Shown in pieces: positions 1 to 64,000 of a stretch of DNA of 64,000 nucleotides. This stretch comes from an uncultured bacterium (GTDB taxonomy: Bacteria; Patescibacteriota; Saccharimonadia; Saccharimonadales; Saccharimonadaceae), in the NCBI GenBank assembly GCA_902761145.1, contig CACWJA010000002.1, forward strand, positions 62,001 through 126,000. The letters run 5' to 3'. Under the pieces are notes generated by a model. That model worked only from the letters and a program-made list of their open reading frames with translations. It ran no database searches and had not been told where the DNA came from. A program made the position numbers and the translations under genes. How positions within the stretch are numbered: position 1 is the first letter of the stretch; every line of letters begins with the position of its first letter.

Positions 1-9637: not shown

Positions 9638-10342
9638 ATGACTAATGTTTTTAAAGATAAAAGACAGAATAACGAGGAGGCAAAAGATATGGCTAGTGTA
9701 AGAAAAGCAAGTGAATTAATATCTTTGGATGAGCTTAATCTCCCCAAGAGAATATACAACTGCGTGAAAGACATCCAGCCGGAAGAGTTAGTTTTCTTAG
9801 TGAGAACCCGTAAAAAGATCGCAGGCATAGGAGAAAAGCTTTCGAGAAAGCTTGAAGCCGCCATGGATCAAGCTGGATTTATCCGGCACGATTTCGACGA
9901 CAGGAGCTTTGGTGTTGCCGTTCTTTACAGATCAGTAAACTGGCGCTTTGCCGGCAAGAACGGTTGGCCATATGCTTACTATTTGAGCTTTGACTCCAAT
10001 GAAGCCTATGAGTGTTATGAGAACTTCTCTGAGACACAGATTACCGCCGTAAATGACCTCCTGAACGAGCTCTTCGGTAAGGAAAAAAGCCTTGTTCTTC
10101 AGCTTCGTTATGGCCTTAAGGATGGCAGAATGAGAACCCTGGAAGAGACGGCTGTAGAGTTATATGGCGCAGAACACGAAGAGTGCATGCTCGACTTCGA
10201 CGACTTCGAATATGGAGAGGAAGAAGACAAAAACTTCGGAATGAGCATTCACCGGATCGAATGTGAGAGCTTGCGTATGCTTAGAGGGTGTATATCCGCT
10301 CGGATTGAGCTTGATACTATTTTGGCACCTCCCGCTAAGTAG
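9638..10342 (+). CDS. Protein with RNA polymerase alpha-CTD-like and sigma-70 region-4-like domains
   Basis: 234 residues from ATG 9638 (GGAGG upstream); ATG 9689, behind GAGGAGG, is a serious alternative. Residues about 25-85 match the RNA polymerase alpha C-terminal domain: ISLDELNLPKRIYNCVK, then GIGEKLSRKLEAAMDQAGF. Residues about 142-220 match sigma-70 region 4: SLVLQLRYGLKDGRMRTLEE, then an insert of about 25 acidic residues (179-200), then SIHRIECESLRMLRG in the recognition-helix position. A DNA-binding role at promoters is inferred. Regions 1-3 of a sigma factor and the alpha N-terminal domain are absent, so it is neither a full sigma nor an alpha subunit. It stands alone, promoter to terminator, just before secE. 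Codon use differs from the core genes, suggesting transfer. Confidence 0.75.
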   Translation: MTNVFKDKRQNNEEAKDMASVRKASELISLDELNLPKRIYNCVKDIQPEELVFLVRTRKKIAGIGEKLSRKLEAAMDQAGFIRHDFDDRSFGVAVLYRSVNWRFAGKNGWPYAYYLSFDSNEAYECYENFSETQITAVNDLLNELFGKEKSLVLQLRYGLKDGRMRTLEETAVELYGAEHEECMLDFDDFEYGEEEDKNFGMSIHRIECESLRMLRGCISARIELDTILAPPAK

Positions 10343-10363
10343 ACAACCTTTCTTTAAACCAAA

Positions 10364-10392
10364 TTGCCCCGGCAGCCTGTCGGGGCTTTTTG
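10364..10392 (+). terminator. Intrinsic terminator, exact repeat of the one at 9.4 kb
   Basis: GCCCCG-GCAGCCTGT-CGGGGC followed by T5. The 29 nt are identical to 9399-9427. Confidence 0.85.
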
Positions 10393-10413
10393 CTGTAAAA
10401 TCACAAAAATCCA

Positions 10414-10442
10414 TTGACTTCTCAGCAAAAATAGAGTAAAAT
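10414..10442 (+). promoter_or_regulatory. secE-nusG promoter
   Basis: TTGACT (10414-10419), 17-nt spacer, TAAAAT (10437-10442). Confidence 0.75.
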
Positions 10443-10449
10443 GTTGACA

Positions 10450-10470
10450 AGTCTGGTATCAGACTTTTTT
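10450..10470 (+). promoter_or_regulatory. Terminator-like hairpin at the 5' end of the secE mRNA
   Basis: AGTCTG-GTAT-CAGACT followed by T6 begins about 8 nt after the -10 box, so it would form the first bases of the transcript. It could be an attenuator or a 5' stabilising hairpin. Its position so close to the start site is unusual for a terminator. Confidence 0.5.
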
Positions 10471-10496
10471 GATATCATATAACTAAAAGGAGTAGA

Positions 10497-10877
10497 ATGG
10501 CCAAAGTTACAAAAATCAAAGCGAAGGAATCTCCATCTAAGAAGGAAACCGACGAGCCAACGATTACTCGCAAAAAGGTAGTCATCAAAGACAAAAAAAC
10601 CAGCAAAGCGAAGCGAAAAGACAGAGAACTTGCAGAAAAGAAAGTTACGGCAGAAAAGTCAGGGAAGAAGCCATTTATTTTGATTCGTCCTTTTGTGTAT
10701 TTGGGGCGCTATATTCGTGATTCATGGCGAGAACTCCGTCAAGTAAGATGGCCTAACCGTAAGGCTACCTGGAAGATGGTAATCGCAGTACTAGTATACA
10801 CGGCAATCTTTGTGGTCTTTATATCTCTACTCGATATATTCTTTACTTGGTTATCGAACTTAATATTAAATAAATAG
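10497..10877 (+). CDS. secE: Preprotein translocase subunit SecE
   Basis: 126 residues. A Lys-rich extension (about 1-60) precedes the conserved SecE core: RDSWRELRQVRWPNRKATWK (about 77-96) and one transmembrane helix (about 98-120). The core binds SecY in the inner membrane. Start ATG 10497 follows AAAAGGAG. nusG follows after 20 nt, the usual bacterial arrangement. Confidence 0.95.
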   Translation: MAKVTKIKAKESPSKKETDEPTITRKKVVIKDKKTSKAKRKDRELAEKKVTAEKSGKKPFILIRPFVYLGRYIRDSWRELRQVRWPNRKATWKMVIAVLVYTAIFVVFISLLDIFFTWLSNLILNK

Positions 10878-10897
10878 AAAGGAAGGGTTATAATAAA

Positions 10898-11446
10898 ATG
10901 GCAGTTAACAGATATGATAGCACTAGGGCATGGTACGCCATATCTACCTATAATGGTTACGAGGACAAGGTAGCGGATAGTATAAATCAGCGTACTAATA
11001 CAGTAGAAATGGCTAACAAGATTTTTGAGGCTATAGTGCCAAAAGAAAAGCAAATTGAGATCAAGAACGGCAAACGCAAGATAGTCGATCGTAAGATTTT
11101 GCAGGGTTATGTGCTAGTAGATATGAAGCTTTCTGACGAAACATGGTACATCATACGCAACACTCCAGGCGTGACCGGCTTTATAGGTACAGGTACACAG
11201 CCAACTCCAGTATCCGAGAAGGAAATTGCAAAGATAAAGAAGCGAATGGGCGTAGAAGATCCTAAGTTCTCTGTGAAATATGAGGTAGGCGAAGTAGTAT
11301 CTATCACTGACGGGCCATTCAAAGGTTTTGATGGTGCTATCTCTGAAATAGACGCGGCTAAGGGGAAGCTCAAGGTAATGGTAAGTATGTTTGGACGTGA
11401 AACACCGGTTGAACTAGACGCATTACAGGTGAAGCAGCTAAATTAG
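10898..11446 (+). CDS. nusG: Transcription termination/antitermination protein NusG
   Basis: 182 residues with the NGN domain (RAWYAISTYNGYEDKVADSI, then GYVLVDMKLSDETWYIIRNTPGV) and a C-terminal KOW domain (GEVVSITDGPFKGFDGAISE). Binds RNA polymerase and couples transcription with termination or translation. Start ATG 10898 follows GAAAGGAAGGG. A bidirectional terminator separates it from a convergent membrane-protein gene. Confidence 0.97.
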   Translation: MAVNRYDSTRAWYAISTYNGYEDKVADSINQRTNTVEMANKIFEAIVPKEKQIEIKNGKRKIVDRKILQGYVLVDMKLSDETWYIIRNTPGVTGFIGTGTQPTPVSEKEIAKIKKRMGVEDPKFSVKYEVGEVVSITDGPFKGFDGAISEIDAAKGKLKVMVSMFGRETPVELDALQVKQLN

Positions 11447-11466
11447 GTTCATTGCATTAAAAAAAT

Positions 11467-11493
11467 AAGACCGCCTCAGCGGTCTTTATTTTT
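11467..11493. terminator. Bidirectional terminator between nusG and membrane protein
   Basis: AAGACCGC / GCGGTCTT stem with T-rich flanks on both strands, placed between convergent genes. Confidence 0.85.
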
Positions 11494-11988
11494 GATATTG
11501 CTTTCGTTTGATAATTGGATTTGCTTTTGTGCAATCCCTATATTGATGTCGTTCATACTTCTGCTGATTGGAATACCGAGCCCATTATCAATGGTAACAA
11601 GAATCATCTTGAGTTTGTGAATCTCAGCGTTCATCAATGTGCGTCTTATGGTTTCTGCTTTTTTTAGTCCATCAGCACGTATGATGGTCCAAATGATACC
11701 GACTGCTATCAGGCATAAAGCCATTATGCATAGAGCGTTCTCCGTGGTATTTTGGCTCAAGCTTGAGTCTCCCATAAAGTGGACAATGATGGCTCCAATA
11801 AGAAGCCCTATACCACACCAGAATGTTGTGGTTGCAGACGCAGCCAGTAGCCTGACTACTCTACTCGTATTTCTCCCGTCATTGTCGCGTTGCAATGATT
11901 TAATTGCTATTTCTTCGATAACCTGCCCCCGTACTTTCATCAGATTTTCTTCTGCCGAAATGTTCCTATCCGCTATATCATTTTTCAT
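11476..11988 (-). CDS. Two-helix membrane protein, about 170 aa
   Basis: ATG 11988 is favoured over ATG 11994 because it sits 9 nt from the GGAG. The N-terminal 45 residues are charged (coiled-coil-like), then come two transmembrane helices (about 53-72 and 84-103) and a C-terminal amphipathic part. No family recognised. Its promoter carries a perfect 16-bp palindrome, so it is probably repressed by a dimeric regulator. It sits between nusG and rplK. Confidence 0.65.
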   Translation of the reverse strand: MKNDIADRNISAEENLMKVRGQVIEEIAIKSLQRDNDGRNTSRVVRLLAASATTTFWCGIGLLIGAIIVHFMGDSSLSQNTTENALCIMALCLIAVGIIWTIIRADGLKKAETIRRTLMNAEIHKLKMILVTIDNGLGIPISRSMNDINIGIAQKQIQLSNESNIKNKDR

Positions 11989-12009
11989 GACCATCAGCTC
12001 CTTTCGCGG

Positions 12010-12025
12010 ACACTATGCATAGTGT
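12010..12025 (-). promoter_or_regulatory. Perfect 16-bp palindrome overlapping a -10 box: candidate operator
   Basis: ACACTATGCATAGTGT. On the minus strand TTGACA (near 12047) is followed after 17 nt by TACACT, whose end lies in the palindrome. A bound dimer would block the promoter of the 170-aa membrane protein. Confidence 0.55.
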
Positions 12026-12067
12026 ATCATATTTTGCCGTATTTGTCAAAGAGAAACGACAGGCCTA

Positions 12068-12096
12068 TTGACTTTTTTGCAATAGTATGTTATTAT
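12068..12096 (+). promoter_or_regulatory. Promoter of 225-aa gene
   Basis: TTGACT (12068-12073), 17-nt spacer, TATTAT (12091-12096). Confidence 0.7.
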
Positions 12097-12146
12097 GTAT
12101 AAGCAGGTCTATTTCGGCCTAGATTTTTAAAAATGGAGGTGGTTCC

Positions 12147-12824
12147 ATGGATATGGAACTCAGTAAGTACGAAGTAAAAGACGTAGTCTTAAACAACGAT
12201 ATCGCTACGGCGGTTGAAATGCTGGAAGGGTTTGGTTTCAACGTGGCCGGACTCACCGACAAGTACTCTTCGGCAAGCAAAGAACTCGCGGCATGCATGC
12301 TATGCACCATGTCGGTTGCAGCTATGCACGACAAACTTACGGATGAGTTCGCACAAGAAATCATCAACCGTGTAGGGTCATTTGTATCAGTGTTTGATCT
12401 GATCCGAATGGTAATTATCGGCGCCAATATTCGCGTTAATGATCTTGGCTGCTTGCCCTCGGATGTACTATGGGCTGTTTTTTACAGCGATTTTTCAGAT
12501 GATACTGTTGAAAAAATTGGTACACTGGGCGTAGCGGAGTTTGAATCTCTGCTGGTGCTTTTCACCGGAAAAATCAGAATGCCGAAAACCGTCGGCGTTG
12601 CAGTTCTTAAGAAAATTCATGAATGCAACCTGATACCCAGCTACCAGTTATACAGCTTAATGGCTGCTTATCTTCTCGCGCCTTCAAACGATTCATCCGC
12701 TTTTCTCCCAGGTTTATTTGGCGCCATGGATCTCTTAGGCTTTTTCGGTTCGCCTCTTTCCTCAGACGATGAGGAAGAGCAGGAATACGATGATGACGAG
12801 GAAACCGACATGGACGCCTTTTGA
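12147..12824 (+). CDS. Hypothetical protein with acidic tail, 225 aa
   Basis: ATG 12147 follows GGAGGTGG. The protein is mostly helical, with a hydrophobic central region (VSVFDLIRMVIIGANI) but no clear membrane helix. It ends in a strongly acidic tail (SSDDEEEQEYDDDEETD, about 204-221). No family recognised. It has its own promoter and terminator between nusG and rplK, and its codon use resembles the other accessory units, with more gcc, ctg and aac than the ribosomal genes. Confidence 0.65.
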   Translation: MDMELSKYEVKDVVLNNDIATAVEMLEGFGFNVAGLTDKYSSASKELAACMLCTMSVAAMHDKLTDEFAQEIINRVGSFVSVFDLIRMVIIGANIRVNDLGCLPSDVLWAVFYSDFSDDTVEKIGTLGVAEFESLLVLFTGKIRMPKTVGVAVLKKIHECNLIPSYQLYSLMAAYLLAPSNDSSAFLPGLFGAMDLLGFFGSPLSSDDEEEQEYDDDEETDMDAF

Positions 12825-12884
12825 TCTCGATGAGGACCGAACATAACCATCAGATTCCATCAACATACACCTCCCCTATTTTTT

Positions 12885-12909
12885 GTCCCCTCTACGGAGG
12901 GGGCATTTG
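12885..12909 (+). terminator. Terminator of 225-aa gene
   Basis: CCCCTC-TACG-GAGGGG stem followed by a CATTTGTT tract. Confidence 0.6.
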
Positions 12910-12924
12910 TTATCTGATTTTTCC

Positions 12925-12953
12925 TTGACAAAAGTACAAAATAGAGGTAAAAT
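12925..12953 (+). promoter_or_regulatory. rplK promoter
   Basis: TTGACA (12925-12930), 17-nt spacer, TAAAAT (12948-12953). Confidence 0.8.
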
Positions 12954-12998
12954 TAGATGGTTACGCAAATGCTTCTAAATATTTAACTAAGGAAAAAT

Positions 12999-13427
12999 AT
13001 GGCAGAAAAAAAAGTTATAGGTAATTTGAAATTACGTATTCCAGCAGGTCGTGCAACCGCTGGACCTCCTGTTGGTTCCACACTGGGTCAGTGGGGACTT
13101 AATATGATGGATTTTATTAATCCATTTAACGAAAAGACTAAAGATCTAATGGGAAAGAACGTTATAGTGCATATCCGTGTTTTCGAAGATCGCACTTTTG
13201 ATTGGAAATCTCTTGGTCAACCTGTAGATGATCTGATTCGTGAGACGATCAAGATCGAGAAGGGTAGCGGCAAGCCAAATACCAATAAGGTTGGTAAAAT
13301 AACTAAGGCACAGCTACAAGAGATCGCAGAGAAGAAAATGGATCAACTCAACGCGATAGATATAGAAGGCGCCATTAAGATTGTAGCTGGTACTGCTCGC
13401 TCGATGGGCGTAGAAGTAGTAGATTAA
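12999..13427 (+). CDS. rplK: 50S ribosomal protein L11
   Basis: 142 residues, the usual length. The N-terminal domain has the conserved KLRIPAGRATAGPPVGSTLG (thiostrepton-site region), and the C-terminal RNA-binding domain ends with GTARSMGVEV. It binds the GTPase-associated region of 23S rRNA. Start ATG 12999 follows AAGGAAAAAT. It is monocistronic here, with its own promoter and terminator, whereas rplA normally follows directly. Confidence 0.97.
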   Translation: MAEKKVIGNLKLRIPAGRATAGPPVGSTLGQWGLNMMDFINPFNEKTKDLMGKNVIVHIRVFEDRTFDWKSLGQPVDDLIRETIKIEKGSGKPNTNKVGKITKAQLQEIAEKKMDQLNAIDIEGAIKIVAGTARSMGVEVVD

Positions 13428-13436
13428 TTTACCTGC

Positions 13437-13469
13437 AAAAAACTACCCGGTATTTAGGGTAGTTTTTTG
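13437..13469 (+). terminator. rplK terminator
   Basis: AAAAAACTACCC / GGGTAGTTTTTT inverted repeat with a short loop. Confidence 0.9.
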
Positions 13470-13512
13470 TGTAATACTGGTAGATTTTTTATGCGCTTTA
13501 AAATGCTTCTTC

Positions 13513-13541
13513 TTGACTTATATTGGAAAATATACTATAAT
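13513..13541 (+). promoter_or_regulatory. Promoter of decayed accessory gene
   Basis: TTGACT (13513-13518), 17-nt spacer, TATAAT (13536-13541). The leader to 13688 contains a TCGCC/GGGCGA hairpin near 13647-13662. Confidence 0.75.
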
Positions 13542-13688
13542 AGAATAGTATTCCGTGGACGAATAATACATTTATTTAGCCAAAATTTCATATAGGGGGG
13601 TGGTAAGATACGTAAATCGATTTTATTGACAGTTAAATCACATTTCGCCTCGTGAGGGGCGATCTCTGAAAGGAGGCTAAGTTCGCCA

Positions 13689-13751
13689 ATGAATCTTGCG
13701 TTTTCAGAAATCACTTACAACGCCGAAATTACTATTAATATCTTTATATGA
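13689..13751 (+). CDS. Possible 20-aa leader peptide
   Basis: ATG 13689 lies after AAAGGAGG, a near-perfect Shine-Dalgarno sequence although 9-10 nt away. The peptide begins MNLAFSEITY and stops at TGA 13749-13751, 14 nt before the next ATG. It may be a leader peptide or part of the degraded unit. Confidence 0.35.
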   Translation: MNLAFSEITYNAEITINIFI

Positions 13752-13765
13752 AGTAGGTGACAAAC

Positions 13766-14168
13766 ATGAACCAAAACATCATACTTCCAACCACGACTGA
13801 GAAAACTGTCGTCGCAAGACGACGACGTGAGCTCATTGCAAAATTGGAAAGCTTGATCTGGCAAGATGTCGATGCAATATATTAGCTAGACAATTATTGC
13901 CTTAATCGATGGAATACCGTTGATAACCCAACTGGCTTATTTGCGGATTATTTGGTCAACATAACGAGAACTGTTAGATAGATGGAAGCCGCTCTTAATT
14001 CTTGGAGAAAGAACGACGATTCAGTGCCGATAGAGGATATACTAAAGAACGTTCGTCATGCTGTTGGTTTTTGTTGTACGTGAATCAGAAGACGAGAGAG
14101 GAGGCCTTGATGATTATGACAAAGATTATATTCATGATTATCTAGAAACATACTTGACCGAAGAATAG
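13766..14168 (+). pseudogene. Decayed accessory gene with two in-frame TAGs and a frameshift
   Basis: From ATG 13766 (AGGTG upstream) the frame runs 39 codons to TAG 13883, continues with good coding character to TAG 13979, and goes on to about 14060. There the plus-one frame takes over and runs (ESEDERGGLDDYDKDY) to TAG 14168. The rejoined protein would be about 133 residues, basic at the start and acidic at the end. No family recognised. The surrounding promoter and Shine-Dalgarno sequence resemble those of the neighbouring intact units, so this is probably a dead member of the set. Confidence 0.55.
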
Positions 14169-14226
14169 TCTTCCTCAAAAGTTCATGGCGGGGAGGATGT
14201 GATATTCTATTGGTCTGCGTAGCCTG

Positions 14227-14255
14227 TTGACACTTTATTATTTTGATGCTATAAT
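14227..14255 (+). promoter_or_regulatory. Promoter of 145-aa gene
   Basis: TTGACA (14227-14232), 17-nt spacer, TATAAT (14250-14255). The spacer is similar to that at 9454-9470. Confidence 0.85.
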
Positions 14256-14306
14256 ATAAAGTGTGGGGATTATTAGCCCCAAGAATCTTAGAAAGAAGGG
14301 TTGATT

Positions 14307-14744
14307 GTGAGCATTTCGAAACGAGCAGCTTGCACAAGAAGAGCAATGGAGCTTTGGCAAATCCACGGAGAGAAGTATTCTACAAATATCTCTCGATACC
14401 AAGATTTACTTCAAAAGAAGCAAACAATGGGTATCGAGCCACTTCGCAAAATTCAAAAATCAATACTCCAGGAATATCCTAAAGTTCCTTTTCTTATGCT
14501 TACTAGCAAAATCGAAGCAGAAGCATATCTTAAGCAGCTCAGCATAGTGGATATAGAAAATTTGATACACCGTATCGAATATGTTACAGGATACGATCAC
14601 GCATATCGTACCGTATCGGAACGTGTAGTCGAATTCCAGTACCAAGTCGACCACTATGGTCAAAAAAGTGCATACGGCATAGATCCAGACTCGATAAGCG
14701 GCAGAAAAAGAGGCCGTAATCATAAAATGGATGATAAAAAATAA
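14307..14744 (+). CDS. Hypothetical protein, 145 aa
   Basis: GTG 14307 is chosen because AGAAGGG ends 6 nt upstream; TTG 14301 would abut it. Soluble, helical and basic, ending in a Lys/Arg-rich tail (SGRKRGRNHKMDDKK). The middle (AYLKQLSIVDIENLIHRIEY) reads like paired amphipathic helices. No family recognised; a nucleic-acid-binding role is only suggested by the basic tail. A stand-alone unit between rplK and rplA. Confidence 0.6.
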   Translation: MSISKRAACTRRAMELWQIHGEKYSTNISRYQDLLQKKQTMGIEPLRKIQKSILQEYPKVPFLMLTSKIEAEAYLKQLSIVDIENLIHRIEYVTGYDHAYRTVSERVVEFQYQVDHYGQKSAYGIDPDSISGRKRGRNHKMDDKK

Positions 14745-14748
14745 CCCT

Positions 14749-14769
14749 GAGGGCTTAGGCCCTCTTTTT
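14749..14769 (+). terminator. Terminator of 145-aa gene
   Basis: GAGGGC / GCCCTC stem followed by T5. Confidence 0.85.
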
Positions 14770-14858
14770 CTTGCTAAAATGACTATTTTGGGGTATAATA
14801 TATATGAAATAATTAATCGTGGGAGGAGAGGATCCGCTAGCACCACAGAAAGGGAATT

Positions 14859-15770
14859 ATGGCCGAAGAAGAGGTCAAGAATACTGAAACCACAGAAGAA
14901 ATCATGGAAGAAGTGGTAGAAACAACTGAGCCGGAGAAATTCGCAAAATCTGGCAAAAAATCAAAAAAACATATCGAGGAAGTAAAGGCTGAAGAAGAGC
15001 GTCAAGCTCGCAAGGTTGAACGTGCCGCCGTTGAAGCAGCAGAAAAGCCAAAAGGTGCTACACCAGTCACTCGCCCAAAAATCGAGCGCCGTGGCAAAAA
15101 GTATCAAGAGGCTGCTAAAATGATCGAGAAAGATAAAAGTTACGCACTGAAAGATGCGATTGAGCTAGCAATTAAGTCTAACCCTGTAAAGTTTGATGCA
15201 AGCGTAGAAATACACGCAAGGCTAGGCGTAGATCCTAGGCAGGCAGATCAGAATATTCGCACTACCTTGGTGCTGCCAAATGGCAACGGTAAGACCGTGC
15301 GTGTAGCTGTGTTTGCTCCAGCTGACGTTTGCAAAACGGCAAAGGCTGCCGGCGCTGACATCGCCGAGGATGAAGAATTCTTGAAGAAATTAGAGAAAGG
15401 AACTATTGATTTTGATATCTTGATATCTACTCCGCAGTACATGCCAAAACTTGGTAAGTTTGCTAGGCTGCTTGGGCCGAAGGGGCTAATGCCTAATCCA
15501 AAGGCTGGGACTGTAACTATGGACGTAGAGAAAGCCGTCAAGGAAGCTAAGGCCGGCAAGGTAGAATACCGCGTTGATAAGCAAGCTATTGTGCATATTG
15601 GTATAGGCAAGGTTTCCTTTGGCACTGATAAGCTGATGGAAAATGCCAGTGCATTCTTTGACAGTTTGAGATCTCAGAAACCTGCTTCACTCAAGGGCAG
15701 TTATGTGAAGTCAGTATTCATTACCACCACAATGGGTCCATCAATACAAGTAGAGAATTCATACAATTAA
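14859..15770 (+). CDS. rplA: 50S ribosomal protein L1
   Basis: 303 residues, longer than the usual 230 or so because of an acidic/Lys-rich N-terminal extension (about 1-80). The L1 core follows: KYQEAAKMIEKDKSYALKDA, the LGVDPRQADQNIRTTLVLPN block, and the signature LGPKGLMPNPKAGTVT (about 208-223). It binds the L1 stalk of 23S rRNA. Start ATG 14859 follows AAAGGGA. A TATAAT box lies near 14794. The leader contains GGGAGGAGAGGATCC, which could hold an L1 autoregulatory site, but I could not establish the fold. Confidence 0.96.
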   Translation: MAEEEVKNTETTEEIMEEVVETTEPEKFAKSGKKSKKHIEEVKAEEERQARKVERAAVEAAEKPKGATPVTRPKIERRGKKYQEAAKMIEKDKSYALKDAIELAIKSNPVKFDASVEIHARLGVDPRQADQNIRTTLVLPNGNGKTVRVAVFAPADVCKTAKAAGADIAEDEEFLKKLEKGTIDFDILISTPQYMPKLGKFARLLGPKGLMPNPKAGTVTMDVEKAVKEAKAGKVEYRVDKQAIVHIGIGKVSFGTDKLMENASAFFDSLRSQKPASLKGSYVKSVFITTTMGPSIQVENSYN

Positions 15771-15788
15771 TACTTTGATTGATAAGGA

Positions 15789-15816
15789 AAAATTCGGCCT
15801 TATGGCCGGATTTTTA
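15789..15816 (+). terminator. rplA terminator
   Basis: CGGCC / GGCCG stem with A-rich and T-rich flanks, placed to serve both convergent genes. Confidence 0.7.
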
Positions 15817-15828
15817 TATTTGTTGGCT

Positions 15829-16770
15829 CTAGGAATTATCCGGTATATTATTAAACTGCATAATCTTGATAGACTCTAGGCCTCCATCGTCATTAGTCGA
15901 TCTTACCATATCCTTTTTCTTTTGGGCAGTATTGATGACTTTTGCTATTTTGTCTAGATACTCTGTACCGCTTACTCCGACCCGAGTGCTGACATAGGTT
16001 GTGAAATAGTATAAATCTATCCCAGATAATACTATCATAGCGTTTTGTCCTTGCATTGCCCCAAGGTCGAAATAGTAATATTTTTTGCCGTCTATTATTT
16101 CGGTACCAGTAGTGGCCGATGTGCCGTATTGTGCATTGATGCTTTCGGTAATTAGATCAATGTTGTTTTCTACAGCCGTGAATGTATGATCATTGTAATA
16201 ACAGATGTCTGCGAGATACTCTGTAGGAGAATCTGATACTGATAGACACTCCATGCCGTCTTGTGTGTAAATTTCGTAATTATAGCTAGCTGGGATACTA
16301 AATTCATATCCAGCGTATGATACTTTGGCGCCGGTACTGCCAGTAGCTGGGACTTCGACTTCACCAGATGGATCTGGAGTGTTGCTCCCGGTGGTGGCTA
16401 CGGGTTCGCTATTTTTGTTGCTACTTACGGCCATCACGATGCCAACTATCCCTACGGTGAGGCATATTATACATGCCACTGCCATGGCTATTATTTTGCC
16501 ATCAACTTTTTTCTTTGCGCCATTATCTGGCATTGCCTGCAGTGGTGTTACGGGATTAATGGGCTGGGCGGCAATAGGTGCCGCTGGTGCGACTGGCATA
16601 GCCGATGCATTTTCGGCGTTTATCGCCTGACTACCTTGGAATGTATTTGTAGGCATACTAGCCATAGCTGGGCTAGCTGATGGCTGCTCAGCATTAACAG
16701 CCGCGCCACAATTCGGGCAGAAGGCTACCCCTTCTGGTATTTCCTGTCCACATTTTTCACATTGTTTCAT
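15829..16770 (-). CDS. Zinc-ribbon membrane-anchored protein, 313 aa
   Basis: It starts with a zinc ribbon (CEKCGQEIPEGVAFCPNCG, residues 4-22), then an Ala/Pro/Met-rich linker, one transmembrane helix (about 92-115) and an extracytoplasmic domain of about 180 residues. The outer domain is rich in Tyr and beta-strand patterns and ends in a short charged tail. Function unknown. It follows the clostripain-like gene by 15 nt and shares its N-terminal architecture, so the two are probably one operon and one functional pair. Start ATG 16770 follows GAAAGGAG. Confidence 0.75.
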   Translation of the reverse strand: MKQCEKCGQEIPEGVAFCPNCGAAVNAEQPSASPAMASMPTNTFQGSQAINAENASAMPVAPAAPIAAQPINPVTPLQAMPDNGAKKKVDGKIIAMAVACIICLTVGIVGIVMAVSSNKNSEPVATTGSNTPDPSGEVEVPATGSTGAKVSYAGYEFSIPASYNYEIYTQDGMECLSVSDSPTEYLADICYYNDHTFTAVENNIDLITESINAQYGTSATTGTEIIDGKKYYYFDLGAMQGQNAMIVLSGIDLYYFTTYVSTRVGVSGTEYLDKIAKVINTAQKKKDMVRSTNDDGGLESIKIMQFNNIPDNS

Positions 16771-16785
16771 CTTACTCCTTTCTTA

Positions 16786-18918
16786 TTATTGATCAATATG
16801 AACTAAATTTAATTGATGCGAATCGCCCTGAGTGTCGTGGACGATAAATTCTGCGTAATAATCCTTCGTATTGCTAAACTCGCCGTCATATATGTCCCCA
16901 AAATCGAAATCTAGACCCACTAGTTTCACTTTGTATGTATCGCCTTTCTCTACGTTCGCTTCTGTACCATAGAGCATATCATGACTCTCCATATTGTAAT
17001 CCAATTCGCCTGAATCATTATATAATTTATATGTTCCAGTGAATAGGTCAATAAATTTAATTTTATTTGGATCAAAGCTCATTTTGCTAGCCAGCCCAGT
17101 TTCATCATCTGAGTCTACACGAATGTCCTTGATCTGTCCTTCGCTATCGCCAGATCGCACTCTTATATGCATTTCATATTTTTTTGTTGAGAATCCCAAA
17201 AACGAATCGTCATTATATGCAAGGATCCCAAATGAGACATAATCGGCATAATCCGCTGTGCGTTCTTTTTCGGCCATCATTGACCACCCATACCCTATTT
17301 CGCCGTCAGCATCCGTAACTTCTACTACAAATTGAAGGTTGTACGACGTAGCACGTAGTTTGTCGCCGTCCAGCTCGACTTCAGAGCTACGATATACCGG
17401 CATGAATTTGTTTTCTCCAAGCTTACGGAAAATTATAATCTCCCCACTCTGATAATTATCTTTTAACTCGTCAGATAGTTCAATCTCAATAGCATTATTT
17501 GTATCTTTGTCTTTTGGGAGGTCGTTGTATACTTTTCGTGTTACCTTGCGGTCGCCCGTGACGAAGTTTTTATACTTAGTGAGAAAGTCGTAATATTTTT
17601 CAGAAAAAACCACTTCTTTGTATCTCGATAGCATTTGCTCTGCGGCTTGCTTATTATAATTTAGAAAATAGACGGAAAGACCATTTGTGTTATCTATATT
17701 GCTACGGCTGTATTTTACAGTATTTTTCAAGCTTTGTTCTATTTTGCTAACTTCGTCGCTATGGGTATTTTTTAGACTTTGGCATAGGTCCATCAAATCC
17801 ACCAGATCGTACGATTCGCTATCTCTGCCAGAATAGCCGTAGACCTTGTCTCTGGTCATAGTACGAGAGTATTGAGAGAATGTCTGGCTGGTTATTTCGT
17901 CTTTTACTGTGGAGAATAATGAGTCTACAGAGTCGATCAGCGGATCGATCTCTTTTAGATCTATTAATGCCATGGACAGATCTACATCGTACCAATAATC
18001 ATCATATGATGATATGTACTGATCTATGACACTTTTAGCCAACTCTTCTGAAGTTTGGACTTTACTATTCTTGCCTAGATTATCAAGAAAGCTATAATTC
18101 CATCCATCTCCTGGTTCAACTTCTTCTGATGCAATCATGTAATTACTATAACTACTAAGAATTTTGGCCACCTCCATGCTCCCCATCAAACAGGCGTCAA
18201 ACCCGATAAAATCGAACTTCTTGCCACTACCTATTAATGATGTTTTTGATAGTGCATCAGCCAGCGAAGTCATCTTCATCGGTGTGCCTGAAAGCGAATT
18301 TTCGTCTACACCATATCCAAATATTGGCCCACCACCATGATCCCAAAGTATTAGATCATAATAATCTGCTGGGTATTTATCGTAAGCGTAGTTTATGAAA
18401 TTGGTTAGATTGTCCGGATTGGTCATCAAGCTTTTTTCATATGATTGTATTTTGTTAATATTGCCGTCAACTATTTCGAAAATTGCATTTTCTTCTGGAC
18501 TAACTTCATCGAGCGCCCATTTTTTGGTACCGCCAGTGTAGATGAGTAATTTTGTATGCTCCGGATCGAAGTTTGCTTCCGTCATTTCCGTAATATCTAG
18601 ACTGGCTGCTGCCGACTGACTCTCTAGATCTGAACCGATCATATAGACCATAATCGTGCGGTCTTTGCCTGCACTATTGAGACCGATCGCGACGGCCATT
18701 ACTACAGCAATTATTAGTGCAAGAGGAGCACAAATGGCAAGCCATAGCTTACTTTTATTCTTGTTAGGCTTGGTTTGAGTATTATTTGTAGGTGCTTGCG
18801 GTGGCGGTGACACTTGTTGCACCTGTGGTGTTTGCGGTGCCCCACAGTTGGTACAGAAATTTTGCCCAATTTGTATATTAGTTCCACAGCGTACGCAATA
18901 TTTTTGTTGGTCGTTCAT
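16786..18918 (-). CDS. Membrane-anchored clostripain-family (C11) cysteine protease with zinc ribbon
   Basis: 710 residues. N-terminal zinc ribbon (Cys 8, 11, 22, 25), a Pro/Thr/Gln linker, a transmembrane helix (about 57-80), then a peptidase C11 domain. RTIMVYMIGSDLES (87-100) opens the fold, H194 lies in LWDHGGGP, and C243 in GFDACLMGSMEV is the expected nucleophile. The C-terminal 280 residues form an additional beta-rich domain. The active site should face outside. Cleavage of host or self surface proteins at Arg/Lys is typical of the family but not shown here. Start ATG 18918 lies 7 nt after the extended -10 TGTTATAAT, with no Shine-Dalgarno sequence. Confidence 0.88.
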   Translation of the reverse strand: MNDQQKYCVRCGTNIQIGQNFCTNCGAPQTPQVQQVSPPPQAPTNNTQTKPNKNKSKLWLAICAPLALIIAVVMAVAIGLNSAGKDRTIMVYMIGSDLESQSAAASLDITEMTEANFDPEHTKLLIYTGGTKKWALDEVSPEENAIFEIVDGNINKIQSYEKSLMTNPDNLTNFINYAYDKYPADYYDLILWDHGGGPIFGYGVDENSLSGTPMKMTSLADALSKTSLIGSGKKFDFIGFDACLMGSMEVAKILSSYSNYMIASEEVEPGDGWNYSFLDNLGKNSKVQTSEELAKSVIDQYISSYDDYWYDVDLSMALIDLKEIDPLIDSVDSLFSTVKDEITSQTFSQYSRTMTRDKVYGYSGRDSESYDLVDLMDLCQSLKNTHSDEVSKIEQSLKNTVKYSRSNIDNTNGLSVYFLNYNKQAAEQMLSRYKEVVFSEKYYDFLTKYKNFVTGDRKVTRKVYNDLPKDKDTNNAIEIELSDELKDNYQSGEIIIFRKLGENKFMPVYRSSEVELDGDKLRATSYNLQFVVEVTDADGEIGYGWSMMAEKERTADYADYVSFGILAYNDDSFLGFSTKKYEMHIRVRSGDSEGQIKDIRVDSDDETGLASKMSFDPNKIKFIDLFTGTYKLYNDSGELDYNMESHDMLYGTEANVEKGDTYKVKLVGLDFDFGDIYDGEFSNTKDYYAEFIVHDTQGDSHQLNLVHIDQ

Positions 18919-18999
18919 TGGGCTTATTATAACATAAGTTTTTTTTATTATGCTTGTTTTTAAAAATATATTTTCACAAAAATATGCTATAATTTTTAC

Positions 19000-19566
19000 A
19001 TGAAATTGGATTTTAGCTCATTCGGAACACCAGAGATGATAATTATGGCAGCTGCTGGACTAGCACTTATTTTCTTTGGATATCGTATAAAGAAAGTGGC
19101 TTTTTTTATTATATGGTTTATTCTTGGGTATAATTTGGCCGTTTTCTTGATGCCGACCATTACACGTATATCGCCGGAAGTTGTCGCGAGCGATCTTTTT
19201 CAGACTTTAATACCGATTGCCGGTGGGCTGCTTTTGGCCTTGCTTGGTTTTTCTATCGAGAAACTGTGCGTGGGCGGGATTTGCTTTGCGCTTACAATGG
19301 TGATCACGATACAGTATTTTGGCACTGATATGCAGACCTTGGCAATAGGCGGGATCATTGGCGTAATAGCGGCTGGGGCTGCGGTAATGCTGATGAAGCC
19401 TGCCACTATTATAGCTACTTCGGTAGCGGGAGCATATGCCTTAACAATAGCTATATTAGCACTAATTCCGGGCATCAGCAGGGAAACATACTATTTCATT
19501 ATCCTGGGTGGGGCCGCAGTGATAGGATCGGTATTTCAGTTTCTCACTACGAAACGTGTTTCTTAA
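19000..19566 (+). CDS. Polytopic membrane protein, 188 aa
   Basis: About six to seven transmembrane helices with short loops, resembling the DUF4203/TM7S3-TMEM198-like fold in helix spacing. Family assignment is tentative. ATG 19000 sits 6 nt after TGCTATAAT (18985-18993) with no Shine-Dalgarno sequence, a clear leaderless candidate. Divergent from the C11 protease gene, with 81 nt between starts. A bidirectional terminator separates it from rplL. Confidence 0.7.
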   Translation: MKLDFSSFGTPEMIIMAAAGLALIFFGYRIKKVAFFIIWFILGYNLAVFLMPTITRISPEVVASDLFQTLIPIAGGLLLALLGFSIEKLCVGGICFALTMVITIQYFGTDMQTLAIGGIIGVIAAGAAVMLMKPATIIATSVAGAYALTIAILALIPGISRETYYFIILGGAAVIGSVFQFLTTKRVS

Positions 19567-19571
19567 AACCC

Positions 19572-19600
19572 AAAAATCACCCTTCATCGGGGTGATTTTT
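19572..19600. terminator. Bidirectional terminator between the 188-aa gene and rplL
   Basis: AAAATCACCC-TTCATC-GGGGTGATTTTT, near-perfect stem with A and T flanks. Confidence 0.9.
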
Positions 19601-19624
19601 GCAACGAATTAGCTAACCTTATGA

Positions 19625-19999
19625 TTATGCGAGCTCTACGGTAGCACCAGCTTCTTCGAGAGCTTTTTTCATTGCTTCGGCATCCGCCTTGGCAACTTTT
19701 TCTTTTACAGTAGCGGGAGCACCATCTACTATAGCCTTAGCTTCGCCAAGACCTAGCCCGGTAGCTTCCTTTACAGCCTTGATGACTGCAATCTTCTGTG
19801 AACCAGCATCCTTCAAGACAACGTCGTATTCCGACTTGCCTTCATCGGCGCCAGCGTCAGCACCACCAGCCGCTACAGCTGCTACAGCTGCTACCGGCTC
19901 GATGCCATACTCGTCTTTGAGAAAAGTTTTGAGTTCGTTAACTTCGAGCACGGTCATATTGACTAGCTCTTCAGCCAACTTCTTAATGTCAGTAGCCAT
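19625..19999 (-). CDS. rplL: 50S ribosomal protein L7/L12
   Basis: 124 residues. N-terminal dimerisation helices ([20 protein letters not shown]), an Ala/Gly-rich hinge (about 37-52), and a C-terminal factor-binding domain ([19 protein letters not shown], then [20 protein letters not shown]). It forms the stalk that recruits translation factors. It follows rplJ on the minus strand after 114 nt. Start ATG 19999 follows AAAGGAT. Confidence 0.97.
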
Positions 20000-20113
20000 A
20001 TTTTATCCTTTCAAGGCTTAGGAGGAGGACACATGTCCATTCCTAAGTTTCCTTTTGATTATGATTCTGAAAACAGGTACATACCATGATTTTCAAAATT
20101 GATTATTAATTTA

Positions 20114-20719
20114 TTAGTTAGTTGCTTCTTCCTTAGCTTCTTTTTCAGCTTCTTCCTTTGCAGGTTCTTCGGCTGGGGCTTCCTCAGCTTTTGACTCTTC
20201 AGGTTTTTCTTCGGCCGACTTGGTCTCTACGGTCTCTGGCTTATTTTCAAGCCCAGAAACTATACCGTTGATGCCAGACAAAAGTGTATCCACCACTTGA
20301 GCGATAAGTTCGTTCTTGGTAGGAAGAGAGCCAAGCGTTGTGACTTCTTCTTTGGATAGTGCAGTGCCTTCGCCATTGAAACCACCTATGAGTTCCATTT
20401 TGGCGTGGGTTTTTGCAAATTTTGTGAGAACTTTTGCCGCATCGAAGTCCTCATCAGTGCCAAGTGCATAGAGCAATTGCCCAGTGAGACCGGAAGCATC
20501 AGTGTCTTTGTAGGCGGCGATTTCTTTCATCGCTACTTTTACTAAGCGGTTTTTTACAACCTTGATCTTGATGTTTGCTTCACGCGCCATCTTGCGAAGC
20601 TCTTGCAGCTCTGCCACAGTGAGGCCTTCGTATTTGGCATATACTACCATTTTGGAGTCCGATAGAAGCTCGGTAAGTTCAGCAACCAATGTAGTCTTTT
20701 TATCTTTTGAAATTGCCAT
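20114..20719 (-). CDS. rplJ: 50S ribosomal protein L10
   Basis: 201 residues: a normal L10 core (MVVYAKYEGLTVAELQELRK near the N-terminus, then a conserved IKVVKNRLVKVAMKE) plus a Glu/Lys/Ala-rich tail (about 165-201). It anchors L7/L12 dimers to the ribosome. The leader holds an L10-leader-like structure (20795-20855), the usual autoregulation site. The rplJ-rplL pair is on the strand opposite to rplK and rplA, so the classic cluster is broken and inverted here. Confidence 0.96.
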   Translation of the reverse strand: MAISKDKKTTLVAELTELLSDSKMVVYAKYEGLTVAELQELRKMAREANIKIKVVKNRLVKVAMKEIAAYKDTDASGLTGQLLYALGTDEDFDAAKVLTKFAKTHAKMELIGGFNGEGTALSKEEVTTLGSLPTKNELIAQVVDTLLSGINGIVSGLENKPETVETKSAEEKPEESKAEEAPAEEPAKEEAEKEAKEEATN

Positions 20720-20794
20720 AAAAAGTTCCTTTGGTTATATTAATATTTGGTTAGCTAATTGTTAATGATGCGTCACCAAACACAACTTGTAAGA

Positions 20795-20855
20795 AATATT
20801 CCTCGGTGGCATTATTAAATACTCATACTAGTATCGCCACTGTCTTTGGTAACTG
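20795..20855 (-). promoter_or_regulatory. Ribosomal protein L10 leader (L10 autoregulatory RNA)
   Basis: On the minus strand the rplJ leader contains ACCAAAGACAG-TGGC, an internal hairpin (ATACTAGTAT-GAGTATTTAAT), then GCCA-CCGAGGAA. This matches the conserved layout of the bacterial L10 leader, in which GACAG and CCGAGG flank paired arms and form the L10-L12 binding site. Covariance was not tested. Confidence 0.75.
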
Positions 20856-20923
20856 TTTTAATGATATCATACTTTAGCCTAAAATTCAAGGTTTAAAACG
20901 CGTGGAAATGAATATCTCCAGGT

Positions 20924-20950
20924 AAAAGCCCCAGTCAAGGACTGGGGCTT
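20924..20950 (-). terminator. Terminator of small membrane-protein operon
   Basis: AAGCCCCAGTC-CTT-GACTGGGGCTTTT read on the minus strand: a perfect 11-bp stem. Confidence 0.88.
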
Positions 20951-20962
20951 AAGGGGAGTGGT

Positions 20963-21244
20963 TCAGATAAAAACTTGAATAAGGGCGATGACTGCGCCGG
21001 TGAGCACGGCAACAATTGCCAGGATAAGCAATATGTTGGCGGCGCGTTCCTGAGACATGGTATACATGAGTGTCACTATGATCAGTAACGCAAACCCAAC
21101 CACGAACAGCGCGTCTGACAAAAGTTCCAACGCCGGTGTTAGCATGATCATACCCAGCAGCAAATTCCTAACGTGATTGCAGAACATGCCGCCAGCAACT
21201 GCAGCTATTATTACTAGATTAAAATTCTTGTATTTTTGGGTCAT
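20963..21244 (-). CDS. Small membrane protein, 93 aa
   Basis: ATG 21244 follows a textbook AAGGAGGTGATC. Three hydrophobic segments (about 9-27, 44-62 and 69-91) fill most of the protein; the start is basic (MTQKYKNF). No family recognised. Probably the last gene of a short minus-strand unit from the promoter at 21532-21560, ended by the strong hairpin at 20924. Part of the accessory small-gene set around the ribosomal genes. Confidence 0.7.
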   Translation of the reverse strand: MTQKYKNFNLVIIAAVAGGMFCNHVRNLLLGMIMLTPALELLSDALFVVGFALLIIVTLMYTMSQERAANILLILAIVAVLTGAVIALIQVFI

Positions 21245-21314
21245 TTGATCACCTCCTTAATTAGATACAGCTCCAATAACCAAGATTATTCCAATAATTT
21301 GATGCCTGCTATCA

Positions 21315-21506
21315 CTACATAGTCAACCATGAATTCTCTCTTGCCTTCCACCCTCGCAAGATCAGAGATTTTCTTAATTGTCTCTTTTGCATCCGCAAGC
21401 TCACAATCGCTGATTTTTTATCTGTATAATAAAAAAATGAGCCGGTAAACTCACCCACGCTACAGCTGGAACGGTAAAAGTAACTAACAAGATATGTATA
21501 CACCAC
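21315..21506 (-). CDS. Possible small basic protein, 63 aa
   Basis: A GTG start near 21506 lies 9 nt after AAGGGGG and about 25 nt after a -10 box. The peptide is aromatic and Cys-containing at the start and basic at the end (MQKRQLRKSLILRGWK). A competing GTG frame nearby stops after 10 codons. Support is the promoter and ribosome site only, so this is tentative; the stretch 21245-21530 may otherwise be a leader. Confidence 0.35.
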   Translation of the reverse strand: MVYTYLVSYFYRSSCSVGEFTGSFFYYTDKKSAIVSLRMQKRQLRKSLILRGWKARENSWLTM

Positions 21507-21531
21507 AAATGTGCACCCCCTTTCTTCTTTG

Positions 21532-21560
21532 ATTATACCACATCTTGCTAAAAAACGCAA
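21532..21560 (-). promoter_or_regulatory. Minus-strand promoter of small membrane-protein unit
   Basis: TTGCGT, 17-nt spacer, TATAAT (complement of 21532-21537), with TGG before the -10. It is back to back with a plus-strand extended -10 (TGGTATAAT, 21578-21586). Confidence 0.7.
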
Positions 21561-21628
21561 GATTAGATTGATACTTGTGGTATAATTATAAGAGGCTTAT
21601 TGTGCGCAATTATATTGGAGGTGGTAGT

Positions 21629-21769
21629 ATGGGAATAATATTAGGATGGGGTGCCTTCGGACTTGCAGCACTCAGACTTGTGTCTATAGTAGTTCATGCT
21701 ATCTATAGCGCAACGGCGAAAGGTGGCACCTTGGCAGACTCAGGCAATGACAAAACTTTACTAGAGTGA
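21629..21769 (+). CDS. Small membrane peptide, 46 aa
   Basis: ATG 21629 follows TTGGAGGTGGTAGT, so I prefer it to the longer frame opened at 21575, which would start inside the promoter. One transmembrane helix (about 5-26, Gly/Ala/Leu-rich) and a polar tail ending in NDKTLLE. No family recognised. It has its own extended -10 promoter and a hairpin terminator. Its size and layout could fit a bacteriocin-like or toxin-like peptide, but nothing shows that. Confidence 0.55.
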   Translation: MGIILGWGAFGLAALRLVSIVVHAIYSATAKGGTLADSGNDKTLLE

Positions 21770-21806
21770 ATTCCTTACTGTTTTAGCGCACAAAAGGCAA
21801 TTACTT

Positions 21807-21836
21807 CGCCTCCATATGTATATGGGGGCATATTTT
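21807..21836 (+). terminator. Terminator of 46-aa gene
   Basis: GCCTCCATAT-GTA-TATGGGGGC stem (one bulge), then ATATTTT. Confidence 0.65.
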
Positions 21837-21853
21837 GTGATAAAATATTAAAC

Positions 21854-23017
21854 ATGGAAGATTTCGATTTTTTGGGTGATGGGGAGGTGTATTTAGATGG
21901 GGCGTGTCAGAGCTTAAGACCACGACCAGTGATAGACGCTATAAATAGTTATTATACCGAGCATAATTCTTGCGGCGAACGCGTAAAATATAAATGGGGC
22001 GTAAAGACCGATGAAACAGTGGAGGAAACGCGCGAATTGGTACTGAAATTCATAAAGCTGCCGTCCAGAAAATATACAGTTTCTTTCACCTTGAATACCA
22101 CCTATGGGATCAACTTGATCCTAAATCAGCTAGATACAAAGTACTTTGACAAAGTTGTAACCAGTGAAATAGAGCATAATTCGCCGTTTCTTGCGACTAT
22201 GGCTTTTAGCCAGCGCACTGGACTGCTCCGTGAAGTAATCAAACGCAACGATGATGGTTCTATTGACATAAAAAACCACGATTTTACACGGGCGGTGGTA
22301 GTGGTTAATTGTGCTAGTAATTTTGATGGGCGAAAACTGTTAAATATTAAAGAAGTCGTAAAAGCAGTGCATAAGGCTGGCGGGTTAATAATTATTGATG
22401 CGGCACAGGCTATGGCGCACTCAGCAGATATCGTACGCGGTATAGAAGCTGATGCAATATGTTTTTCGGCGCACAAAATGTACGCGCCATCACTAGGCGT
22501 AATAGTATGGCATAATGATTTGTTAGAGAAACTAACCGATGGCTTTTTAGGTGGCGGCATGGTAGATGACGTCGAAAAGGATAGTTATATACTATCGGCT
22601 AGCAATAAGGAACATCGGCACACTAGGTTTGAATCTGGGCTGCAGGCTTGGGGCGAGATAGCGGGACTAGGCGCAGCAATAAAATGGCTAGACAAAGTCT
22701 CCAAAAAAGATTGGCGAGCTCTCGAAGAGAATGCTCAGGAATTGTACGATTTTTTGAAGGGATCAGATAAGGTGCTTTTAGTAAATAGTGCCCCAAATAC
22801 GACTATGACTTTTTACATAGACGGATTTGACTCGCATCTACTCGGTAACGCCTTGAGCAGAGAAGACATTATGGCGCGTACTGGGTATTTCTGCGTACAC
22901 TACTATTTGGATCATGTACTAGGGCTGCCACCACTGATGAGGTTCTCTTTGGGCCTTCATAATAGACCTGGAGATATCACAAAAGTCAAAAAGATAATGG
23001 AAAAAATTATATATTAG
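21854..23017 (+). CDS. Class V aminotransferase, cysteine desulfurase-like (SufS/Csd type)
   Basis: 387 residues. YLDGACQSLRPRPVI opens the fold; ITIDAAQ-type HxxxxIIIDAAQAMAH and CFSAHKMYAPSLGV carry the PLP-binding Asp and Lys; ARTGYFCVHYYL near the C-terminus places a Cys where SufS-type desulfurases have the sulfur-accepting Cys. The expected reaction is cysteine to alanine plus enzyme persulfide, for Fe-S clusters or tRNA thiolation. No sufBCD or thiI neighbours are visible. ATG 21854 lies 7 nt after TGATAAAAT with no Shine-Dalgarno sequence. The DsbA-like gene follows after 18 nt with its own -10. Confidence 0.85.
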   Translation: MEDFDFLGDGEVYLDGACQSLRPRPVIDAINSYYTEHNSCGERVKYKWGVKTDETVEETRELVLKFIKLPSRKYTVSFTLNTTYGINLILNQLDTKYFDKVVTSEIEHNSPFLATMAFSQRTGLLREVIKRNDDGSIDIKNHDFTRAVVVVNCASNFDGRKLLNIKEVVKAVHKAGGLIIIDAAQAMAHSADIVRGIEADAICFSAHKMYAPSLGVIVWHNDLLEKLTDGFLGGGMVDDVEKDSYILSASNKEHRHTRFESGLQAWGEIAGLGAAIKWLDKVSKKDWRALEENAQELYDFLKGSDKVLLVNSAPNTTMTFYIDGFDSHLLGNALSREDIMARTGYFCVHYYLDHVLGLPPLMRFSLGLHNRPGDITKVKKIMEKIIY

Positions 23018-23035
23018 TGGTAAAATATATACATT

Positions 23036-24088
23036 ATGGTGTGTGTAGCTGCTTTTATTATTTTGGCACTTATCGGTGTGTTTGTGGCCATTATTTCTAT
23101 TTTTAAACCAAAAGTCGGTAAGGCCTATTGGAAGATGTTTAAAAAGGCTTGGGGGTGTTTATGGAAAAAAGTACGCCTGCAGAAATGCGAAACTGGATTT
23201 AAGGACGATGTGAAAAACACTTTGCTAAGCCGAGTAATCGTCAAACACCCTAAGTGGGTAAAGCCACTGTCTATTGTAATAGAAGCGATATCAGTGCTGA
23301 TAGTGATAGTTGCCGTGTGGGCTATACTTACTGCCATAAAATCTTTGTTGGCACTATGGGCGCTGGGGAGCTGCAACGTAACAAAGCCTTCGGCATGCTC
23401 GCTCGGAGCCGAAGTGTGTTCGATAGATGAAAGCGAACCAAGCAACGTATTTGAAGCGACAGGGCGATGGTTCACAGAGTGGGGCGAGATATTTGAGGCA
23501 ATCCCAGATAAATTCCGTACTTATGATGCAAATGACTACGACCTTAATTATGTAAAAGTAGAGGAATCCGCAGAGGATAAGCCTGTCGCCGTAGATATAT
23601 TTGATCCAGGTTGTTCTGTATGTATGATATCTTATCGAAATCAGAAATCGGCTGGTTTCTTTGATAAGTACAATGTGCGTCTGGTGCCATTTGCTATACA
23701 GGATGCAGATAATAGATATAAATTCAAGAATTCGGAGATAATTGTACGATACATGTTTGCCGCAGAAGAAGTGAAGACAGGTGCAGCGGTTAATATCTTA
23801 GACCACATTTTTACCGGCAAGAATAGCGAGGATATATCGTACCAGAATAAGTTTAATGATGATTATTCTTCGGAACAAGCTACTGCTAAGCTTGAACAAT
23901 GGTTGTTAGACTACGGTCTTAGCAAAAAAGACGTAGCCACAGTACGCGAAATGGCTAACTCGCAGGAAGTTACAGACAAAATGAACAACAACCGTATGAT
24001 AGTAGAAGATCAGCTGCGTATAAAAGGCATCCCTACCATGCTATATGATGGAAAAAGACATACTGGGCTCTATAAAGCTAATACGTAG
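23036..24088 (+). CDS. Membrane protein with DsbA/thioredoxin-like outer domain
   Basis: 350 residues. N-terminal helix (2-24), a cytoplasmic-looking Lys-rich loop, a second helix (about 80-110), a Cys-rich linker (SCNVTKPSACSLGAEVC), then a thioredoxin-like domain. VAVDIFDPGCSVC provides a CxxC (CSVC) redox pair and KGIPTMLYDGKRH the cis-proline loop typical of DsbA-like folds. Likely forms or reshuffles disulfides in secreted proteins, which fits the Cys-containing exported proteins in this window. ATG 23036 follows TGGTAAAAT by 9 nt. Confidence 0.8.
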   Translation: MVCVAAFIILALIGVFVAIISIFKPKVGKAYWKMFKKAWGCLWKKVRLQKCETGFKDDVKNTLLSRVIVKHPKWVKPLSIVIEAISVLIVIVAVWAILTAIKSLLALWALGSCNVTKPSACSLGAEVCSIDESEPSNVFEATGRWFTEWGEIFEAIPDKFRTYDANDYDLNYVKVEESAEDKPVAVDIFDPGCSVCMISYRNQKSAGFFDKYNVRLVPFAIQDADNRYKFKNSEIIVRYMFAAEEVKTGAAVNILDHIFTGKNSEDISYQNKFNDDYSSEQATAKLEQWLLDYGLSKKDVATVREMANSQEVTDKMNNNRMIVEDQLRIKGIPTMLYDGKRHTGLYKANT

Positions 24089-24225
24089 TTGGTTTATGTA
24101 ATATTTACAACGTTTTGCGTGCGACCGATGTTTATTTGGTGGAAAACTTTCTTAGAAAGTGCTTGACTTTGCTGCGTCGATGATATATTATAATAGTAAT
24201 ATTGTAATATAGACAGGATGCGAGG

Positions 24226-24744
24226 ATGTCTGAGATACCAGAAAAACAAATAAAGAGATTGCGGGGGTTGCTTAGCGAAGCTGAGACAAACTTATCTGCT
24301 GCTAAAGAGCTGCTTGTTTCCATACTTGGTGACGGTGATACTATCACGGCGCCTAGGGAGACTATTGTTTCTGCTCCAGAAGGCAAAATTATTGAGGGTA
24401 TATTTGATGGTCAAATAATGATTGGACCTGATGGCAAGAATTACCCAGTGCCGGCAAACTATGCTTCTAAGTCGAAGCTTGTGGAGGGCGATATTATGAA
24501 ACTTACCATTACCGAAGATGGAAAGTTCTTATACAAGCAAATTGGCCCAGTGGAACGTAAGACGGTGATAGGTACGCTCGTACATCATGATGATAAGTAT
24601 TTTGTAGAAGTGTCCGGTAAAGAATACCAGATACTGTATGCTTCTGTAACTTTTTTCCATCTACGTGATGGAGCTCAAGTTTCTGTGGTAATACCTGCGA
24701 AGAATGAAGAGGCTACGTGGGCAGCAGTCGAAGCCGCTCTATAA
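24226..24744 (+). CDS. Conserved-looking hypothetical protein, 172 aa
   Basis: An N-terminal coiled coil (PEKQIKRLRGLLSEAETNL, about 5-35) is followed by beta-rich segments: IIEGIFDGQIMIGPDGKNYP, LVEGDIMKLTI, and RKTVIGTLVHHDDKYFVEV. The last resembles an OB- or barrel-type RNA-binding region, but I do not recognise the family. Start ATG 24226 has a weak GAGG upstream; a TATAAT lies at 24189-24194 with a distant TTGACT (20-nt spacing). A terminator follows. Confidence 0.65.
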   Translation: MSEIPEKQIKRLRGLLSEAETNLSAAKELLVSILGDGDTITAPRETIVSAPEGKIIEGIFDGQIMIGPDGKNYPVPANYASKSKLVEGDIMKLTITEDGKFLYKQIGPVERKTVIGTLVHHDDKYFVEVSGKEYQILYASVTFFHLRDGAQVSVVIPAKNEEATWAAVEAAL

Positions 24745-24752
24745 TTTATGCT

Positions 24753-24778
24753 AAAATCCGCCATCTTGGCGGTTTTTT
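24753..24778 (+). terminator. Terminator of 172-aa gene
   Basis: AATCCGCC-ATCTT-GGCGGTTTTTT. Confidence 0.88.
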
Positions 24779-24784
24779 GTGATT

Positions 24785-24991
24785 CGCTCTATTGATAATA
24801 GCGCTTCGCACAAAGAAACCACCAATCTGACGCATTTTATCTATAAATTATCATCACATAGTAGATTCAATGCGTATGAAAATATTCTTGCATGGTTTAC
24901 CGTTTTTCGGGCTTTGCTCTATATATAATAGCGCTTTAGCCCGAGAAAACAATAATCTGCGGGATTTTTCTTACAAATTACTATACTACTA
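24785..24991 (+). repeat. Two diverged copies of an intergenic hairpin repeat (about 80 nt each)
   Basis: 24785-24864 and 24914-24991 share GCTCTAT-ATAATAGCGCTT, then AGAAA-CA--AATCTG, then ATTTT-CT-A-AAATTA and a final TAGTA. The second carries a CGGGCT/AGCCCG stem (24908-24913 with 24938-24943). They fill the gap before dnaX. No coding potential. Confidence 0.55.
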
Positions 24992-25008
24992 GGGTATAAT
25001 AGATATGT

Positions 25009-26487
25009 ATGAAAGCGTTGTATAGGAAATATCGGCCGTGCAGGCTTGCTGATGTAGTGGGGCAAGAGCAGGTGACTGATATCTTGGCAAATTCTTTGAA
25101 ACATGGGAAGATATCACATGCTTACCTTTTTATAGGGCCACGTGGCACAGGGAAGACGTCGGTCGCCAGAATATTTGCACATGAAGTAAATGGTTTTAAA
25201 TATGAGCTGGAAGATGACTATGTCGATATAGTAGAAATAGATGGGGCGAGCAATCGCGGGATCGATAATATTCGTGAGCTACGCGAAAAAGCCACAATTG
25301 CTCCGACCAGTGGTAAGTATAAGATTTACATTATAGACGAGGTGCATATGCTTACAAAAGAGGCCTTCAATGCACTACTTAAGACACTAGAGGAGCCACC
25401 TGCACATGTGATATTTATAATGGCAACTACCGACGCTTATAAAGTGCCGATCACTATCACATCGCGTGCACAGACATACACTTTTAAGCTGGCCGATAGC
25501 AAAGTGATGTTTAATCATGTGAAATCTATCGCCGAAAAAGAAAAGATTAAAATTACCGACGACGCGCTAGAGATAATTGTAAAACGTGGTGGTGGGTCTT
25601 TCCGCGATACACTATCGCTACTAGATCAAATCTCTACGTTATCCGACGATACGATTACTAAAGATTTGGTTGTAAAATCGATGGGGCTGCCCGAAGACGA
25701 AAAAATTGCCAAGCTTCTAGTGGAATACGCCAATAACGATGTCGTGAAAATTACAACACTTATAAAAGATATACTGTCGTCTGGAGTAAAGCCAGAAACA
25801 TTGGCGGAGGAAATGATTGCACAGATAATCGCTGACCCACACCAAGAGTTGCTACCGCTACTAGCAAAGCTGCCAGACGTGAAAGCTCCATTTCCAGAGG
25901 CAAAGTTGGTAGTGGCACTTGCTAGCCGTTCTGAAATGTCAACACAAGCGGAGAGATTCATAACACCGACCCACGCGAGAGCGCATCAAACTAAACAGCC
26001 AACTGCGGCTATAGTGCGGCCAGTGACAGGATCCGCTGATATATCTAACGATACGCCTAAACCCACCGCTAATACTACTTCAACTAGCCAAGATAACACT
26101 GCGGATATTTTGTCAAGCCAGTCAGACGTTGCGCGTACTGACGGTGTCCATAACGGTAATAGTAGTAATGATTTTGACTGGAATACTTTTGTCGATAAAG
26201 TGCAGGCGCTGAATGATGCGGTCTATTCCCAGTTGATGAAGACTCTATATGAAGTAAGAGGGGATGTCTTGCATATATATCCTGAGCGAAAAATCGTAAA
26301 GACTATATTATCGAGAGAGAACAACAAGCGTATCTTGGTAGACGCAGCGGGTGGAATACGTATAGAGATACATGAGTTTGGTGAAAAGCCTACTAATGCC
26401 AAAAGTGATGAAATTTTGAGTAAAATTTCTGATATAATGGGAGGTGAGGTTCAAAATGACAGAGGAGGTAACCCATTCGAAGAATGA
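25009..26487 (+). CDS. dnaX: DNA polymerase III subunit gamma/tau
   Basis: 492 residues. AAA+ clamp loader with Walker A GPRGTGKTS (about 44-52), IYIIDEVHML (Walker B) and SRAQTYTF (sensor/arginine-finger region), then a Thr/Ser/Asn-rich linker and a C-terminal tau-like domain. The four-cysteine zinc module normally placed between Walker A and VIEIDGASNRGID is missing: ARIFAHEVNG runs straight through a short acidic loop. ATG 25009 lies 8 nt after TATAAT, with no Shine-Dalgarno sequence. It overlaps dnaB by 32 nt, so the two should be coupled. Confidence 0.95.
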   Translation: MKALYRKYRPCRLADVVGQEQVTDILANSLKHGKISHAYLFIGPRGTGKTSVARIFAHEVNGFKYELEDDYVDIVEIDGASNRGIDNIRELREKATIAPTSGKYKIYIIDEVHMLTKEAFNALLKTLEEPPAHVIFIMATTDAYKVPITITSRAQTYTFKLADSKVMFNHVKSIAEKEKIKITDDALEIIVKRGGGSFRDTLSLLDQISTLSDDTITKDLVVKSMGLPEDEKIAKLLVEYANNDVVKITTLIKDILSSGVKPETLAEEMIAQIIADPHQELLPLLAKLPDVKAPFPEAKLVVALASRSEMSTQAERFITPTHARAHQTKQPTAAIVRPVTGSADISNDTPKPTANTTSTSQDNTADILSSQSDVARTDGVHNGNSSNDFDWNTFVDKVQALNDAVYSQLMKTLYEVRGDVLHIYPERKIVKTILSRENNKRILVDAAGGIRIEIHEFGEKPTNAKSDEILSKISDIMGGEVQNDRGGNPFEE

Positions 26488-27823
26488 TGGCGGCCGCGTG
26501 CCACCACAGGACATCGTAGCCGAGAAATCTTTGCTCGGAGCTTTGATGTTATCCAACGACGTGCTACCAGACGTGCTTACTATTTTGCGCCCTAGAGATT
26601 TCTATGAAAAAAGGCACCAAGAAATATTTCAATCCATGCTGGAGCTATACGACCGCCATCAACCGGTAGACTTGCTTACGCTTACGGCTGAGCTAAAGAA
26701 GAAGAAACAGCTGAAAGATATAGGTGGAGCGCCGTATCTTGCTGAGCTATCAAACTTTGTGCCTGCAGCGTCGCATGCCAAAGCTTATGCAGAAATTATT
26801 GAGAAGGCATCAGTGCGACGGCGGCTTATCCAGGCTGGTACCGAGATAGCCAATAAAGCCTATGAAGACGATGCCGTAGCTGACTCCCTAATAGGCGATG
26901 CCGAACGGGCACTTTTTGAAGTGTCTGACAAAATCATTAAGAGCGATTACACTCCTATGGAAGAGCTCCTAGCTGACGCGTTTGACCGCATAGAGCAGCT
27001 ACACAAGAACAAGGGGGCTTTACGCGGGCTCAAGACTGGATTTCGTGACCTGGATAAAAAAACCGCAGGTTTTCAAAAAGGTGACCTAGTAATAATAGGT
27101 GCTCGCCCAGCCATGGGTAAAACTACTTTTGCGCAAAACTTAGCATACAATATAGCTAGTATTAACAAAAAAGGCGTACTGTTCTTCTCTATGGAGATGG
27201 CGGCAAACGAGATAATAGACCGTATGATATCTGATGTGTCTGGCGTAGACAACTGGAAAATGCGCACCGGTAATCTTACCGATGAAGAATTTGCCAAAAT
27301 AGGCGATGCACTGGGCGAGATGGACGAAATACCTATATATATAGACGACACTAGCTCGATGACTATAGTGGAGCTGCGCAACAAAGCCCGTCGCGCTATG
27401 CACGATCGCAATATTGGCATAGTGATAGTAGATTACTTGCAGCTAATCACTGGCTCGGACCGCTACAAGGGCAACCGCGTGCAGGAGGTGACAGAAATCT
27501 CGCGTGGGCTTAAGATATTGGCACGTGAGCTAGAAATACCTGTGATAGCTCTAGCGCAGCTATCGCGTAATGTAACTGGGCGTGAAGATCCGCGGCCAGT
27601 GCTTAGCGACCTTCGTGAGTCTGGGTCTATCGAGCAGGATGCAGATCTTGTGATGTTCCTCCACCGGCCAGACTATTACAAACAAAACGACGACAATTAC
27701 GAAGAAACACATATCACAGAGCTACTGGTAGCTAAGCATCGACATGGTGCCGTAGGCAAGATAGAGCTATACTTCCACCCAGAGCTACTACGCTTTATGT
27801 CGTTGGATAAGACTAGGGAATAG
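26456..27823 (+). CDS. dnaB: Replicative DNA helicase DnaB
   Basis: 455 residues. The N-terminal DnaB domain starts VPPQDIVAEKSLLGALML. The RecA-like helicase domain has GARPAMGKTTFAQNLA (Walker A), VIVDYLQLI (Walker B) and the C-terminal LSDLRESGSIEQDADLVMF arginine-finger region. Start ATG 26456 is chosen because GGGAGGTGAGG ends 4-5 nt upstream, inside dnaX. The hexamer unwinds DNA at the replication fork. A convergent FISUMP gene follows. Confidence 0.97.
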   Translation: MTEEVTHSKNDGGRVPPQDIVAEKSLLGALMLSNDVLPDVLTILRPRDFYEKRHQEIFQSMLELYDRHQPVDLLTLTAELKKKKQLKDIGGAPYLAELSNFVPAASHAKAYAEIIEKASVRRRLIQAGTEIANKAYEDDAVADSLIGDAERALFEVSDKIIKSDYTPMEELLADAFDRIEQLHKNKGALRGLKTGFRDLDKKTAGFQKGDLVIIGARPAMGKTTFAQNLAYNIASINKKGVLFFSMEMAANEIIDRMISDVSGVDNWKMRTGNLTDEEFAKIGDALGEMDEIPIYIDDTSSMTIVELRNKARRAMHDRNIGIVIVDYLQLITGSDRYKGNRVQEVTEISRGLKILARELEIPVIALAQLSRNVTGREDPRPVLSDLRESGSIEQDADLVMFLHRPDYYKQNDDNYEETHITELLVAKHRHGAVGKIELYFHPELLRFMSLDKTRE

Positions 27824-27833
27824 TACTGACTAG

Positions 27834-29215
27834 CTAACGTAAGACACAGCGAATAGGATTGCCGCGCTTGCGGCCGCCCCAGGTACCAGGGAAAAGTGAC
27901 CCATTTATACTAAAACCAAGAATATACGCTACGTCGCTTCTTCTTGCCTTGCTAGTCCAATACATAGCTGATCCGCCTACTGAGTCGGAACCACCATCCC
28001 ATTCTCCTACGTAAACAAAATAAGCGGGAGATTTTTGTATGTTACCGCTATGGCCACTAGTAAGGCCTTGTGCATATATCATTTGTCCAAAAGATTTATC
28101 GCCATAGTCTGCCGGGAGTTTCCAGTTACTTGGGCATATGGACTGTTTTGCATCTTGACCGTCTGCAGTATACGAGCTGGAGTCATTCATTGCTATAGCT
28201 GCAGTCCAGTTGTAGTAGTTGCCTATACGATAGTGCTCTCCCCTGGAGTATCCGATGCATTCTGGACGGTCATAGTTTCCAACGTACCACTCCAGTTTTC
28301 GGCAAGACGACCATTCCAATACAACTTTCCTGGATTGTAAGAATTTGGGAGAGTGTCGCTATTATCCCAATCTGTGCCTGTACTGGTAGATACACTCGGT
28401 GTCCAGTCAGTAGTAATATCGGTGTCCTCTGGAGTATATGTCTTTCTGGAATCTATGTCTAGACTTAGGTCTTGCGTCATCCAGATGTTATTGTCAGCGA
28501 GTTTAGTTATCCAGTAACTTTTGTTGTCGCGCCTATCTATTGCTCTCATGAAATCTCCCACGTTGATCAGCTCGGCTTTAATGGCATCTGAATCTTGCAT
28601 GAAGGTAGGCTTAGGAGCAGTAGACGGGTGAACGAGGGTATACTTAACCTTGCCTGTGTATGTACCAACTGGCTGAGTGGGGGAGATGTAGGTCTGGTAA
28701 GTAGTAGAGATGGATGAGCCAGTAGTGGAAGTGTCTGGATTAGTGATAGTATTTAATGTGGCTACTTTAGTGTAATCGTCTGGGACTGCGTGATAGTTGT
28801 TATAATTATTTTCTATGGTAGCTGTGGTAGTGCCTGGTGCTGTGGATAGTTTCATAGACCAGTTAGATGTATTGCCAGAAGTAGACGTACCTGTAGATAT
28901 ATTATAATCGTCCGAGATACTGGACTTTAGTGAGGTATTACCATATTCATCATTAGTGTAGCCTATAGCATAGACTGCATAGCCTCCTTGATCATTACAA
29001 GTGACATTTAGAGTAGTCTTACCTATATCGGTGCTATTGACACCATTTCCGGTAGTGTTGTAGATCATGAAGCAGATGGCTGCTAGTGTGTACATGGAGA
29101 TGTTGAACAGTAATAAGGGACTGATAGAATTCTCTGATGAATGTATAGCAGGCAGGCTATTGTTGCTTGCTGCATTAATATCAGTATTTACATCCTTCTG
29201 ATGAAGATGTGTCAT
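27834..29215 (-). pseudogene. FISUMP-domain surface protein, frameshifted
   Basis: ATG 29215 follows AAGGAGG. Compared with the intact paralogue at 55.5-57.1 kb, the N-terminal signal region is altered and about 40 residues are missing just after the hydrophobic segment (CFMIYNTT joins directly to GVNSTDIG). The first frame stops at 28223. Adding one G to a four-G run near 28243 restores PGGEHYRIGNYYNW, matching PSQTSGGTHYHIGNYYNW of the paralogue, and the rest runs to 27834 as an intact FISUMP C-terminus (WTSKARRSD, NPIRCVLR). Probably exported and cell-surface when intact. Confidence 0.8.
28871..29048 (-). repeat. 178-bp near-identical block shared with the FISUMP paralogue
   Basis: Aligned with 56651-56828 there are only 4 mismatches, while flanking parts of the two genes differ far more. 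This suggests recent recombination or gene conversion between the copies. Confidence 0.85.
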
Positions 29216-29368
29216 GCATGCCTCCTTAGTGTTAATGCTATTATAGCATGGTTGCGAGTGGAATGGAATATGCAATAATGCTGATACTTTTGTCTATAGG
29301 TATTGTTATGTAATTCGCCGTATTTCCATACGCCGTGAGGCGGAGCCCTTCAAACCAATATATATATT

Positions 29369-29383
29369 AGTCAAGTCAAGAAT
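29369..29383 (-). promoter_or_regulatory. Shared upstream element of surface-protein genes, copy 2
   Basis: AGTCAAGTCAAGAAT beside an (AT)n tract, identical to 1998-2012, about 150 nt upstream of ATG 29215. Confidence 0.45.
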
Positions 29384-29441
29384 CTGGGCGGCAAAATGAT
29401 TATGTTTTTTGTGTATTTTGCAAGTATGGTATAATACTTAT

Positions 29442-30887
29442 GTGAAGAAAATTATTATTTCTAAACTCTTTTTATACCGATATAGATTTATTATCGGGTA
29501 TGTTGTACTGGGCGTGGCTTTTGTGGCATTGCTTTTTACTTTGCCACTTTTTGCACAGAATGGCCTAAGCAACGCAGAGATGGATTCCGCTACGAGCTCG
29601 TATTATTTGGGCAAAGATGGACTACTAAACGGCGATCTAGTCGATGCGCCGTATAGATTAGTGCAGAAGCTAGCTATTGTCGTATTTGGATTATCTACTT
29701 ATAGCATAAAGTTGCCGAGTATTATTATAGGCCTGATACTAGGATTCTTATTAATTTTGCTTCTAAATAGATGGTTTAAGAGCAATGTATCACTACTAGC
29801 ATCGTGCCTTATTATACTGTCTACGCCATTTTTGTTTTTGGCCGGCAATGGTACACCACTGATAATGCTAGTATTCTGGCCAACATTACTATTGTGGCTA
29901 GGGTCAAAAATACAAGGTGAAAAACGACCAAAGCCGATGTATTGTTTTATGTTTGCAATAGCTTTGCTTGGGTCTGTATTTACACCGTATATGATATATT
30001 TTGCGGCTTTTTGCGTATTATTCGTGCTATTCCAGCCACATTTACGATTCGTTGCAAAGAGTCTGCCAAAGTTGCCGCTAGCTATGGTCATAATTATCGT
30101 CCTGGCTGGATTTGTCGCTCTTGGTATTAGCGTACATAATCATCCAGAAACCATCTCGGAACTATTATTCGGCAATGGATCTCAACCTGGTAATTTTTGG
30201 AATAACATTGCCGCTGGGCTAGCGCCAGTGTTTTCTTGGCATCACAATTTGGAAAGCGTCTTTTTGGCACCACTAGTTAGCTTGCCGACTTTCGCTTTGG
30301 CACTTATTGGGTTATTCTCCACTACTAAAGGCTTTTTTGCCTCGCGTAATTCTATAGCGTCTATATTGCTGCTATTCTGTCTAATAATTACTGGATTCCA
30401 GCCTCAGGCGGTGGTGTTTGCGATATTGCCATTTGCCATACTGATCGCACATGGGCTAAAGTATCTGCTAGAAAAATGGTACGGACTTTTCCCGGAAAAT
30501 CCTTACGCGAGAATATCTGCACTAATGCCACTTACAGTACTGTTTGGGTTTATGATTATACCTGGACTATTACAATATATATATGGGTATCGCTACAACC
30601 CAAATATCGCAAATGAGTTTAGTGATACATTAAATGTAGTACGAGACAATCTTAACGACGAGATGTTGCTAGCGAAGGACCATTATGATTTTTATAAGAT
30701 TTTGGAGACAAAAAGCGAAATCAAAATAGTAGATAAGATAGAGAACACCGAAAGCGAGGTGGCAGTACTCGGCAAATGGGAAGACGGACCTGAGGGGTAT
30801 GAACTTTCGCGTATAATTACTTCATCTACGAGGGATAATTCTGATATAATATACATATATGCATATATCATAACGGAAGGAGAATAA
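29442..30887 (+). CDS. Multi-pass membrane protein, GT-C glycosyltransferase-like
   Basis: 481 residues with about ten transmembrane helices. An early loop has NAEMDSATSSYYLGKDGLL, followed by VQKLAIVVFGLSTYSIKLPS. This is the pattern of ArnT/PMT-type GT-C transferases (acidic residue in the first loop, then ...FG.s..s.rlPS). A role in glycosylating lipids or proteins outside the cytoplasm is inferred. GTG 29442 is chosen because TGGTATAAT (29427-29435) ends 6 nt before it. ybaB starts 2 nt after the stop codon. Confidence 0.7.
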   Translation: MKKIIISKLFLYRYRFIIGYVVLGVAFVALLFTLPLFAQNGLSNAEMDSATSSYYLGKDGLLNGDLVDAPYRLVQKLAIVVFGLSTYSIKLPSIIIGLILGFLLILLLNRWFKSNVSLLASCLIILSTPFLFLAGNGTPLIMLVFWPTLLLWLGSKIQGEKRPKPMYCFMFAIALLGSVFTPYMIYFAAFCVLFVLFQPHLRFVAKSLPKLPLAMVIIIVLAGFVALGISVHNHPETISELLFGNGSQPGNFWNNIAAGLAPVFSWHHNLESVFLAPLVSLPTFALALIGLFSTTKGFFASRNSIASILLLFCLIITGFQPQAVVFAILPFAILIAHGLKYLLEKWYGLFPENPYARISALMPLTVLFGFMIIPGLLQYIYGYRYNPNIANEFSDTLNVVRDNLNDEMLLAKDHYDFYKILETKSEIKIVDKIENTESEVAVLGKWEDGPEGYELSRIITSSTRDNSDIIYIYAYIITEGE

Positions 30888-30888
30888 A

Positions 30889-31191
30889 ATGGGTCAAACG
30901 ATGGACCAGATGAAATTATTAAACCAATTACGCAAAGCGCAAAAAGAGCTCAAGAACGAGATAGTAGAAGTAGAGGCTGGTGATGGTGCTGTAGTTGTGC
31001 AGATTAATGGCGAGCTCAAGGTGAAGAAGGTAAAATTGGACCCTGAAAAGATTGACTTTGATGATATTCGTGAATTAGAGCGCTGGATAGAGAACTGTAT
31101 GCGCGATGGATTTGCTAAAGCACAAGAAATTGCTACCGACAAAATGAAGCCATTAATGGGCGGACTTGGCAATCTTGGCCTCGGGATGTAA
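30889..31191 (+). CDS. ybaB: YbaB/EbfC family nucleoid-associated protein
   Basis: 100 residues, the usual size. An N-terminal helix (MKLLNQLRKAQKELKNEIVE), a central beta-hairpin (VVVQINGELKVKKVKLDPE) and a C-terminal helix ending PLMGGLGNLGLG. It binds DNA as a dimer and typically precedes recR, as here. Start ATG 30889 follows GAAGGAGAA. The stop codon touches the recR ATG (TAAATG). Confidence 0.95.
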   Translation: MGQTMDQMKLLNQLRKAQKELKNEIVEVEAGDGAVVVQINGELKVKKVKLDPEKIDFDDIRELERWIENCMRDGFAKAQEIATDKMKPLMGGLGNLGLGM

Positions 31192-31797
31192 ATGCTACCG
31201 CAAGCACTCGAAAACGCCATAGAAGCTCTGGGGATGCTACCTGGAGTAGGTCATAAGACGGCCGAGAGATATGCATATTATTTGTTTCGCTCTAGCCCAA
31301 AGATAGCCGACAACATAGCTGATGCCTTGGCAAATTTGCACGACAATGTAAAATCATGTCCAGTTACTTTTGCGCTGATTGATGCTAGCGAAAAAATATC
31401 ATCGCTATACGATGATCCCGCCAGGGATAAGGCTACTGTGCTCGTGGTAGAAGAGCCATTAGATATATATGCTATAGAACAAACGCATGGATTTAAGGGC
31501 ACATACCATGTGCTAGGTGGGGCTGTATCACCAATAGACGGTATTACTCCAGACCAGCTACATATTCATGAGCTGCTAACGCGTGTAGAAAAAGACAATG
31601 TCACGGAAGTAATCATCGCTACTAATCCTTCTGTAGAGGGCGAGTCTACTGCACTTTTGCTTGATAAGATGCTACACGATAAATATCCTGAACTCAAAGT
31701 GACCAGGCTAGCGCGTGGCCTGCCACTAGGCGTGGATTTGTCTTATGCGGACCAGATTACACTCAGCGCAGCACTGGAAAATAGGACAAAAATCTAA
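31192..31797 (+). CDS. recR: Recombination protein RecR, zinc-finger cysteines lost
   Basis: 201 residues. The N-terminal helix-hairpin-helix (GMLPGVGHKTAERYAYYL), the Toprim domain (VLVVEEPLDIYAIE) and the GTYHVLGGAVSPIDG block are all present. The four-Cys zinc finger normally between them is degenerate: only one Cys (KSCPVTF) remains, and KISSLYDDPARD replaces the CxIC-D--RD end. RecR with RecO/RecF loads RecA at gaps. Loss of the zinc site parallels dnaX in this window. Confidence 0.95.
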   Translation: MLPQALENAIEALGMLPGVGHKTAERYAYYLFRSSPKIADNIADALANLHDNVKSCPVTFALIDASEKISSLYDDPARDKATVLVVEEPLDIYAIEQTHGFKGTYHVLGGAVSPIDGITPDQLHIHELLTRVEKDNVTEVIIATNPSVEGESTALLLDKMLHDKYPELKVTRLARGLPLGVDLSYADQITLSAALENRTKI

Positions 31798-31800
31798 CAA

Positions 31801-31883
31801 TTCACCGCATTTCAGAAACTATAGATGAACGCTATGTGATAGCTACACTATCTACTACATTTCGGAAGCTACGTGATGTGGTA
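31801..31883 (+). repeat. Structured repeat R1 (left part only)
   Basis: Contains TATCTACTACATTTCGGAAG and CTACGTGATGTGGTA, the left half of the repeat found complete at 49.68, 51.23 and 52.75 kb, preceded by a diverged second copy of the same start (TTCACCGCATTTCAGAAACT). The right hairpin and closing arm are absent. It lies between convergent recR and acyl-CoA ligase genes. Confidence 0.7.
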
Positions 31884-31901
31884 GGTAATTGTGCGACAGG
31901 T

Positions 31902-33635
31902 TTAGTAATTTTCTAGAGCTTTGAAGTCTACCTTGGCAAGCTTAGTCTTGGGTAAAGCGTCAATAAAGCGGATCTCGCGAGGTATTTCGTATTTAGCGAG
32001 GTATTTTTTGTATATAGTAGACAACTCTTTTTTGACAGCGCGCTCGGAAGCGTCTTTCTTGGCTACCACGAATACTACTACTTTCTCGCCACGAAGTTTG
32101 TCGGCACGGCCAACTACAGCGCATGCTTCGACACTCTTGCACTTGAGTGTGACATCCTCAATGTTGGCTGGGTAGATATTGTAGCCATTACTGATAATCA
32201 TGCGTTTGAGGCGAGAGCGGAAGTGTACCACGCCACGATCATCTATATATCCGATGTCGCCGGTGCGGAGATATTTTTTGCCATTGTATTCAATAAAAGC
32301 CTTCTTAGTTTCTTCTGGATGACCAAGATAGCCCTTCATGACTGATAGGCCATTTACTACGATTTCGCCGTCATCTCCGAGCGGTACTTCTTTGTGGGTA
32401 TTGATATCCAAAATTCGCACGTCATTATCTGGGATAGGATAGCCTATCACATCTGACTCTTTTGCTACGCTACGCGGCGAGAATATAAAGCCGCCCGAAG
32501 CCTCCGTAAGACCGTAGCCGTTTTCGATAACTGCTTTGGAACCGTTCTTCTTAAGAAAGTCATTGATTATCTCTTTGCTACTCATACTTATCATGTCGCC
32601 GCCAGACACTACGAATTTGACATTTTTGAGGCCGTCTTTTTTGAATTTGATTTTGGTGAGATATTCAAATACGGTAGGTACGCCTATTAGGATACTAATC
32701 TTATATTTGAGAATATAGGTTTTAAACTTCTTGGCGTTGAATTGCGGTATTAGCACTGTGGTGGCACCAAAATATAGCGGCATATGGATGCAACACCCTA
32801 GACCGAATGCATGAAAGTTTGGCAAAAATGCCATAAATGAATATTCGGTCTTGAATAATTCTGGAACGAGATACTTGGCACCTAGAGCCTGTGCATTGAA
32901 ATTAAGGTTCGATAGGATAATGCCCTTAGGCTTACCGGTAGTGCCGCCAGAATACATGATGACCGCATCGTCGGTAGAATCTACTCTGGCGTGAGGATTA
33001 CCGATAAACTTCCCGGATCTAGATAAGAATTGATCCCAGGTAATGACATGCTGAGATTTCTTGATGTGGTTTTTGCGCCCTTTCGTAAGCTTATAGATAG
33101 CACGAACTAGCATTACCATTGAGCGAGTTGCGGACACCACTACCACTTGCTCCACATCCGTATCCTTGATGATATTCTCTACTTTGGGATAAGCAATGTC
33201 TACGCATAGCATTATTTTAGAATGAGCTTGGTTGAGATATTCTTCTATTTCTTTTTCGGATGAAAGCGGATGTATCATATTGGCCACAGCGCCGATTTCG
33301 TTAATAGCATAAAACATATAGACTGCTTCGGGAGTATTTGGCATACATACGGTAATATAGTCACCTTTTTCGGCGCCAAGAGCCTTGAGGGCGGCGGCGA
33401 CTTTGTTGATCTTTTTTATCATTTCTTTGTAGGTGATTTCAGTATCAAAATAACGAATGGCTGTATTGTGTGGCCACTTACAAGATGCTTCGTAAATAGC
33501 ATCATACATGCCACCTTCGAAGTAGTGGACATCTTTAGGAAGTTTTTCTATGTATCCATATTTGGCTCGCTCAATTTTCATATCAAGCTTGCGTAGTGTA
33601 TTTTTGATCTTTTTATAAACATATTCTAAAGGCAT
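31902..33635 (-). CDS. AMP-dependent acyl-CoA synthetase/ligase
   Basis: 577 residues of the ANL superfamily. Motifs in order: VIMYSGGTTGKPKGIILS (P-loop), GYGLTEASGG, RTGDIGYID, ISNGYNIYPANIE and the C-terminal PKTKLAKVDFKAL lysine. It activates a carboxylate, most likely a fatty acid, to acyl-AMP and then a thioester. With pgsA and cdsA nearby and no fatty acid synthesis genes in view, use of host fatty acids is a sensible inference. ATG 33635 lies 7 nt after TATAAT on the minus strand, with no Shine-Dalgarno sequence. Confidence 0.9.
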   Translation of the reverse strand: MPLEYVYKKIKNTLRKLDMKIERAKYGYIEKLPKDVHYFEGGMYDAIYEASCKWPHNTAIRYFDTEITYKEMIKKINKVAAALKALGAEKGDYITVCMPNTPEAVYMFYAINEIGAVANMIHPLSSEKEIEEYLNQAHSKIMLCVDIAYPKVENIIKDTDVEQVVVVSATRSMVMLVRAIYKLTKGRKNHIKKSQHVITWDQFLSRSGKFIGNPHARVDSTDDAVIMYSGGTTGKPKGIILSNLNFNAQALGAKYLVPELFKTEYSFMAFLPNFHAFGLGCCIHMPLYFGATTVLIPQFNAKKFKTYILKYKISILIGVPTVFEYLTKIKFKKDGLKNVKFVVSGGDMISMSSKEIINDFLKKNGSKAVIENGYGLTEASGGFIFSPRSVAKESDVIGYPIPDNDVRILDINTHKEVPLGDDGEIVVNGLSVMKGYLGHPEETKKAFIEYNGKKYLRTGDIGYIDDRGVVHFRSRLKRMIISNGYNIYPANIEDVTLKCKSVEACAVVGRADKLRGEKVVVFVVAKKDASERAVKKELSTIYKKYLAKYEIPREIRFIDALPKTKLAKVDFKALENY

Positions 33636-33674
33636 AGTACTTATTATACTATAATTATGATAAAATAAATATAT

Positions 33675-34106
33675 ATGGGTATATTACGTGCAGACAAAAA
33701 GTTCAAGCAGTTCGAAAATGTCTCTCCGCAATTTCTAAAAAAAGAGGGGATAAAATTACTTTTGTGCGATCTGGATAATACTTTGAGGCTACATTCTGAA
33801 AAGGAGCCAGCGGATGAACTGGCTGAGTGGATAGAGGATTGTCGTAAAGCGGGTGTAAAAATAGTAATAATATCAAATAACGGCCGCAAGAAAATGATGC
33901 AGAAATTTTGTGAACCTATAGACGTCCCGTGCGTGTGGTGGGCCAGAAAACCTATGAGTACGAAATTGACAGAAGCCATGCAAGAATATGGTTTTAAACC
34001 AAGTGAAACTGCTATGCTAGGAGATAAGTGGTCTACTGATGTATTGGCTGCAAAATTTGCAAAGATCAGGGCGTACAAGGTAGAGCATAGGAGAGATATA
34101 GTGTGA
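33675..34106 (+). CDS. HAD-superfamily phosphatase, YqeG type
   Basis: 143 residues. LLLCDLDNTLRLH gives the DxDxT nucleophile motif (D at about 34), VIISNNG the Thr/Ser motif II, and ETAMLGDKWSTDVLAAK the acidic motif IV. The length and order fit YqeG-type HAD IIIA phosphatases; in some lineages these act on phosphatidylglycerol phosphate, which would suit the next gene, pgsA. ATG 33675 lies 8 nt after TGATAAAAT. It overlaps pgsA by 4 nt. Confidence 0.8.
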   Translation: MGILRADKKFKQFENVSPQFLKKEGIKLLLCDLDNTLRLHSEKEPADELAEWIEDCRKAGVKIVIISNNGRKKMMQKFCEPIDVPCVWWARKPMSTKLTEAMQEYGFKPSETAMLGDKWSTDVLAAKFAKIRAYKVEHRRDIV

Positions 34107-34663
34107 AAAAAACTTACACCAAGATAACCGGACCGACGTATCTGACTATTGCACGCATGATTTTATCCGTGTTATTTCTTATAATTGTGCTCCTACCCGA
34201 GACATGGGCAAAAATTGTAGCACTAATACTTTTTATCGTTGGCGCGATCACGGATAATATCGATGGTAGGTGGGCACGCGAGAAAAAGCTTGTTACGGAT
34301 TTGGGTGCTTTTTTGGATCCATTGGCGGACAAAATGTTAATAAACCTTGCTTTTTTGGCGTTAGTAGCGGTAGGTGTGGTGCCAGTGTGGGTATTTGCAA
34401 TAATATTAGTGCGGGATTACGCAGTAGACGGCATGCGCATGATGGCGGCACGTGATGGAGTGACTATAGCAGCATCGTTTTACGGAAAGCTCAAGACGAC
34501 CGTACAGATGACAGCACTAATAATACTACTTTTAAATCTGATCGTTGGTTTGGAATTTTTCACGATAATCGGGAATATTGCTTTGTACCTAGCACTAATA
34601 CTTACTGTATTTTCGGGGTTAGACTACATAACAAAAGGCTGGAAGAAAGTAATAAAAAAATAG
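34103..34663 (+). CDS. pgsA: CDP-diacylglycerol-glycerol-3-phosphate 3-phosphatidyltransferase
   Basis: 186 residues with four to five transmembrane helices. The CDP-alcohol phosphotransferase signature is present: TDNIDGRWAREKKLVTDLGAFLDPLADK carries DG(x)2AR(x)8G(x)3D(x)3D (about 49-74; quoted in two parts, TDNIDGRWAREKKLV and GAFLDPLADK). It makes phosphatidylglycerol phosphate. GTG 34103 overlaps the stop of the YqeG-type phosphatase gene, whose product may dephosphorylate its product. Confidence 0.93.
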   Translation: MKKTYTKITGPTYLTIARMILSVLFLIIVLLPETWAKIVALILFIVGAITDNIDGRWAREKKLVTDLGAFLDPLADKMLINLAFLALVAVGVVPVWVFAIILVRDYAVDGMRMMAARDGVTIAASFYGKLKTTVQMTALIILLLNLIVGLEFFTIIGNIALYLALILTVFSGLDYITKGWKKVIKK

Positions 34664-34695
34664 CGTTCTTCTGCTATAAACTAGAGGACGCTGCA

Positions 34696-35379
34696 TCAGC
34701 AAAACAACGACGTGATAATAAGAAGTACAGTAGCAGTAAAGGCCGCAGAATCTATACGATCTAGATAGCCGCCATGCCCCTCGGTACCGCCCACAAGGAC
34801 TTCTAGCTTTTCGAAGAATTTGTTCTTGATGAGGATTTCATTGGAATCTTTGACATGGAACTGACGCTTGAGATAGCTCTCGAACAAGTCGCCCATTAGA
34901 GCTAGTGGGCTACATAGCAGGTAGATATAATCTGTACGACCAAGCGCGGCGATAAGGATAGCTAACAAGCCAGTGGCGACAGCTAGGCCAAGAATAGTAC
35001 CCTCCCAGGTCTTGTTCTTGGAGATTTTAGGAAAAGGGCGGTGACGTTTGACCCACTTACCACCGAATCGCTTGCCACAAAGATATGCAAAAACATCGTA
35101 CCCACATACACCAAATATAATATACCAAATCCGGACGACATCAATCTGTGCGATGAATATTGAGCTATATACTAGGAACATTATTTCGAAGATGGCTAGT
35201 ATGACATTCTTAAAATGAGCGGTTTTTTTGAAGAAGCTAATAAGCTCGATACCTGAGACTATAGCAAATAAACCAAACAAAATCTTGAACGGAACAGCAT
35301 TGAAAGTATACATGGCTATAATTGCTACGAAGAACAGTGCAAATCCGCAAATAACTCTAACACGGAAATTTTTATCCAT
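34696..35379 (-). CDS. cdsA: Phosphatidate cytidylyltransferase
   Basis: 227 residues, six to seven transmembrane helices. The C-terminal signature is present: SPLALMGDLFESYLKRQFHV and the closing GHGGYLDRIDSAAF (family S..GD..eS..KR..g.KD....pGHGG.lDR.Ds). It makes CDP-diacylglycerol from phosphatidate and CTP, the substrate for PgsA encoded convergently next door. Start ATG 35379 lies 6 nt after TGATATAAT on the minus strand. Confidence 0.93.
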   Translation of the reverse strand: MDKNFRVRVICGFALFFVAIIAMYTFNAVPFKILFGLFAIVSGIELISFFKKTAHFKNVILAIFEIMFLVYSSIFIAQIDVVRIWYIIFGVCGYDVFAYLCGKRFGGKWVKRHRPFPKISKNKTWEGTILGLAVATGLLAILIAALGRTDYIYLLCSPLALMGDLFESYLKRQFHVKDSNEILIKNKFFEKLEVLVGGTEGHGGYLDRIDSAAFTATVLLIITSLFC

Positions 35380-35421
35380 ATCCTCATTATATCACACCTT
35401 ACTCATGTTATAATATATATT

Positions 35422-36402
35422 ATGTATGACAAATTCAGCAGTTTTATAGCAGACAGAAAGTCCATTTGTGTTATCCAGGCGGAAAATCCAGACGGGGATT
35501 CTTTGGGCAGTGCATTGGCGTTGGATTATTTGCTAAAAGATATAGATATATCACTATATTGTCCTGTAGACATCCCAAAATATTTGCGATATTTTGAAGA
35601 TTGGTCTAGGGTAACAAATGATTTCGACTATAAAGCGGATGGATACATTATAGTAGATACTGCGGCGGAAGTTTTACTTTCTAAGTTACTTGAGGAAGCC
35701 GCCATTAAAAACAGGCTTTACAATGCTCCTGTCCTGGTAATAGACCATCACGAAACTCCAGACGATCTGGACTTTCCGCATGAGAGTATTATTGAAGTTT
35801 GGCCGGCCTGTGCTGACTTAATTTACAAAATAGCCGTAGATCAAAAAATAAAAATAGAAAAGAATTCTGCTGAAGCGCTATTTCAGGGTATTTTGTCAGA
35901 CACACTGGGGTTAACTAGCTCATCCGTTACGGCAGAAACTTTTGAGACGGCAGCAGCTTTGACTAAGCTGGGCGCAAATATTAGCGAGCTAGAGGATCGT
36001 CGTCGTGAATATATGAAAAAATCGCCCAGAATACTATCGTATAAGGCAGAATTAATTAATCGCATCGAATATTCATTAGACGGTGCTCTTGCCACGGTGC
36101 ATATACCATGGGACGACATAAAAGAGTACTCAGATGAATATAATCCAAATGTACTGATCCTTGAGGAGATGCGCATGGTGGAGGGAGTAAAAGTTGCGGT
36201 AGCTATTAAAACCTATCCAGATGGGAAAGTAACTGGTAAAATCCGTACTACTTTTGGAATGCCCGTAGCAGAGAAGATCGCTGGGTATTTTGGTGGTGGT
36301 GGCCACCCATACGCAGCTGGCTTTCGCACCTACGATACGACTTACGACAATATTGTAAGAGATCTAGTGAAGATAGTTCCGGAATTGGAGGAAAATGAGT
36401 AG
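35422..36402 (+). CDS. DHH-family phosphoesterase (NrnA/RecJ-like)
   Basis: 326 residues. DHH motifs: AENPDGDSLGSALALDYLL (I), GYIIVDTAAEV (II) and VLVIDHHETPDD (III). The C-terminal DHHA1 domain ends with YFGGGGHPYAAGF. Likely a nanoRNase or cyclic-dinucleotide/pAp phosphatase; which one cannot be told. ATG 35422 lies 7 nt after TGTTATAAT. Its stop overlaps the next start (ATGAGTAG), so it heads a three-gene operon ending with cysS. Confidence 0.9.
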   Translation: MYDKFSSFIADRKSICVIQAENPDGDSLGSALALDYLLKDIDISLYCPVDIPKYLRYFEDWSRVTNDFDYKADGYIIVDTAAEVLLSKLLEEAAIKNRLYNAPVLVIDHHETPDDLDFPHESIIEVWPACADLIYKIAVDQKIKIEKNSAEALFQGILSDTLGLTSSSVTAETFETAAALTKLGANISELEDRRREYMKKSPRILSYKAELINRIEYSLDGALATVHIPWDDIKEYSDEYNPNVLILEEMRMVEGVKVAVAIKTYPDGKVTGKIRTTFGMPVAEKIAGYFGGGGHPYAAGFRTYDTTYDNIVRDLVKIVPELEENE

Positions 36403-37141
36403 TTCGTCACCTAAGAAACTTTGCCTGGCAAAAGCCCATGATTATTGCGCTACCAAAAGCCCTAGGCTTACTGTTATTTTTATACACGGAATAGCAGCAG
36501 ATTCATCTAGCTTCGATGGAGCGTTAAATTACCTAGAAAACTTGCCGACGCTTAAAGACGTTAGGTTTGTAGCATATGATTTGCTGGGCTCTGGAAAATC
36601 ATCTTGTGACGACCAGGAATTAAATTATGATTTCGAAGAACAAATTGCGGCTTTACATAATTCTATAAGTGAGCTGAATGCCACTACGCCACTGGTGCTG
36701 GTGGGACATTCAATGGGGACATTCATTGTAACACGCTATGCCGATACATATAAGGGCGCTATTAAACATTTAGTGCTAATATCAGCGCCAATTTATACAG
36801 AAGATGATTTAAATAACCCCGCTTTTGATGTAGCAATAAAAATGTTTCGAGATGCTGTTAGTATAAAGAACCGCGATGTACTAGAAACAAAGGCTTTTAA
36901 TAATTCGATCAAAAATATCGTAATGAATAAAGAAAACTACGCGAAATTGGCGAATATACAAACAGACGCTACATTGATATACGGAGATATGGATAAATTC
37001 ATTTCAGTGTTGAATTATCCAAAGATGCTGAAGAAAAATCCCGATCACCTTGTTGCAATAAGAACCGTTGGACATCATGGCGTATCACGTGAGAAATACG
37101 TACAACTAGCCAAAGTACTGAAGGAGCTAATTGATGCTTAG
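36395..37141 (+). CDS. Alpha/beta-hydrolase
   Basis: 248 residues. The oxyanion region is VIFIHGIAADSSSFDG; the nucleophile Ser lies in LVGHSMGTF (about residue 107), the acid in LIYGDMDKF and the His in TVGHHGVSREK. A cytoplasmic esterase/lipase-type enzyme with unknown substrate. Overlaps both neighbours (ATGAGTAG upstream, ATGCTTAG downstream), so it is translationally coupled in the DHH-cysS operon. Confidence 0.88.
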   Translation: MSSSSPKKLCLAKAHDYCATKSPRLTVIFIHGIAADSSSFDGALNYLENLPTLKDVRFVAYDLLGSGKSSCDDQELNYDFEEQIAALHNSISELNATTPLVLVGHSMGTFIVTRYADTYKGAIKHLVLISAPIYTEDDLNNPAFDVAIKMFRDAVSIKNRDVLETKAFNNSIKNIVMNKENYAKLANIQTDATLIYGDMDKFISVLNYPKMLKKNPDHLVAIRTVGHHGVSREKYVQLAKVLKELIDA

Positions 37142-38483
37142 GCTTTATAATACCGCTACACGCAAAACTGAATCATTTAAACCGCTCGGCGATGAAGTAA
37201 AGATATATACTTGTGGCCCTACTGTATATAACTATCCGCATATAGGTAACTACGCAGCATATACGTATTGGGACTTACTTGTACGTACGCTCAAGGCCAA
37301 TAATTATAGGGTAAAGCGCGTTCTGAACTTGACAGACGTAGGGCATTTGACATCAGACGGGGATGACGGGGAAGATAAGCTGGAGAAAGGTGCGGCGCGC
37401 GAAGGAAAAAGCGTATATGAGATTGCTGATTATTATATAAATGTGTATATGGACAATTATTCCAAAATGGAGTTTTTGCCAGCGGACATAGTGGCACGCG
37501 CTACTGATTATATAGACGCCGACATGCGCTCCGTAGACGAAATGACGAGTCACGGATATACTTACGAGACTACTGACGGTGTATATTTTGATACGTCTAA
37601 ATTTCCAGAATATGCTGACTTTGCCAAAATAGATTTATCTGGGCTGCAGGCTGGAGCACGCGTTGGTTTTAACGCCGAGAAGCGCAATGTGTCTGATTTT
37701 GCAGTATGGAAATTCATACAGCCAGGAGAGAAACATGCGATGCGATGGGACTACCTAGGCAGACCTGGGTACCCAGGCTGGCATCTGGAATGTTCTACTA
37801 TAATACATGAGATTTTGGGCGAACCGATAGATATACATACTGGTGGAGTAGATCATATTCCAGTGCATCATACCAACGAGATAGCACAGACCTATGCCAT
37901 GACTGGCAAAAAATTAGCTAAGTATTGGCTTCATTGTGACTTTATCACTATAGATAGACAAAAGATCTCTAAGTCGCTAGGGAATACATACACACTAGAC
38001 GATCTAGCCGATAAAGGCTTCTCGGCAATGGATTATAAGATGTGGTTATTGTCTGGCCATTACCAGGGCACAAGGAATTTTACATTTGATAGCCTACTTG
38101 CTGCCAAAAATCGCCGGCAGAATTGGCGCAACCGAATAGCAGAATGCTATCAGCGTGAAATGGATGGCGATGATGGTGTGTTTGAAAAAATACTGGACGC
38201 CGTAAATAATAATCTCAATTCCGCGGAGGCTTTTGCCATCATAGATAATTCTAGGCTTAGCTTAAATGATTGGGAAAAAGTTGACGAATTATTTGGTCTA
38301 AGATTAATTGTTGACACGCCAAAGATATCAGAAAAACAATACGCGCTAGTAAAGGAGCGTGATGTAGCGCGTGCGGCAAAAGATTTTGCAAAATCAGATA
38401 AAATTCGTGATGAATTACTCTCCCAAGGGATAGTAATCAACGACACTCCTAATGGTGGTGTTTGGCAGTATAGTGCGTGGTGA
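37134..38483 (+). CDS. cysS: Cysteinyl-tRNA synthetase
   Basis: 449 residues, the normal length. YTCGPTVYNYPHIGNYAAY carries a zinc Cys and the HIGH-type motif; HLECSTI and HTGGVDHIPVHHTNE give the other zinc ligands; KISKSLGNTYTLDDL is the KMSKS loop. It charges tRNA-Cys. Start ATG 37134 overlaps the hydrolase stop. Convergent with tgt, 15 nt apart, with no clear terminator. Confidence 0.97.
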   Translation: MLRLYNTATRKTESFKPLGDEVKIYTCGPTVYNYPHIGNYAAYTYWDLLVRTLKANNYRVKRVLNLTDVGHLTSDGDDGEDKLEKGAAREGKSVYEIADYYINVYMDNYSKMEFLPADIVARATDYIDADMRSVDEMTSHGYTYETTDGVYFDTSKFPEYADFAKIDLSGLQAGARVGFNAEKRNVSDFAVWKFIQPGEKHAMRWDYLGRPGYPGWHLECSTIIHEILGEPIDIHTGGVDHIPVHHTNEIAQTYAMTGKKLAKYWLHCDFITIDRQKISKSLGNTYTLDDLADKGFSAMDYKMWLLSGHYQGTRNFTFDSLLAAKNRRQNWRNRIAECYQREMDGDDGVFEKILDAVNNNLNSAEAFAIIDNSRLSLNDWEKVDELFGLRLIVDTPKISEKQYALVKERDVARAAKDFAKSDKIRDELLSQGIVINDTPNGGVWQYSAW

Positions 38484-38498
38484 TCTACATTAATCTAA

Positions 38499-39620
38499 TT
38501 AGTTATGATAATAGCGGGAGAGGAAAGTATTACGATAGTCAACGAAGCTATCTTTTAGAAGCTCTGTACGAATTGCATCCACGACTGATACTATAAAATG
38601 CTCATTATGAATACTGGCGAGAATCTTAGCGGTAATTTCGTCGGTTTTGAAGAGGTGATGAAGGTATGCTTTGTTGTAATTTTTACAACATTCACAATTA
38701 CATTCTGACGTTAGCGGAGTAAAATCATGCTTGTATTTGGCATTTTTGATATTGATGCGACCGTCAAGAGTATATAGAGAACCGTTACGCGCCATACGTG
38801 TGGGGCCGACACAGTCGAAAGTGTCGCAGCCATATTCTGCGCCAACAAACAAATCTAATGGTTCTTGCCCCATGCCAAGGAGATGTCGCGGCTTATTCTC
38901 TGGCAAGACATTATTTACAGTCTGCAACATCTCAGCCATGCCGTCAGCAGTAAATACACCGCCGATGCCAAAGCCATCTGGTTTTTTGGACGCACAGTAG
39001 CGAGCAGATTCGGCACGAAGGTCGTTGAAAGTGCCACCCTGGACTATAGCGTAGAGGTACTGCTCAGGAGATTTTTTGGCGTGTGCCTCAGCAGCAAGTT
39101 TACTATTTTCTACTACGCAGCGGTCTAGCCAGGCGTGAGTGCGCTCCATAGCCAACTTCATATCCTCGTATTTTTCGGATTTGGTTAGATGGTCGAACGC
39201 CATATGAATATCTGCGCCGATAGCCCACTGAGCTTGCATACTGGATTCTGGCGTCATTTCTAGCATGGCTCCGTCGATGTGAGATTTAAACTTTACGCCA
39301 TGCTCAGTGATTTTGACGTTTGGCAATGAAAAAATCTGGAAGCCACCAGAGTCTGTAAATGTAGGGCCATACCAGCTGCAAAATTTGGCTAGACCACCGG
39401 CTTCCTGGATAAGTTCTACTCCAGGACGAAGCACTAGATGATAGGTATTTGCTAGAATAGATTGGCTACCTAGTGCGCGCATTTGCTCCATAGTGAGGGC
39501 TTTGACTGTAGCACGCGTAGCGGCACCTATAAATGCTGGTGTCTTGATATCGCCATGTGGTGTATGAATAGTGCCGACACGCGCCAGCCCAACACGCTTT
39601 TCTATATCGAATTTTAACAT
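38499..39620 (-). CDS. tgt: Queuine/preQ1 tRNA-guanine transglycosylase
   Basis: 373 residues. FTDSGGFQIFSL (active-site Asp region), AIVQGGTFNDLRAES, GIGGVFTADGM, and the zinc site CNCECCKNYNKAYLHHLF are all present. It swaps G34 for preQ1 in GUN-anticodon tRNAs. Its start overlaps the end of queA, so the two are coupled. Confidence 0.97.
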   Translation of the reverse strand: MLKFDIEKRVGLARVGTIHTPHGDIKTPAFIGAATRATVKALTMEQMRALGSQSILANTYHLVLRPGVELIQEAGGLAKFCSWYGPTFTDSGGFQIFSLPNVKITEHGVKFKSHIDGAMLEMTPESSMQAQWAIGADIHMAFDHLTKSEKYEDMKLAMERTHAWLDRCVVENSKLAAEAHAKKSPEQYLYAIVQGGTFNDLRAESARYCASKKPDGFGIGGVFTADGMAEMLQTVNNVLPENKPRHLLGMGQEPLDLFVGAEYGCDTFDCVGPTRMARNGSLYTLDGRINIKNAKYKHDFTPLTSECNCECCKNYNKAYLHHLFKTDEITAKILASIHNEHFIVSVVDAIRTELLKDSFVDYRNTFLSRYYHN

Positions 39621-40618
39621 ATAAACATCGAATCTCCGTAGCTTAGGAAATTGTACTTTTCATCGATAGCATGTTGGTATGCGGTTTTTAGGTGGTCCCA
39701 ACCGGCAAAAGCACTTGCCAGCATTAATACCGTAGATTTTGGTGCATGAAAATTAGTAACCAAGGCATCTATAACTGCAAAATCAAAGCCTGGATAGATA
39801 AATATATCATCTTCACCGGTAGTTTCGCCAGTCTTGCCATAGTATTCTAACGTGCGCGCTACAGTGGTGCCTAAGGCTACCACGCGGTGGTTCGTAGACT
39901 TGGCCACATTAATGGCCTCTAGAGTTTCCTCCGGTATATGAAACCATTCTGAGTGCATTTTGTGCTCTTCAATATTGTCCGAGCGAATAGGGAGAAATGT
40001 GCCCAGGCCAACATGAAGGGTAAGATATTTTATAATTACACCTTTTTGACGTAGCCTATCGAGCAAATCATCTGTCATATTGAGACTAGCGGTAGGAGCA
40101 GCGGCGGAGCCCATATTTTTGGCCCATACAGTCTGATAACGCTGCTTATCTGACTCTTCTGCGTCTCGGTGTAAATAAGGAGGTAAGGGAACTGTGCCGT
40201 ATTTTTCGGCTAGCTCTGCCAATGGTGTAGATGACTCTACCTCAGCAATGCCACCACCTAGGATTTTTGCGATTGTTACTTTTTCATGAGAATCATCAAC
40301 AGTAAGTATGTCTCCATCGTGCAGTTTGCCACGATACATCGCACGTTGTGGCTCTAAGCCATGTTTTTCTAGCACGACTAGTTCACGCGGGCGGCCATCG
40401 GGAAGCTTGCAGAATACACGAGACTGCATTACTCGTGTGTCATTGAGTACTAAAACATCGTCTGGATTTAGAAACTCATCTAAGTTACGATAATAGCTAT
40501 CTTGCAAAGCACCGGTATGACGATCTAGCACTAGCAATCTGGTAGACCCACGTTCTTTTGGTGGGTATTTTGCTATCCTTTCCTCTGGCAAATTATAGTT
40601 ATAGTCTGAGACTAACAT
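39614..40618 (-). CDS. queA: S-adenosylmethionine:tRNA ribosyltransferase-isomerase
   Basis: 334 residues with NLPEERIAKYPPKERGSTRL, VLNDTRVMQSR, LTLHVGLGTFLPIR and VTNFHAPKSTVLMLASAF, all typical of QueA. It adds the epoxycyclopentane ring to preQ1-tRNA. ATG 40618 lies 6 nt after TGCTATAAT on the minus strand. Forms an operon with tgt; queH is close by on the same strand. Confidence 0.97.
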   Translation of the reverse strand: MLVSDYNYNLPEERIAKYPPKERGSTRLLVLDRHTGALQDSYYRNLDEFLNPDDVLVLNDTRVMQSRVFCKLPDGRPRELVVLEKHGLEPQRAMYRGKLHDGDILTVDDSHEKVTIAKILGGGIAEVESSTPLAELAEKYGTVPLPPYLHRDAEESDKQRYQTVWAKNMGSAAAPTASLNMTDDLLDRLRQKGVIIKYLTLHVGLGTFLPIRSDNIEEHKMHSEWFHIPEETLEAINVAKSTNHRVVALGTTVARTLEYYGKTGETTGEDDIFIYPGFDFAVIDALVTNFHAPKSTVLMLASAFAGWDHLKTAYQHAIDEKYNFLSYGDSMFIC

Positions 40619-40707
40619 ATATATATTATAGCATAAAATAAGCTTATAGGACAGTTTGCTCTATAATATAAATAGAGTGTTTTTTAAACCAACGTGTTTA
40701 CAATTGC

Positions 40708-40736
40708 TTGACTATTTTTAATAAATATGGTAAAAT
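40708..40736 (+). promoter_or_regulatory. Promoter of 110-aa membrane protein
   Basis: TTGACT (40708-40713), 17-nt spacer, TAAAAT (40731-40736). Confidence 0.75.
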
Positions 40737-40843
40737 TAGTATGATAGCCCGAGTTTTGATTATCACATTTATGGATATGGTCGCGTACATGTTATATATA
40801 TGTGGTGCATCGGAGTACTTTAAACTGAAGGAGTGGTCTTGCA

Positions 40844-41176
40844 ATGAAAAACCGTGGACTGATTACTATAAACGTAGCCATTATCGTGTTGCTCGTCATC
40901 GAGCTAGCGCTTATAGCGTGCGATTTGATGCTATTGGCAGTATTTATGTCCATAACTGTAGCTATAATCTCCGTGGTTATTTTCGTACTCAATCGTGGCG
41001 GTGAGAGCGCAATAGCTGCGGTAGCCAACGTTGGCTATGCTCTTGCAATTACGATAGGCGGAATTATCTATTTGTTATGGCACGATGAGGCGATTGTTTT
41101 AGGCTTCATAATTGGTGGTATGTCCCTAATCGCACAGATTTTTTTAACTGTTGCACGACAGCAGGGCAGACTCTAA
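40844..41176 (+). CDS. Small membrane protein, 110 aa
   Basis: ATG 40844 follows GAAGGAGTGG. Four hydrophobic segments (about 8-26, 29-48, 60-80 and 84-103) cover nearly the whole protein; a short basic loop (NRGGES) sits in the middle. No family recognised. A stand-alone unit with a full promoter and a strong hairpin terminator, like the small genes around the ribosomal cluster. Confidence 0.68.
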   Translation: MKNRGLITINVAIIVLLVIELALIACDLMLLAVFMSITVAIISVVIFVLNRGGESAIAAVANVGYALAITIGGIIYLLWHDEAIVLGFIIGGMSLIAQIFLTVARQQGRL

Positions 41177-41189
41177 CACTCATTATCAT

Positions 41190-41216
41190 ACCCGGCATGC
41201 GCGATGCCGGGTCTTT
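41190..41216. terminator. Terminator between the 110-aa gene and queH
   Basis: ACCCGGCAT-GCGCG-ATGCCGGGT followed by CTTTGTT; may serve both convergent genes. Confidence 0.8.
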
Positions 41217-41226
41217 GTTATAAAAA

Positions 41227-41784
41227 CTAGGCCTCCATATCACGTAAAATCTGCTTAGAATAGCGTTCTTCTTCGCTGAATATACATCCGCAATATTTTT
41301 GCATATACATGCCTAATTTTCGCGCTTCAGTTTGGCCTTCCCGAAAACCTACGCGAAAATCGCGGTAGAGAAATTCTACACCTGAGAGCCTGGCTAAGTC
41401 TTCACATACTTGTTTTAGCTCCTCATGCTTTTGGTACGGAGACACCAAAAGTGTGGTAGTAAAGGCTTCGTAGCCTTTTTTTGCCGCATATCGTACGGTT
41501 TCCGTGAGGCGTTTTTTATAACAGTAGTTTGTACAGCGGTTTGGGATGTCACTCACAACATTCTTACAAAATTCATCTAGGCCATAATCTTCTATAAAGA
41601 CACTGCTTATATCGATATTTTTACAGTAATCTTTCAGGCAATCACGACGAGTCTTGTATTCTATATACGGATGAATATTTGGATTGTACCAAAAAACTGT
41701 AGGCTCTATACCTTCTGATCGCAAACTTTTGATGCAATATACACTACACGGCGCACAACAAGTGTGCATTAATACTTTTTTCAT
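41227..41784 (-). CDS. queH: Epoxyqueuosine reductase QueH
   Basis: 185 residues. LMHTCCAPCSVYCI gives the paired cysteines, PNIHPYIEYKTRRD the central block, RCTNYCYKKRL more cysteines, TTLLVSPYQKHEEL a conserved loop, and MYMQKYCGCIFSEEERY the C-terminal Cys pair typical of the QueH (DUF208) family. It reduces epoxyqueuosine to queuosine in tRNA, the last step after Tgt and QueA encoded just upstream. Confidence 0.93.
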   Translation of the reverse strand: MKKVLMHTCCAPCSVYCIKSLRSEGIEPTVFWYNPNIHPYIEYKTRRDCLKDYCKNIDISSVFIEDYGLDEFCKNVVSDIPNRCTNYCYKKRLTETVRYAAKKGYEAFTTTLLVSPYQKHEELKQVCEDLARLSGVEFLYRDFRVGFREGQTEARKLGMYMQKYCGCIFSEEERYSKQILRDMEA

Positions 41785-41883
41785 TATTATAACCTCGACG
41801 CATTAAACTATAGTTTAAAAATAGAAATTATTCTACATAATTATAACATTTATGTTACAATTAATCTATAAAAGAGGAGGCGT

Positions 41884-42990
41884 ATGGCAAAAAAGATCGA
41901 AACAGATTTGCGTACATTTGTTAAATTTTGGTTGGTGCCAATCGGTATACTTGTCGTATTATTTTTGATAGACAAGGCTATTGTTGGGCTGGTAATTATC
42001 GGTATATCTATTTTCTTGGCGCTAGCGTTAAAGCCTTTAGTACATAAGGTAAATAACTTTTTCACCAGACATTTTGGCAGAGACAAAAAACATCAAAAAT
42101 TATCTGCAGTGTTCGCCTATTTAATAGTAGTATTAGTGATTGGAGCGATTATTTCCATAGTAGGTCCAGTAGTGGTAAATGAGACCGCAAGATTTATCCA
42201 ACACTTTCCGGAAACTTTTGAAACCACGCTTGGGGGCTGGGATGGCGTCAATAGCTTCGGCAGGAGTATTGGCATAGGCAACTTGGAGGGTGAAATAACT
42301 AACGCGGTTTCCGGGCTGTCTAACGATATGCTAAGTGTCCTTGGCAATAATCTAATATCTAGTGTAAGTGGAGTCGCGGATATTATTATGAAAATAGTAT
42401 TAATTCTCGTGTTGACATTACTGTTCCTATTGGAGGGGCCAAATATGGTAAATACCTTCTGGAAAGGTATAAGTGGGGAAGATAAAGAGAACAAGTCCGT
42501 AAGTGTTGCTAAGCGGATAGTTAGTAAGATGGCTAATGTCGTATCTATTTATGTGTCACGGCAGGTAGTAGTGGCGATAACAGACGGGTGTGCTGCTGCA
42601 GTGATGGTGCTTGTACTGTCCTTGATATTTGGGTTCTCACAATCGTTAGCTTTGCCGATGGGAATGATCACAATGACATTCTACCTAATACCGATGTTTG
42701 GCCAATTTATAGGTGGGACACTCGTAACCTTGATTCTATTATTCTCAAATCCTGTAGCAGGCCTAACTTTTGCTATCATATATATAGTTTATTCTCAAAT
42801 AGAGAACAACGTTATTTCTCCTAAGATACAGGGTGATGCACTCAAATTGAAGCCTCTACTAATACTGTGTGCAGTAACTATAGGCATGTATATGTTTGGA
42901 TTGCTTGGGGCAATTATTGCTATACCTATAGCAGGGTGTATACGCGTACTAGTAGAAGAATATCCTAATATTAAGGCTCTTCGGGATTAA
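41884..42990 (+). CDS. AI-2E family transporter
   Basis: 368 residues, seven to eight transmembrane helices. The C-terminal core LPMGMITMTFYLIPMFGQFIG and the YSQIENNVISPKIQGDALKL block are typical of the AI-2E/UPF0118 permease family. Substrate unknown; the family name does not prove autoinducer transport. Start ATG 41884 follows AGAGGAGGCGT. First gene of an envelope operon: the next gene starts 1 nt after its stop codon. Confidence 0.9.
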   Translation: MAKKIETDLRTFVKFWLVPIGILVVLFLIDKAIVGLVIIGISIFLALALKPLVHKVNNFFTRHFGRDKKHQKLSAVFAYLIVVLVIGAIISIVGPVVVNETARFIQHFPETFETTLGGWDGVNSFGRSIGIGNLEGEITNAVSGLSNDMLSVLGNNLISSVSGVADIIMKIVLILVLTLLFLLEGPNMVNTFWKGISGEDKENKSVSVAKRIVSKMANVVSIYVSRQVVVAITDGCAAAVMVLVLSLIFGFSQSLALPMGMITMTFYLIPMFGQFIGGTLVTLILLFSNPVAGLTFAIIYIVYSQIENNVISPKIQGDALKLKPLLILCAVTIGMYMFGLLGAIIAIPIAGCIRVLVEEYPNIKALRD

Positions 42991-42991
42991 A

Positions 42992-44107
42992 ATGTCAGAC
43001 TTGCCACCGTCAAAGGAAAAACAAAAAGTTTTGCAGAAAAAGTTTTTTCGGCGTCCTCTTTTGATAATAGTGTTTATTCTGATAAATGTTGTTGTGATAG
43101 CAGCGACTGCTGCATCGGAATTCGGAAATTCTAAAAATGCAGCGGAACTATCGGAAGTTAAGATTAATTGGTGGCTACTAATACCTGCTACTCTATGCTT
43201 TGTGGTGGCGCTGATGTTAGAAGTCGGCAAATACACCTTAATGATGAAGGAGGTGTCTCGCGGCAGGAAAGATTTTGACATTAAGCATGCACGAAAAATT
43301 GCAAGGCGCACAGTGATACTCGGTAAATATTATGACAACATCACGCCTGCGGCTATCGGTGGTCAACCTTTCCAGATTTATTATATGCATAAAAACGGTA
43401 ATCTACCGAGCGGATTTGCTACTACTATACCAATAATTGGCATGATCTCCGGGCAAATTGGCTTCATGATAATAGCTGTTTTGTGTTTTTTGTTTGGGAG
43501 CCTAAGCATTGACAATGCGGCGCTTATAGCCACAGCGTGTTTTGGACTGTTGTTTTATTCTTTTTGGCCAATATCTGTGATGTTGGCGACTTTTTTACCG
43601 AAGGCTATGGCGGAATTCATTAAGGCTGGAGTAAAGTTGCTAGCTAAAATGCACATTGTCAAAGACCGTGACAAAGTAATACAAAAGACTGAGCACGAAG
43701 TGAACGAATATGCGAAATCTGTAAGACTTATACTGAAAACACGAGGACTATTTGCCAAGACTATTGCGATGTCGATAGGATTTAACGCCTTGGTATCTAT
43801 GATACCTTTTTTCGTATTGACAGCTTTTGGCGGAGAAGTAGATTTCTTACCGTGTTTTGTAACTACCGTAGCTATTACAAGTGCTGTGTATTTTGTGCCT
43901 ACGCCAGGCAACGCTGGTGCGGCCGAAGGAACGTTCTTCGTAGTATTTTCTGCATTGTCTGAGGGGTATGTCTTCTGGGCAATGCTCGTATGGAGGCTAT
44001 TCTCTTATTACATATATATAATAATGGGGCCGATTACTTACTATAGTATGCATCGAGAAAAGATTAAGGAGAAAAAACATAGTGAAAAAAAGAAGCAGGA
44101 CACTTAA
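42992..44107 (+). CDS. LPG synthase/flippase-like integral membrane protein
   Basis: 371 residues, about eight transmembrane helices, resembling the lysylphosphatidylglycerol synthase transmembrane region (UPF0104). Diagnostic parts are YYDNITPAAIGGQPFQIYYM and VYFVPTPGNAGAAEGTFFVVF. The MprF synthase domain is absent, so this is the flippase-like half only. Probably moves or modifies a lipid in the membrane. Its 3' end overlaps the carboxypeptidase gene by 26 nt. Confidence 0.85.
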   Translation: MSDLPPSKEKQKVLQKKFFRRPLLIIVFILINVVVIAATAASEFGNSKNAAELSEVKINWWLLIPATLCFVVALMLEVGKYTLMMKEVSRGRKDFDIKHARKIARRTVILGKYYDNITPAAIGGQPFQIYYMHKNGNLPSGFATTIPIIGMISGQIGFMIIAVLCFLFGSLSIDNAALIATACFGLLFYSFWPISVMLATFLPKAMAEFIKAGVKLLAKMHIVKDRDKVIQKTEHEVNEYAKSVRLILKTRGLFAKTIAMSIGFNALVSMIPFFVLTAFGGEVDFLPCFVTTVAITSAVYFVPTPGNAGAAEGTFFVVFSALSEGYVFWAMLVWRLFSYYIYIIMGPITYYSMHREKIKEKKHSEKKKQDT

Positions 44108-46061
44108 AGCATCTCGTCTGATATGCATGCTCGCGTGCGGGCTGGCTATAGCTTTTACTACTTGGCTGTTGATGAGGGTAGCAACAACCAGTGGTGGCCT
44201 GGCGGTGGAAGTCACTTATAAGCTACCAAAGTTTGCAAGCTTGGAAAACTTGCCACGCCTAGACACTGGAACTTATGCCGTAGCGATAGATGGTGAGATA
44301 GTTGCTGGGCAAAAATCTCAAGAAATTCGCCCTACCGCAAGTATGGCTAAAATGATACTGGCATTAGCCGTCATGCAAGAAAAACCTTTTAATCTTGGTG
44401 AAAAAGGCGAAATAATCACAATAAATGATGAGTTTTATCACATATATCAGGAATACCTTAAAAATGACGGGTCTACGTCGGCAGTGGAAGTAGGGGAAGA
44501 AATCAGCGAATACGATGCACTCGTATCTGTAATGCTAGCATCTAGCAATAATATGGCAGACACATTAGCCATCTGGGCTTTTGGATCATTAGACGATTAT
44601 CAGGATTATGCAAATGAAATGCTCGGAGGCTGGGGGCTCGGAAATACCAGAGTAGGGATTGACGCCAGTGGTTTTGACGAAAGCACTACTAGCTCGGCTA
44701 GCGATTTGGCTAAGATAGGTACACGTGCGATGATGGACCCAATACTCGGAGAGATAGTGTCATTACAAGAATACGAAGTTCCTGTAGCTGGCAAGCTAGC
44801 AAACACAAATGCTATTCTGGGACAATATAATATTAGCGGTGTGAAAACTGGCTATGCTGGAGACGCTTCCGGATATTGCCTTACATCTGGATACAGAGAA
44901 GGCAACCATATTATTGTTACTACACTAATGGGAGCACCTAGTAGAGAAGTATCTTTTACGCATAGTTTAGAAGTAACTAAGACAATGCAAAGCGAAGCTC
45001 CGGTTGCGAAAATAGTCTCAGCTGGCGACGAAGTTGGATATTTGGATAGTTGGTGGACTGGAAAAATTATTATTACCGCCACCGAAGATGTGTATGGGAT
45101 AGGGTGGAATGATGCAATAACAAACATTGATCTAAATATGACGGGGCAAAGTGGGATGTTAAAAATCACTATTGGCTCGAGCATATATAATATAAATGTC
45201 TCCGCCGAAGAATACAATATGGAGCCTAGTTTATTCGACAAGGTTCGGCACGCATTCGGCTGGCAATATAGTGAGCCAGCACAGCATGTCGCAACCGCAG
45301 AAGACACTGATGCGCCGGTGGAGCCTGGTCAGCCTTCTAGAGATATACAGCAGGTAAATACAGAAATAGATCCAGCAACACTGGTACCCATCACGGGGGC
45401 AAATTCCGATAACTGCACCATAAAATATGGCTCTCTGATGTTGGTTAATCCAAATTTTCCCGTGGAGACTGATTTTATTGCAGCCAGAAAGTCGGAGTTA
45501 GTAAGTATTTATTCTCTTTATGGGATAGTAGAAGGTAATCCTGGCAATGGAGATAACTTGTTAGATGCAGATGCTGCTACACATATTAATGACATGGTCA
45601 AGGCGTATGAAGCAGAATATCCTGGTCATACCCTAGAAACCAGATCATGCTTTCGTGCCGTGGGCACTAACTGTGGTAGACTTTGTGCCTCTACTGGAGA
45701 AAGCGACCACCATACAGGGCTAACTTGCGATTTATTAGACCCATCCTATGGGGAAGAATTAAATACAGATAATTATGCTCAACACGTGGATTGGCAATGG
45801 CTAAAGGCTAATTCGTATAAATATGGGTTTATTGATAGATTCCCAGAGGCATGGGCAGGTGGATCAATGAGTGATCCACTCAATGTAGATGAAAACGGCT
45901 CAACTGGGCTATACGAGACTTGGCATTACCGCTACGTAGGGATCGAGCATGCCACTAATATAGCCACAGGTAAGTATAATAATAGAGAATATGATTCTCT
46001 GGAGCACTATCTAAAGGCGCGCGGACTCATAAACGACTTAAAGGCAGGTGTCTGCAAGTAG
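44082..46061 (+). CDS. Bifunctional D-alanyl-D-alanine carboxypeptidase: S11 domain fused to VanY (M15B)
   Basis: 659 residues from GTG 44082. A signal-anchor helix (about 12-33), then a penicillin-binding S11 domain with S87-x-x-K90 (PTASMAK), S154-S155-N156 and K255-T256-G257 (GVKTGYAGD). After an acidic/Pro linker (about 400-440) comes a VanY/M15B domain with SDHHTGLTCD (541-550, zinc His and Asp) and ETWHYRYVG (612-620, catalytic Glu and His). Several extra Cys (523, 531, 535, 549) suggest disulfides. Both halves should trim D-Ala from peptidoglycan peptides outside the membrane. A serine and a zinc enzyme with the same target in one chain is unusual. Confidence 0.9.
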   Translation: MKKRSRTLKASRLICMLACGLAIAFTTWLLMRVATTSGGLAVEVTYKLPKFASLENLPRLDTGTYAVAIDGEIVAGQKSQEIRPTASMAKMILALAVMQEKPFNLGEKGEIITINDEFYHIYQEYLKNDGSTSAVEVGEEISEYDALVSVMLASSNNMADTLAIWAFGSLDDYQDYANEMLGGWGLGNTRVGIDASGFDESTTSSASDLAKIGTRAMMDPILGEIVSLQEYEVPVAGKLANTNAILGQYNISGVKTGYAGDASGYCLTSGYREGNHIIVTTLMGAPSREVSFTHSLEVTKTMQSEAPVAKIVSAGDEVGYLDSWWTGKIIITATEDVYGIGWNDAITNIDLNMTGQSGMLKITIGSSIYNINVSAEEYNMEPSLFDKVRHAFGWQYSEPAQHVATAEDTDAPVEPGQPSRDIQQVNTEIDPATLVPITGANSDNCTIKYGSLMLVNPNFPVETDFIAARKSELVSIYSLYGIVEGNPGNGDNLLDADAATHINDMVKAYEAEYPGHTLETRSCFRAVGTNCGRLCASTGESDHHTGLTCDLLDPSYGEELNTDNYAQHVDWQWLKANSYKYGFIDRFPEAWAGGSMSDPLNVDENGSTGLYETWHYRYVGIEHATNIATGKYNNREYDSLEHYLKARGLINDLKAGVCK

Positions 46062-46085
46062 TATGATATAATGTGATGATAAATT

Positions 46086-47837
46086 ATGCTTAAATTATTT
46101 AGATATCTTAAACCATATTGGTGGCAGGTGGCACTGTTAATGCTCGCTACTGGCGGAGAGGTTTTTGGCACTTTGCAATTGCCTGCATTGATGGCTGACA
46201 TTATTAATAACGGAATAGCGGCCGAAAACACCGATTATATTTGGCAGACTGGGTTAGTGATGGTGGGCATAGCTATATTATCGGCAATGTGCGCACTGGC
46301 ATCTAGTTTTTTGTCGGCAAAAGTTGGTGCGAATTTTGCCAGAGATATACGTGACGACCTATATAAGAAGGTGACAAGTCTTAATATGGCAGATATTAGG
46401 AACTATAGCACTGCTTCACTTATCAACCGTACCACCAATGATGTAAATCAAGTGCAGCAGGTGACAATGATGATGCTGTCCGTGATGCTGCTTGCGCCTA
46501 TGTTCTGTATAGTGTCATTAATTATGGCCATACGGACCGCACCCGACATGACTTGGATAATGGCTGTTGGGATTGCCGCCATCGTAACTTCCGTTGTGAT
46601 AATAATGATGATGGTGATACCGAAATTCAAGATTTATCAAAAATTATTAGACAGAATTACTCTCATCACGCGAGAAAATCTCACTGGACTACGCGTAATC
46701 AGAGCCTTTAACAACGAAAGCTTGGAGAGAGAAAAATTTGAAAGCACCAACGATGATCTGACAAAATTATCTATTTACTTGGATAAAATACTTAAACTGG
46801 CTGGACCCCTAATTAATATTATTTTTAATGGGCTTACACTACTGTGTACGTATATTGGCATTACTTTGCTTAATAAAGATTTCAGCTATCTCGGTGACAT
46901 GTCGGCATTTGCGCAGTATGTGAGCTTCGTGATGATGTCATTCTTAATGATGTCGATGATGTTTGTAATGATCCCGCGCGCGAATGTTTGCGCTGGGCGT
47001 ATTAATGAAGTACTTAAAATTAAGCCTAAAATACAGTGGAGGACGGAAACAAATGGTATTCCTAGCAAAGTTGCGTCTGTAGAGTTTCGTAATGTTGATT
47101 TTCGCTACCCAGGCGCAGAAGAAAAAATGCTAGACAATATCACTTTCACTGCTAAAGCTGGGGAATCCACGGCGTTTATAGGTTCTACTGGATCTGGAAA
47201 GTCTACTTTGATCAATCTGGTGCCTAGATTCTATGAAGTCACTAGTGGCGAGATACTCGTGAATGGTATTAACGTCAAAGATTATCAGAAGGATGATCTT
47301 ATGAAGCGTATTGGCCTGGTACCACAGCGTGGATTGCTATTTGCTGGTACCGTAAAAAGTAATATTATGTTTGGTGCGCCAAACGCTACTATGGATCAAG
47401 TAAAAGATGCGGCGAGAATAGCACAGGCTAATAAGTTCATCGAAAAACTATCTGGTGGGTACAACGCACATATTGCTCAAGGTGGCACTAATGTATCTGG
47501 CGGCCAAAAACAGCGACTATCCATAGCGCGCGCTGTATGTAAAAACCCTGATATATTCATATTCGATGATTCTTTTTCAGCGCTTGACATGAAGACGGAC
47601 GCAAAGCTGCGCGAGGCACTACATCCAATCACTAAAGACATGGTCGTACTAGTGGTGGCTCAACGTGTAAATACTATCAAAAATGCCGATCAAATAGTAG
47701 TATTGGATGAGGGTAAGATAGTGGGGAAGGGCACGCATGTAGAGCTGTTACAAAAATGTAAAGTATACAAAGACATCGTAAAATCGCAGTTGTCCGATAA
47801 AGAGTTTGAAAAAGAGATAAGGATGGCAAATGCATAA
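46086..47837 (+). CDS. ABC transporter, exporter type, subunit 1
   Basis: 583 residues: six-helix transmembrane domain (about 15-310), then an ATPase with Walker A FIGSTGSGKSTLINLV, Q-loop VPQRGLLFAGTV, signature NVSGGQKQRLSIARAV, Walker B PDIFIFDDSFSALD and H-loop replaced by Q (VLVVAQRVNT). The Glu after Walker B is also Asp-Ser (DDSFS), so this is the degenerate-site partner. ATG 46086 lies 13 nt after TGATATAAT. Overlaps subunit 2 by 8 nt, so they form a heterodimer. Confidence 0.93.
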   Translation: MLKLFRYLKPYWWQVALLMLATGGEVFGTLQLPALMADIINNGIAAENTDYIWQTGLVMVGIAILSAMCALASSFLSAKVGANFARDIRDDLYKKVTSLNMADIRNYSTASLINRTTNDVNQVQQVTMMMLSVMLLAPMFCIVSLIMAIRTAPDMTWIMAVGIAAIVTSVVIIMMMVIPKFKIYQKLLDRITLITRENLTGLRVIRAFNNESLEREKFESTNDDLTKLSIYLDKILKLAGPLINIIFNGLTLLCTYIGITLLNKDFSYLGDMSAFAQYVSFVMMSFLMMSMMFVMIPRANVCAGRINEVLKIKPKIQWRTETNGIPSKVASVEFRNVDFRYPGAEEKMLDNITFTAKAGESTAFIGSTGSGKSTLINLVPRFYEVTSGEILVNGINVKDYQKDDLMKRIGLVPQRGLLFAGTVKSNIMFGAPNATMDQVKDAARIAQANKFIEKLSGGYNAHIAQGGTNVSGGQKQRLSIARAVCKNPDIFIFDDSFSALDMKTDAKLREALHPITKDMVVLVVAQRVNTIKNADQIVVLDEGKIVGKGTHVELLQKCKVYKDIVKSQLSDKEFEKEIRMANA

Positions 47838-49620
47838 TCACGGAATGAGTGGAGCGCCAAAGCAAAAAAAGAGCGCTGGCGATACAGCAAAAGCTTTTAT
47901 GAAATTTTTGGTTTCTATCAAAAAGTACCGCGGGTTATTAATATTATCCGTTGTCCTTGCGATGGGGTCTGCAGTACTCGGGATATTTATTCCTAAAATA
48001 CTTGGAGATATGACAAATATCGCCGTAGACACTTTCCCGAACATTGATTTTGGTACTATTATAGGCAAAGTATGGTTAGTAGTCGGGTTATTTGTGTCTT
48101 CCGCCGTACTTAATTATATCCAAGCGTATATTCTAACCATAGTATCAGCCAAGTATACGCGAGATCTACGTAACCAAATGATAGGCAAGATATCCAGGTT
48201 GCCAATAGCGTATTTTGATAAAAATCAATACGGCGACACATTATCTAGAATGACTAATGATATAGAAGTAATTGCGACTTCATTGTCGCAGGAGGTTACT
48301 GACGTATCATTAAGTTTTACCATGCTAGTGGGCATAATGATAATAATGCTAACCATTTCCGTACCGTTGTCTCTTATTTCTTTTGTGGTGGTGCCAATAT
48401 CAGTAATAGTAGTAGGAAAAATAATGGGGCACGCACAAAAATATTTCGTAGATCGTCAAACTACTCTTGGCGCGCTCAATAGTCGTATAGAAGAAGACTA
48501 TTCTGGCCAAATAATTATCAAATCCAATTCGCATGAGGCTACGTCTATACGGGAATTTGGAGAGGTTAATCAAAAACTTACTAAAATCACCATGAGAGCG
48601 CAATTTTTGTCATCTTTATCTTTCCCGGTTACACATATATTCACCAACCTTGGGTATGTGGCCATAGCTGTACTTGGTGGAATTTTTACTATTAGTGGAC
48701 AATTGACTATTGGAGCATTGCAAGCATTTATACAATACGTATCTAGATTTAATAGACCTATTACCGAAATAGCATCTACTACATCTACGATTCAAAGTTT
48801 ATTGGCATCTAGCGAAAGAATCTTTGAATTCCTAAATGAGCCGGAAGAAGAACCAGATCCAGAACCAGCTCAGACCATAGAAAAGGTCAAGGGCGAGGTG
48901 GAATTCCACGACGTAAACTTTGGCTACCTCAATAATACGCCAATAATAAAGAATTTTTCTGTAAAAGTAAAGCCGGGTATGAAAGTAGCGATAGTGGGGC
49001 CGACTGGGGCTGGAAAAACTACTATTATTAATTTACTAATGAGATTTTATGATCCCAATTCAGGCTATATCACTATAGACGGCATACCTACACGCGAGAT
49101 GAAGCGGGCAGACGTGAGGAAATTATTTGGCATGGTACTCCAAGACACCTGGTTATTTAATGGTACGGTAGAGGAGAACTTGCGATACGGCAATCAAAAA
49201 GCTACATTAGAGGACATAAAACGCGCAGCCAAGGCTAGTAATATACATCACGTGATAGAAGCTTTGCCGCACGCATATCGCTCAGAAATATCTGAAGATT
49301 CTGACAATATTTCTGCTGGTGAAAAACAGCTTATCACTATAGCGCGCGCTATGGTGGCAAATCCGCCAATGATGATACTTGACGAGGCTACATCCAATGT
49401 AGATACGCGTACCGAACAGCTAATACAAGATTCTTTTGAAAAACTTACCCACGGCAGAACATCTTTTGTAATAGCGCATCGGCTATCCACTATCCGCAAT
49501 TCTGACCTTATCCTCGTAATGAAAGACGGCAACATAGTAGAACAGGGGAATCATGCTGAGCTCCTAAAACAAAAAGGGTTCTACGCAGAGCTATATAATT
49601 CGCAATTTGCGGAGAATTAA
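47830..49620 (+). CDS. ABC transporter, exporter type, subunit 2
   Basis: 596 residues: six-helix domain (about 35-330) and ATPase with Walker A IVGPTGAGKTTIINLL, Q-loop VLQDTWLFNGTV, signature variant NISAGEKQLITIARAM, Walker B PPMMILDEATSNVD with the catalytic Glu, and H-loop FVIAHRLSTI. This is the canonical half; with subunit 1 it makes a heterodimeric drug/lipid/peptide-type exporter. Substrate unknown. Confidence 0.93.
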   Translation: MHNHGMSGAPKQKKSAGDTAKAFMKFLVSIKKYRGLLILSVVLAMGSAVLGIFIPKILGDMTNIAVDTFPNIDFGTIIGKVWLVVGLFVSSAVLNYIQAYILTIVSAKYTRDLRNQMIGKISRLPIAYFDKNQYGDTLSRMTNDIEVIATSLSQEVTDVSLSFTMLVGIMIIMLTISVPLSLISFVVVPISVIVVGKIMGHAQKYFVDRQTTLGALNSRIEEDYSGQIIIKSNSHEATSIREFGEVNQKLTKITMRAQFLSSLSFPVTHIFTNLGYVAIAVLGGIFTISGQLTIGALQAFIQYVSRFNRPITEIASTTSTIQSLLASSERIFEFLNEPEEEPDPEPAQTIEKVKGEVEFHDVNFGYLNNTPIIKNFSVKVKPGMKVAIVGPTGAGKTTIINLLMRFYDPNSGYITIDGIPTREMKRADVRKLFGMVLQDTWLFNGTVEENLRYGNQKATLEDIKRAAKASNIHHVIEALPHAYRSEISEDSDNISAGEKQLITIARAMVANPPMMILDEATSNVDTRTEQLIQDSFEKLTHGRTSFVIAHRLSTIRNSDLILVMKDGNIVEQGNHAELLKQKGFYAELYNSQFAEN

Positions 49621-49680
49621 TTTTATACTGCATTTTACTGTATCTTGGAAACTACGGATGAACACTGCATGGTAGTTACA

Positions 49681-49805
49681 TTATCTACTACATTTCGGAA
49701 GCTACGTGATATGGTAAGTAATTTTACCATATCACTTCGCCCCTCCGGCGACCAAACTCGCTAAAGCCAAGTTTGGTCTTAATGTTCCTCAATTGTAGTA
49801 GATAA
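49681..49805 (+). repeat. Structured palindromic repeat R2 (complete)
   Basis: Outer arms TTATCTACTACA (49681-49692) and TGTAGTAGATAA (49794-49805) are perfect complements. Inside: TTTCGGAAGCTAC, hairpin 1 GTGATATGGTAA/TTACCATATCAC (49706-49735), a small CGCC/GGCG stem (49738-49750), and hairpin 2 GACCAAACT/AGTTTGGTC (49750-49778), then CTTAATGTTCCTCAAT. Diverged fragments of the same family flank it (49640-49678 and 49815-49882). The 49621-49909 gap holds only this. Confidence 0.88.
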
Positions 49806-49909
49806 TATAAATACACTTCACTCCTCCAGCGATAAAGCTTACTAAGGTCAAGTTTGACCTTAATACCTCTCAATACTAACAAACAATACTACGAGACGAT
49901 GTTTTAATG

Positions 49910-50536
49910 CTAGATATTAAATGTTTTTTTGATTTTAGTAAATACCTCTTCAATAGTGCCGGAGGCATCGATGGTGGGAATATTGTATTCTTTAGCTACC
50001 TTGAGATAGGCTGGATTTATTTTTTGCTGAAAAGCGTCACCTTTAGATTTCCATACTTCGGTTTTGCGATCCCATTTTTTGTCTGCCTGTATACCTAGGC
50101 GCTTTACCTGCTCTTTGCGGCTAAGTGTAAGTATGGCTATTTTGTCTGGAGTAAAATATCTTGGTGGCATGATAGCCTTGTGTGCTTTTACTATCACGGA
50201 GCGGCTAACGCCAGCGCCATAGCCCTCGTAGATGAGAGTCGAAAGCCAACTGCGTGCCGTCACTACCACACCGCCACGCTTCAGGGTGGGCTCGGCTAGC
50301 TTACGCCACTGTTCATAACGGTTAATCAAGTATAGCAGTACTCTGGTACGGTGATCGATGTCTTGATTAGAACCGTAGTTTAGCTTGGCGATCTCGGAAA
50401 CAAATTCATCATCACTGCCAGTACCAGACTCAGCATAAAAGGCGACTTCTTTGCCTTGTTTTTTAAAGTAATCAGCAACCAGCTTGGCCTGAGTATCTTT
50501 GCCGGTACCGTCTTGCCCTTCTATCACGATATGCAT
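49910..50536 (-). CDS. tmk: Thymidylate kinase
   Basis: 208 residues. P-loop IEGQDGTGKDTQAKLV at the N-terminus, RYEQWRKLAEP, and VVTARSWLSTLIYEGYGAG in place of the usual DRYxxSxxAYQ block. It phosphorylates dTMP to dTDP. Its start codon overlaps the end of tdk, so salvage (Tdk) and the next step (Tmk) are coupled. The LID region is divergent, but the fold and neighbour make the call good. Confidence 0.88.
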   Translation of the reverse strand: MHIVIEGQDGTGKDTQAKLVADYFKKQGKEVAFYAESGTGSDDEFVSEIAKLNYGSNQDIDHRTRVLLYLINRYEQWRKLAEPTLKRGGVVVTARSWLSTLIYEGYGAGVSRSVIVKAHKAIMPPRYFTPDKIAILTLSRKEQVKRLGIQADKKWDRKTEVWKSKGDAFQQKINPAYLKVAKEYNIPTIDASGTIEEVFTKIKKTFNI

Positions 50537-51174
50537 TATTTGCTCTCCTTTTTGCTATTAACAGGGGCAATATCGGAACTTTGATGCGCGCTTTTATGAA
50601 GGTATTTTTCGTAGCAAGCTGGGCAAAGTGCGCGGTATTCTATATCCGTAGTGCCGTCGTCTATGAGAATGTCTGGACCGTCGATTACTAGATTCCCATC
50701 TAGGAATCTGGTATTGCGCGTGGCTTTGCGGCCACATTCACAGATAGTCTTGATTTCCTCTATGTCATGCGCAATTTGCAGTAATCTAGTGGCACCTTCG
50801 AAGCCATTGTCTTTTTGGCGGAAGTTTAGCCGCAATCCGTAGGCCATTACTGGTATATCTAGGTCGATCGTGATGAGCATTAGCTGATCTACCTGTTCTG
50901 GCGTCATAAAATGTGCCTCATCTACCAGTATGCAGCTGACTTTTGAAAATCGCTTAGCAATAATATCGTAGAGATCCATGTCGCGCGTAAAGCAAATATC
51001 TGTCTCGCGTTCTGGACCAATGCGTGTAAGTAACTTGGTGCCGTTCTTGGTGTCAGTAGCTGGCTTGATTACGCAGACTTTATGGCCGCGCTCTTCATAG
51101 TTGAACGCCACTTGCAAAAGCTGCATGGTCTTGCCACACCCCATAGCCCCGTACCTAAAATATAGTTTCGCCAT
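50536..51174 (-). CDS. tdk: Thymidine kinase
   Basis: 212 residues from ATG 51174, chosen because AGAGGT lies just upstream and MAKLYFRYGAMGCGKTMQLL starts the family fold. Walker A GAMGCGKT, lid/Walker B VSCILVDEAHFM, and zinc ligands ICECGRK and CPACYEK are present. It makes dTMP from thymidine, fitting a salvage-based lifestyle. Operon with tmk. Confidence 0.95.
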   Translation of the reverse strand: MAKLYFRYGAMGCGKTMQLLQVAFNYEERGHKVCVIKPATDTKNGTKLLTRIGPERETDICFTRDMDLYDIIAKRFSKVSCILVDEAHFMTPEQVDQLMLITIDLDIPVMAYGLRLNFRQKDNGFEGATRLLQIAHDIEEIKTICECGRKATRNTRFLDGNLVIDGPDILIDDGTTDIEYRALCPACYEKYLHKSAHQSSDIAPVNSKKESK

Positions 51175-51228
51175 AATACCTCTTTGAATAATTATAACAT
51201 AGCGACAACTCAATGTTTGGTTTTGCTT

Positions 51229-51360
51229 TATAATTCACCGTATTTCGGAAGCTACGTGATGTGATAGAAAAAAATATTATCACATCACTCCGCCCCTTCG
51301 GCGGCCAAACTCGCTAAAGCTAAGTTTGGCCTTAATATTCCTCAATACCGGTGAATTATA
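51229..51360 (+). repeat. Structured palindromic repeat R3 (complete, different outer stem)
   Basis: Outer arms TATAATTCACCG (51229-51240) and CGGTGAATTATA (51349-51360) are perfect complements but differ in sequence from R2. The core is conserved: TATTTCGGAAGCTAC, hairpin 1 GTGATGTGATA/TATCACATCAC (51256-51288), CCGCCCCTTCGGCGG, hairpin 2 GGCCAAACT/AGTTTGGCC (51303-51331), CTTAATATTCCTCAAT. Lies between divergent tdk and ung. Confidence 0.9.
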
Positions 51361-51414
51361 CAGCAGTGCTTCAATGGAATAGATTATTAGACGATATTGA
51401 TATATAATATGTTC

Positions 51415-52062
51415 ATGCACGAGAGCTGGAAACCTTTTTTAAAATCAGAATTTGAGAAGCCTTATTTCAAGGAACTGTCGGAGTTTTTACACGCAGAGTA
51501 TGACACCAAGACGATATTTCCGCCTAAGCAGCTAGTGTTTTCGGCGTTTGCTACAGATCTAAACGAAGTGAAAGTTGTAATACTAGGGCAAGACCCGTAT
51601 CATACTCCAGGTGCAGCTGAGGGGCTTGCTTTTTCTGTGCCACGATCACAACCAATACCACCGTCGCTAATCAATATATACAAGGAAATAGATAGCGACA
51701 TCGGGCGACATACCAATACTTCGGGAAGCCTAAGAAGCTGGCAAAAACAAGGCGTACTATTATTAAACACCGTTCTTACTGTAGAAGCGCATAAGCCAAA
51801 ATCGCATAGCGGTAAGGGTTGGGAGATTTTTACGACAGAAGTGATAAAATACCTAAATGATACTCGTCCGCATCTAGTATTTATATTATGGGGGAGGGAT
51901 GCGAGGAACAAAAAATCACTAATAGATAGCAATAAACATCTAATATTAGAATCGCCGCATCCGTCACCGCTATCTGCGCATGCTGGATTTTTTGGTAACC
52001 ACCATTTCTCCAAAACAAATGAATTCTTGAAAAGTAATAATTTAAAAGAGATCGTTTGGTAA
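51415..52062 (+). CDS. ung: Uracil-DNA glycosylase
   Basis: 215 residues from ATG 51415, chosen because TATAAT (51403-51408) ends 6 nt before it. VVILGQDPYHTPGAAEGLAFS (water-activating Asp), LLLNTVLTVE, and SPHPSPLSAHAGFFG (catalytic His loop) are all present: a family-1 UDG that excises uracil. Convergent with the dCMP deaminase gene, 8 nt apart. Deaminase plus UDG beside thymidylate genes fits dUTP/uracil control. Confidence 0.96.
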   Translation: MHESWKPFLKSEFEKPYFKELSEFLHAEYDTKTIFPPKQLVFSAFATDLNEVKVVILGQDPYHTPGAAEGLAFSVPRSQPIPPSLINIYKEIDSDIGRHTNTSGSLRSWQKQGVLLLNTVLTVEAHKPKSHSGKGWEIFTTEVIKYLNDTRPHLVFILWGRDARNKKSLIDSNKHLILESPHPSPLSAHAGFFGNHHFSKTNEFLKSNNLKEIVW

Positions 52063-52070
52063 CTTAGATA

Positions 52071-52619
52071 CTAAACCCATTTGATTAATCTTTTGTATTC
52101 TTTGGAATCTTTGGGATAATCATCTAGTATATCTTCGATATATGTCTTGCCGTTGGTGAGGTTGAGCGTCTTGACGTCTGGCATCGACGACAACAAGCGT
52201 ATAACGGCTTCGTCTGTATCTATATTAGTCATAGATTTCGTAGGATCGGTAGAGTGTGAGTGTACGCGTAGCTCCTTGTATACGAAGCGCTTAATACCAG
52301 CCTGCAAACAGTATTTGAGGCAGTTGTCGCAGGTGGCGACACGATTATACACAGTGCAGCCAGTAAGATCTTGATGAGCAAAGATAAGAGCATTCATCTC
52401 GGAATGAATGGAAAAATAATATTTCATGGGGCGCTCGGATAGCGTCATTTTGGACTCGTCGGCGCCTTGTAACATGCCGTTGTAACCCAGCGATACTACG
52501 CGTTTATTAGCATCTACTATTACGCAGCCCATTTTGCTAGATGGGTCTTTGGACTTCATGGCCGCAGTCTCGGCGATCTTCATAAAATATTCGTCCCATT
52601 CGTGCTGTTTGCCCGTCAT
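52071..52619 (-). CDS. Deoxycytidylate deaminase family protein (ComEB-like)
   Basis: 182 residues. The zinc site is seen in IHSEMNALIFA (HxE) and ATCDNCLKYCLQAGI (CxxC); DPSSKMGCVIVDANKRVVSLGYNGML opens the fold (quoted in parts DPSSKMGCVIVD and LGYNGML). It converts dCMP to dUMP, a precursor of dTMP. Start ATG 52619 follows TTGGAGGAAAT. An alternative is another cytidine-deaminase-fold enzyme, but the length and motifs fit dCMP deaminase. Confidence 0.9.
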   Translation of the reverse strand: MTGKQHEWDEYFMKIAETAAMKSKDPSSKMGCVIVDANKRVVSLGYNGMLQGADESKMTLSERPMKYYFSIHSEMNALIFAHQDLTGCTVYNRVATCDNCLKYCLQAGIKRFVYKELRVHSHSTDPTKSMTNIDTDEAVIRLLSSMPDVKTLNLTNGKTYIEDILDDYPKDSKEYKRLIKWV

Positions 52620-52749
52620 ATTTCCTCCAAGTTGGGTTTATTATATCATACTGTAACTCTATTGTATAATTCAATATACTACATCTTGTATGCTTTGCAT
52701 TGTCTGTTGCATCTTGGAGACTATAGATAAGTATCGTGTAGCAGTTACA

Positions 52750-52914
52750 TTATCTACTGCATTTCGGAAGCTACGTGATGTAGTAAATAATTTTACCACA
52801 TCACTCCGCCCCTAACGCTCGCTTTGCTTCGCTAGAGCGTCCCAAGGGGCTTACGGCGGCAAAATCTACCTAAAGGTAAATTTTGCCTTAATGTTCCTCA
52901 ATTGTAGTAGATAA
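52750..52914 (+). repeat. Structured palindromic repeat R4 (complete, with extra hairpin)
   Basis: Outer arms TTATCTACTGCA (52750-52761) and TGTAGTAGATAA (52903-52914), with one G-T pair. Hairpin 1 GTGATGTAGTAA/TTACCACATCAC (52776-52804), an inserted stem ACGCTC/GAGCGT (52815-52840) inside CCCCT/AGGGG, hairpin 2 GGCAAAAT/ATTTTGCC (52858-52887). The start is again TTTCGGAAGCTAC. A diverged partial copy precedes it (52708-52748). The 52620-53023 gap holds only this and the cutinase promoter region. Confidence 0.88.
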
Positions 52915-53023
52915 TATAACCTTGTTATTCATTTCTGGCTACCAGAAACTGCATCTTCACTTGGGGGTTGTAATTTTTACAATAATATGTTTTATTTTAT
53001 ACCATAATTTAAAGAGGAGAATT

Positions 53024-54811
53024 ATGTCGGAAGTCAAGCGAGGAAATTCTGACGAGACCGTTGAACATCCAGTTCGTAAAATACGAACCAAGGCTATAGG
53101 TGGTAGGGCAAAAATAATTAAAGTTAGATACCTAGTGGCGCTGCTAGCACTTCTTGCTGGTGGTATAGCCCCACAAAAGATCGTGCAAGCGGGAGGCTGC
53201 CCTGATGTACGAGTAGTATTTGCACGAGGATCGGGTGGGGAACGATGGAACGACCAAAATTATCTGGCCTTTAAAACTGCAGTTGAAAGCAAACTTTCCA
53301 CCACATCGCTGAGTTATGATTTTGTGGATCTTGATTACCCAGCAGTAGGCGTGGGTCTAGACAATATAGGTACTACAGTAGGGGCATATATTGGATCTGG
53401 CGATGCATATGAGTTTGGTGCTAGTGTTAATACTGGAGTAGAGAATCTGATAAAGACCGTAAATAATGACAGTTGTTCGCATACCAGATATGTACTAGGC
53501 GGATACTCGCAGGGCGCAATGGTAATATCTAAATCCCTGGGGAGTCTAAATTCTAATAAATTGATATATGCAGCTACCTTTGGCGATCCAAAGATTTATT
53601 TGCCAGAAGGTGCTGGAATTATGCCAGCCGCATGCAGCGGCAGCAATCTGTCTGACTATCGTATGTATGTGCCAGATTGTCAGGCATATAAGGGGTTACT
53701 TGGTGCTTATATACCATACGAGCCAGCAGCGCTAGTGGGTAAAGTAGGCACTTGGTGCAATAAACGTGATGTTTTCTGTAGCTCACATTTAAGTATCGGT
53801 GATCATGTTGCCTACGTGGCTGACCAGCTATACGAAGATGCTTCGAAGGTAATCTTTTATAAGATTACCGAGGCATTTGGCCTAGAGAACCACATCTCGT
53901 CCTTACATGATACGGCGATATTGATAGATTCTACTGGCTCAATGTCTGATATGATAGAAAAATACAAAGATGAGGCCTTGAGGCTAGCCAAAGAGACATT
54001 GGATTCTGGTGGGCGCGTGGCTCTATATGACTATCGCGATTTGGGCGACCCTTATACGCCAGTGAAGCATTGCGATTTTGATACTTGCACACTAGAGATA
54101 TTTCAGGCTGGGCTAAATAATATACATGCTGCCAATGGCGGCGATACACCAGAATCACTACTATCTGGCTCGCTGCACGTGATGAAAGACCTAAAATGGA
54201 AGTACGGGTCCACTAAGTCGCTGGTGGTACTCACGGACGCAGATTTCTTGGCGCCAGACCGTGACGGGGTGACGTTTGACGAGGTAGTAGCCGTCAGCAA
54301 GAAGATCGACCCAGTGAACTTCTACATCATTACGAATAACGATTATGCTGATAGTTACATAGGGCTAGCTACCGCCACAGATGGTAAAGTGGTGACAAAT
54401 CTGGACGAGCTAAACTTACTCACCGACTACATCATGGAGCGCTACGATAGCTTGCCACGAGTAGAGGAAGGCGCGCCGATAGACAAGCCTACACTAGAGA
54501 TTATCTCGACGGAATACCCTAGCGATACCGAAGCCGCCATTACCTTCACCACTACTGGCACACGCACTATGGTAGTGCTAAATGACACGATTCTGGGTGT
54601 TACCGAGGATACTTCTATTACTATTAGCAATCTAGATAGATCAGTAGAGAATACCATCTCATTGATACCGCTAGGTGATGATATACGGGGCGAGACTGCG
54701 ACAGTGAATATTCCCGTAAAAGTAAAAACTGTGGAATTTGGATATGGCGAGGCCAGTTCTGCAAATCACGCAATTGCTATGCCAAAAGCGCCAAACAGTG
54801 GCAAACAATAG
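53024..54811 (+). CDS. Secreted cutinase-like hydrolase fused to a von Willebrand A domain
   Basis: 595 residues from ATG 53024 (AGAGGAG upstream). A basic N-terminus and a hydrophobic signal helix (about 35-56) are followed by a cutinase domain: GGCPDVRVVFARGSGG (58-72), nucleophile S162 in GGYSQGAM, the Asp in CNKRDVFC (D249) and a His in GDHVAYV (H261), with Cys pairs as in actinobacterial cutinases. A VWA domain follows (AILIDSTGSMSDM, MIDAS residues D302, S304-306 region; LVVLTDADFL), then a beta-rich tail. Expected to cleave lipid or polyester esters outside the cell; the VWA part could bind a surface partner. The cutinase resembles those of mycolate-bearing actinobacteria, so transfer from or use against such a host is inferred. 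Confidence 0.85.
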   Translation: MSEVKRGNSDETVEHPVRKIRTKAIGGRAKIIKVRYLVALLALLAGGIAPQKIVQAGGCPDVRVVFARGSGGERWNDQNYLAFKTAVESKLSTTSLSYDFVDLDYPAVGVGLDNIGTTVGAYIGSGDAYEFGASVNTGVENLIKTVNNDSCSHTRYVLGGYSQGAMVISKSLGSLNSNKLIYAATFGDPKIYLPEGAGIMPAACSGSNLSDYRMYVPDCQAYKGLLGAYIPYEPAALVGKVGTWCNKRDVFCSSHLSIGDHVAYVADQLYEDASKVIFYKITEAFGLENHISSLHDTAILIDSTGSMSDMIEKYKDEALRLAKETLDSGGRVALYDYRDLGDPYTPVKHCDFDTCTLEIFQAGLNNIHAANGGDTPESLLSGSLHVMKDLKWKYGSTKSLVVLTDADFLAPDRDGVTFDEVVAVSKKIDPVNFYIITNNDYADSYIGLATATDGKVVTNLDELNLLTDYIMERYDSLPRVEEGAPIDKPTLEIISTEYPSDTEAAITFTTTGTRTMVVLNDTILGVTEDTSITISNLDRSVENTISLIPLGDDIRGETATVNIPVKVKTVEFGYGEASSANHAIAMPKAPNSGKQ

Positions 54812-54838
54812 CCGCAACATTGGTGGATTATATAGTGC

Positions 54839-55030
54839 TCATACGGATGTGAGATGATAGTGATCGCCGTAGTCGCATTTGTACACTCCTAGTGGGCCGG
54901 TGTGGTGGTCGTGCTCGGCTACGCGGGCAGCTGCCTCGGCTTCTTCGCGCGTAGCGTAAATAATCTTTTGTGTATCCCCCACCCAGCAGCGGGGAGGATC
55001 GTAAGTTTCTGGTCGAAAAGATTTGGACAT
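54839..55030 (-). CDS. Small His/Cys-rich protein, 63 aa
   Basis: ATG 55030 lies 7 nt after TGCTATAAT (minus strand), so I reject the longer frame from 55066. The protein contains CWVGDTQKIIYATREEAEAA, then EHDHHTGPLGVYKCDYGDHYHLTSV. The YKCDYGDHYHLT end resembles the Y-C--C--WHLT tail of small zinc-finger-like proteins, although only one Cys is kept there. A role is not known. It is convergent with the cutinase gene. Confidence 0.65.
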   Translation of the reverse strand: MSKSFRPETYDPPRCWVGDTQKIIYATREEAEAAARVAEHDHHTGPLGVYKCDYGDHYHLTSV

Positions 55031-55151
55031 AATGTATATTATAGCATTTTTGCTATTTACTCGCATTTTAATTCATATTGCGCACTGAGCATTGCGGGTC
55101 CTGGCGGCACGTGTTTTTCTGACAGTGAGAGAAAGTCGTATTGTTGTTGCA

Positions 55152-55172
55152 TAGTTCACTGTATTTCGGAAG
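55152..55172 (+). repeat. Structured repeat R5 (core fragment)
   Basis: AGTTCACTGTATTTCGGAAGC matches the left end of R3 (TTCACCGTATTTCGGAAGC). The rest of the R element is missing and a different large palindrome follows. Confidence 0.6.
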
Positions 55173-55199
55173 CTGAGTAATGGGAGATTGTCGAGTATG

Positions 55200-55431
55200 G
55201 GCAATCAAAATAACCCCTTCCGTCGCTCGGACTTGTTTGGCTTATAATTTTCACAACGTAGGGCAAGAAAAAATGTCTTTAGTCGCTAACGCTAGGGACA
55301 TGTAGGGCAAGAAAAAATGTCTTTAGTCGCTAACGCTAGGGACATTTTTCCATTGCTAAGTTGATGAAAATTATGCCAAACAAATCTGGTCTAAATCTCA
55401 TTATGCTCCGAAAGGGGTTATTTTGATTGCC
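55200..55431 (+). repeat. 232-bp palindromic element with internal 44-bp tandem repeat
   Basis: Perfect 20-bp arms GGCAATCAAAATAACCCCTT (55200-55219) and its complement (55412-55431). A second nested pair is TTGTTTGGC-TATAATTTTC (55233-55252) with GAAAATTAT-GCCAAACAA (55365-55383). At the centre are two exact 44-bp tandem units (55258-55301 and 55302-55345), each with an ATGTC/GACAT stem. No coding frame. With R5 it fills the 55067-55534 gap. Confidence 0.9.
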
Positions 55432-55534
55432 TGAGGCTCTGGCAGAAGACGAATACATATTAGAGGGGGTCGGGGGCGGGGCGGCTATTTTACGAGACAA
55501 AGGCTGACAAGGCTGGAAGCAGAAACCGCCAAAC

Positions 55535-57061
55535 CTACCTAGCTATACAACGTAATGAGGAGCCAACGATCCTATCCTTTCCGAGCTGAGGGTTCAGATA
55601 GCCGTATATATTGAAGTGCAAGAAGTACGAGTCGTCGCTACTACTGACCGCTACATTAGACCAGTAGCGGCCATCGCCCCCAACGCTGTAGGAGCGACCG
55701 CTCCAGTATCCACCATACACAAAATAGACGGGGCTGTTCTGAATATTACCACTAGTACCAGCAGTCAAACCTTGTGCATTTATTGGGTTCTGGTAAGATT
55801 TGTCTTCACTTAGGTTAGGTAGCCTCCAGCCAGCTGGGCAGATGGATTGGTTTACATCTGCGTATTGTGAAGTATAAGAGCTAGAATCGTTCATTGCTAC
55901 AGCAGCAATCCAGTTGTAATAGTTGCCGATGTGGTAGTGAGTACCACCAGATGTTTGAGATGGGTCTGTCACAGTTTCGTTATTTAGGTTGCCATCATAG
56001 TTTGTATACAATGTGCCATCCCAGTAGAGGTCACCTGGGTCGTAGGATTCTGGAGTGGTAGTTGAACCATTCCAAGTAGTGGTGCCAGTAGGATATGTGG
56101 CCTCACTAGAAGTAGGAGTCCAGGTAGTACCTATGCTAGAGTTAGCTAGGTCTGTATCTGCACTGGTGTAGGTCCTGCCGGCTTCTATGTCTAGGTCTAG
56201 GTTTTGAGTCATCCAGATGTTGCCATCTTTGAGTTTTGAAATATAGTAATCTTTCTGATCACGGCTATCTTTTAGCCGATATTGTTGCTCTTCTGTCATG
56301 GAGTTCAGTACACTTGTTTTATCCTCTACAGATAATGTAGCGAGATCTTGCATATAGGTAAGGTCATTTATGGTTTTTGGTTTTTCTGGTGTGGGAGCAG
56401 TGGAAGGATGGACAAGAGCATACTTGACCTTGCCGCTGTATGTACCGGCTGGTTGGGCAGGGGAGACGTAGGCTTGGTAGGTGGTGGAGATGGATGAGCC
56501 GGTAGTAGAGGTGCCCGGGTTGGTAATAGTGTTTAATGTAGCTACTTTTGTATAGTCGTCTGGGACTATGTGGTAATTGTTGTAACCATTTTCTATGGTG
56601 GCTGTAGTAGTGCCTGGTACCGTGGATAGTTTCATAGACCAATTACTAGTATTGCCAGAAGTAGACGTACCTGTAGATATATTATAATCGTCTGAGATAC
56701 TGGACTTTAGTGAGGTATTACCATATTCATCATTAGTGTAGCCTATAGCATAGACTGCGTAGCCTCCTTGATCATTACAAGTGACATTTAGAGTGGTCTT
56801 ACCTATATCGGTGCTATTGACGCCATTTGTGATGGTGGCATTATGTTGGTTATCTACATTACTAGAAAAGTTGCAGGCGGTACCTACTGTGACTGATGCA
56901 TCTAGGCTACTACTAGCAGAGCCGAGGTCTTCGTCATCTGCATGGGCGTAATTTAGTTCGGTAGTATATACCATAAAACACACCGCGCTGAGAGCAAAAA
57001 GCCCCGCAGTGGTGCGATGTAGTAATTTTTCTAGCTTTGATGTCTGGTAGCTAGGTTTCAT
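55535..57061 (-). CDS. FISUMP-domain secreted/surface protein (intact)
   Basis: 508 residues. Signal peptide (about 1-41: basic start, FALSAVCFMVYTTE core, AHA cleavage-like end), an N-terminal beta-rich domain (about 60-235) shared with the broken paralogue at 28 kb, then a Fibrobacter succinogenes major paralogous (FISUMP) domain: KDYYISKLKDGNIWMTQNLD, SICPAGWRLPNLSED, GRYWSNVAVSSSDDS. The family is found on surfaces of many bacteria; its function is not known. Start ATG 57061 follows ATAGGAG. Confidence 0.88.
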   Translation of the reverse strand: MKPSYQTSKLEKLLHRTTAGLFALSAVCFMVYTTELNYAHADDEDLGSASSSLDASVTVGTACNFSSNVDNQHNATITNGVNSTDIGKTTLNVTCNDQGGYAVYAIGYTNDEYGNTSLKSSISDDYNISTGTSTSGNTSNWSMKLSTVPGTTTATIENGYNNYHIVPDDYTKVATLNTITNPGTSTTGSSISTTYQAYVSPAQPAGTYSGKVKYALVHPSTAPTPEKPKTINDLTYMQDLATLSVEDKTSVLNSMTEEQQYRLKDSRDQKDYYISKLKDGNIWMTQNLDLDIEAGRTYTSADTDLANSSIGTTWTPTSSEATYPTGTTTWNGSTTTPESYDPGDLYWDGTLYTNYDGNLNNETVTDPSQTSGGTHYHIGNYYNWIAAVAMNDSSSYTSQYADVNQSICPAGWRLPNLSEDKSYQNPINAQGLTAGTSGNIQNSPVYFVYGGYWSGRSYSVGGDGRYWSNVAVSSSDDSYFLHFNIYGYLNPQLGKDRIVGSSLRCIAR

Positions 57062-57162
57062 TAAATAACTCCTATAATTTTATCCACAAGTACATTGTAA
57101 CATTACTATTGTGCTAATGCTAGTCTTGATTTTTGACGTAATATGTGGTATAATGTAAGGAT

Positions 57163-58980
57163 ATGACTATTTCTAAAGACAAGATACGGAACGTGGCTAT
57201 CATAGCGCACGTAGACCACGGTAAGACCACCTTAGTAGATGGCCTGCTCAAGCAGTCACGAACATTCCGTGATAACCAGGCCGAGATGGAGCAGACCCTG
57301 ATAATGGACAGTATGGACCAAGAGCACGAACGGGGGATCACCATCACTGCCAAGCAGACCTGCGTGTACTATGATGGATATAAAATAAACATTATCGACA
57401 CTCCCGGGCACGCGGACTTTTCTGGCGAAGTAGAGCGCACACTAAATATGGCGGACGGAGTGCTACTGATAGTAGATGCCCAAGAAGGCCCGATGCCACA
57501 GACAAAATTCGTATTGCAAAAAGCCCTAGCGCTGAAGCTCCGCCCGGTGGTAGTGATCAATAAAATAGACAAGCCTGCTGCCAGGATAGACGAGGTAAAG
57601 GACGAGATAGAGAGCTTATTTCTAGAGCTAGCTACCGACGAAGCGCAGCTCAACTATCCGATATACTACGCCGTAGCGCGCGAAGGCCGAGCTGGCCGTA
57701 CCACCACACTAGACGACGACATGCATGTGATATTTGAAGCCATCATCAATGATATACCAGCACCTAGCGTAGATACTGACTCTACCTCGGCACAGCTGCT
57801 AGTGGCGGCACTCGCGGCGGATAATTACCTAGGTAAATACTGTATAGGCAAGATATTCCGCGGGAAGCTGAAAAAAGGCGAAAGTGTAAAAATATTACAA
57901 AACGATACTACAAAAACTGGCAAAATAGAAAAAATATTCGTATACCGCGGTCTCGGCAAGGAAGAAGTGCCAGAGGCGATAGCAGGTGATATAGTAGCTA
58001 TTACTGGTGTGGCAGAGGCCAATATAGGCGATACCATAGCTACTGGAGACGATCCAGAGGCTCTACCTACTATAGAGCTAGAGGCGCCAACACTATCTAT
58101 ATACATCGGCCCGAACACTTCACCACTCAAAGGGCGCGAAGGTGAATTTACTACCTCACGACAAATAGCCGAGCGGCTAGAACGTGAGCTAGAGACCAAT
58201 ATCGCCCTCAAGATCCAGCCAGATGGCCTAGGATATAAGGTATCTGGGCGCGGTGAGCTGCACTTGTCCGTACTAATAGAAACCATGCGCCGCGAAGGCT
58301 ACGAGCTAGAAGTAGGTCGACCAGAGGTGGTATACAAGACTATCGACGGAGTAAAATGCGAGCCGGTAGAGGACCTCACTATAGAGGTAGCGCCAGAGTA
58401 CGTAGGTGCAGTTAGCCAAGAGCTAGGTGTGCGACGTGCCGAGCTAGTATCGCAGGAGCTCACTACATCTGGCGCTACTAGGTTCGTCTATCATATCTCT
58501 ACCGCCGCACTTATTGGCCTACGCAATAGTCTACTCACCGCTACCAAAGGCACCGTGATAATGTCTAGTATTCCAGCGGGCTACCAGCCAGCTGATGCTA
58601 AGTACAAGCCAGAGCGAAATGGCGCATTGATATCATTTGAAACTGGCACATCTACTGCCTATGCGCTAGATGCAGCCCAAGCGCGTGGTACACTATATAT
58701 CCCGCCACAAGTACCTGTATACCAGGGCATGATAGTGGGGCTATCCAACAAAAAAGACGATCTAGACATAAATATCTGCCGTGAGAAGCAGCTTACTAAT
58801 ATGCGGACGCACGCCAGCGATGGCGCTATACAGCTCACGCCATATACACAGCTGTCCCTAGAGCAGTGCCTAGATTTCTTGCTAGATGACGAGTTACTAG
58901 AAGTCACGCCACAGTCGCTACGTCTACGCAAGCGTCAGCTAGACCCAGTCAAACGAAAGCGTGAAAACCGTGTTAATTGA
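57163..58980 (+). CDS. typA: GTPase TypA/BipA
   Basis: 605 residues, normal length. G1 [10 protein letters not shown]2 region [12 protein letters not shown]3 [15 protein letters not shown]4 NKIDK, then the EF-G-like and C-terminal domains typical of BipA. A ribosome-associated GTPase for assembly and stress. ATG 57163 lies 8 nt after TGGTATAAT. The tatD start overlaps its end by 20 nt. Confidence 0.97.
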
Positions 58981-59845
58981 TACTCATTGTCATCTGCATG
59001 ATCGGGAGTTTTTTACCGAAGATCAAGCAGAGAAAATGCTAGAGAATGCACGTAAGAACAATGTGCAGCAGATGATATGCATAGGCACTAATCACGACGA
59101 TTCGCTAGCGGCGGCAGAATTTGCAGCTAAGCATGATAATGTGTACTGGACTTATGGTATACATCCGGAATATGCGGCCAGCAACAATGCGGGGGTCCTG
59201 TCACTAGTATCCCGCTCGGGGGCGCGTCGCTCGCTCCCATCGCCATGGGGCTCGCGCGCTACACCTCGGTTTGCCAACCTCCGGACCCCCCTTCGCCAGG
59301 ATACTAGTGCCACCCCCGCTCAAGACCAAAAGAATGCACCTGTAGCTATCGGCGAGGTAGGGCTAGATTATCACTATACTGGCTATGATCGTGCTGCACA
59401 AATACGGCTATTTGAACAGATGCTGCAGCTAGCAGCAGACAATAATCTACCAGTGAGTTTTCACGTGCGTGAGGCTTTTGATGACTTCTTCCCAGTGGTG
59501 GGGAATTTCCCCAATATCCGTGGCGTAGTGCATAGTTTTACGGATAGCAAAAAAATACTAAAACGTATACTTACAGAGACTGATTTTTATGTGGGGGTCA
59601 ATGGTCTTGCCACATATTCCACCCTTCCTACACCGCCTCTGGAGCGAATTTTACTAGAAACTGACGCGCCGTTCTTGACTCCTGTGCCATTTCGTGGTAT
59701 AATTAATGAACCGGCCTATGTAAGTGCCGTAGCTAGGTGGCTAGGCACACGTCTAGGCCTAGAGTACACACTAATAGAGGAGGAGACTACTAAAAATGCA
59801 AGACAATTATTTAGCCTACAAAATACCATCCTTCGCAAAACGTGA
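58961..59845 (+). CDS. tatD: TatD-family metal-dependent hydrolase with in-frame palindromic insertion
   Basis: 294 residues versus about 260 usual. IDTHCHLHD (metal HxH), AIGEVGLDYHY (Glu), VSFHVREAFDDF (His), GVVHSFTDS (His) and LLETDAPFLTP (Asp) are all kept. Between YGIHPEYAAS and APVAIGEVGLD lies a GC-rich, Arg/Ser/Pro-rich insert of about 42 residues encoded by a palindrome (59191-59317). The stretch after NGLATYS is shorter than usual, so a small deletion may exist there. Expected to be a 3'-exonuclease/DNase. GTG 58961 lies inside typA, so it is coupled. Confidence 0.88.
   Translation: MKTVLIDTHCHLHDREFFTEDQAEKMLENARKNNVQQMICIGTNHDDSLAAAEFAAKHDNVYWTYGIHPEYAASNNAGVLSLVSRSGARRSLPSPWGSRATPRFANLRTPLRQDTSATPAQDQKNAPVAIGEVGLDYHYTGYDRAAQIRLFEQMLQLAADNNLPVSFHVREAFDDFFPVVGNFPNIRGVVHSFTDSKKILKRILTETDFYVGVNGLATYSTLPTPPLERILLETDAPFLTPVPFRGIINEPAYVSAVARWLGTRLGLEYTLIEEETTKNARQLFSLQNTILRKT
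59191..59317. repeat. GC-rich palindromic insertion inside tatD
   Basis: The ends are inverted repeats: GGGGGTCCTGTCACTAGTATC at the left (59191-59211, written with TGTC variant) and GGATACTAGTGCCACCCCC at the right (59299-59317), sharing CACTAGTATCC and GGGGGT. The inside is much richer in G and C than the gene around it (CGCTCGGGGGCGCG). It keeps the reading frame open. Confidence 0.8.
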
Positions 59846-59945
59846 GGCTTATGATTTTGATGCTACCGAGGATTCTCTTGCGATATATAAGGAGCTAACC
59901 GCTATAGGAGAGGAGATAGAAAAATGTCGCATAAGAAACATTTAA
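59796..59945 (+). CDS. Possible small protein, 49 aa
   Basis: ATG 59796 lies within the end of tatD in another frame, about 20 nt after AGAGGAGGAG. The peptide begins MQDNYLAYKIPSFAKREAYD and is acidic at the end; its stop TAA 59943-59945 overlaps the next start (59924). Position and coupling make it plausible, and without it the gap between tatD and the next gene would be 78 nt. No family recognised. Confidence 0.45.
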   Translation: MQDNYLAYKIPSFAKREAYDFDATEDSLAIYKELTAIGEEIEKCRIRNI

Positions 59946-60280
59946 AAAAGAACTCTTTTCACTACAGTAATAAGCTAAGCATGGCAGACCTTATTAATGC
60001 AGAATCCGAACTCGGCAGAACTCTGTTTGGGCCAATACCCATGGGGCACCAGAGGGAATTTTTCGCATCAAAGAAAAATGTGTGGATATGGCATGAAAAT
60101 TGGGTAGATCAATTTGGCAAATTACAGGAAATGACTATCCGCTATGAGGTGCGCCCATCCGGGGTATACAAGAGACCAAACGGCGGGAATTATCAAAGGA
60201 TACAGGGAGAAGAGCTGACTAATTTTCGCAAGGCGGCAAGAATGTATCTAGATCTTGTCAAAACTCGACTTTATTGCTAA
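59924..60280 (+). CDS. Hypothetical protein, 118 aa
   Basis: ATG 59924 follows GGAGAGGAGATAG. A basic N-terminus (MSHKKHLKKN), a FFASKKNVWIWHENWVDQFGK centre (quoted FFASKKNVWIWHENWVD), then MTIRYEVRPSGVYKRPNGGN and a helical tail. The aromatic pattern suggests a small alpha/beta protein. Function not recognised. Probably the last gene of the typA-tatD unit. Confidence 0.65.
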   Translation: MSHKKHLKKNSFHYSNKLSMADLINAESELGRTLFGPIPMGHQREFFASKKNVWIWHENWVDQFGKLQEMTIRYEVRPSGVYKRPNGGNYQRIQGEELTNFRKAARMYLDLVKTRLYC

Positions 60281-60289
60281 AATGTGCTT

Positions 60290-60754
60290 ATGAATAAAAA
60301 GCGCATATCTATAATAACATTAGTGGTGGGATTAATCGCACTGGTAGCTGGTGCGGTATTTTTGATAATTAGGTTAAATGCTAAGCCCGGAGTGGCAGAC
60401 GGGGAATATCTAGTATCTGTAGGCGAATGGACGATCGAAGGCGATAACTGTTTACAGTCAAAATGCGGCGACAATGCAAAGTGCGTAGATGCTGATGGTA
60501 ATTCTACAGTGATATGCGAAGGTGGCAGTGTAATATGGGATTTTACAGATATAGGTAAGGGCACGCTTACTACAAATAACCACCTTAACGACTATGATTT
60601 TACCTGGGCGATAGACGATGATAAGCTTATTATTGAAACAGAATGGCTATATACTCTGGATGACACCTACGAATACAAATTAGACCAAAATGCGAATATT
60701 CTTACGCTTAGAGATGGCGACAAAGAAATAAAGTTTGTACCGGTAAGTAAATAA
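60290..60754 (+). CDS. Membrane-anchored extracytoplasmic protein, 154 aa
   Basis: ATG 60290 lies 6 nt after TGCTAAAAT (60275-60283), so I take it over the upstream GTG. Start MNKKRISIITL, one transmembrane helix (about 6-28), then a beta-rich outer domain with a likely disulfide pair or two (NCLQSKCGDNAKCVD, VICEGG). The C-terminal part alternates YTLDDTYEYKLDQNANILTL. No family recognised. Not a typical lipobox. Confidence 0.65.
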   Translation: MNKKRISIITLVVGLIALVAGAVFLIIRLNAKPGVADGEYLVSVGEWTIEGDNCLQSKCGDNAKCVDADGNSTVICEGGSVIWDFTDIGKGTLTTNNHLNDYDFTWAIDDDKLIIETEWLYTLDDTYEYKLDQNANILTLRDGDKEIKFVPVSK

Positions 60755-60861
60755 GAGCCGCTAATCCTGCCAACCATATATAGGAACTGCGGATAACAAT
60801 GTTATGCCCACATGGCTCCCGTACCCTGGGAGCGGAGCGTATTGTATGATGTGATGTGCAT

Positions 60862-61647
60862 CTATCTTGGAGGGTAAGAATAGTTGATATCTTGGAGGTC
60901 AACAACGTAATAGGTAAATAAATCTGGTGAGACACCGAGAGAAGATATGGCGTCTCTCGTCTGCTGGATATAAGAGTCTTTAGTGGCGACGTCTATATCG
61001 TAATTATGTGGGTATAGCTTGATTTCGCTATTGTTTCGCTCTGACGAATAGCTAGGGCTAAAGTTGTTAAAGTCAAAAAACTGGACTAAATCTGAGACTA
61101 GCTCATACTTGCCGTTAACCCCGAAATCGTCTTTGCAATCAAAGGTGGGGTATAAAATTTCTTGAGAATCGTCAAGACAAAAGAATCTATAAGACTTGGA
61201 ATAGTCTATGTATTTATTGTTTTTACTGCTTGAGTATTCACTGTAGAGCCAATAAGATTGCTCCAACTCGGGTATATCTATAATAGCACTATAATAATCA
61301 ATGTTTTGCTCTTCGAAATATACAGTCTTTGCACTATTTTCGCGGACAGTAGCTTTAACTGATTTTGAAATATCTTTGTCTGGAGAATTTCTGAGAATTA
61401 GCTGGAATAAAGTTTTTTCTATGAGCTCTTCATTTCCAGAATAGTTTTCTGGTATGGCGGAATTATAGTTATCGATAGTCGCCATCGGGATACGACTAGG
61501 ATCTTCGTCAGTGATTTCGTCTGATTGGAATAACTTTGGAAGTGAGATTGCAAGAAAAATAAAAAGAATTATTTGAGCTATCACAAATACCACGACCGGT
61601 ATACTGACGTGCATTTTGTATTCTGTTGAATTCTGATCTTGCGCCAT
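60862..61647 (-). CDS. Single-pass membrane protein, 261 aa
   Basis: ATG 61647 follows GGAGCT and begins 2 nt after the stop of the upstream wall-hydrolase gene, so the two are one operon. N-terminal helix (about 13-36), then an acidic outer domain of about 220 residues rich in Tyr, Ser and Asp with one Cys pair (FFCLDD, FDCKDD). Function unknown; the operon suggests a partner of the wall hydrolase, for example in a secretion or attachment machine. Confidence 0.65.
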   Translation of the reverse strand: MAQDQNSTEYKMHVSIPVVVFVIAQIILFIFLAISLPKLFQSDEITDEDPSRIPMATIDNYNSAIPENYSGNEELIEKTLFQLILRNSPDKDISKSVKATVRENSAKTVYFEEQNIDYYSAIIDIPELEQSYWLYSEYSSSKNNKYIDYSKSYRFFCLDDSQEILYPTFDCKDDFGVNGKYELVSDLVQFFDFNNFSPSYSSERNNSEIKLYPHNYDIDVATKDSYIQQTRDAISSLGVSPDLFTYYVVDLQDINYSYPPR

Positions 61648-61649
61648 AA

Positions 61650-62831
61650 TTAGCTCCCTATTATTTCTTTAATGGATTTATTGCCTAGGTGGCCTTCGTT
61701 GGGGGTGAAATGACTACCAGGATACGCAAGAATACCCACGCCGCTAGCAAAGTATGACGCAGGCTTGCTCATTACTCGTGCATCGTACTGACCGTAAGCT
61801 GCTTCTATAGTAAGGTAGTTGCCATCAGAAGTAGTGCCGACCACTACACCAGTGTGTGACCATGCGCTGCTACCAGCACCACCAAAAACACTATATGGCG
61901 TGGGGTCATTACCAGTTTCCCAGCCGATGCTTGGCAGGCCGGTATCTGCGATGTAAGAACCGTCACCTATTATGGCAGATGAGCCTCCTTTTTCTGGTGC
62001 GTCCGTAAAGGCAGAGACGAACCAATAACTAAAGGAAACACAGTTAACTTTGCCATAGTCTGACGGGATTACTCCATCCATGAAGTTTGAGGAAGTGACT
62101 TGGTTGCTGTTGTAGTAGTCGGCGATTTTTTGGGCTTGTTCTTCGGTGAGGCCATCCATGCTAACAGAGACGTTTGAGCCAGTACCGTTGCATAGCCCAA
62201 CACAGGTGTTCTTGCCGCTACCACTGCCACCCTTAATTGCGGTAAATGCGGACAGGGTTTTGGCTTTAGCGACATCATCTAAGGACGATTCTTGATTGCC
62301 GCCATAGGCAGGATTTGCCTGCATTACTGTGTCGTTTCCTTCTATGCTGAAGAGGCCGATGATATGACCTGCGGAGCAAACGCCACCATATTCAAAGCCC
62401 GGATAACACCCTGCTCCAGTAAAGTGTATCATATAGCCGTCATTGAGATATTTGCGAAACTTGGTCTTGGTCTCCTCGACACTAGATGAATCGTCTTTTA
62501 TGACTTCAAAGCCATAATGTTCACCGACCTTTGGGTCGAGCTCGTGCAGGGAAACCGAATCATAATACTGGTCGCCTAGCAGATCGGCTATATCATTTGG
62601 ATAAATATCTTGACCAGTGGCAACGGTGGCTAACATAGCCATAGAAGCTGCGCCGCAGCCACTGCGCGCTATCGTGTCTGTACTATAAGGCACGCTACCC
62701 CATGGTTCTTCCCATTGTAAATATTCCGGGTATTCGCCTTCGTACGTAGTGCATTTATCCCCACAACCGGAATCTACTATCCTAAAGACCTGGAAGGGAT
62801 TATCTACGCACTTAAACGCAGTATTACCGCC
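61650..62831 (-). pseudogene. C39-like and CHAP-like peptidase part of split wall hydrolase
   Basis: This frame is continuous with the gene to its right except for one TAG (62832-62834). After a Cys-rich linker (DSGCGDKCTTYEGEYPEY) comes a C39-like papain-fold module: ARSGCGAASMAMLATVATG (nucleophile Cys) and VCSAGHIIGLFSI (His). A second module follows with GKVNCVSFSYWFVSAF (Cys) and AWSHTGVVVGTT (His), like CHAP/NlpC folds. Both are typical of enzymes cutting peptidoglycan peptides. The only internal starts (GTG 62693 onward) lack a Shine-Dalgarno sequence, so this part probably needs stop readthrough or is dead. Confidence 0.7.
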
Positions 62832-64000
62832 CTATTCCGAACACCACTCGTTTTCCAAACTCCCAATGCGACCATAATGGACCCCTTTATTCGCAGAGGC
62901 AACTTCGTTGTTACCAAGATATACAAACGTATGATTATATCCAACACCTTCGACTGCTGACACAAGTATATCTCCCGGCTTAAGGTCAGATGTCTTATCA
63001 GCCGTGATTTCTTTCCATTTGCCAGACCCTTTTAGATATTCAGTGAAGCCGATTTCTTTCTTTGTGCTGTCACTTGTTAGCTCGGACGAAACGTCAGCAC
63101 CGGACGATAAGATTACGGTTTTGACAAACGTTAAACAGTCATCTGTGCCATCAGTTCCTACATCTTCTGAAGCCTCAGTAAAGCTCGTTGTTGGGTTAGA
63201 TTTCGCCTTGTCTGCGTTATCTTCAGGCCATGCTAATTCCTTGGCTTTAACTGCAATAGTACCTCCGTCTATACAACTGCCGCCAGCGGATAATAATGCA
63301 TCTTTAATAGTCTGAACGAACATTTTAGATCCTTCTTCTGTGAATTCAATATCACTGCTGTCGATATATTCGTCTTTATAATTTGCGGCTATATCTGCAA
63401 CATAGATGTTAGAATGTTCTTCTGCTATCTTTTTTACAAGATTGTTACTTTCAGTATAGTCTCCTTTTCTATATTTGGTGGTAGTGAGAACTATTTTAGT
63501 GTCTTCTCCTACTAGGTTGAGAAATTTATCCATCGTACTTTGTTCCCAACCGCCATTACCGCCTAGTGCGAAAACTAGGTACTTACGCATTTTCCCTTCA
63601 TTTATTATTCTCTTTAGTATTTCTAAGCCAGAATCATTAGGTTGACTACCGCACCCATCCTGATCTATAAATTTACAACTTTGTATATATGAGGTTGGCG
63701 TGTTGAATGTCGGTCCGTAGCCACCTTTTTTTATACCTGGAAAAGTCTCCTCAAGCAAAGCTTCTCCCGCCGTAGACGAATCCGAATCGCCAATCCAGAT
63801 AATATCGTCACCAGATATCGACTGGCTAGATTCAGAGTTAGAAGACAAGGACGAAGAAGAGGATGAAGAGGAGGAGGACCCGCTGTAGTTGCCAAAGGTT
63901 TTTACGATTGCTTGCCCTTCTGATGAATCTATGTAGCTCTGCAAGGAATCTATGGAGTCCTTCATATACTCAATACTAGTGTATCCTGCGCCATTAGGAT
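62832..64000 (-). CDS. Wall hydrolase, SGNH-like and NlpC/P60-like part; 5' end beyond window
   Basis: The frame is open at the right edge (PNGAGYTSIEYMKDS), so the true start lies outside. A Ser-rich linker leads to an SGNH-like module: DIIWIGDSDSSTAG (GDS block), VFALGGNGGW (Asn block) and DIEFTEEGSKMF where the D-x-x-H block would be; the His is replaced. Next is an NlpC/P60-like module with DDCLTFVKTVILSSG (Cys) and KPGDILVSAV-GYNHTFVYLG (His). The frame ends with NEWCSE and TAG, then continues in frame as the C39-like part. Large multi-module lysins of this kind occur in secretion or conjugation loci. Confidence 0.7.
   Translation of the reverse strand, partial: PNGAGYTSIEYMKDSIDSLQSYIDSSEGQAIVKTFGNYSGSSSSSSSSSSLSSNSESSQSISGDDIIWIGDSDSSTAGEALLEETFPGIKKGGYGPTFNTPTSYIQSCKFIDQDGCGSQPNDSGLEILKRIINEGKMRKYLVFALGGNGGWEQSTMDKFLNLVGEDTKIVLTTTKYRKGDYTESNNLVKKIAEEHSNIYVADIAANYKDEYIDSSDIEFTEEGSKMFVQTIKDALLSAGGSCIDGGTIAVKAKELAWPEDNADKAKSNPTTSFTEASEDVGTDGTDDCLTFVKTVILSSGADVSSELTSDSTKKEIGFTEYLKGSGKWKEITADKTSDLKPGDILVSAVEGVGYNHTFVYLGNNEVASANKGVHYGRIGSLENEWCSE

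Follow-up and report, generated by a model that had tools for sequence, protein, structure and literature searches.

The window analyzed here, a 64,000-nucleotide stretch that is part of an 872-kb genome in 11 contigs, carries a gene for a 234-residue protein, P0001, between a phosphorylase gene and secE (Table 1). The phosphorylase-secE gap spans 57-102 bp in 13 of 14 relatives and 1,688 bp in the window, and we therefore consider the P0001 gene an insertion at this site. Two units occupy the enlarged gap; each has a dedicated promoter, and both end in a common 32-nt terminator. The two terminator copies are 97% identical, and since no others occur in the genome at up to three mismatches, a role for the repeat as a recombination site is only suggestive. 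The first-pass annotation had taken proximity to secE-nusG as a clue to function, a view that did not survive comparison: 13 of the 14 relatives lack the inserted gene, which has a promoter and terminator of its own, and other family members adjoin prfB, rplC, trmD, an ABC-transporter region and other genes, which argues against a role tied to the secE-nusG operon.

Table 1. Features of the P0001 locus, in window coordinates.
Feature	Position	Strand	Basis or detail
Neighbouring cassette, small two-helix membrane ORF	9101..9322	+	own 12/12 promoter 8909-8937
Upstream copy of 32-nt terminator repeat TTGCCCCGGCAGCCTGTCGGGGCTTTTTGTTG	9399..9430	+	direct repeat of 10364-10395
Promoter TTGACT-17-TATAAT, extended -10 (TG)	9448..9476	+	consensus matches 11/12
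Structured 5' leader, three hairpins	9482..9637	+	P1 9485-9500, P2 9504-9515, P3 9563-9579
Shared leader motif, here GCGAGAAAATTAAAAA (family consensus GTGAGTACATTAAAAA)	9513..9528	+	leave-one-out score
CDS of alphaCTD-like / sigma4-like protein (P0001)	9638..10342	+	234 aa ORF
Alternative internal start, strong SD GAGGAGG	9689	+	SD stronger than at 9638
AlphaCTD-like helix-hairpin-helix domain, aa 18-82	9689..9883	+	hhalign vs alphaCTD profile
Family-specific connecting segment, aa 83-131, nearly invariant Y124-E125	9884..10030	+	alignment, 28 sequences
Sigma-70 region-4-like domain, first part, aa 132-177	10031..10168	+	NCBIfam, PDB, Foldseek
Acidic insert splitting the helix-turn-helix, aa 178-202	10169..10243	+	net charge -10
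Recognition-helix equivalent SIHRIECESLRMLRGC, aa 203-218	10244..10291	+	model helix 204-217
Downstream terminator, second copy of 32-nt repeat	10364..10395	+	repeat comparison

Several other elements of this region deserve a record. The first unit in the gap (window 8909-9430), a membrane-ORF cassette with a perfect TTGACA-17-TATAAT promoter, ends at the first terminator copy, and similar DNA occurs in genome G127 (L183 3222-3458). There, a 5.2-kb array of small accessory ORFs, one of them GNAT-like, lies between phosphorylase and secE (L183 1924-7106) and includes two structured-leader copies and three related terminators. Immediately downstream of the P0001 unit, the secE leader carries a hairpin and T-run directly 3' of the -10 element (window 10443-10470, TTGACAAGTCTGGTATCAGACTTTTTT) that is nearly identical in almost all relatives examined and could serve as an attenuator right where the secE-nusG transcript begins. 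The nusG-rplK interval contains two more inserted accessory ORFs: one at 11476-11994 (-), matched in genome G069 by an ORF in the corresponding position with 30% identity, and one at 12147-12824 (+) that was not found in 14 relatives. Between rplK and rplA, a fast-evolving ORF (14301-14744) without a Pfam match occupies the same place in many relatives at 27-44% identity, and its upstream promoter (14227-14258) resembles that of P0001.

The first-pass annotation had described P0001 as a fusion of an RNA polymerase alphaCTD-like domain with one resembling sigma region 4, and profile searches of each half bore this out, through a family profile for the former and RpoD models for the latter. The direct match of P0001 to the alphaCTD model PF03118 is weak, covering residues 23-47 with an E-value of 0.0042 and 17.2 bits, below the 23.8 cut-off. 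The profile of family N-terminal domains aligned by hhalign with an alphaCTD profile, composed of 14 family C-terminal alphaCTDs and the host RpoA alphaCTD, at 95.9% probability (E 6e-9, score 45.4). Controls reached a maximum of 16.9 over 200 column shuffles, 11.3 for the reversed profile and 12.1 for sigma4 versus alphaCTD, and the P0001 N-domain alone scored 41.4. Equivalents of R265, N268, G296 and K298 are all kept in P0001, a full set found in few N-domains; R265 is retained in 7 of 18 family N-domains, and the family's C-terminal alphaCTDs keep R265 in 8/14 and N268 in 8/14. In E. coli RpoA these residues have UP-element-binding roles, and those discussed below have -35-reading roles in E. 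coli RpoD. Profile comparison thus confirmed that the N-terminal domain of P0001 is homologous to the RNA polymerase alphaCTD.

For the C-terminal half, NCBIfam RpoD models matched residues 138-172 (best E 1.3e-5) and PDB RpoD region 4 aligned at E 4.6e-4; the NCBIfam matches of P0001 to RpoA and RpoD are partial and far under cut-offs. An AlphaFold model of P0001, built from 28 window and locus sequences (pLDDT 85.1, pTM 0.78), placed helices where expected, and Foldseek paired it with sigma-A region 4 at probabilities of 0.96-0.99 (4g6d, 4g8x, 8cwr), with E-values only about 0.1-1. TM-scores of 0.67-0.69 to 4g6d and 4g8x indicate the region 4 fold. Pfam, NCBIfam and PDB matches revealed no sigma region 2 in P0001. 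Together, the sequence matches and the predicted structure confirmed the C-terminal half as a sigma-70 region-4 domain. Either half alone falls below the curated Pfam cut-offs; the identification of P0001 rests on its family.

The acidic insert annotated ahead of the recognition helix is indeed present. Its 25 residues (178-202) have a net charge of -10, equal to that of the whole protein, and pLDDT values of 55-59, and in the 28-sequence alignment it occurs in P0001 alone, missing from every aligned relative. The alignment software set the P0001 segment 'AEHEECM', which precedes the insert, at sigma-70 positions 582-588; a hand alignment using the sequence past the insert gives S, H and R at 586, 588 and 589. 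Under neither alignment does P0001 keep R584, R586, R588 or Q589, and -35-reading residues are poorly kept family-wide (R584 4/27, R586 5/27, Q589 4/27). Because the reading residues have changed and an insert of -10 charge lies on that face, the window copy has probably lost direct -35 reading. The earlier proposal that both domains contact promoter DNA is accordingly split: it is doubtful for the sigma4 half, given these changes and the roughly ten acidic charges on the -35-reading face, whereas the alphaCTD-like half retains the four residue equivalents named above and may bind DNA.

Comparison with relatives placed P0001 within a larger architecture. The long form of the family runs from an alphaCTD-like domain through the YE segment, sigma4 and an optional coil to a canonical alphaCTD, and the connecting segment (aa 83-131) has no Pfam match. 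In the archetype (L011/L014), PF04545 and PF03118 matched with E-values of 1.2e-11 and 2.7e-23, and the C-terminal domain exceeds the PF03118 cut-off in L011/L014, L003, L006 and L013. The L014 model (pLDDT 89) matched alphaCTD 1z3e and sigma4 4g6d by Foldseek, both at probability 1.00. The two-domain architecture first assigned to P0001 therefore describes the window copy correctly but is incomplete for the family, as fuller relatives add the C-terminal canonical alphaCTD that the window copy lacks.

When 118 genomes from the genus were searched with profiles and the fetched loci were re-analysed, family members emerged in 27 genomes, alongside RpoD and RpoA matches; four of these (G060, G073, G083, G120) match by sigma4 and alphaCTD alone. 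Across 295 genomes of the order, the N-domain profile matched 15, which all belong to a single genus of ruminant-gut Saccharibacteria; the other 142 sampled genera gave no match. Against genome contigs, the single P0001 protein returned nothing and a conserved sub-alignment returned nine loci; relatives there are Candidatus Saccharibacteria MAGs, mostly labelled ruminant gut. Members are few per genome, 20-50% identical, situated at differing sites and sporadic in their presence across genomes. One 9-kb contig (L045, G107:C16) carries four divergent members, three within 4.5 kb, a local expansion. Near family members in two genomes we also observed a 335-337-aa family (L055 3618-4625 and L044 7765-8778), both copies of which start ...FN..GVTSG.SW.REI and of which the L055 copy has no Pfam match. 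A phage or plasmid origin was considered and rejected: three scans of viral contigs recovered no family member, the phage search with P0001 gave no match, and the longer relatives gave partial matches to phage and plasmid sequences, none covering 80% of the query.

The reduced form of P0001 raises the question of whether this gene once encoded a regulator and is now in decay, having lost its C-terminal alphaCTD and gained an insert in its helix-turn-helix. In the closest relative, L021 (43% identity overall), the helix-turn-helix is unbroken and a C-terminal domain aligns with alphaCTDs, and the one further copy in the same genome is a 124-aa N-terminal piece just downstream of prfB (L044 4704-5078; G000:C4:54703-55077), both of which would fit such decay. 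The pattern of substitution argues otherwise. Relative to the homologue in G069, third-codon identity is 48% for the P0001 gene and 45-54% for five neighbours, and identity at first and second codon positions is 70% against 89-99%. The corresponding estimates are dN 0.37-0.42 and dS 1.1-1.8, for a dN/dS of about 0.2-0.4 that is rough because dS is near saturation; with dN that far below dS, the gene is under purifying selection and not a pseudogene. By these sequence comparisons, the protein changes several times faster than its housekeeping neighbours, yet is selected. The ORF is also intact and has a good promoter, SD and terminator; the insert preserves the reading frame and the sequence on either side of it continues to align, the model is confident outside it, and three further relatives (L022, L048, L019) lack the C-terminal domain as well. 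We therefore regard decay as rather unlikely.

The closest homologue, in G069, lies upstream of trmD. It shares promoter, leader and terminator with P0001 and has counterparts of both P0001 starts and both SD sites. The terminator that follows it is 87% identical over 52 nt to the one downstream of P0001, and other cassettes end in related terminators. G069, whose NusG is 99% identical, fills its own phosphorylase-secE gap with different ORFs. The leader of about 150 nt is 82% identical between the two genomes, compared with 62% for the CDS as a whole and the lower value at its third codon positions. When 174 genomes were searched at the DNA level, long matches to the leader appeared only in G069, G127 (two) and G087, while in the remaining genomes almost only the promoter part of the query matched. 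In the five leader sequences, the three hairpins are paired in 98.8% of cells, against 30-50% in slid controls, and compensatory change occurs in 5 pairs, a result reached by 2 of 500 shuffles. Taken by itself, the window leader has an unremarkable fold energy (z -0.47), so the claim of structure rests on covariation in these five sequences. A covariance model (R1) scored its five source leaders at 117-127 bits, that of P0001 at 125.8, and across 705 kb the next matches reached 27 bits, one of them just upstream of a family member in L046. No Rfam family matches the P0001 leader.

The leaders in G127 and G087, together with the promoter shared with P0001, occupy the same phosphorylase-secE interval and precede unrelated ORFs of 166 and 145 aa; the two ORFs scanned, both from G127, have no Pfam match. 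This arrangement, with its shared terminators, would fit P0001 being one of many interchangeable accessory genes set between common promoter-leader and terminator sequences and not tied to any set function in transcription. We consider this very unlikely, as the domain content is specifically that of promoter-facing polymerase parts and as family members elsewhere, whose leaders are otherwise different, have a leader motif in common. This 16-nt motif is found in the leaders of diverged members. The window copy has a leave-one-out score of 13.5, a value matched by 0.4% of 494 control leaders; 20 of 28 family leaders fall in the top 5% of the same controls, and 16 of 26 fall within the top 5% of 325 promoter-bearing control leaders. 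The binomial p of 5e-15 overstates the significance, since the motif was first noticed by eye and the members are not fully independent. The motif looks boxA-like (boxA consensus GYTCTTTAANA; PMC5725501). The genome's own rrn leader scores 8.1, an ordinary value, which leaves an identity with boxA unsupported.

Because the motif is common to members, it suggests joint control of the family once transcription has begun, by attenuation, antitermination or autoregulation. A bolder proposal is that the genus holds a pool of exchangeable cassettes, with a shared promoter and structured leader and a shared terminator, whose alphaCTD-sigma4 proteins are dedicated regulators of those leaders. If true, this would amount to a self-contained accessory transcription system assembled from duplicated polymerase parts, but we judge it quite unlikely.

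In the holoenzyme, alphaCTD and sigma region 4 make contact with one another as well as with the promoter. The P0001 domains would thus copy the parts of the holoenzyme that face the upstream promoter, the alphaCTD at the UP element and sigma region 4 at the -35 element and beta-flap, in a host that has an ordinary RpoA with its CTD and an ordinary RpoD. Our preferred reading, to which we assign a probability of about one half, is that P0001 is a stand-alone regulator that mimics this upstream face of RNA polymerase. The sigma4-coil-alphaCTD fusions that recur elsewhere in the phylum speak for it as well. Such a protein would act on transcription initiation by binding RNA polymerase, AT-rich promoter DNA or both: the sigma4 body may sit on the beta-flap or against the host alphaCTD, the alphaCTD-like domain may bind AT-rich promoter DNA, and the holoenzyme could thereby be recruited to or blocked at chosen promoters. 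Since the sigma4 half probably no longer reads the -35 element, the window copy should act mainly through its alphaCTD-like domain and protein contacts. From its sequence, the label of promoter-specific regulator given by the first-pass annotation is plausible. Against a regulator stand the several members without a C-terminal alphaCTD and the poor conservation of -35-reading residues, and sporadic presence would be unusual in a protein that regulates core promoters.

Some of these features would also be expected of a decoy, in which the alphaCTD and sigma4 surfaces of P0001 soak up phage or competitor proteins that attack RNA polymerase. Examples of such attack are AsiA or G1 ORF67 on sigma4 and ADP-ribosylation of alphaCTD R265. 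Arg265 of alphaCTD is a target of modification by T4, and the beta-flap is a docking site for several effectors (PMC2988020). A decoy would explain rapid protein change equally naturally as a regulator does, and sporadic presence, a scaffold that is kept while DNA-reading residues drift, and the R265 equivalent in a share of N-domains also fit. We saw no defence-gene neighbourhood around P0001, however, the protein matches nothing in PADLOC, where longer relatives match only single domains of MzaA and PglW, and the viral contig scans described above did not recover the family, leaving a decoy role unlikely.

Under the regulator reading, the family would be lineage-specific, with its own conserved leader RNA, and would bear on gene control in these parasites, in which few regulators are recognised. 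The family diversified within a reduced-genome epibiont lineage, and it opens a direct route to the question of whether polymerase domains that face the promoter can find a second use as free regulators or decoys.

No curated family in Pfam, PHROG or PADLOC covers P0001, and the open-access literature searched held no description of the family; its component domains are known, and their combination and leader appear to be new. Relative to the alphaCTD (PF03118), the P0001 N-domain has a homologous fold and profile and keeps the R265, N268, G296 and K298 equivalents, and the archetype's C-terminal domain is a canonical alphaCTD. In contrast to RpoA, P0001 lacks an alpha-NTD, and is therefore not an RNA polymerase subunit, and its N-domain lies under the Pfam cut-off. 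With sigma-70 region 4 (PF04545, RpoD domain 4) it shares the fold, the region 4.1 sequence and the helix-turn-helix scaffold, but it has neither sigma2 nor sigma3, its helix-turn-helix is split by the acidic insert and its residues for -35 reading have changed. A precedent for a small, independent protein that takes the place of sigma domain 4 is T4 gp33, which mimics sigma4 in free form and binds the beta-flap (PMC2988020). It has no recognisable sigma similarity and carries a sliding-clamp motif, whereas the P0001 family has clear sigma homology and attached alphaCTD domains, and the flap binding known for gp33 is, for P0001, proposed by analogy. In BREX, PglW carries an alphaCTD-like domain and BrxL a sigma-HTH-like domain, separately (PMC12839542); these are large multidomain defence proteins, and P0001 has no kinase or ATPase. 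In other Patescibacteria, sigma4-coil-alphaCTD fusions with the same domain pairing recur (L143, L145), and one protein is a full-length sigma-70 in which region 4 is followed by an added alphaCTD-like domain (L144); all three differ from the P0001 family in lacking its genus-specific N-terminal alphaCTD-like domain and YE segment.
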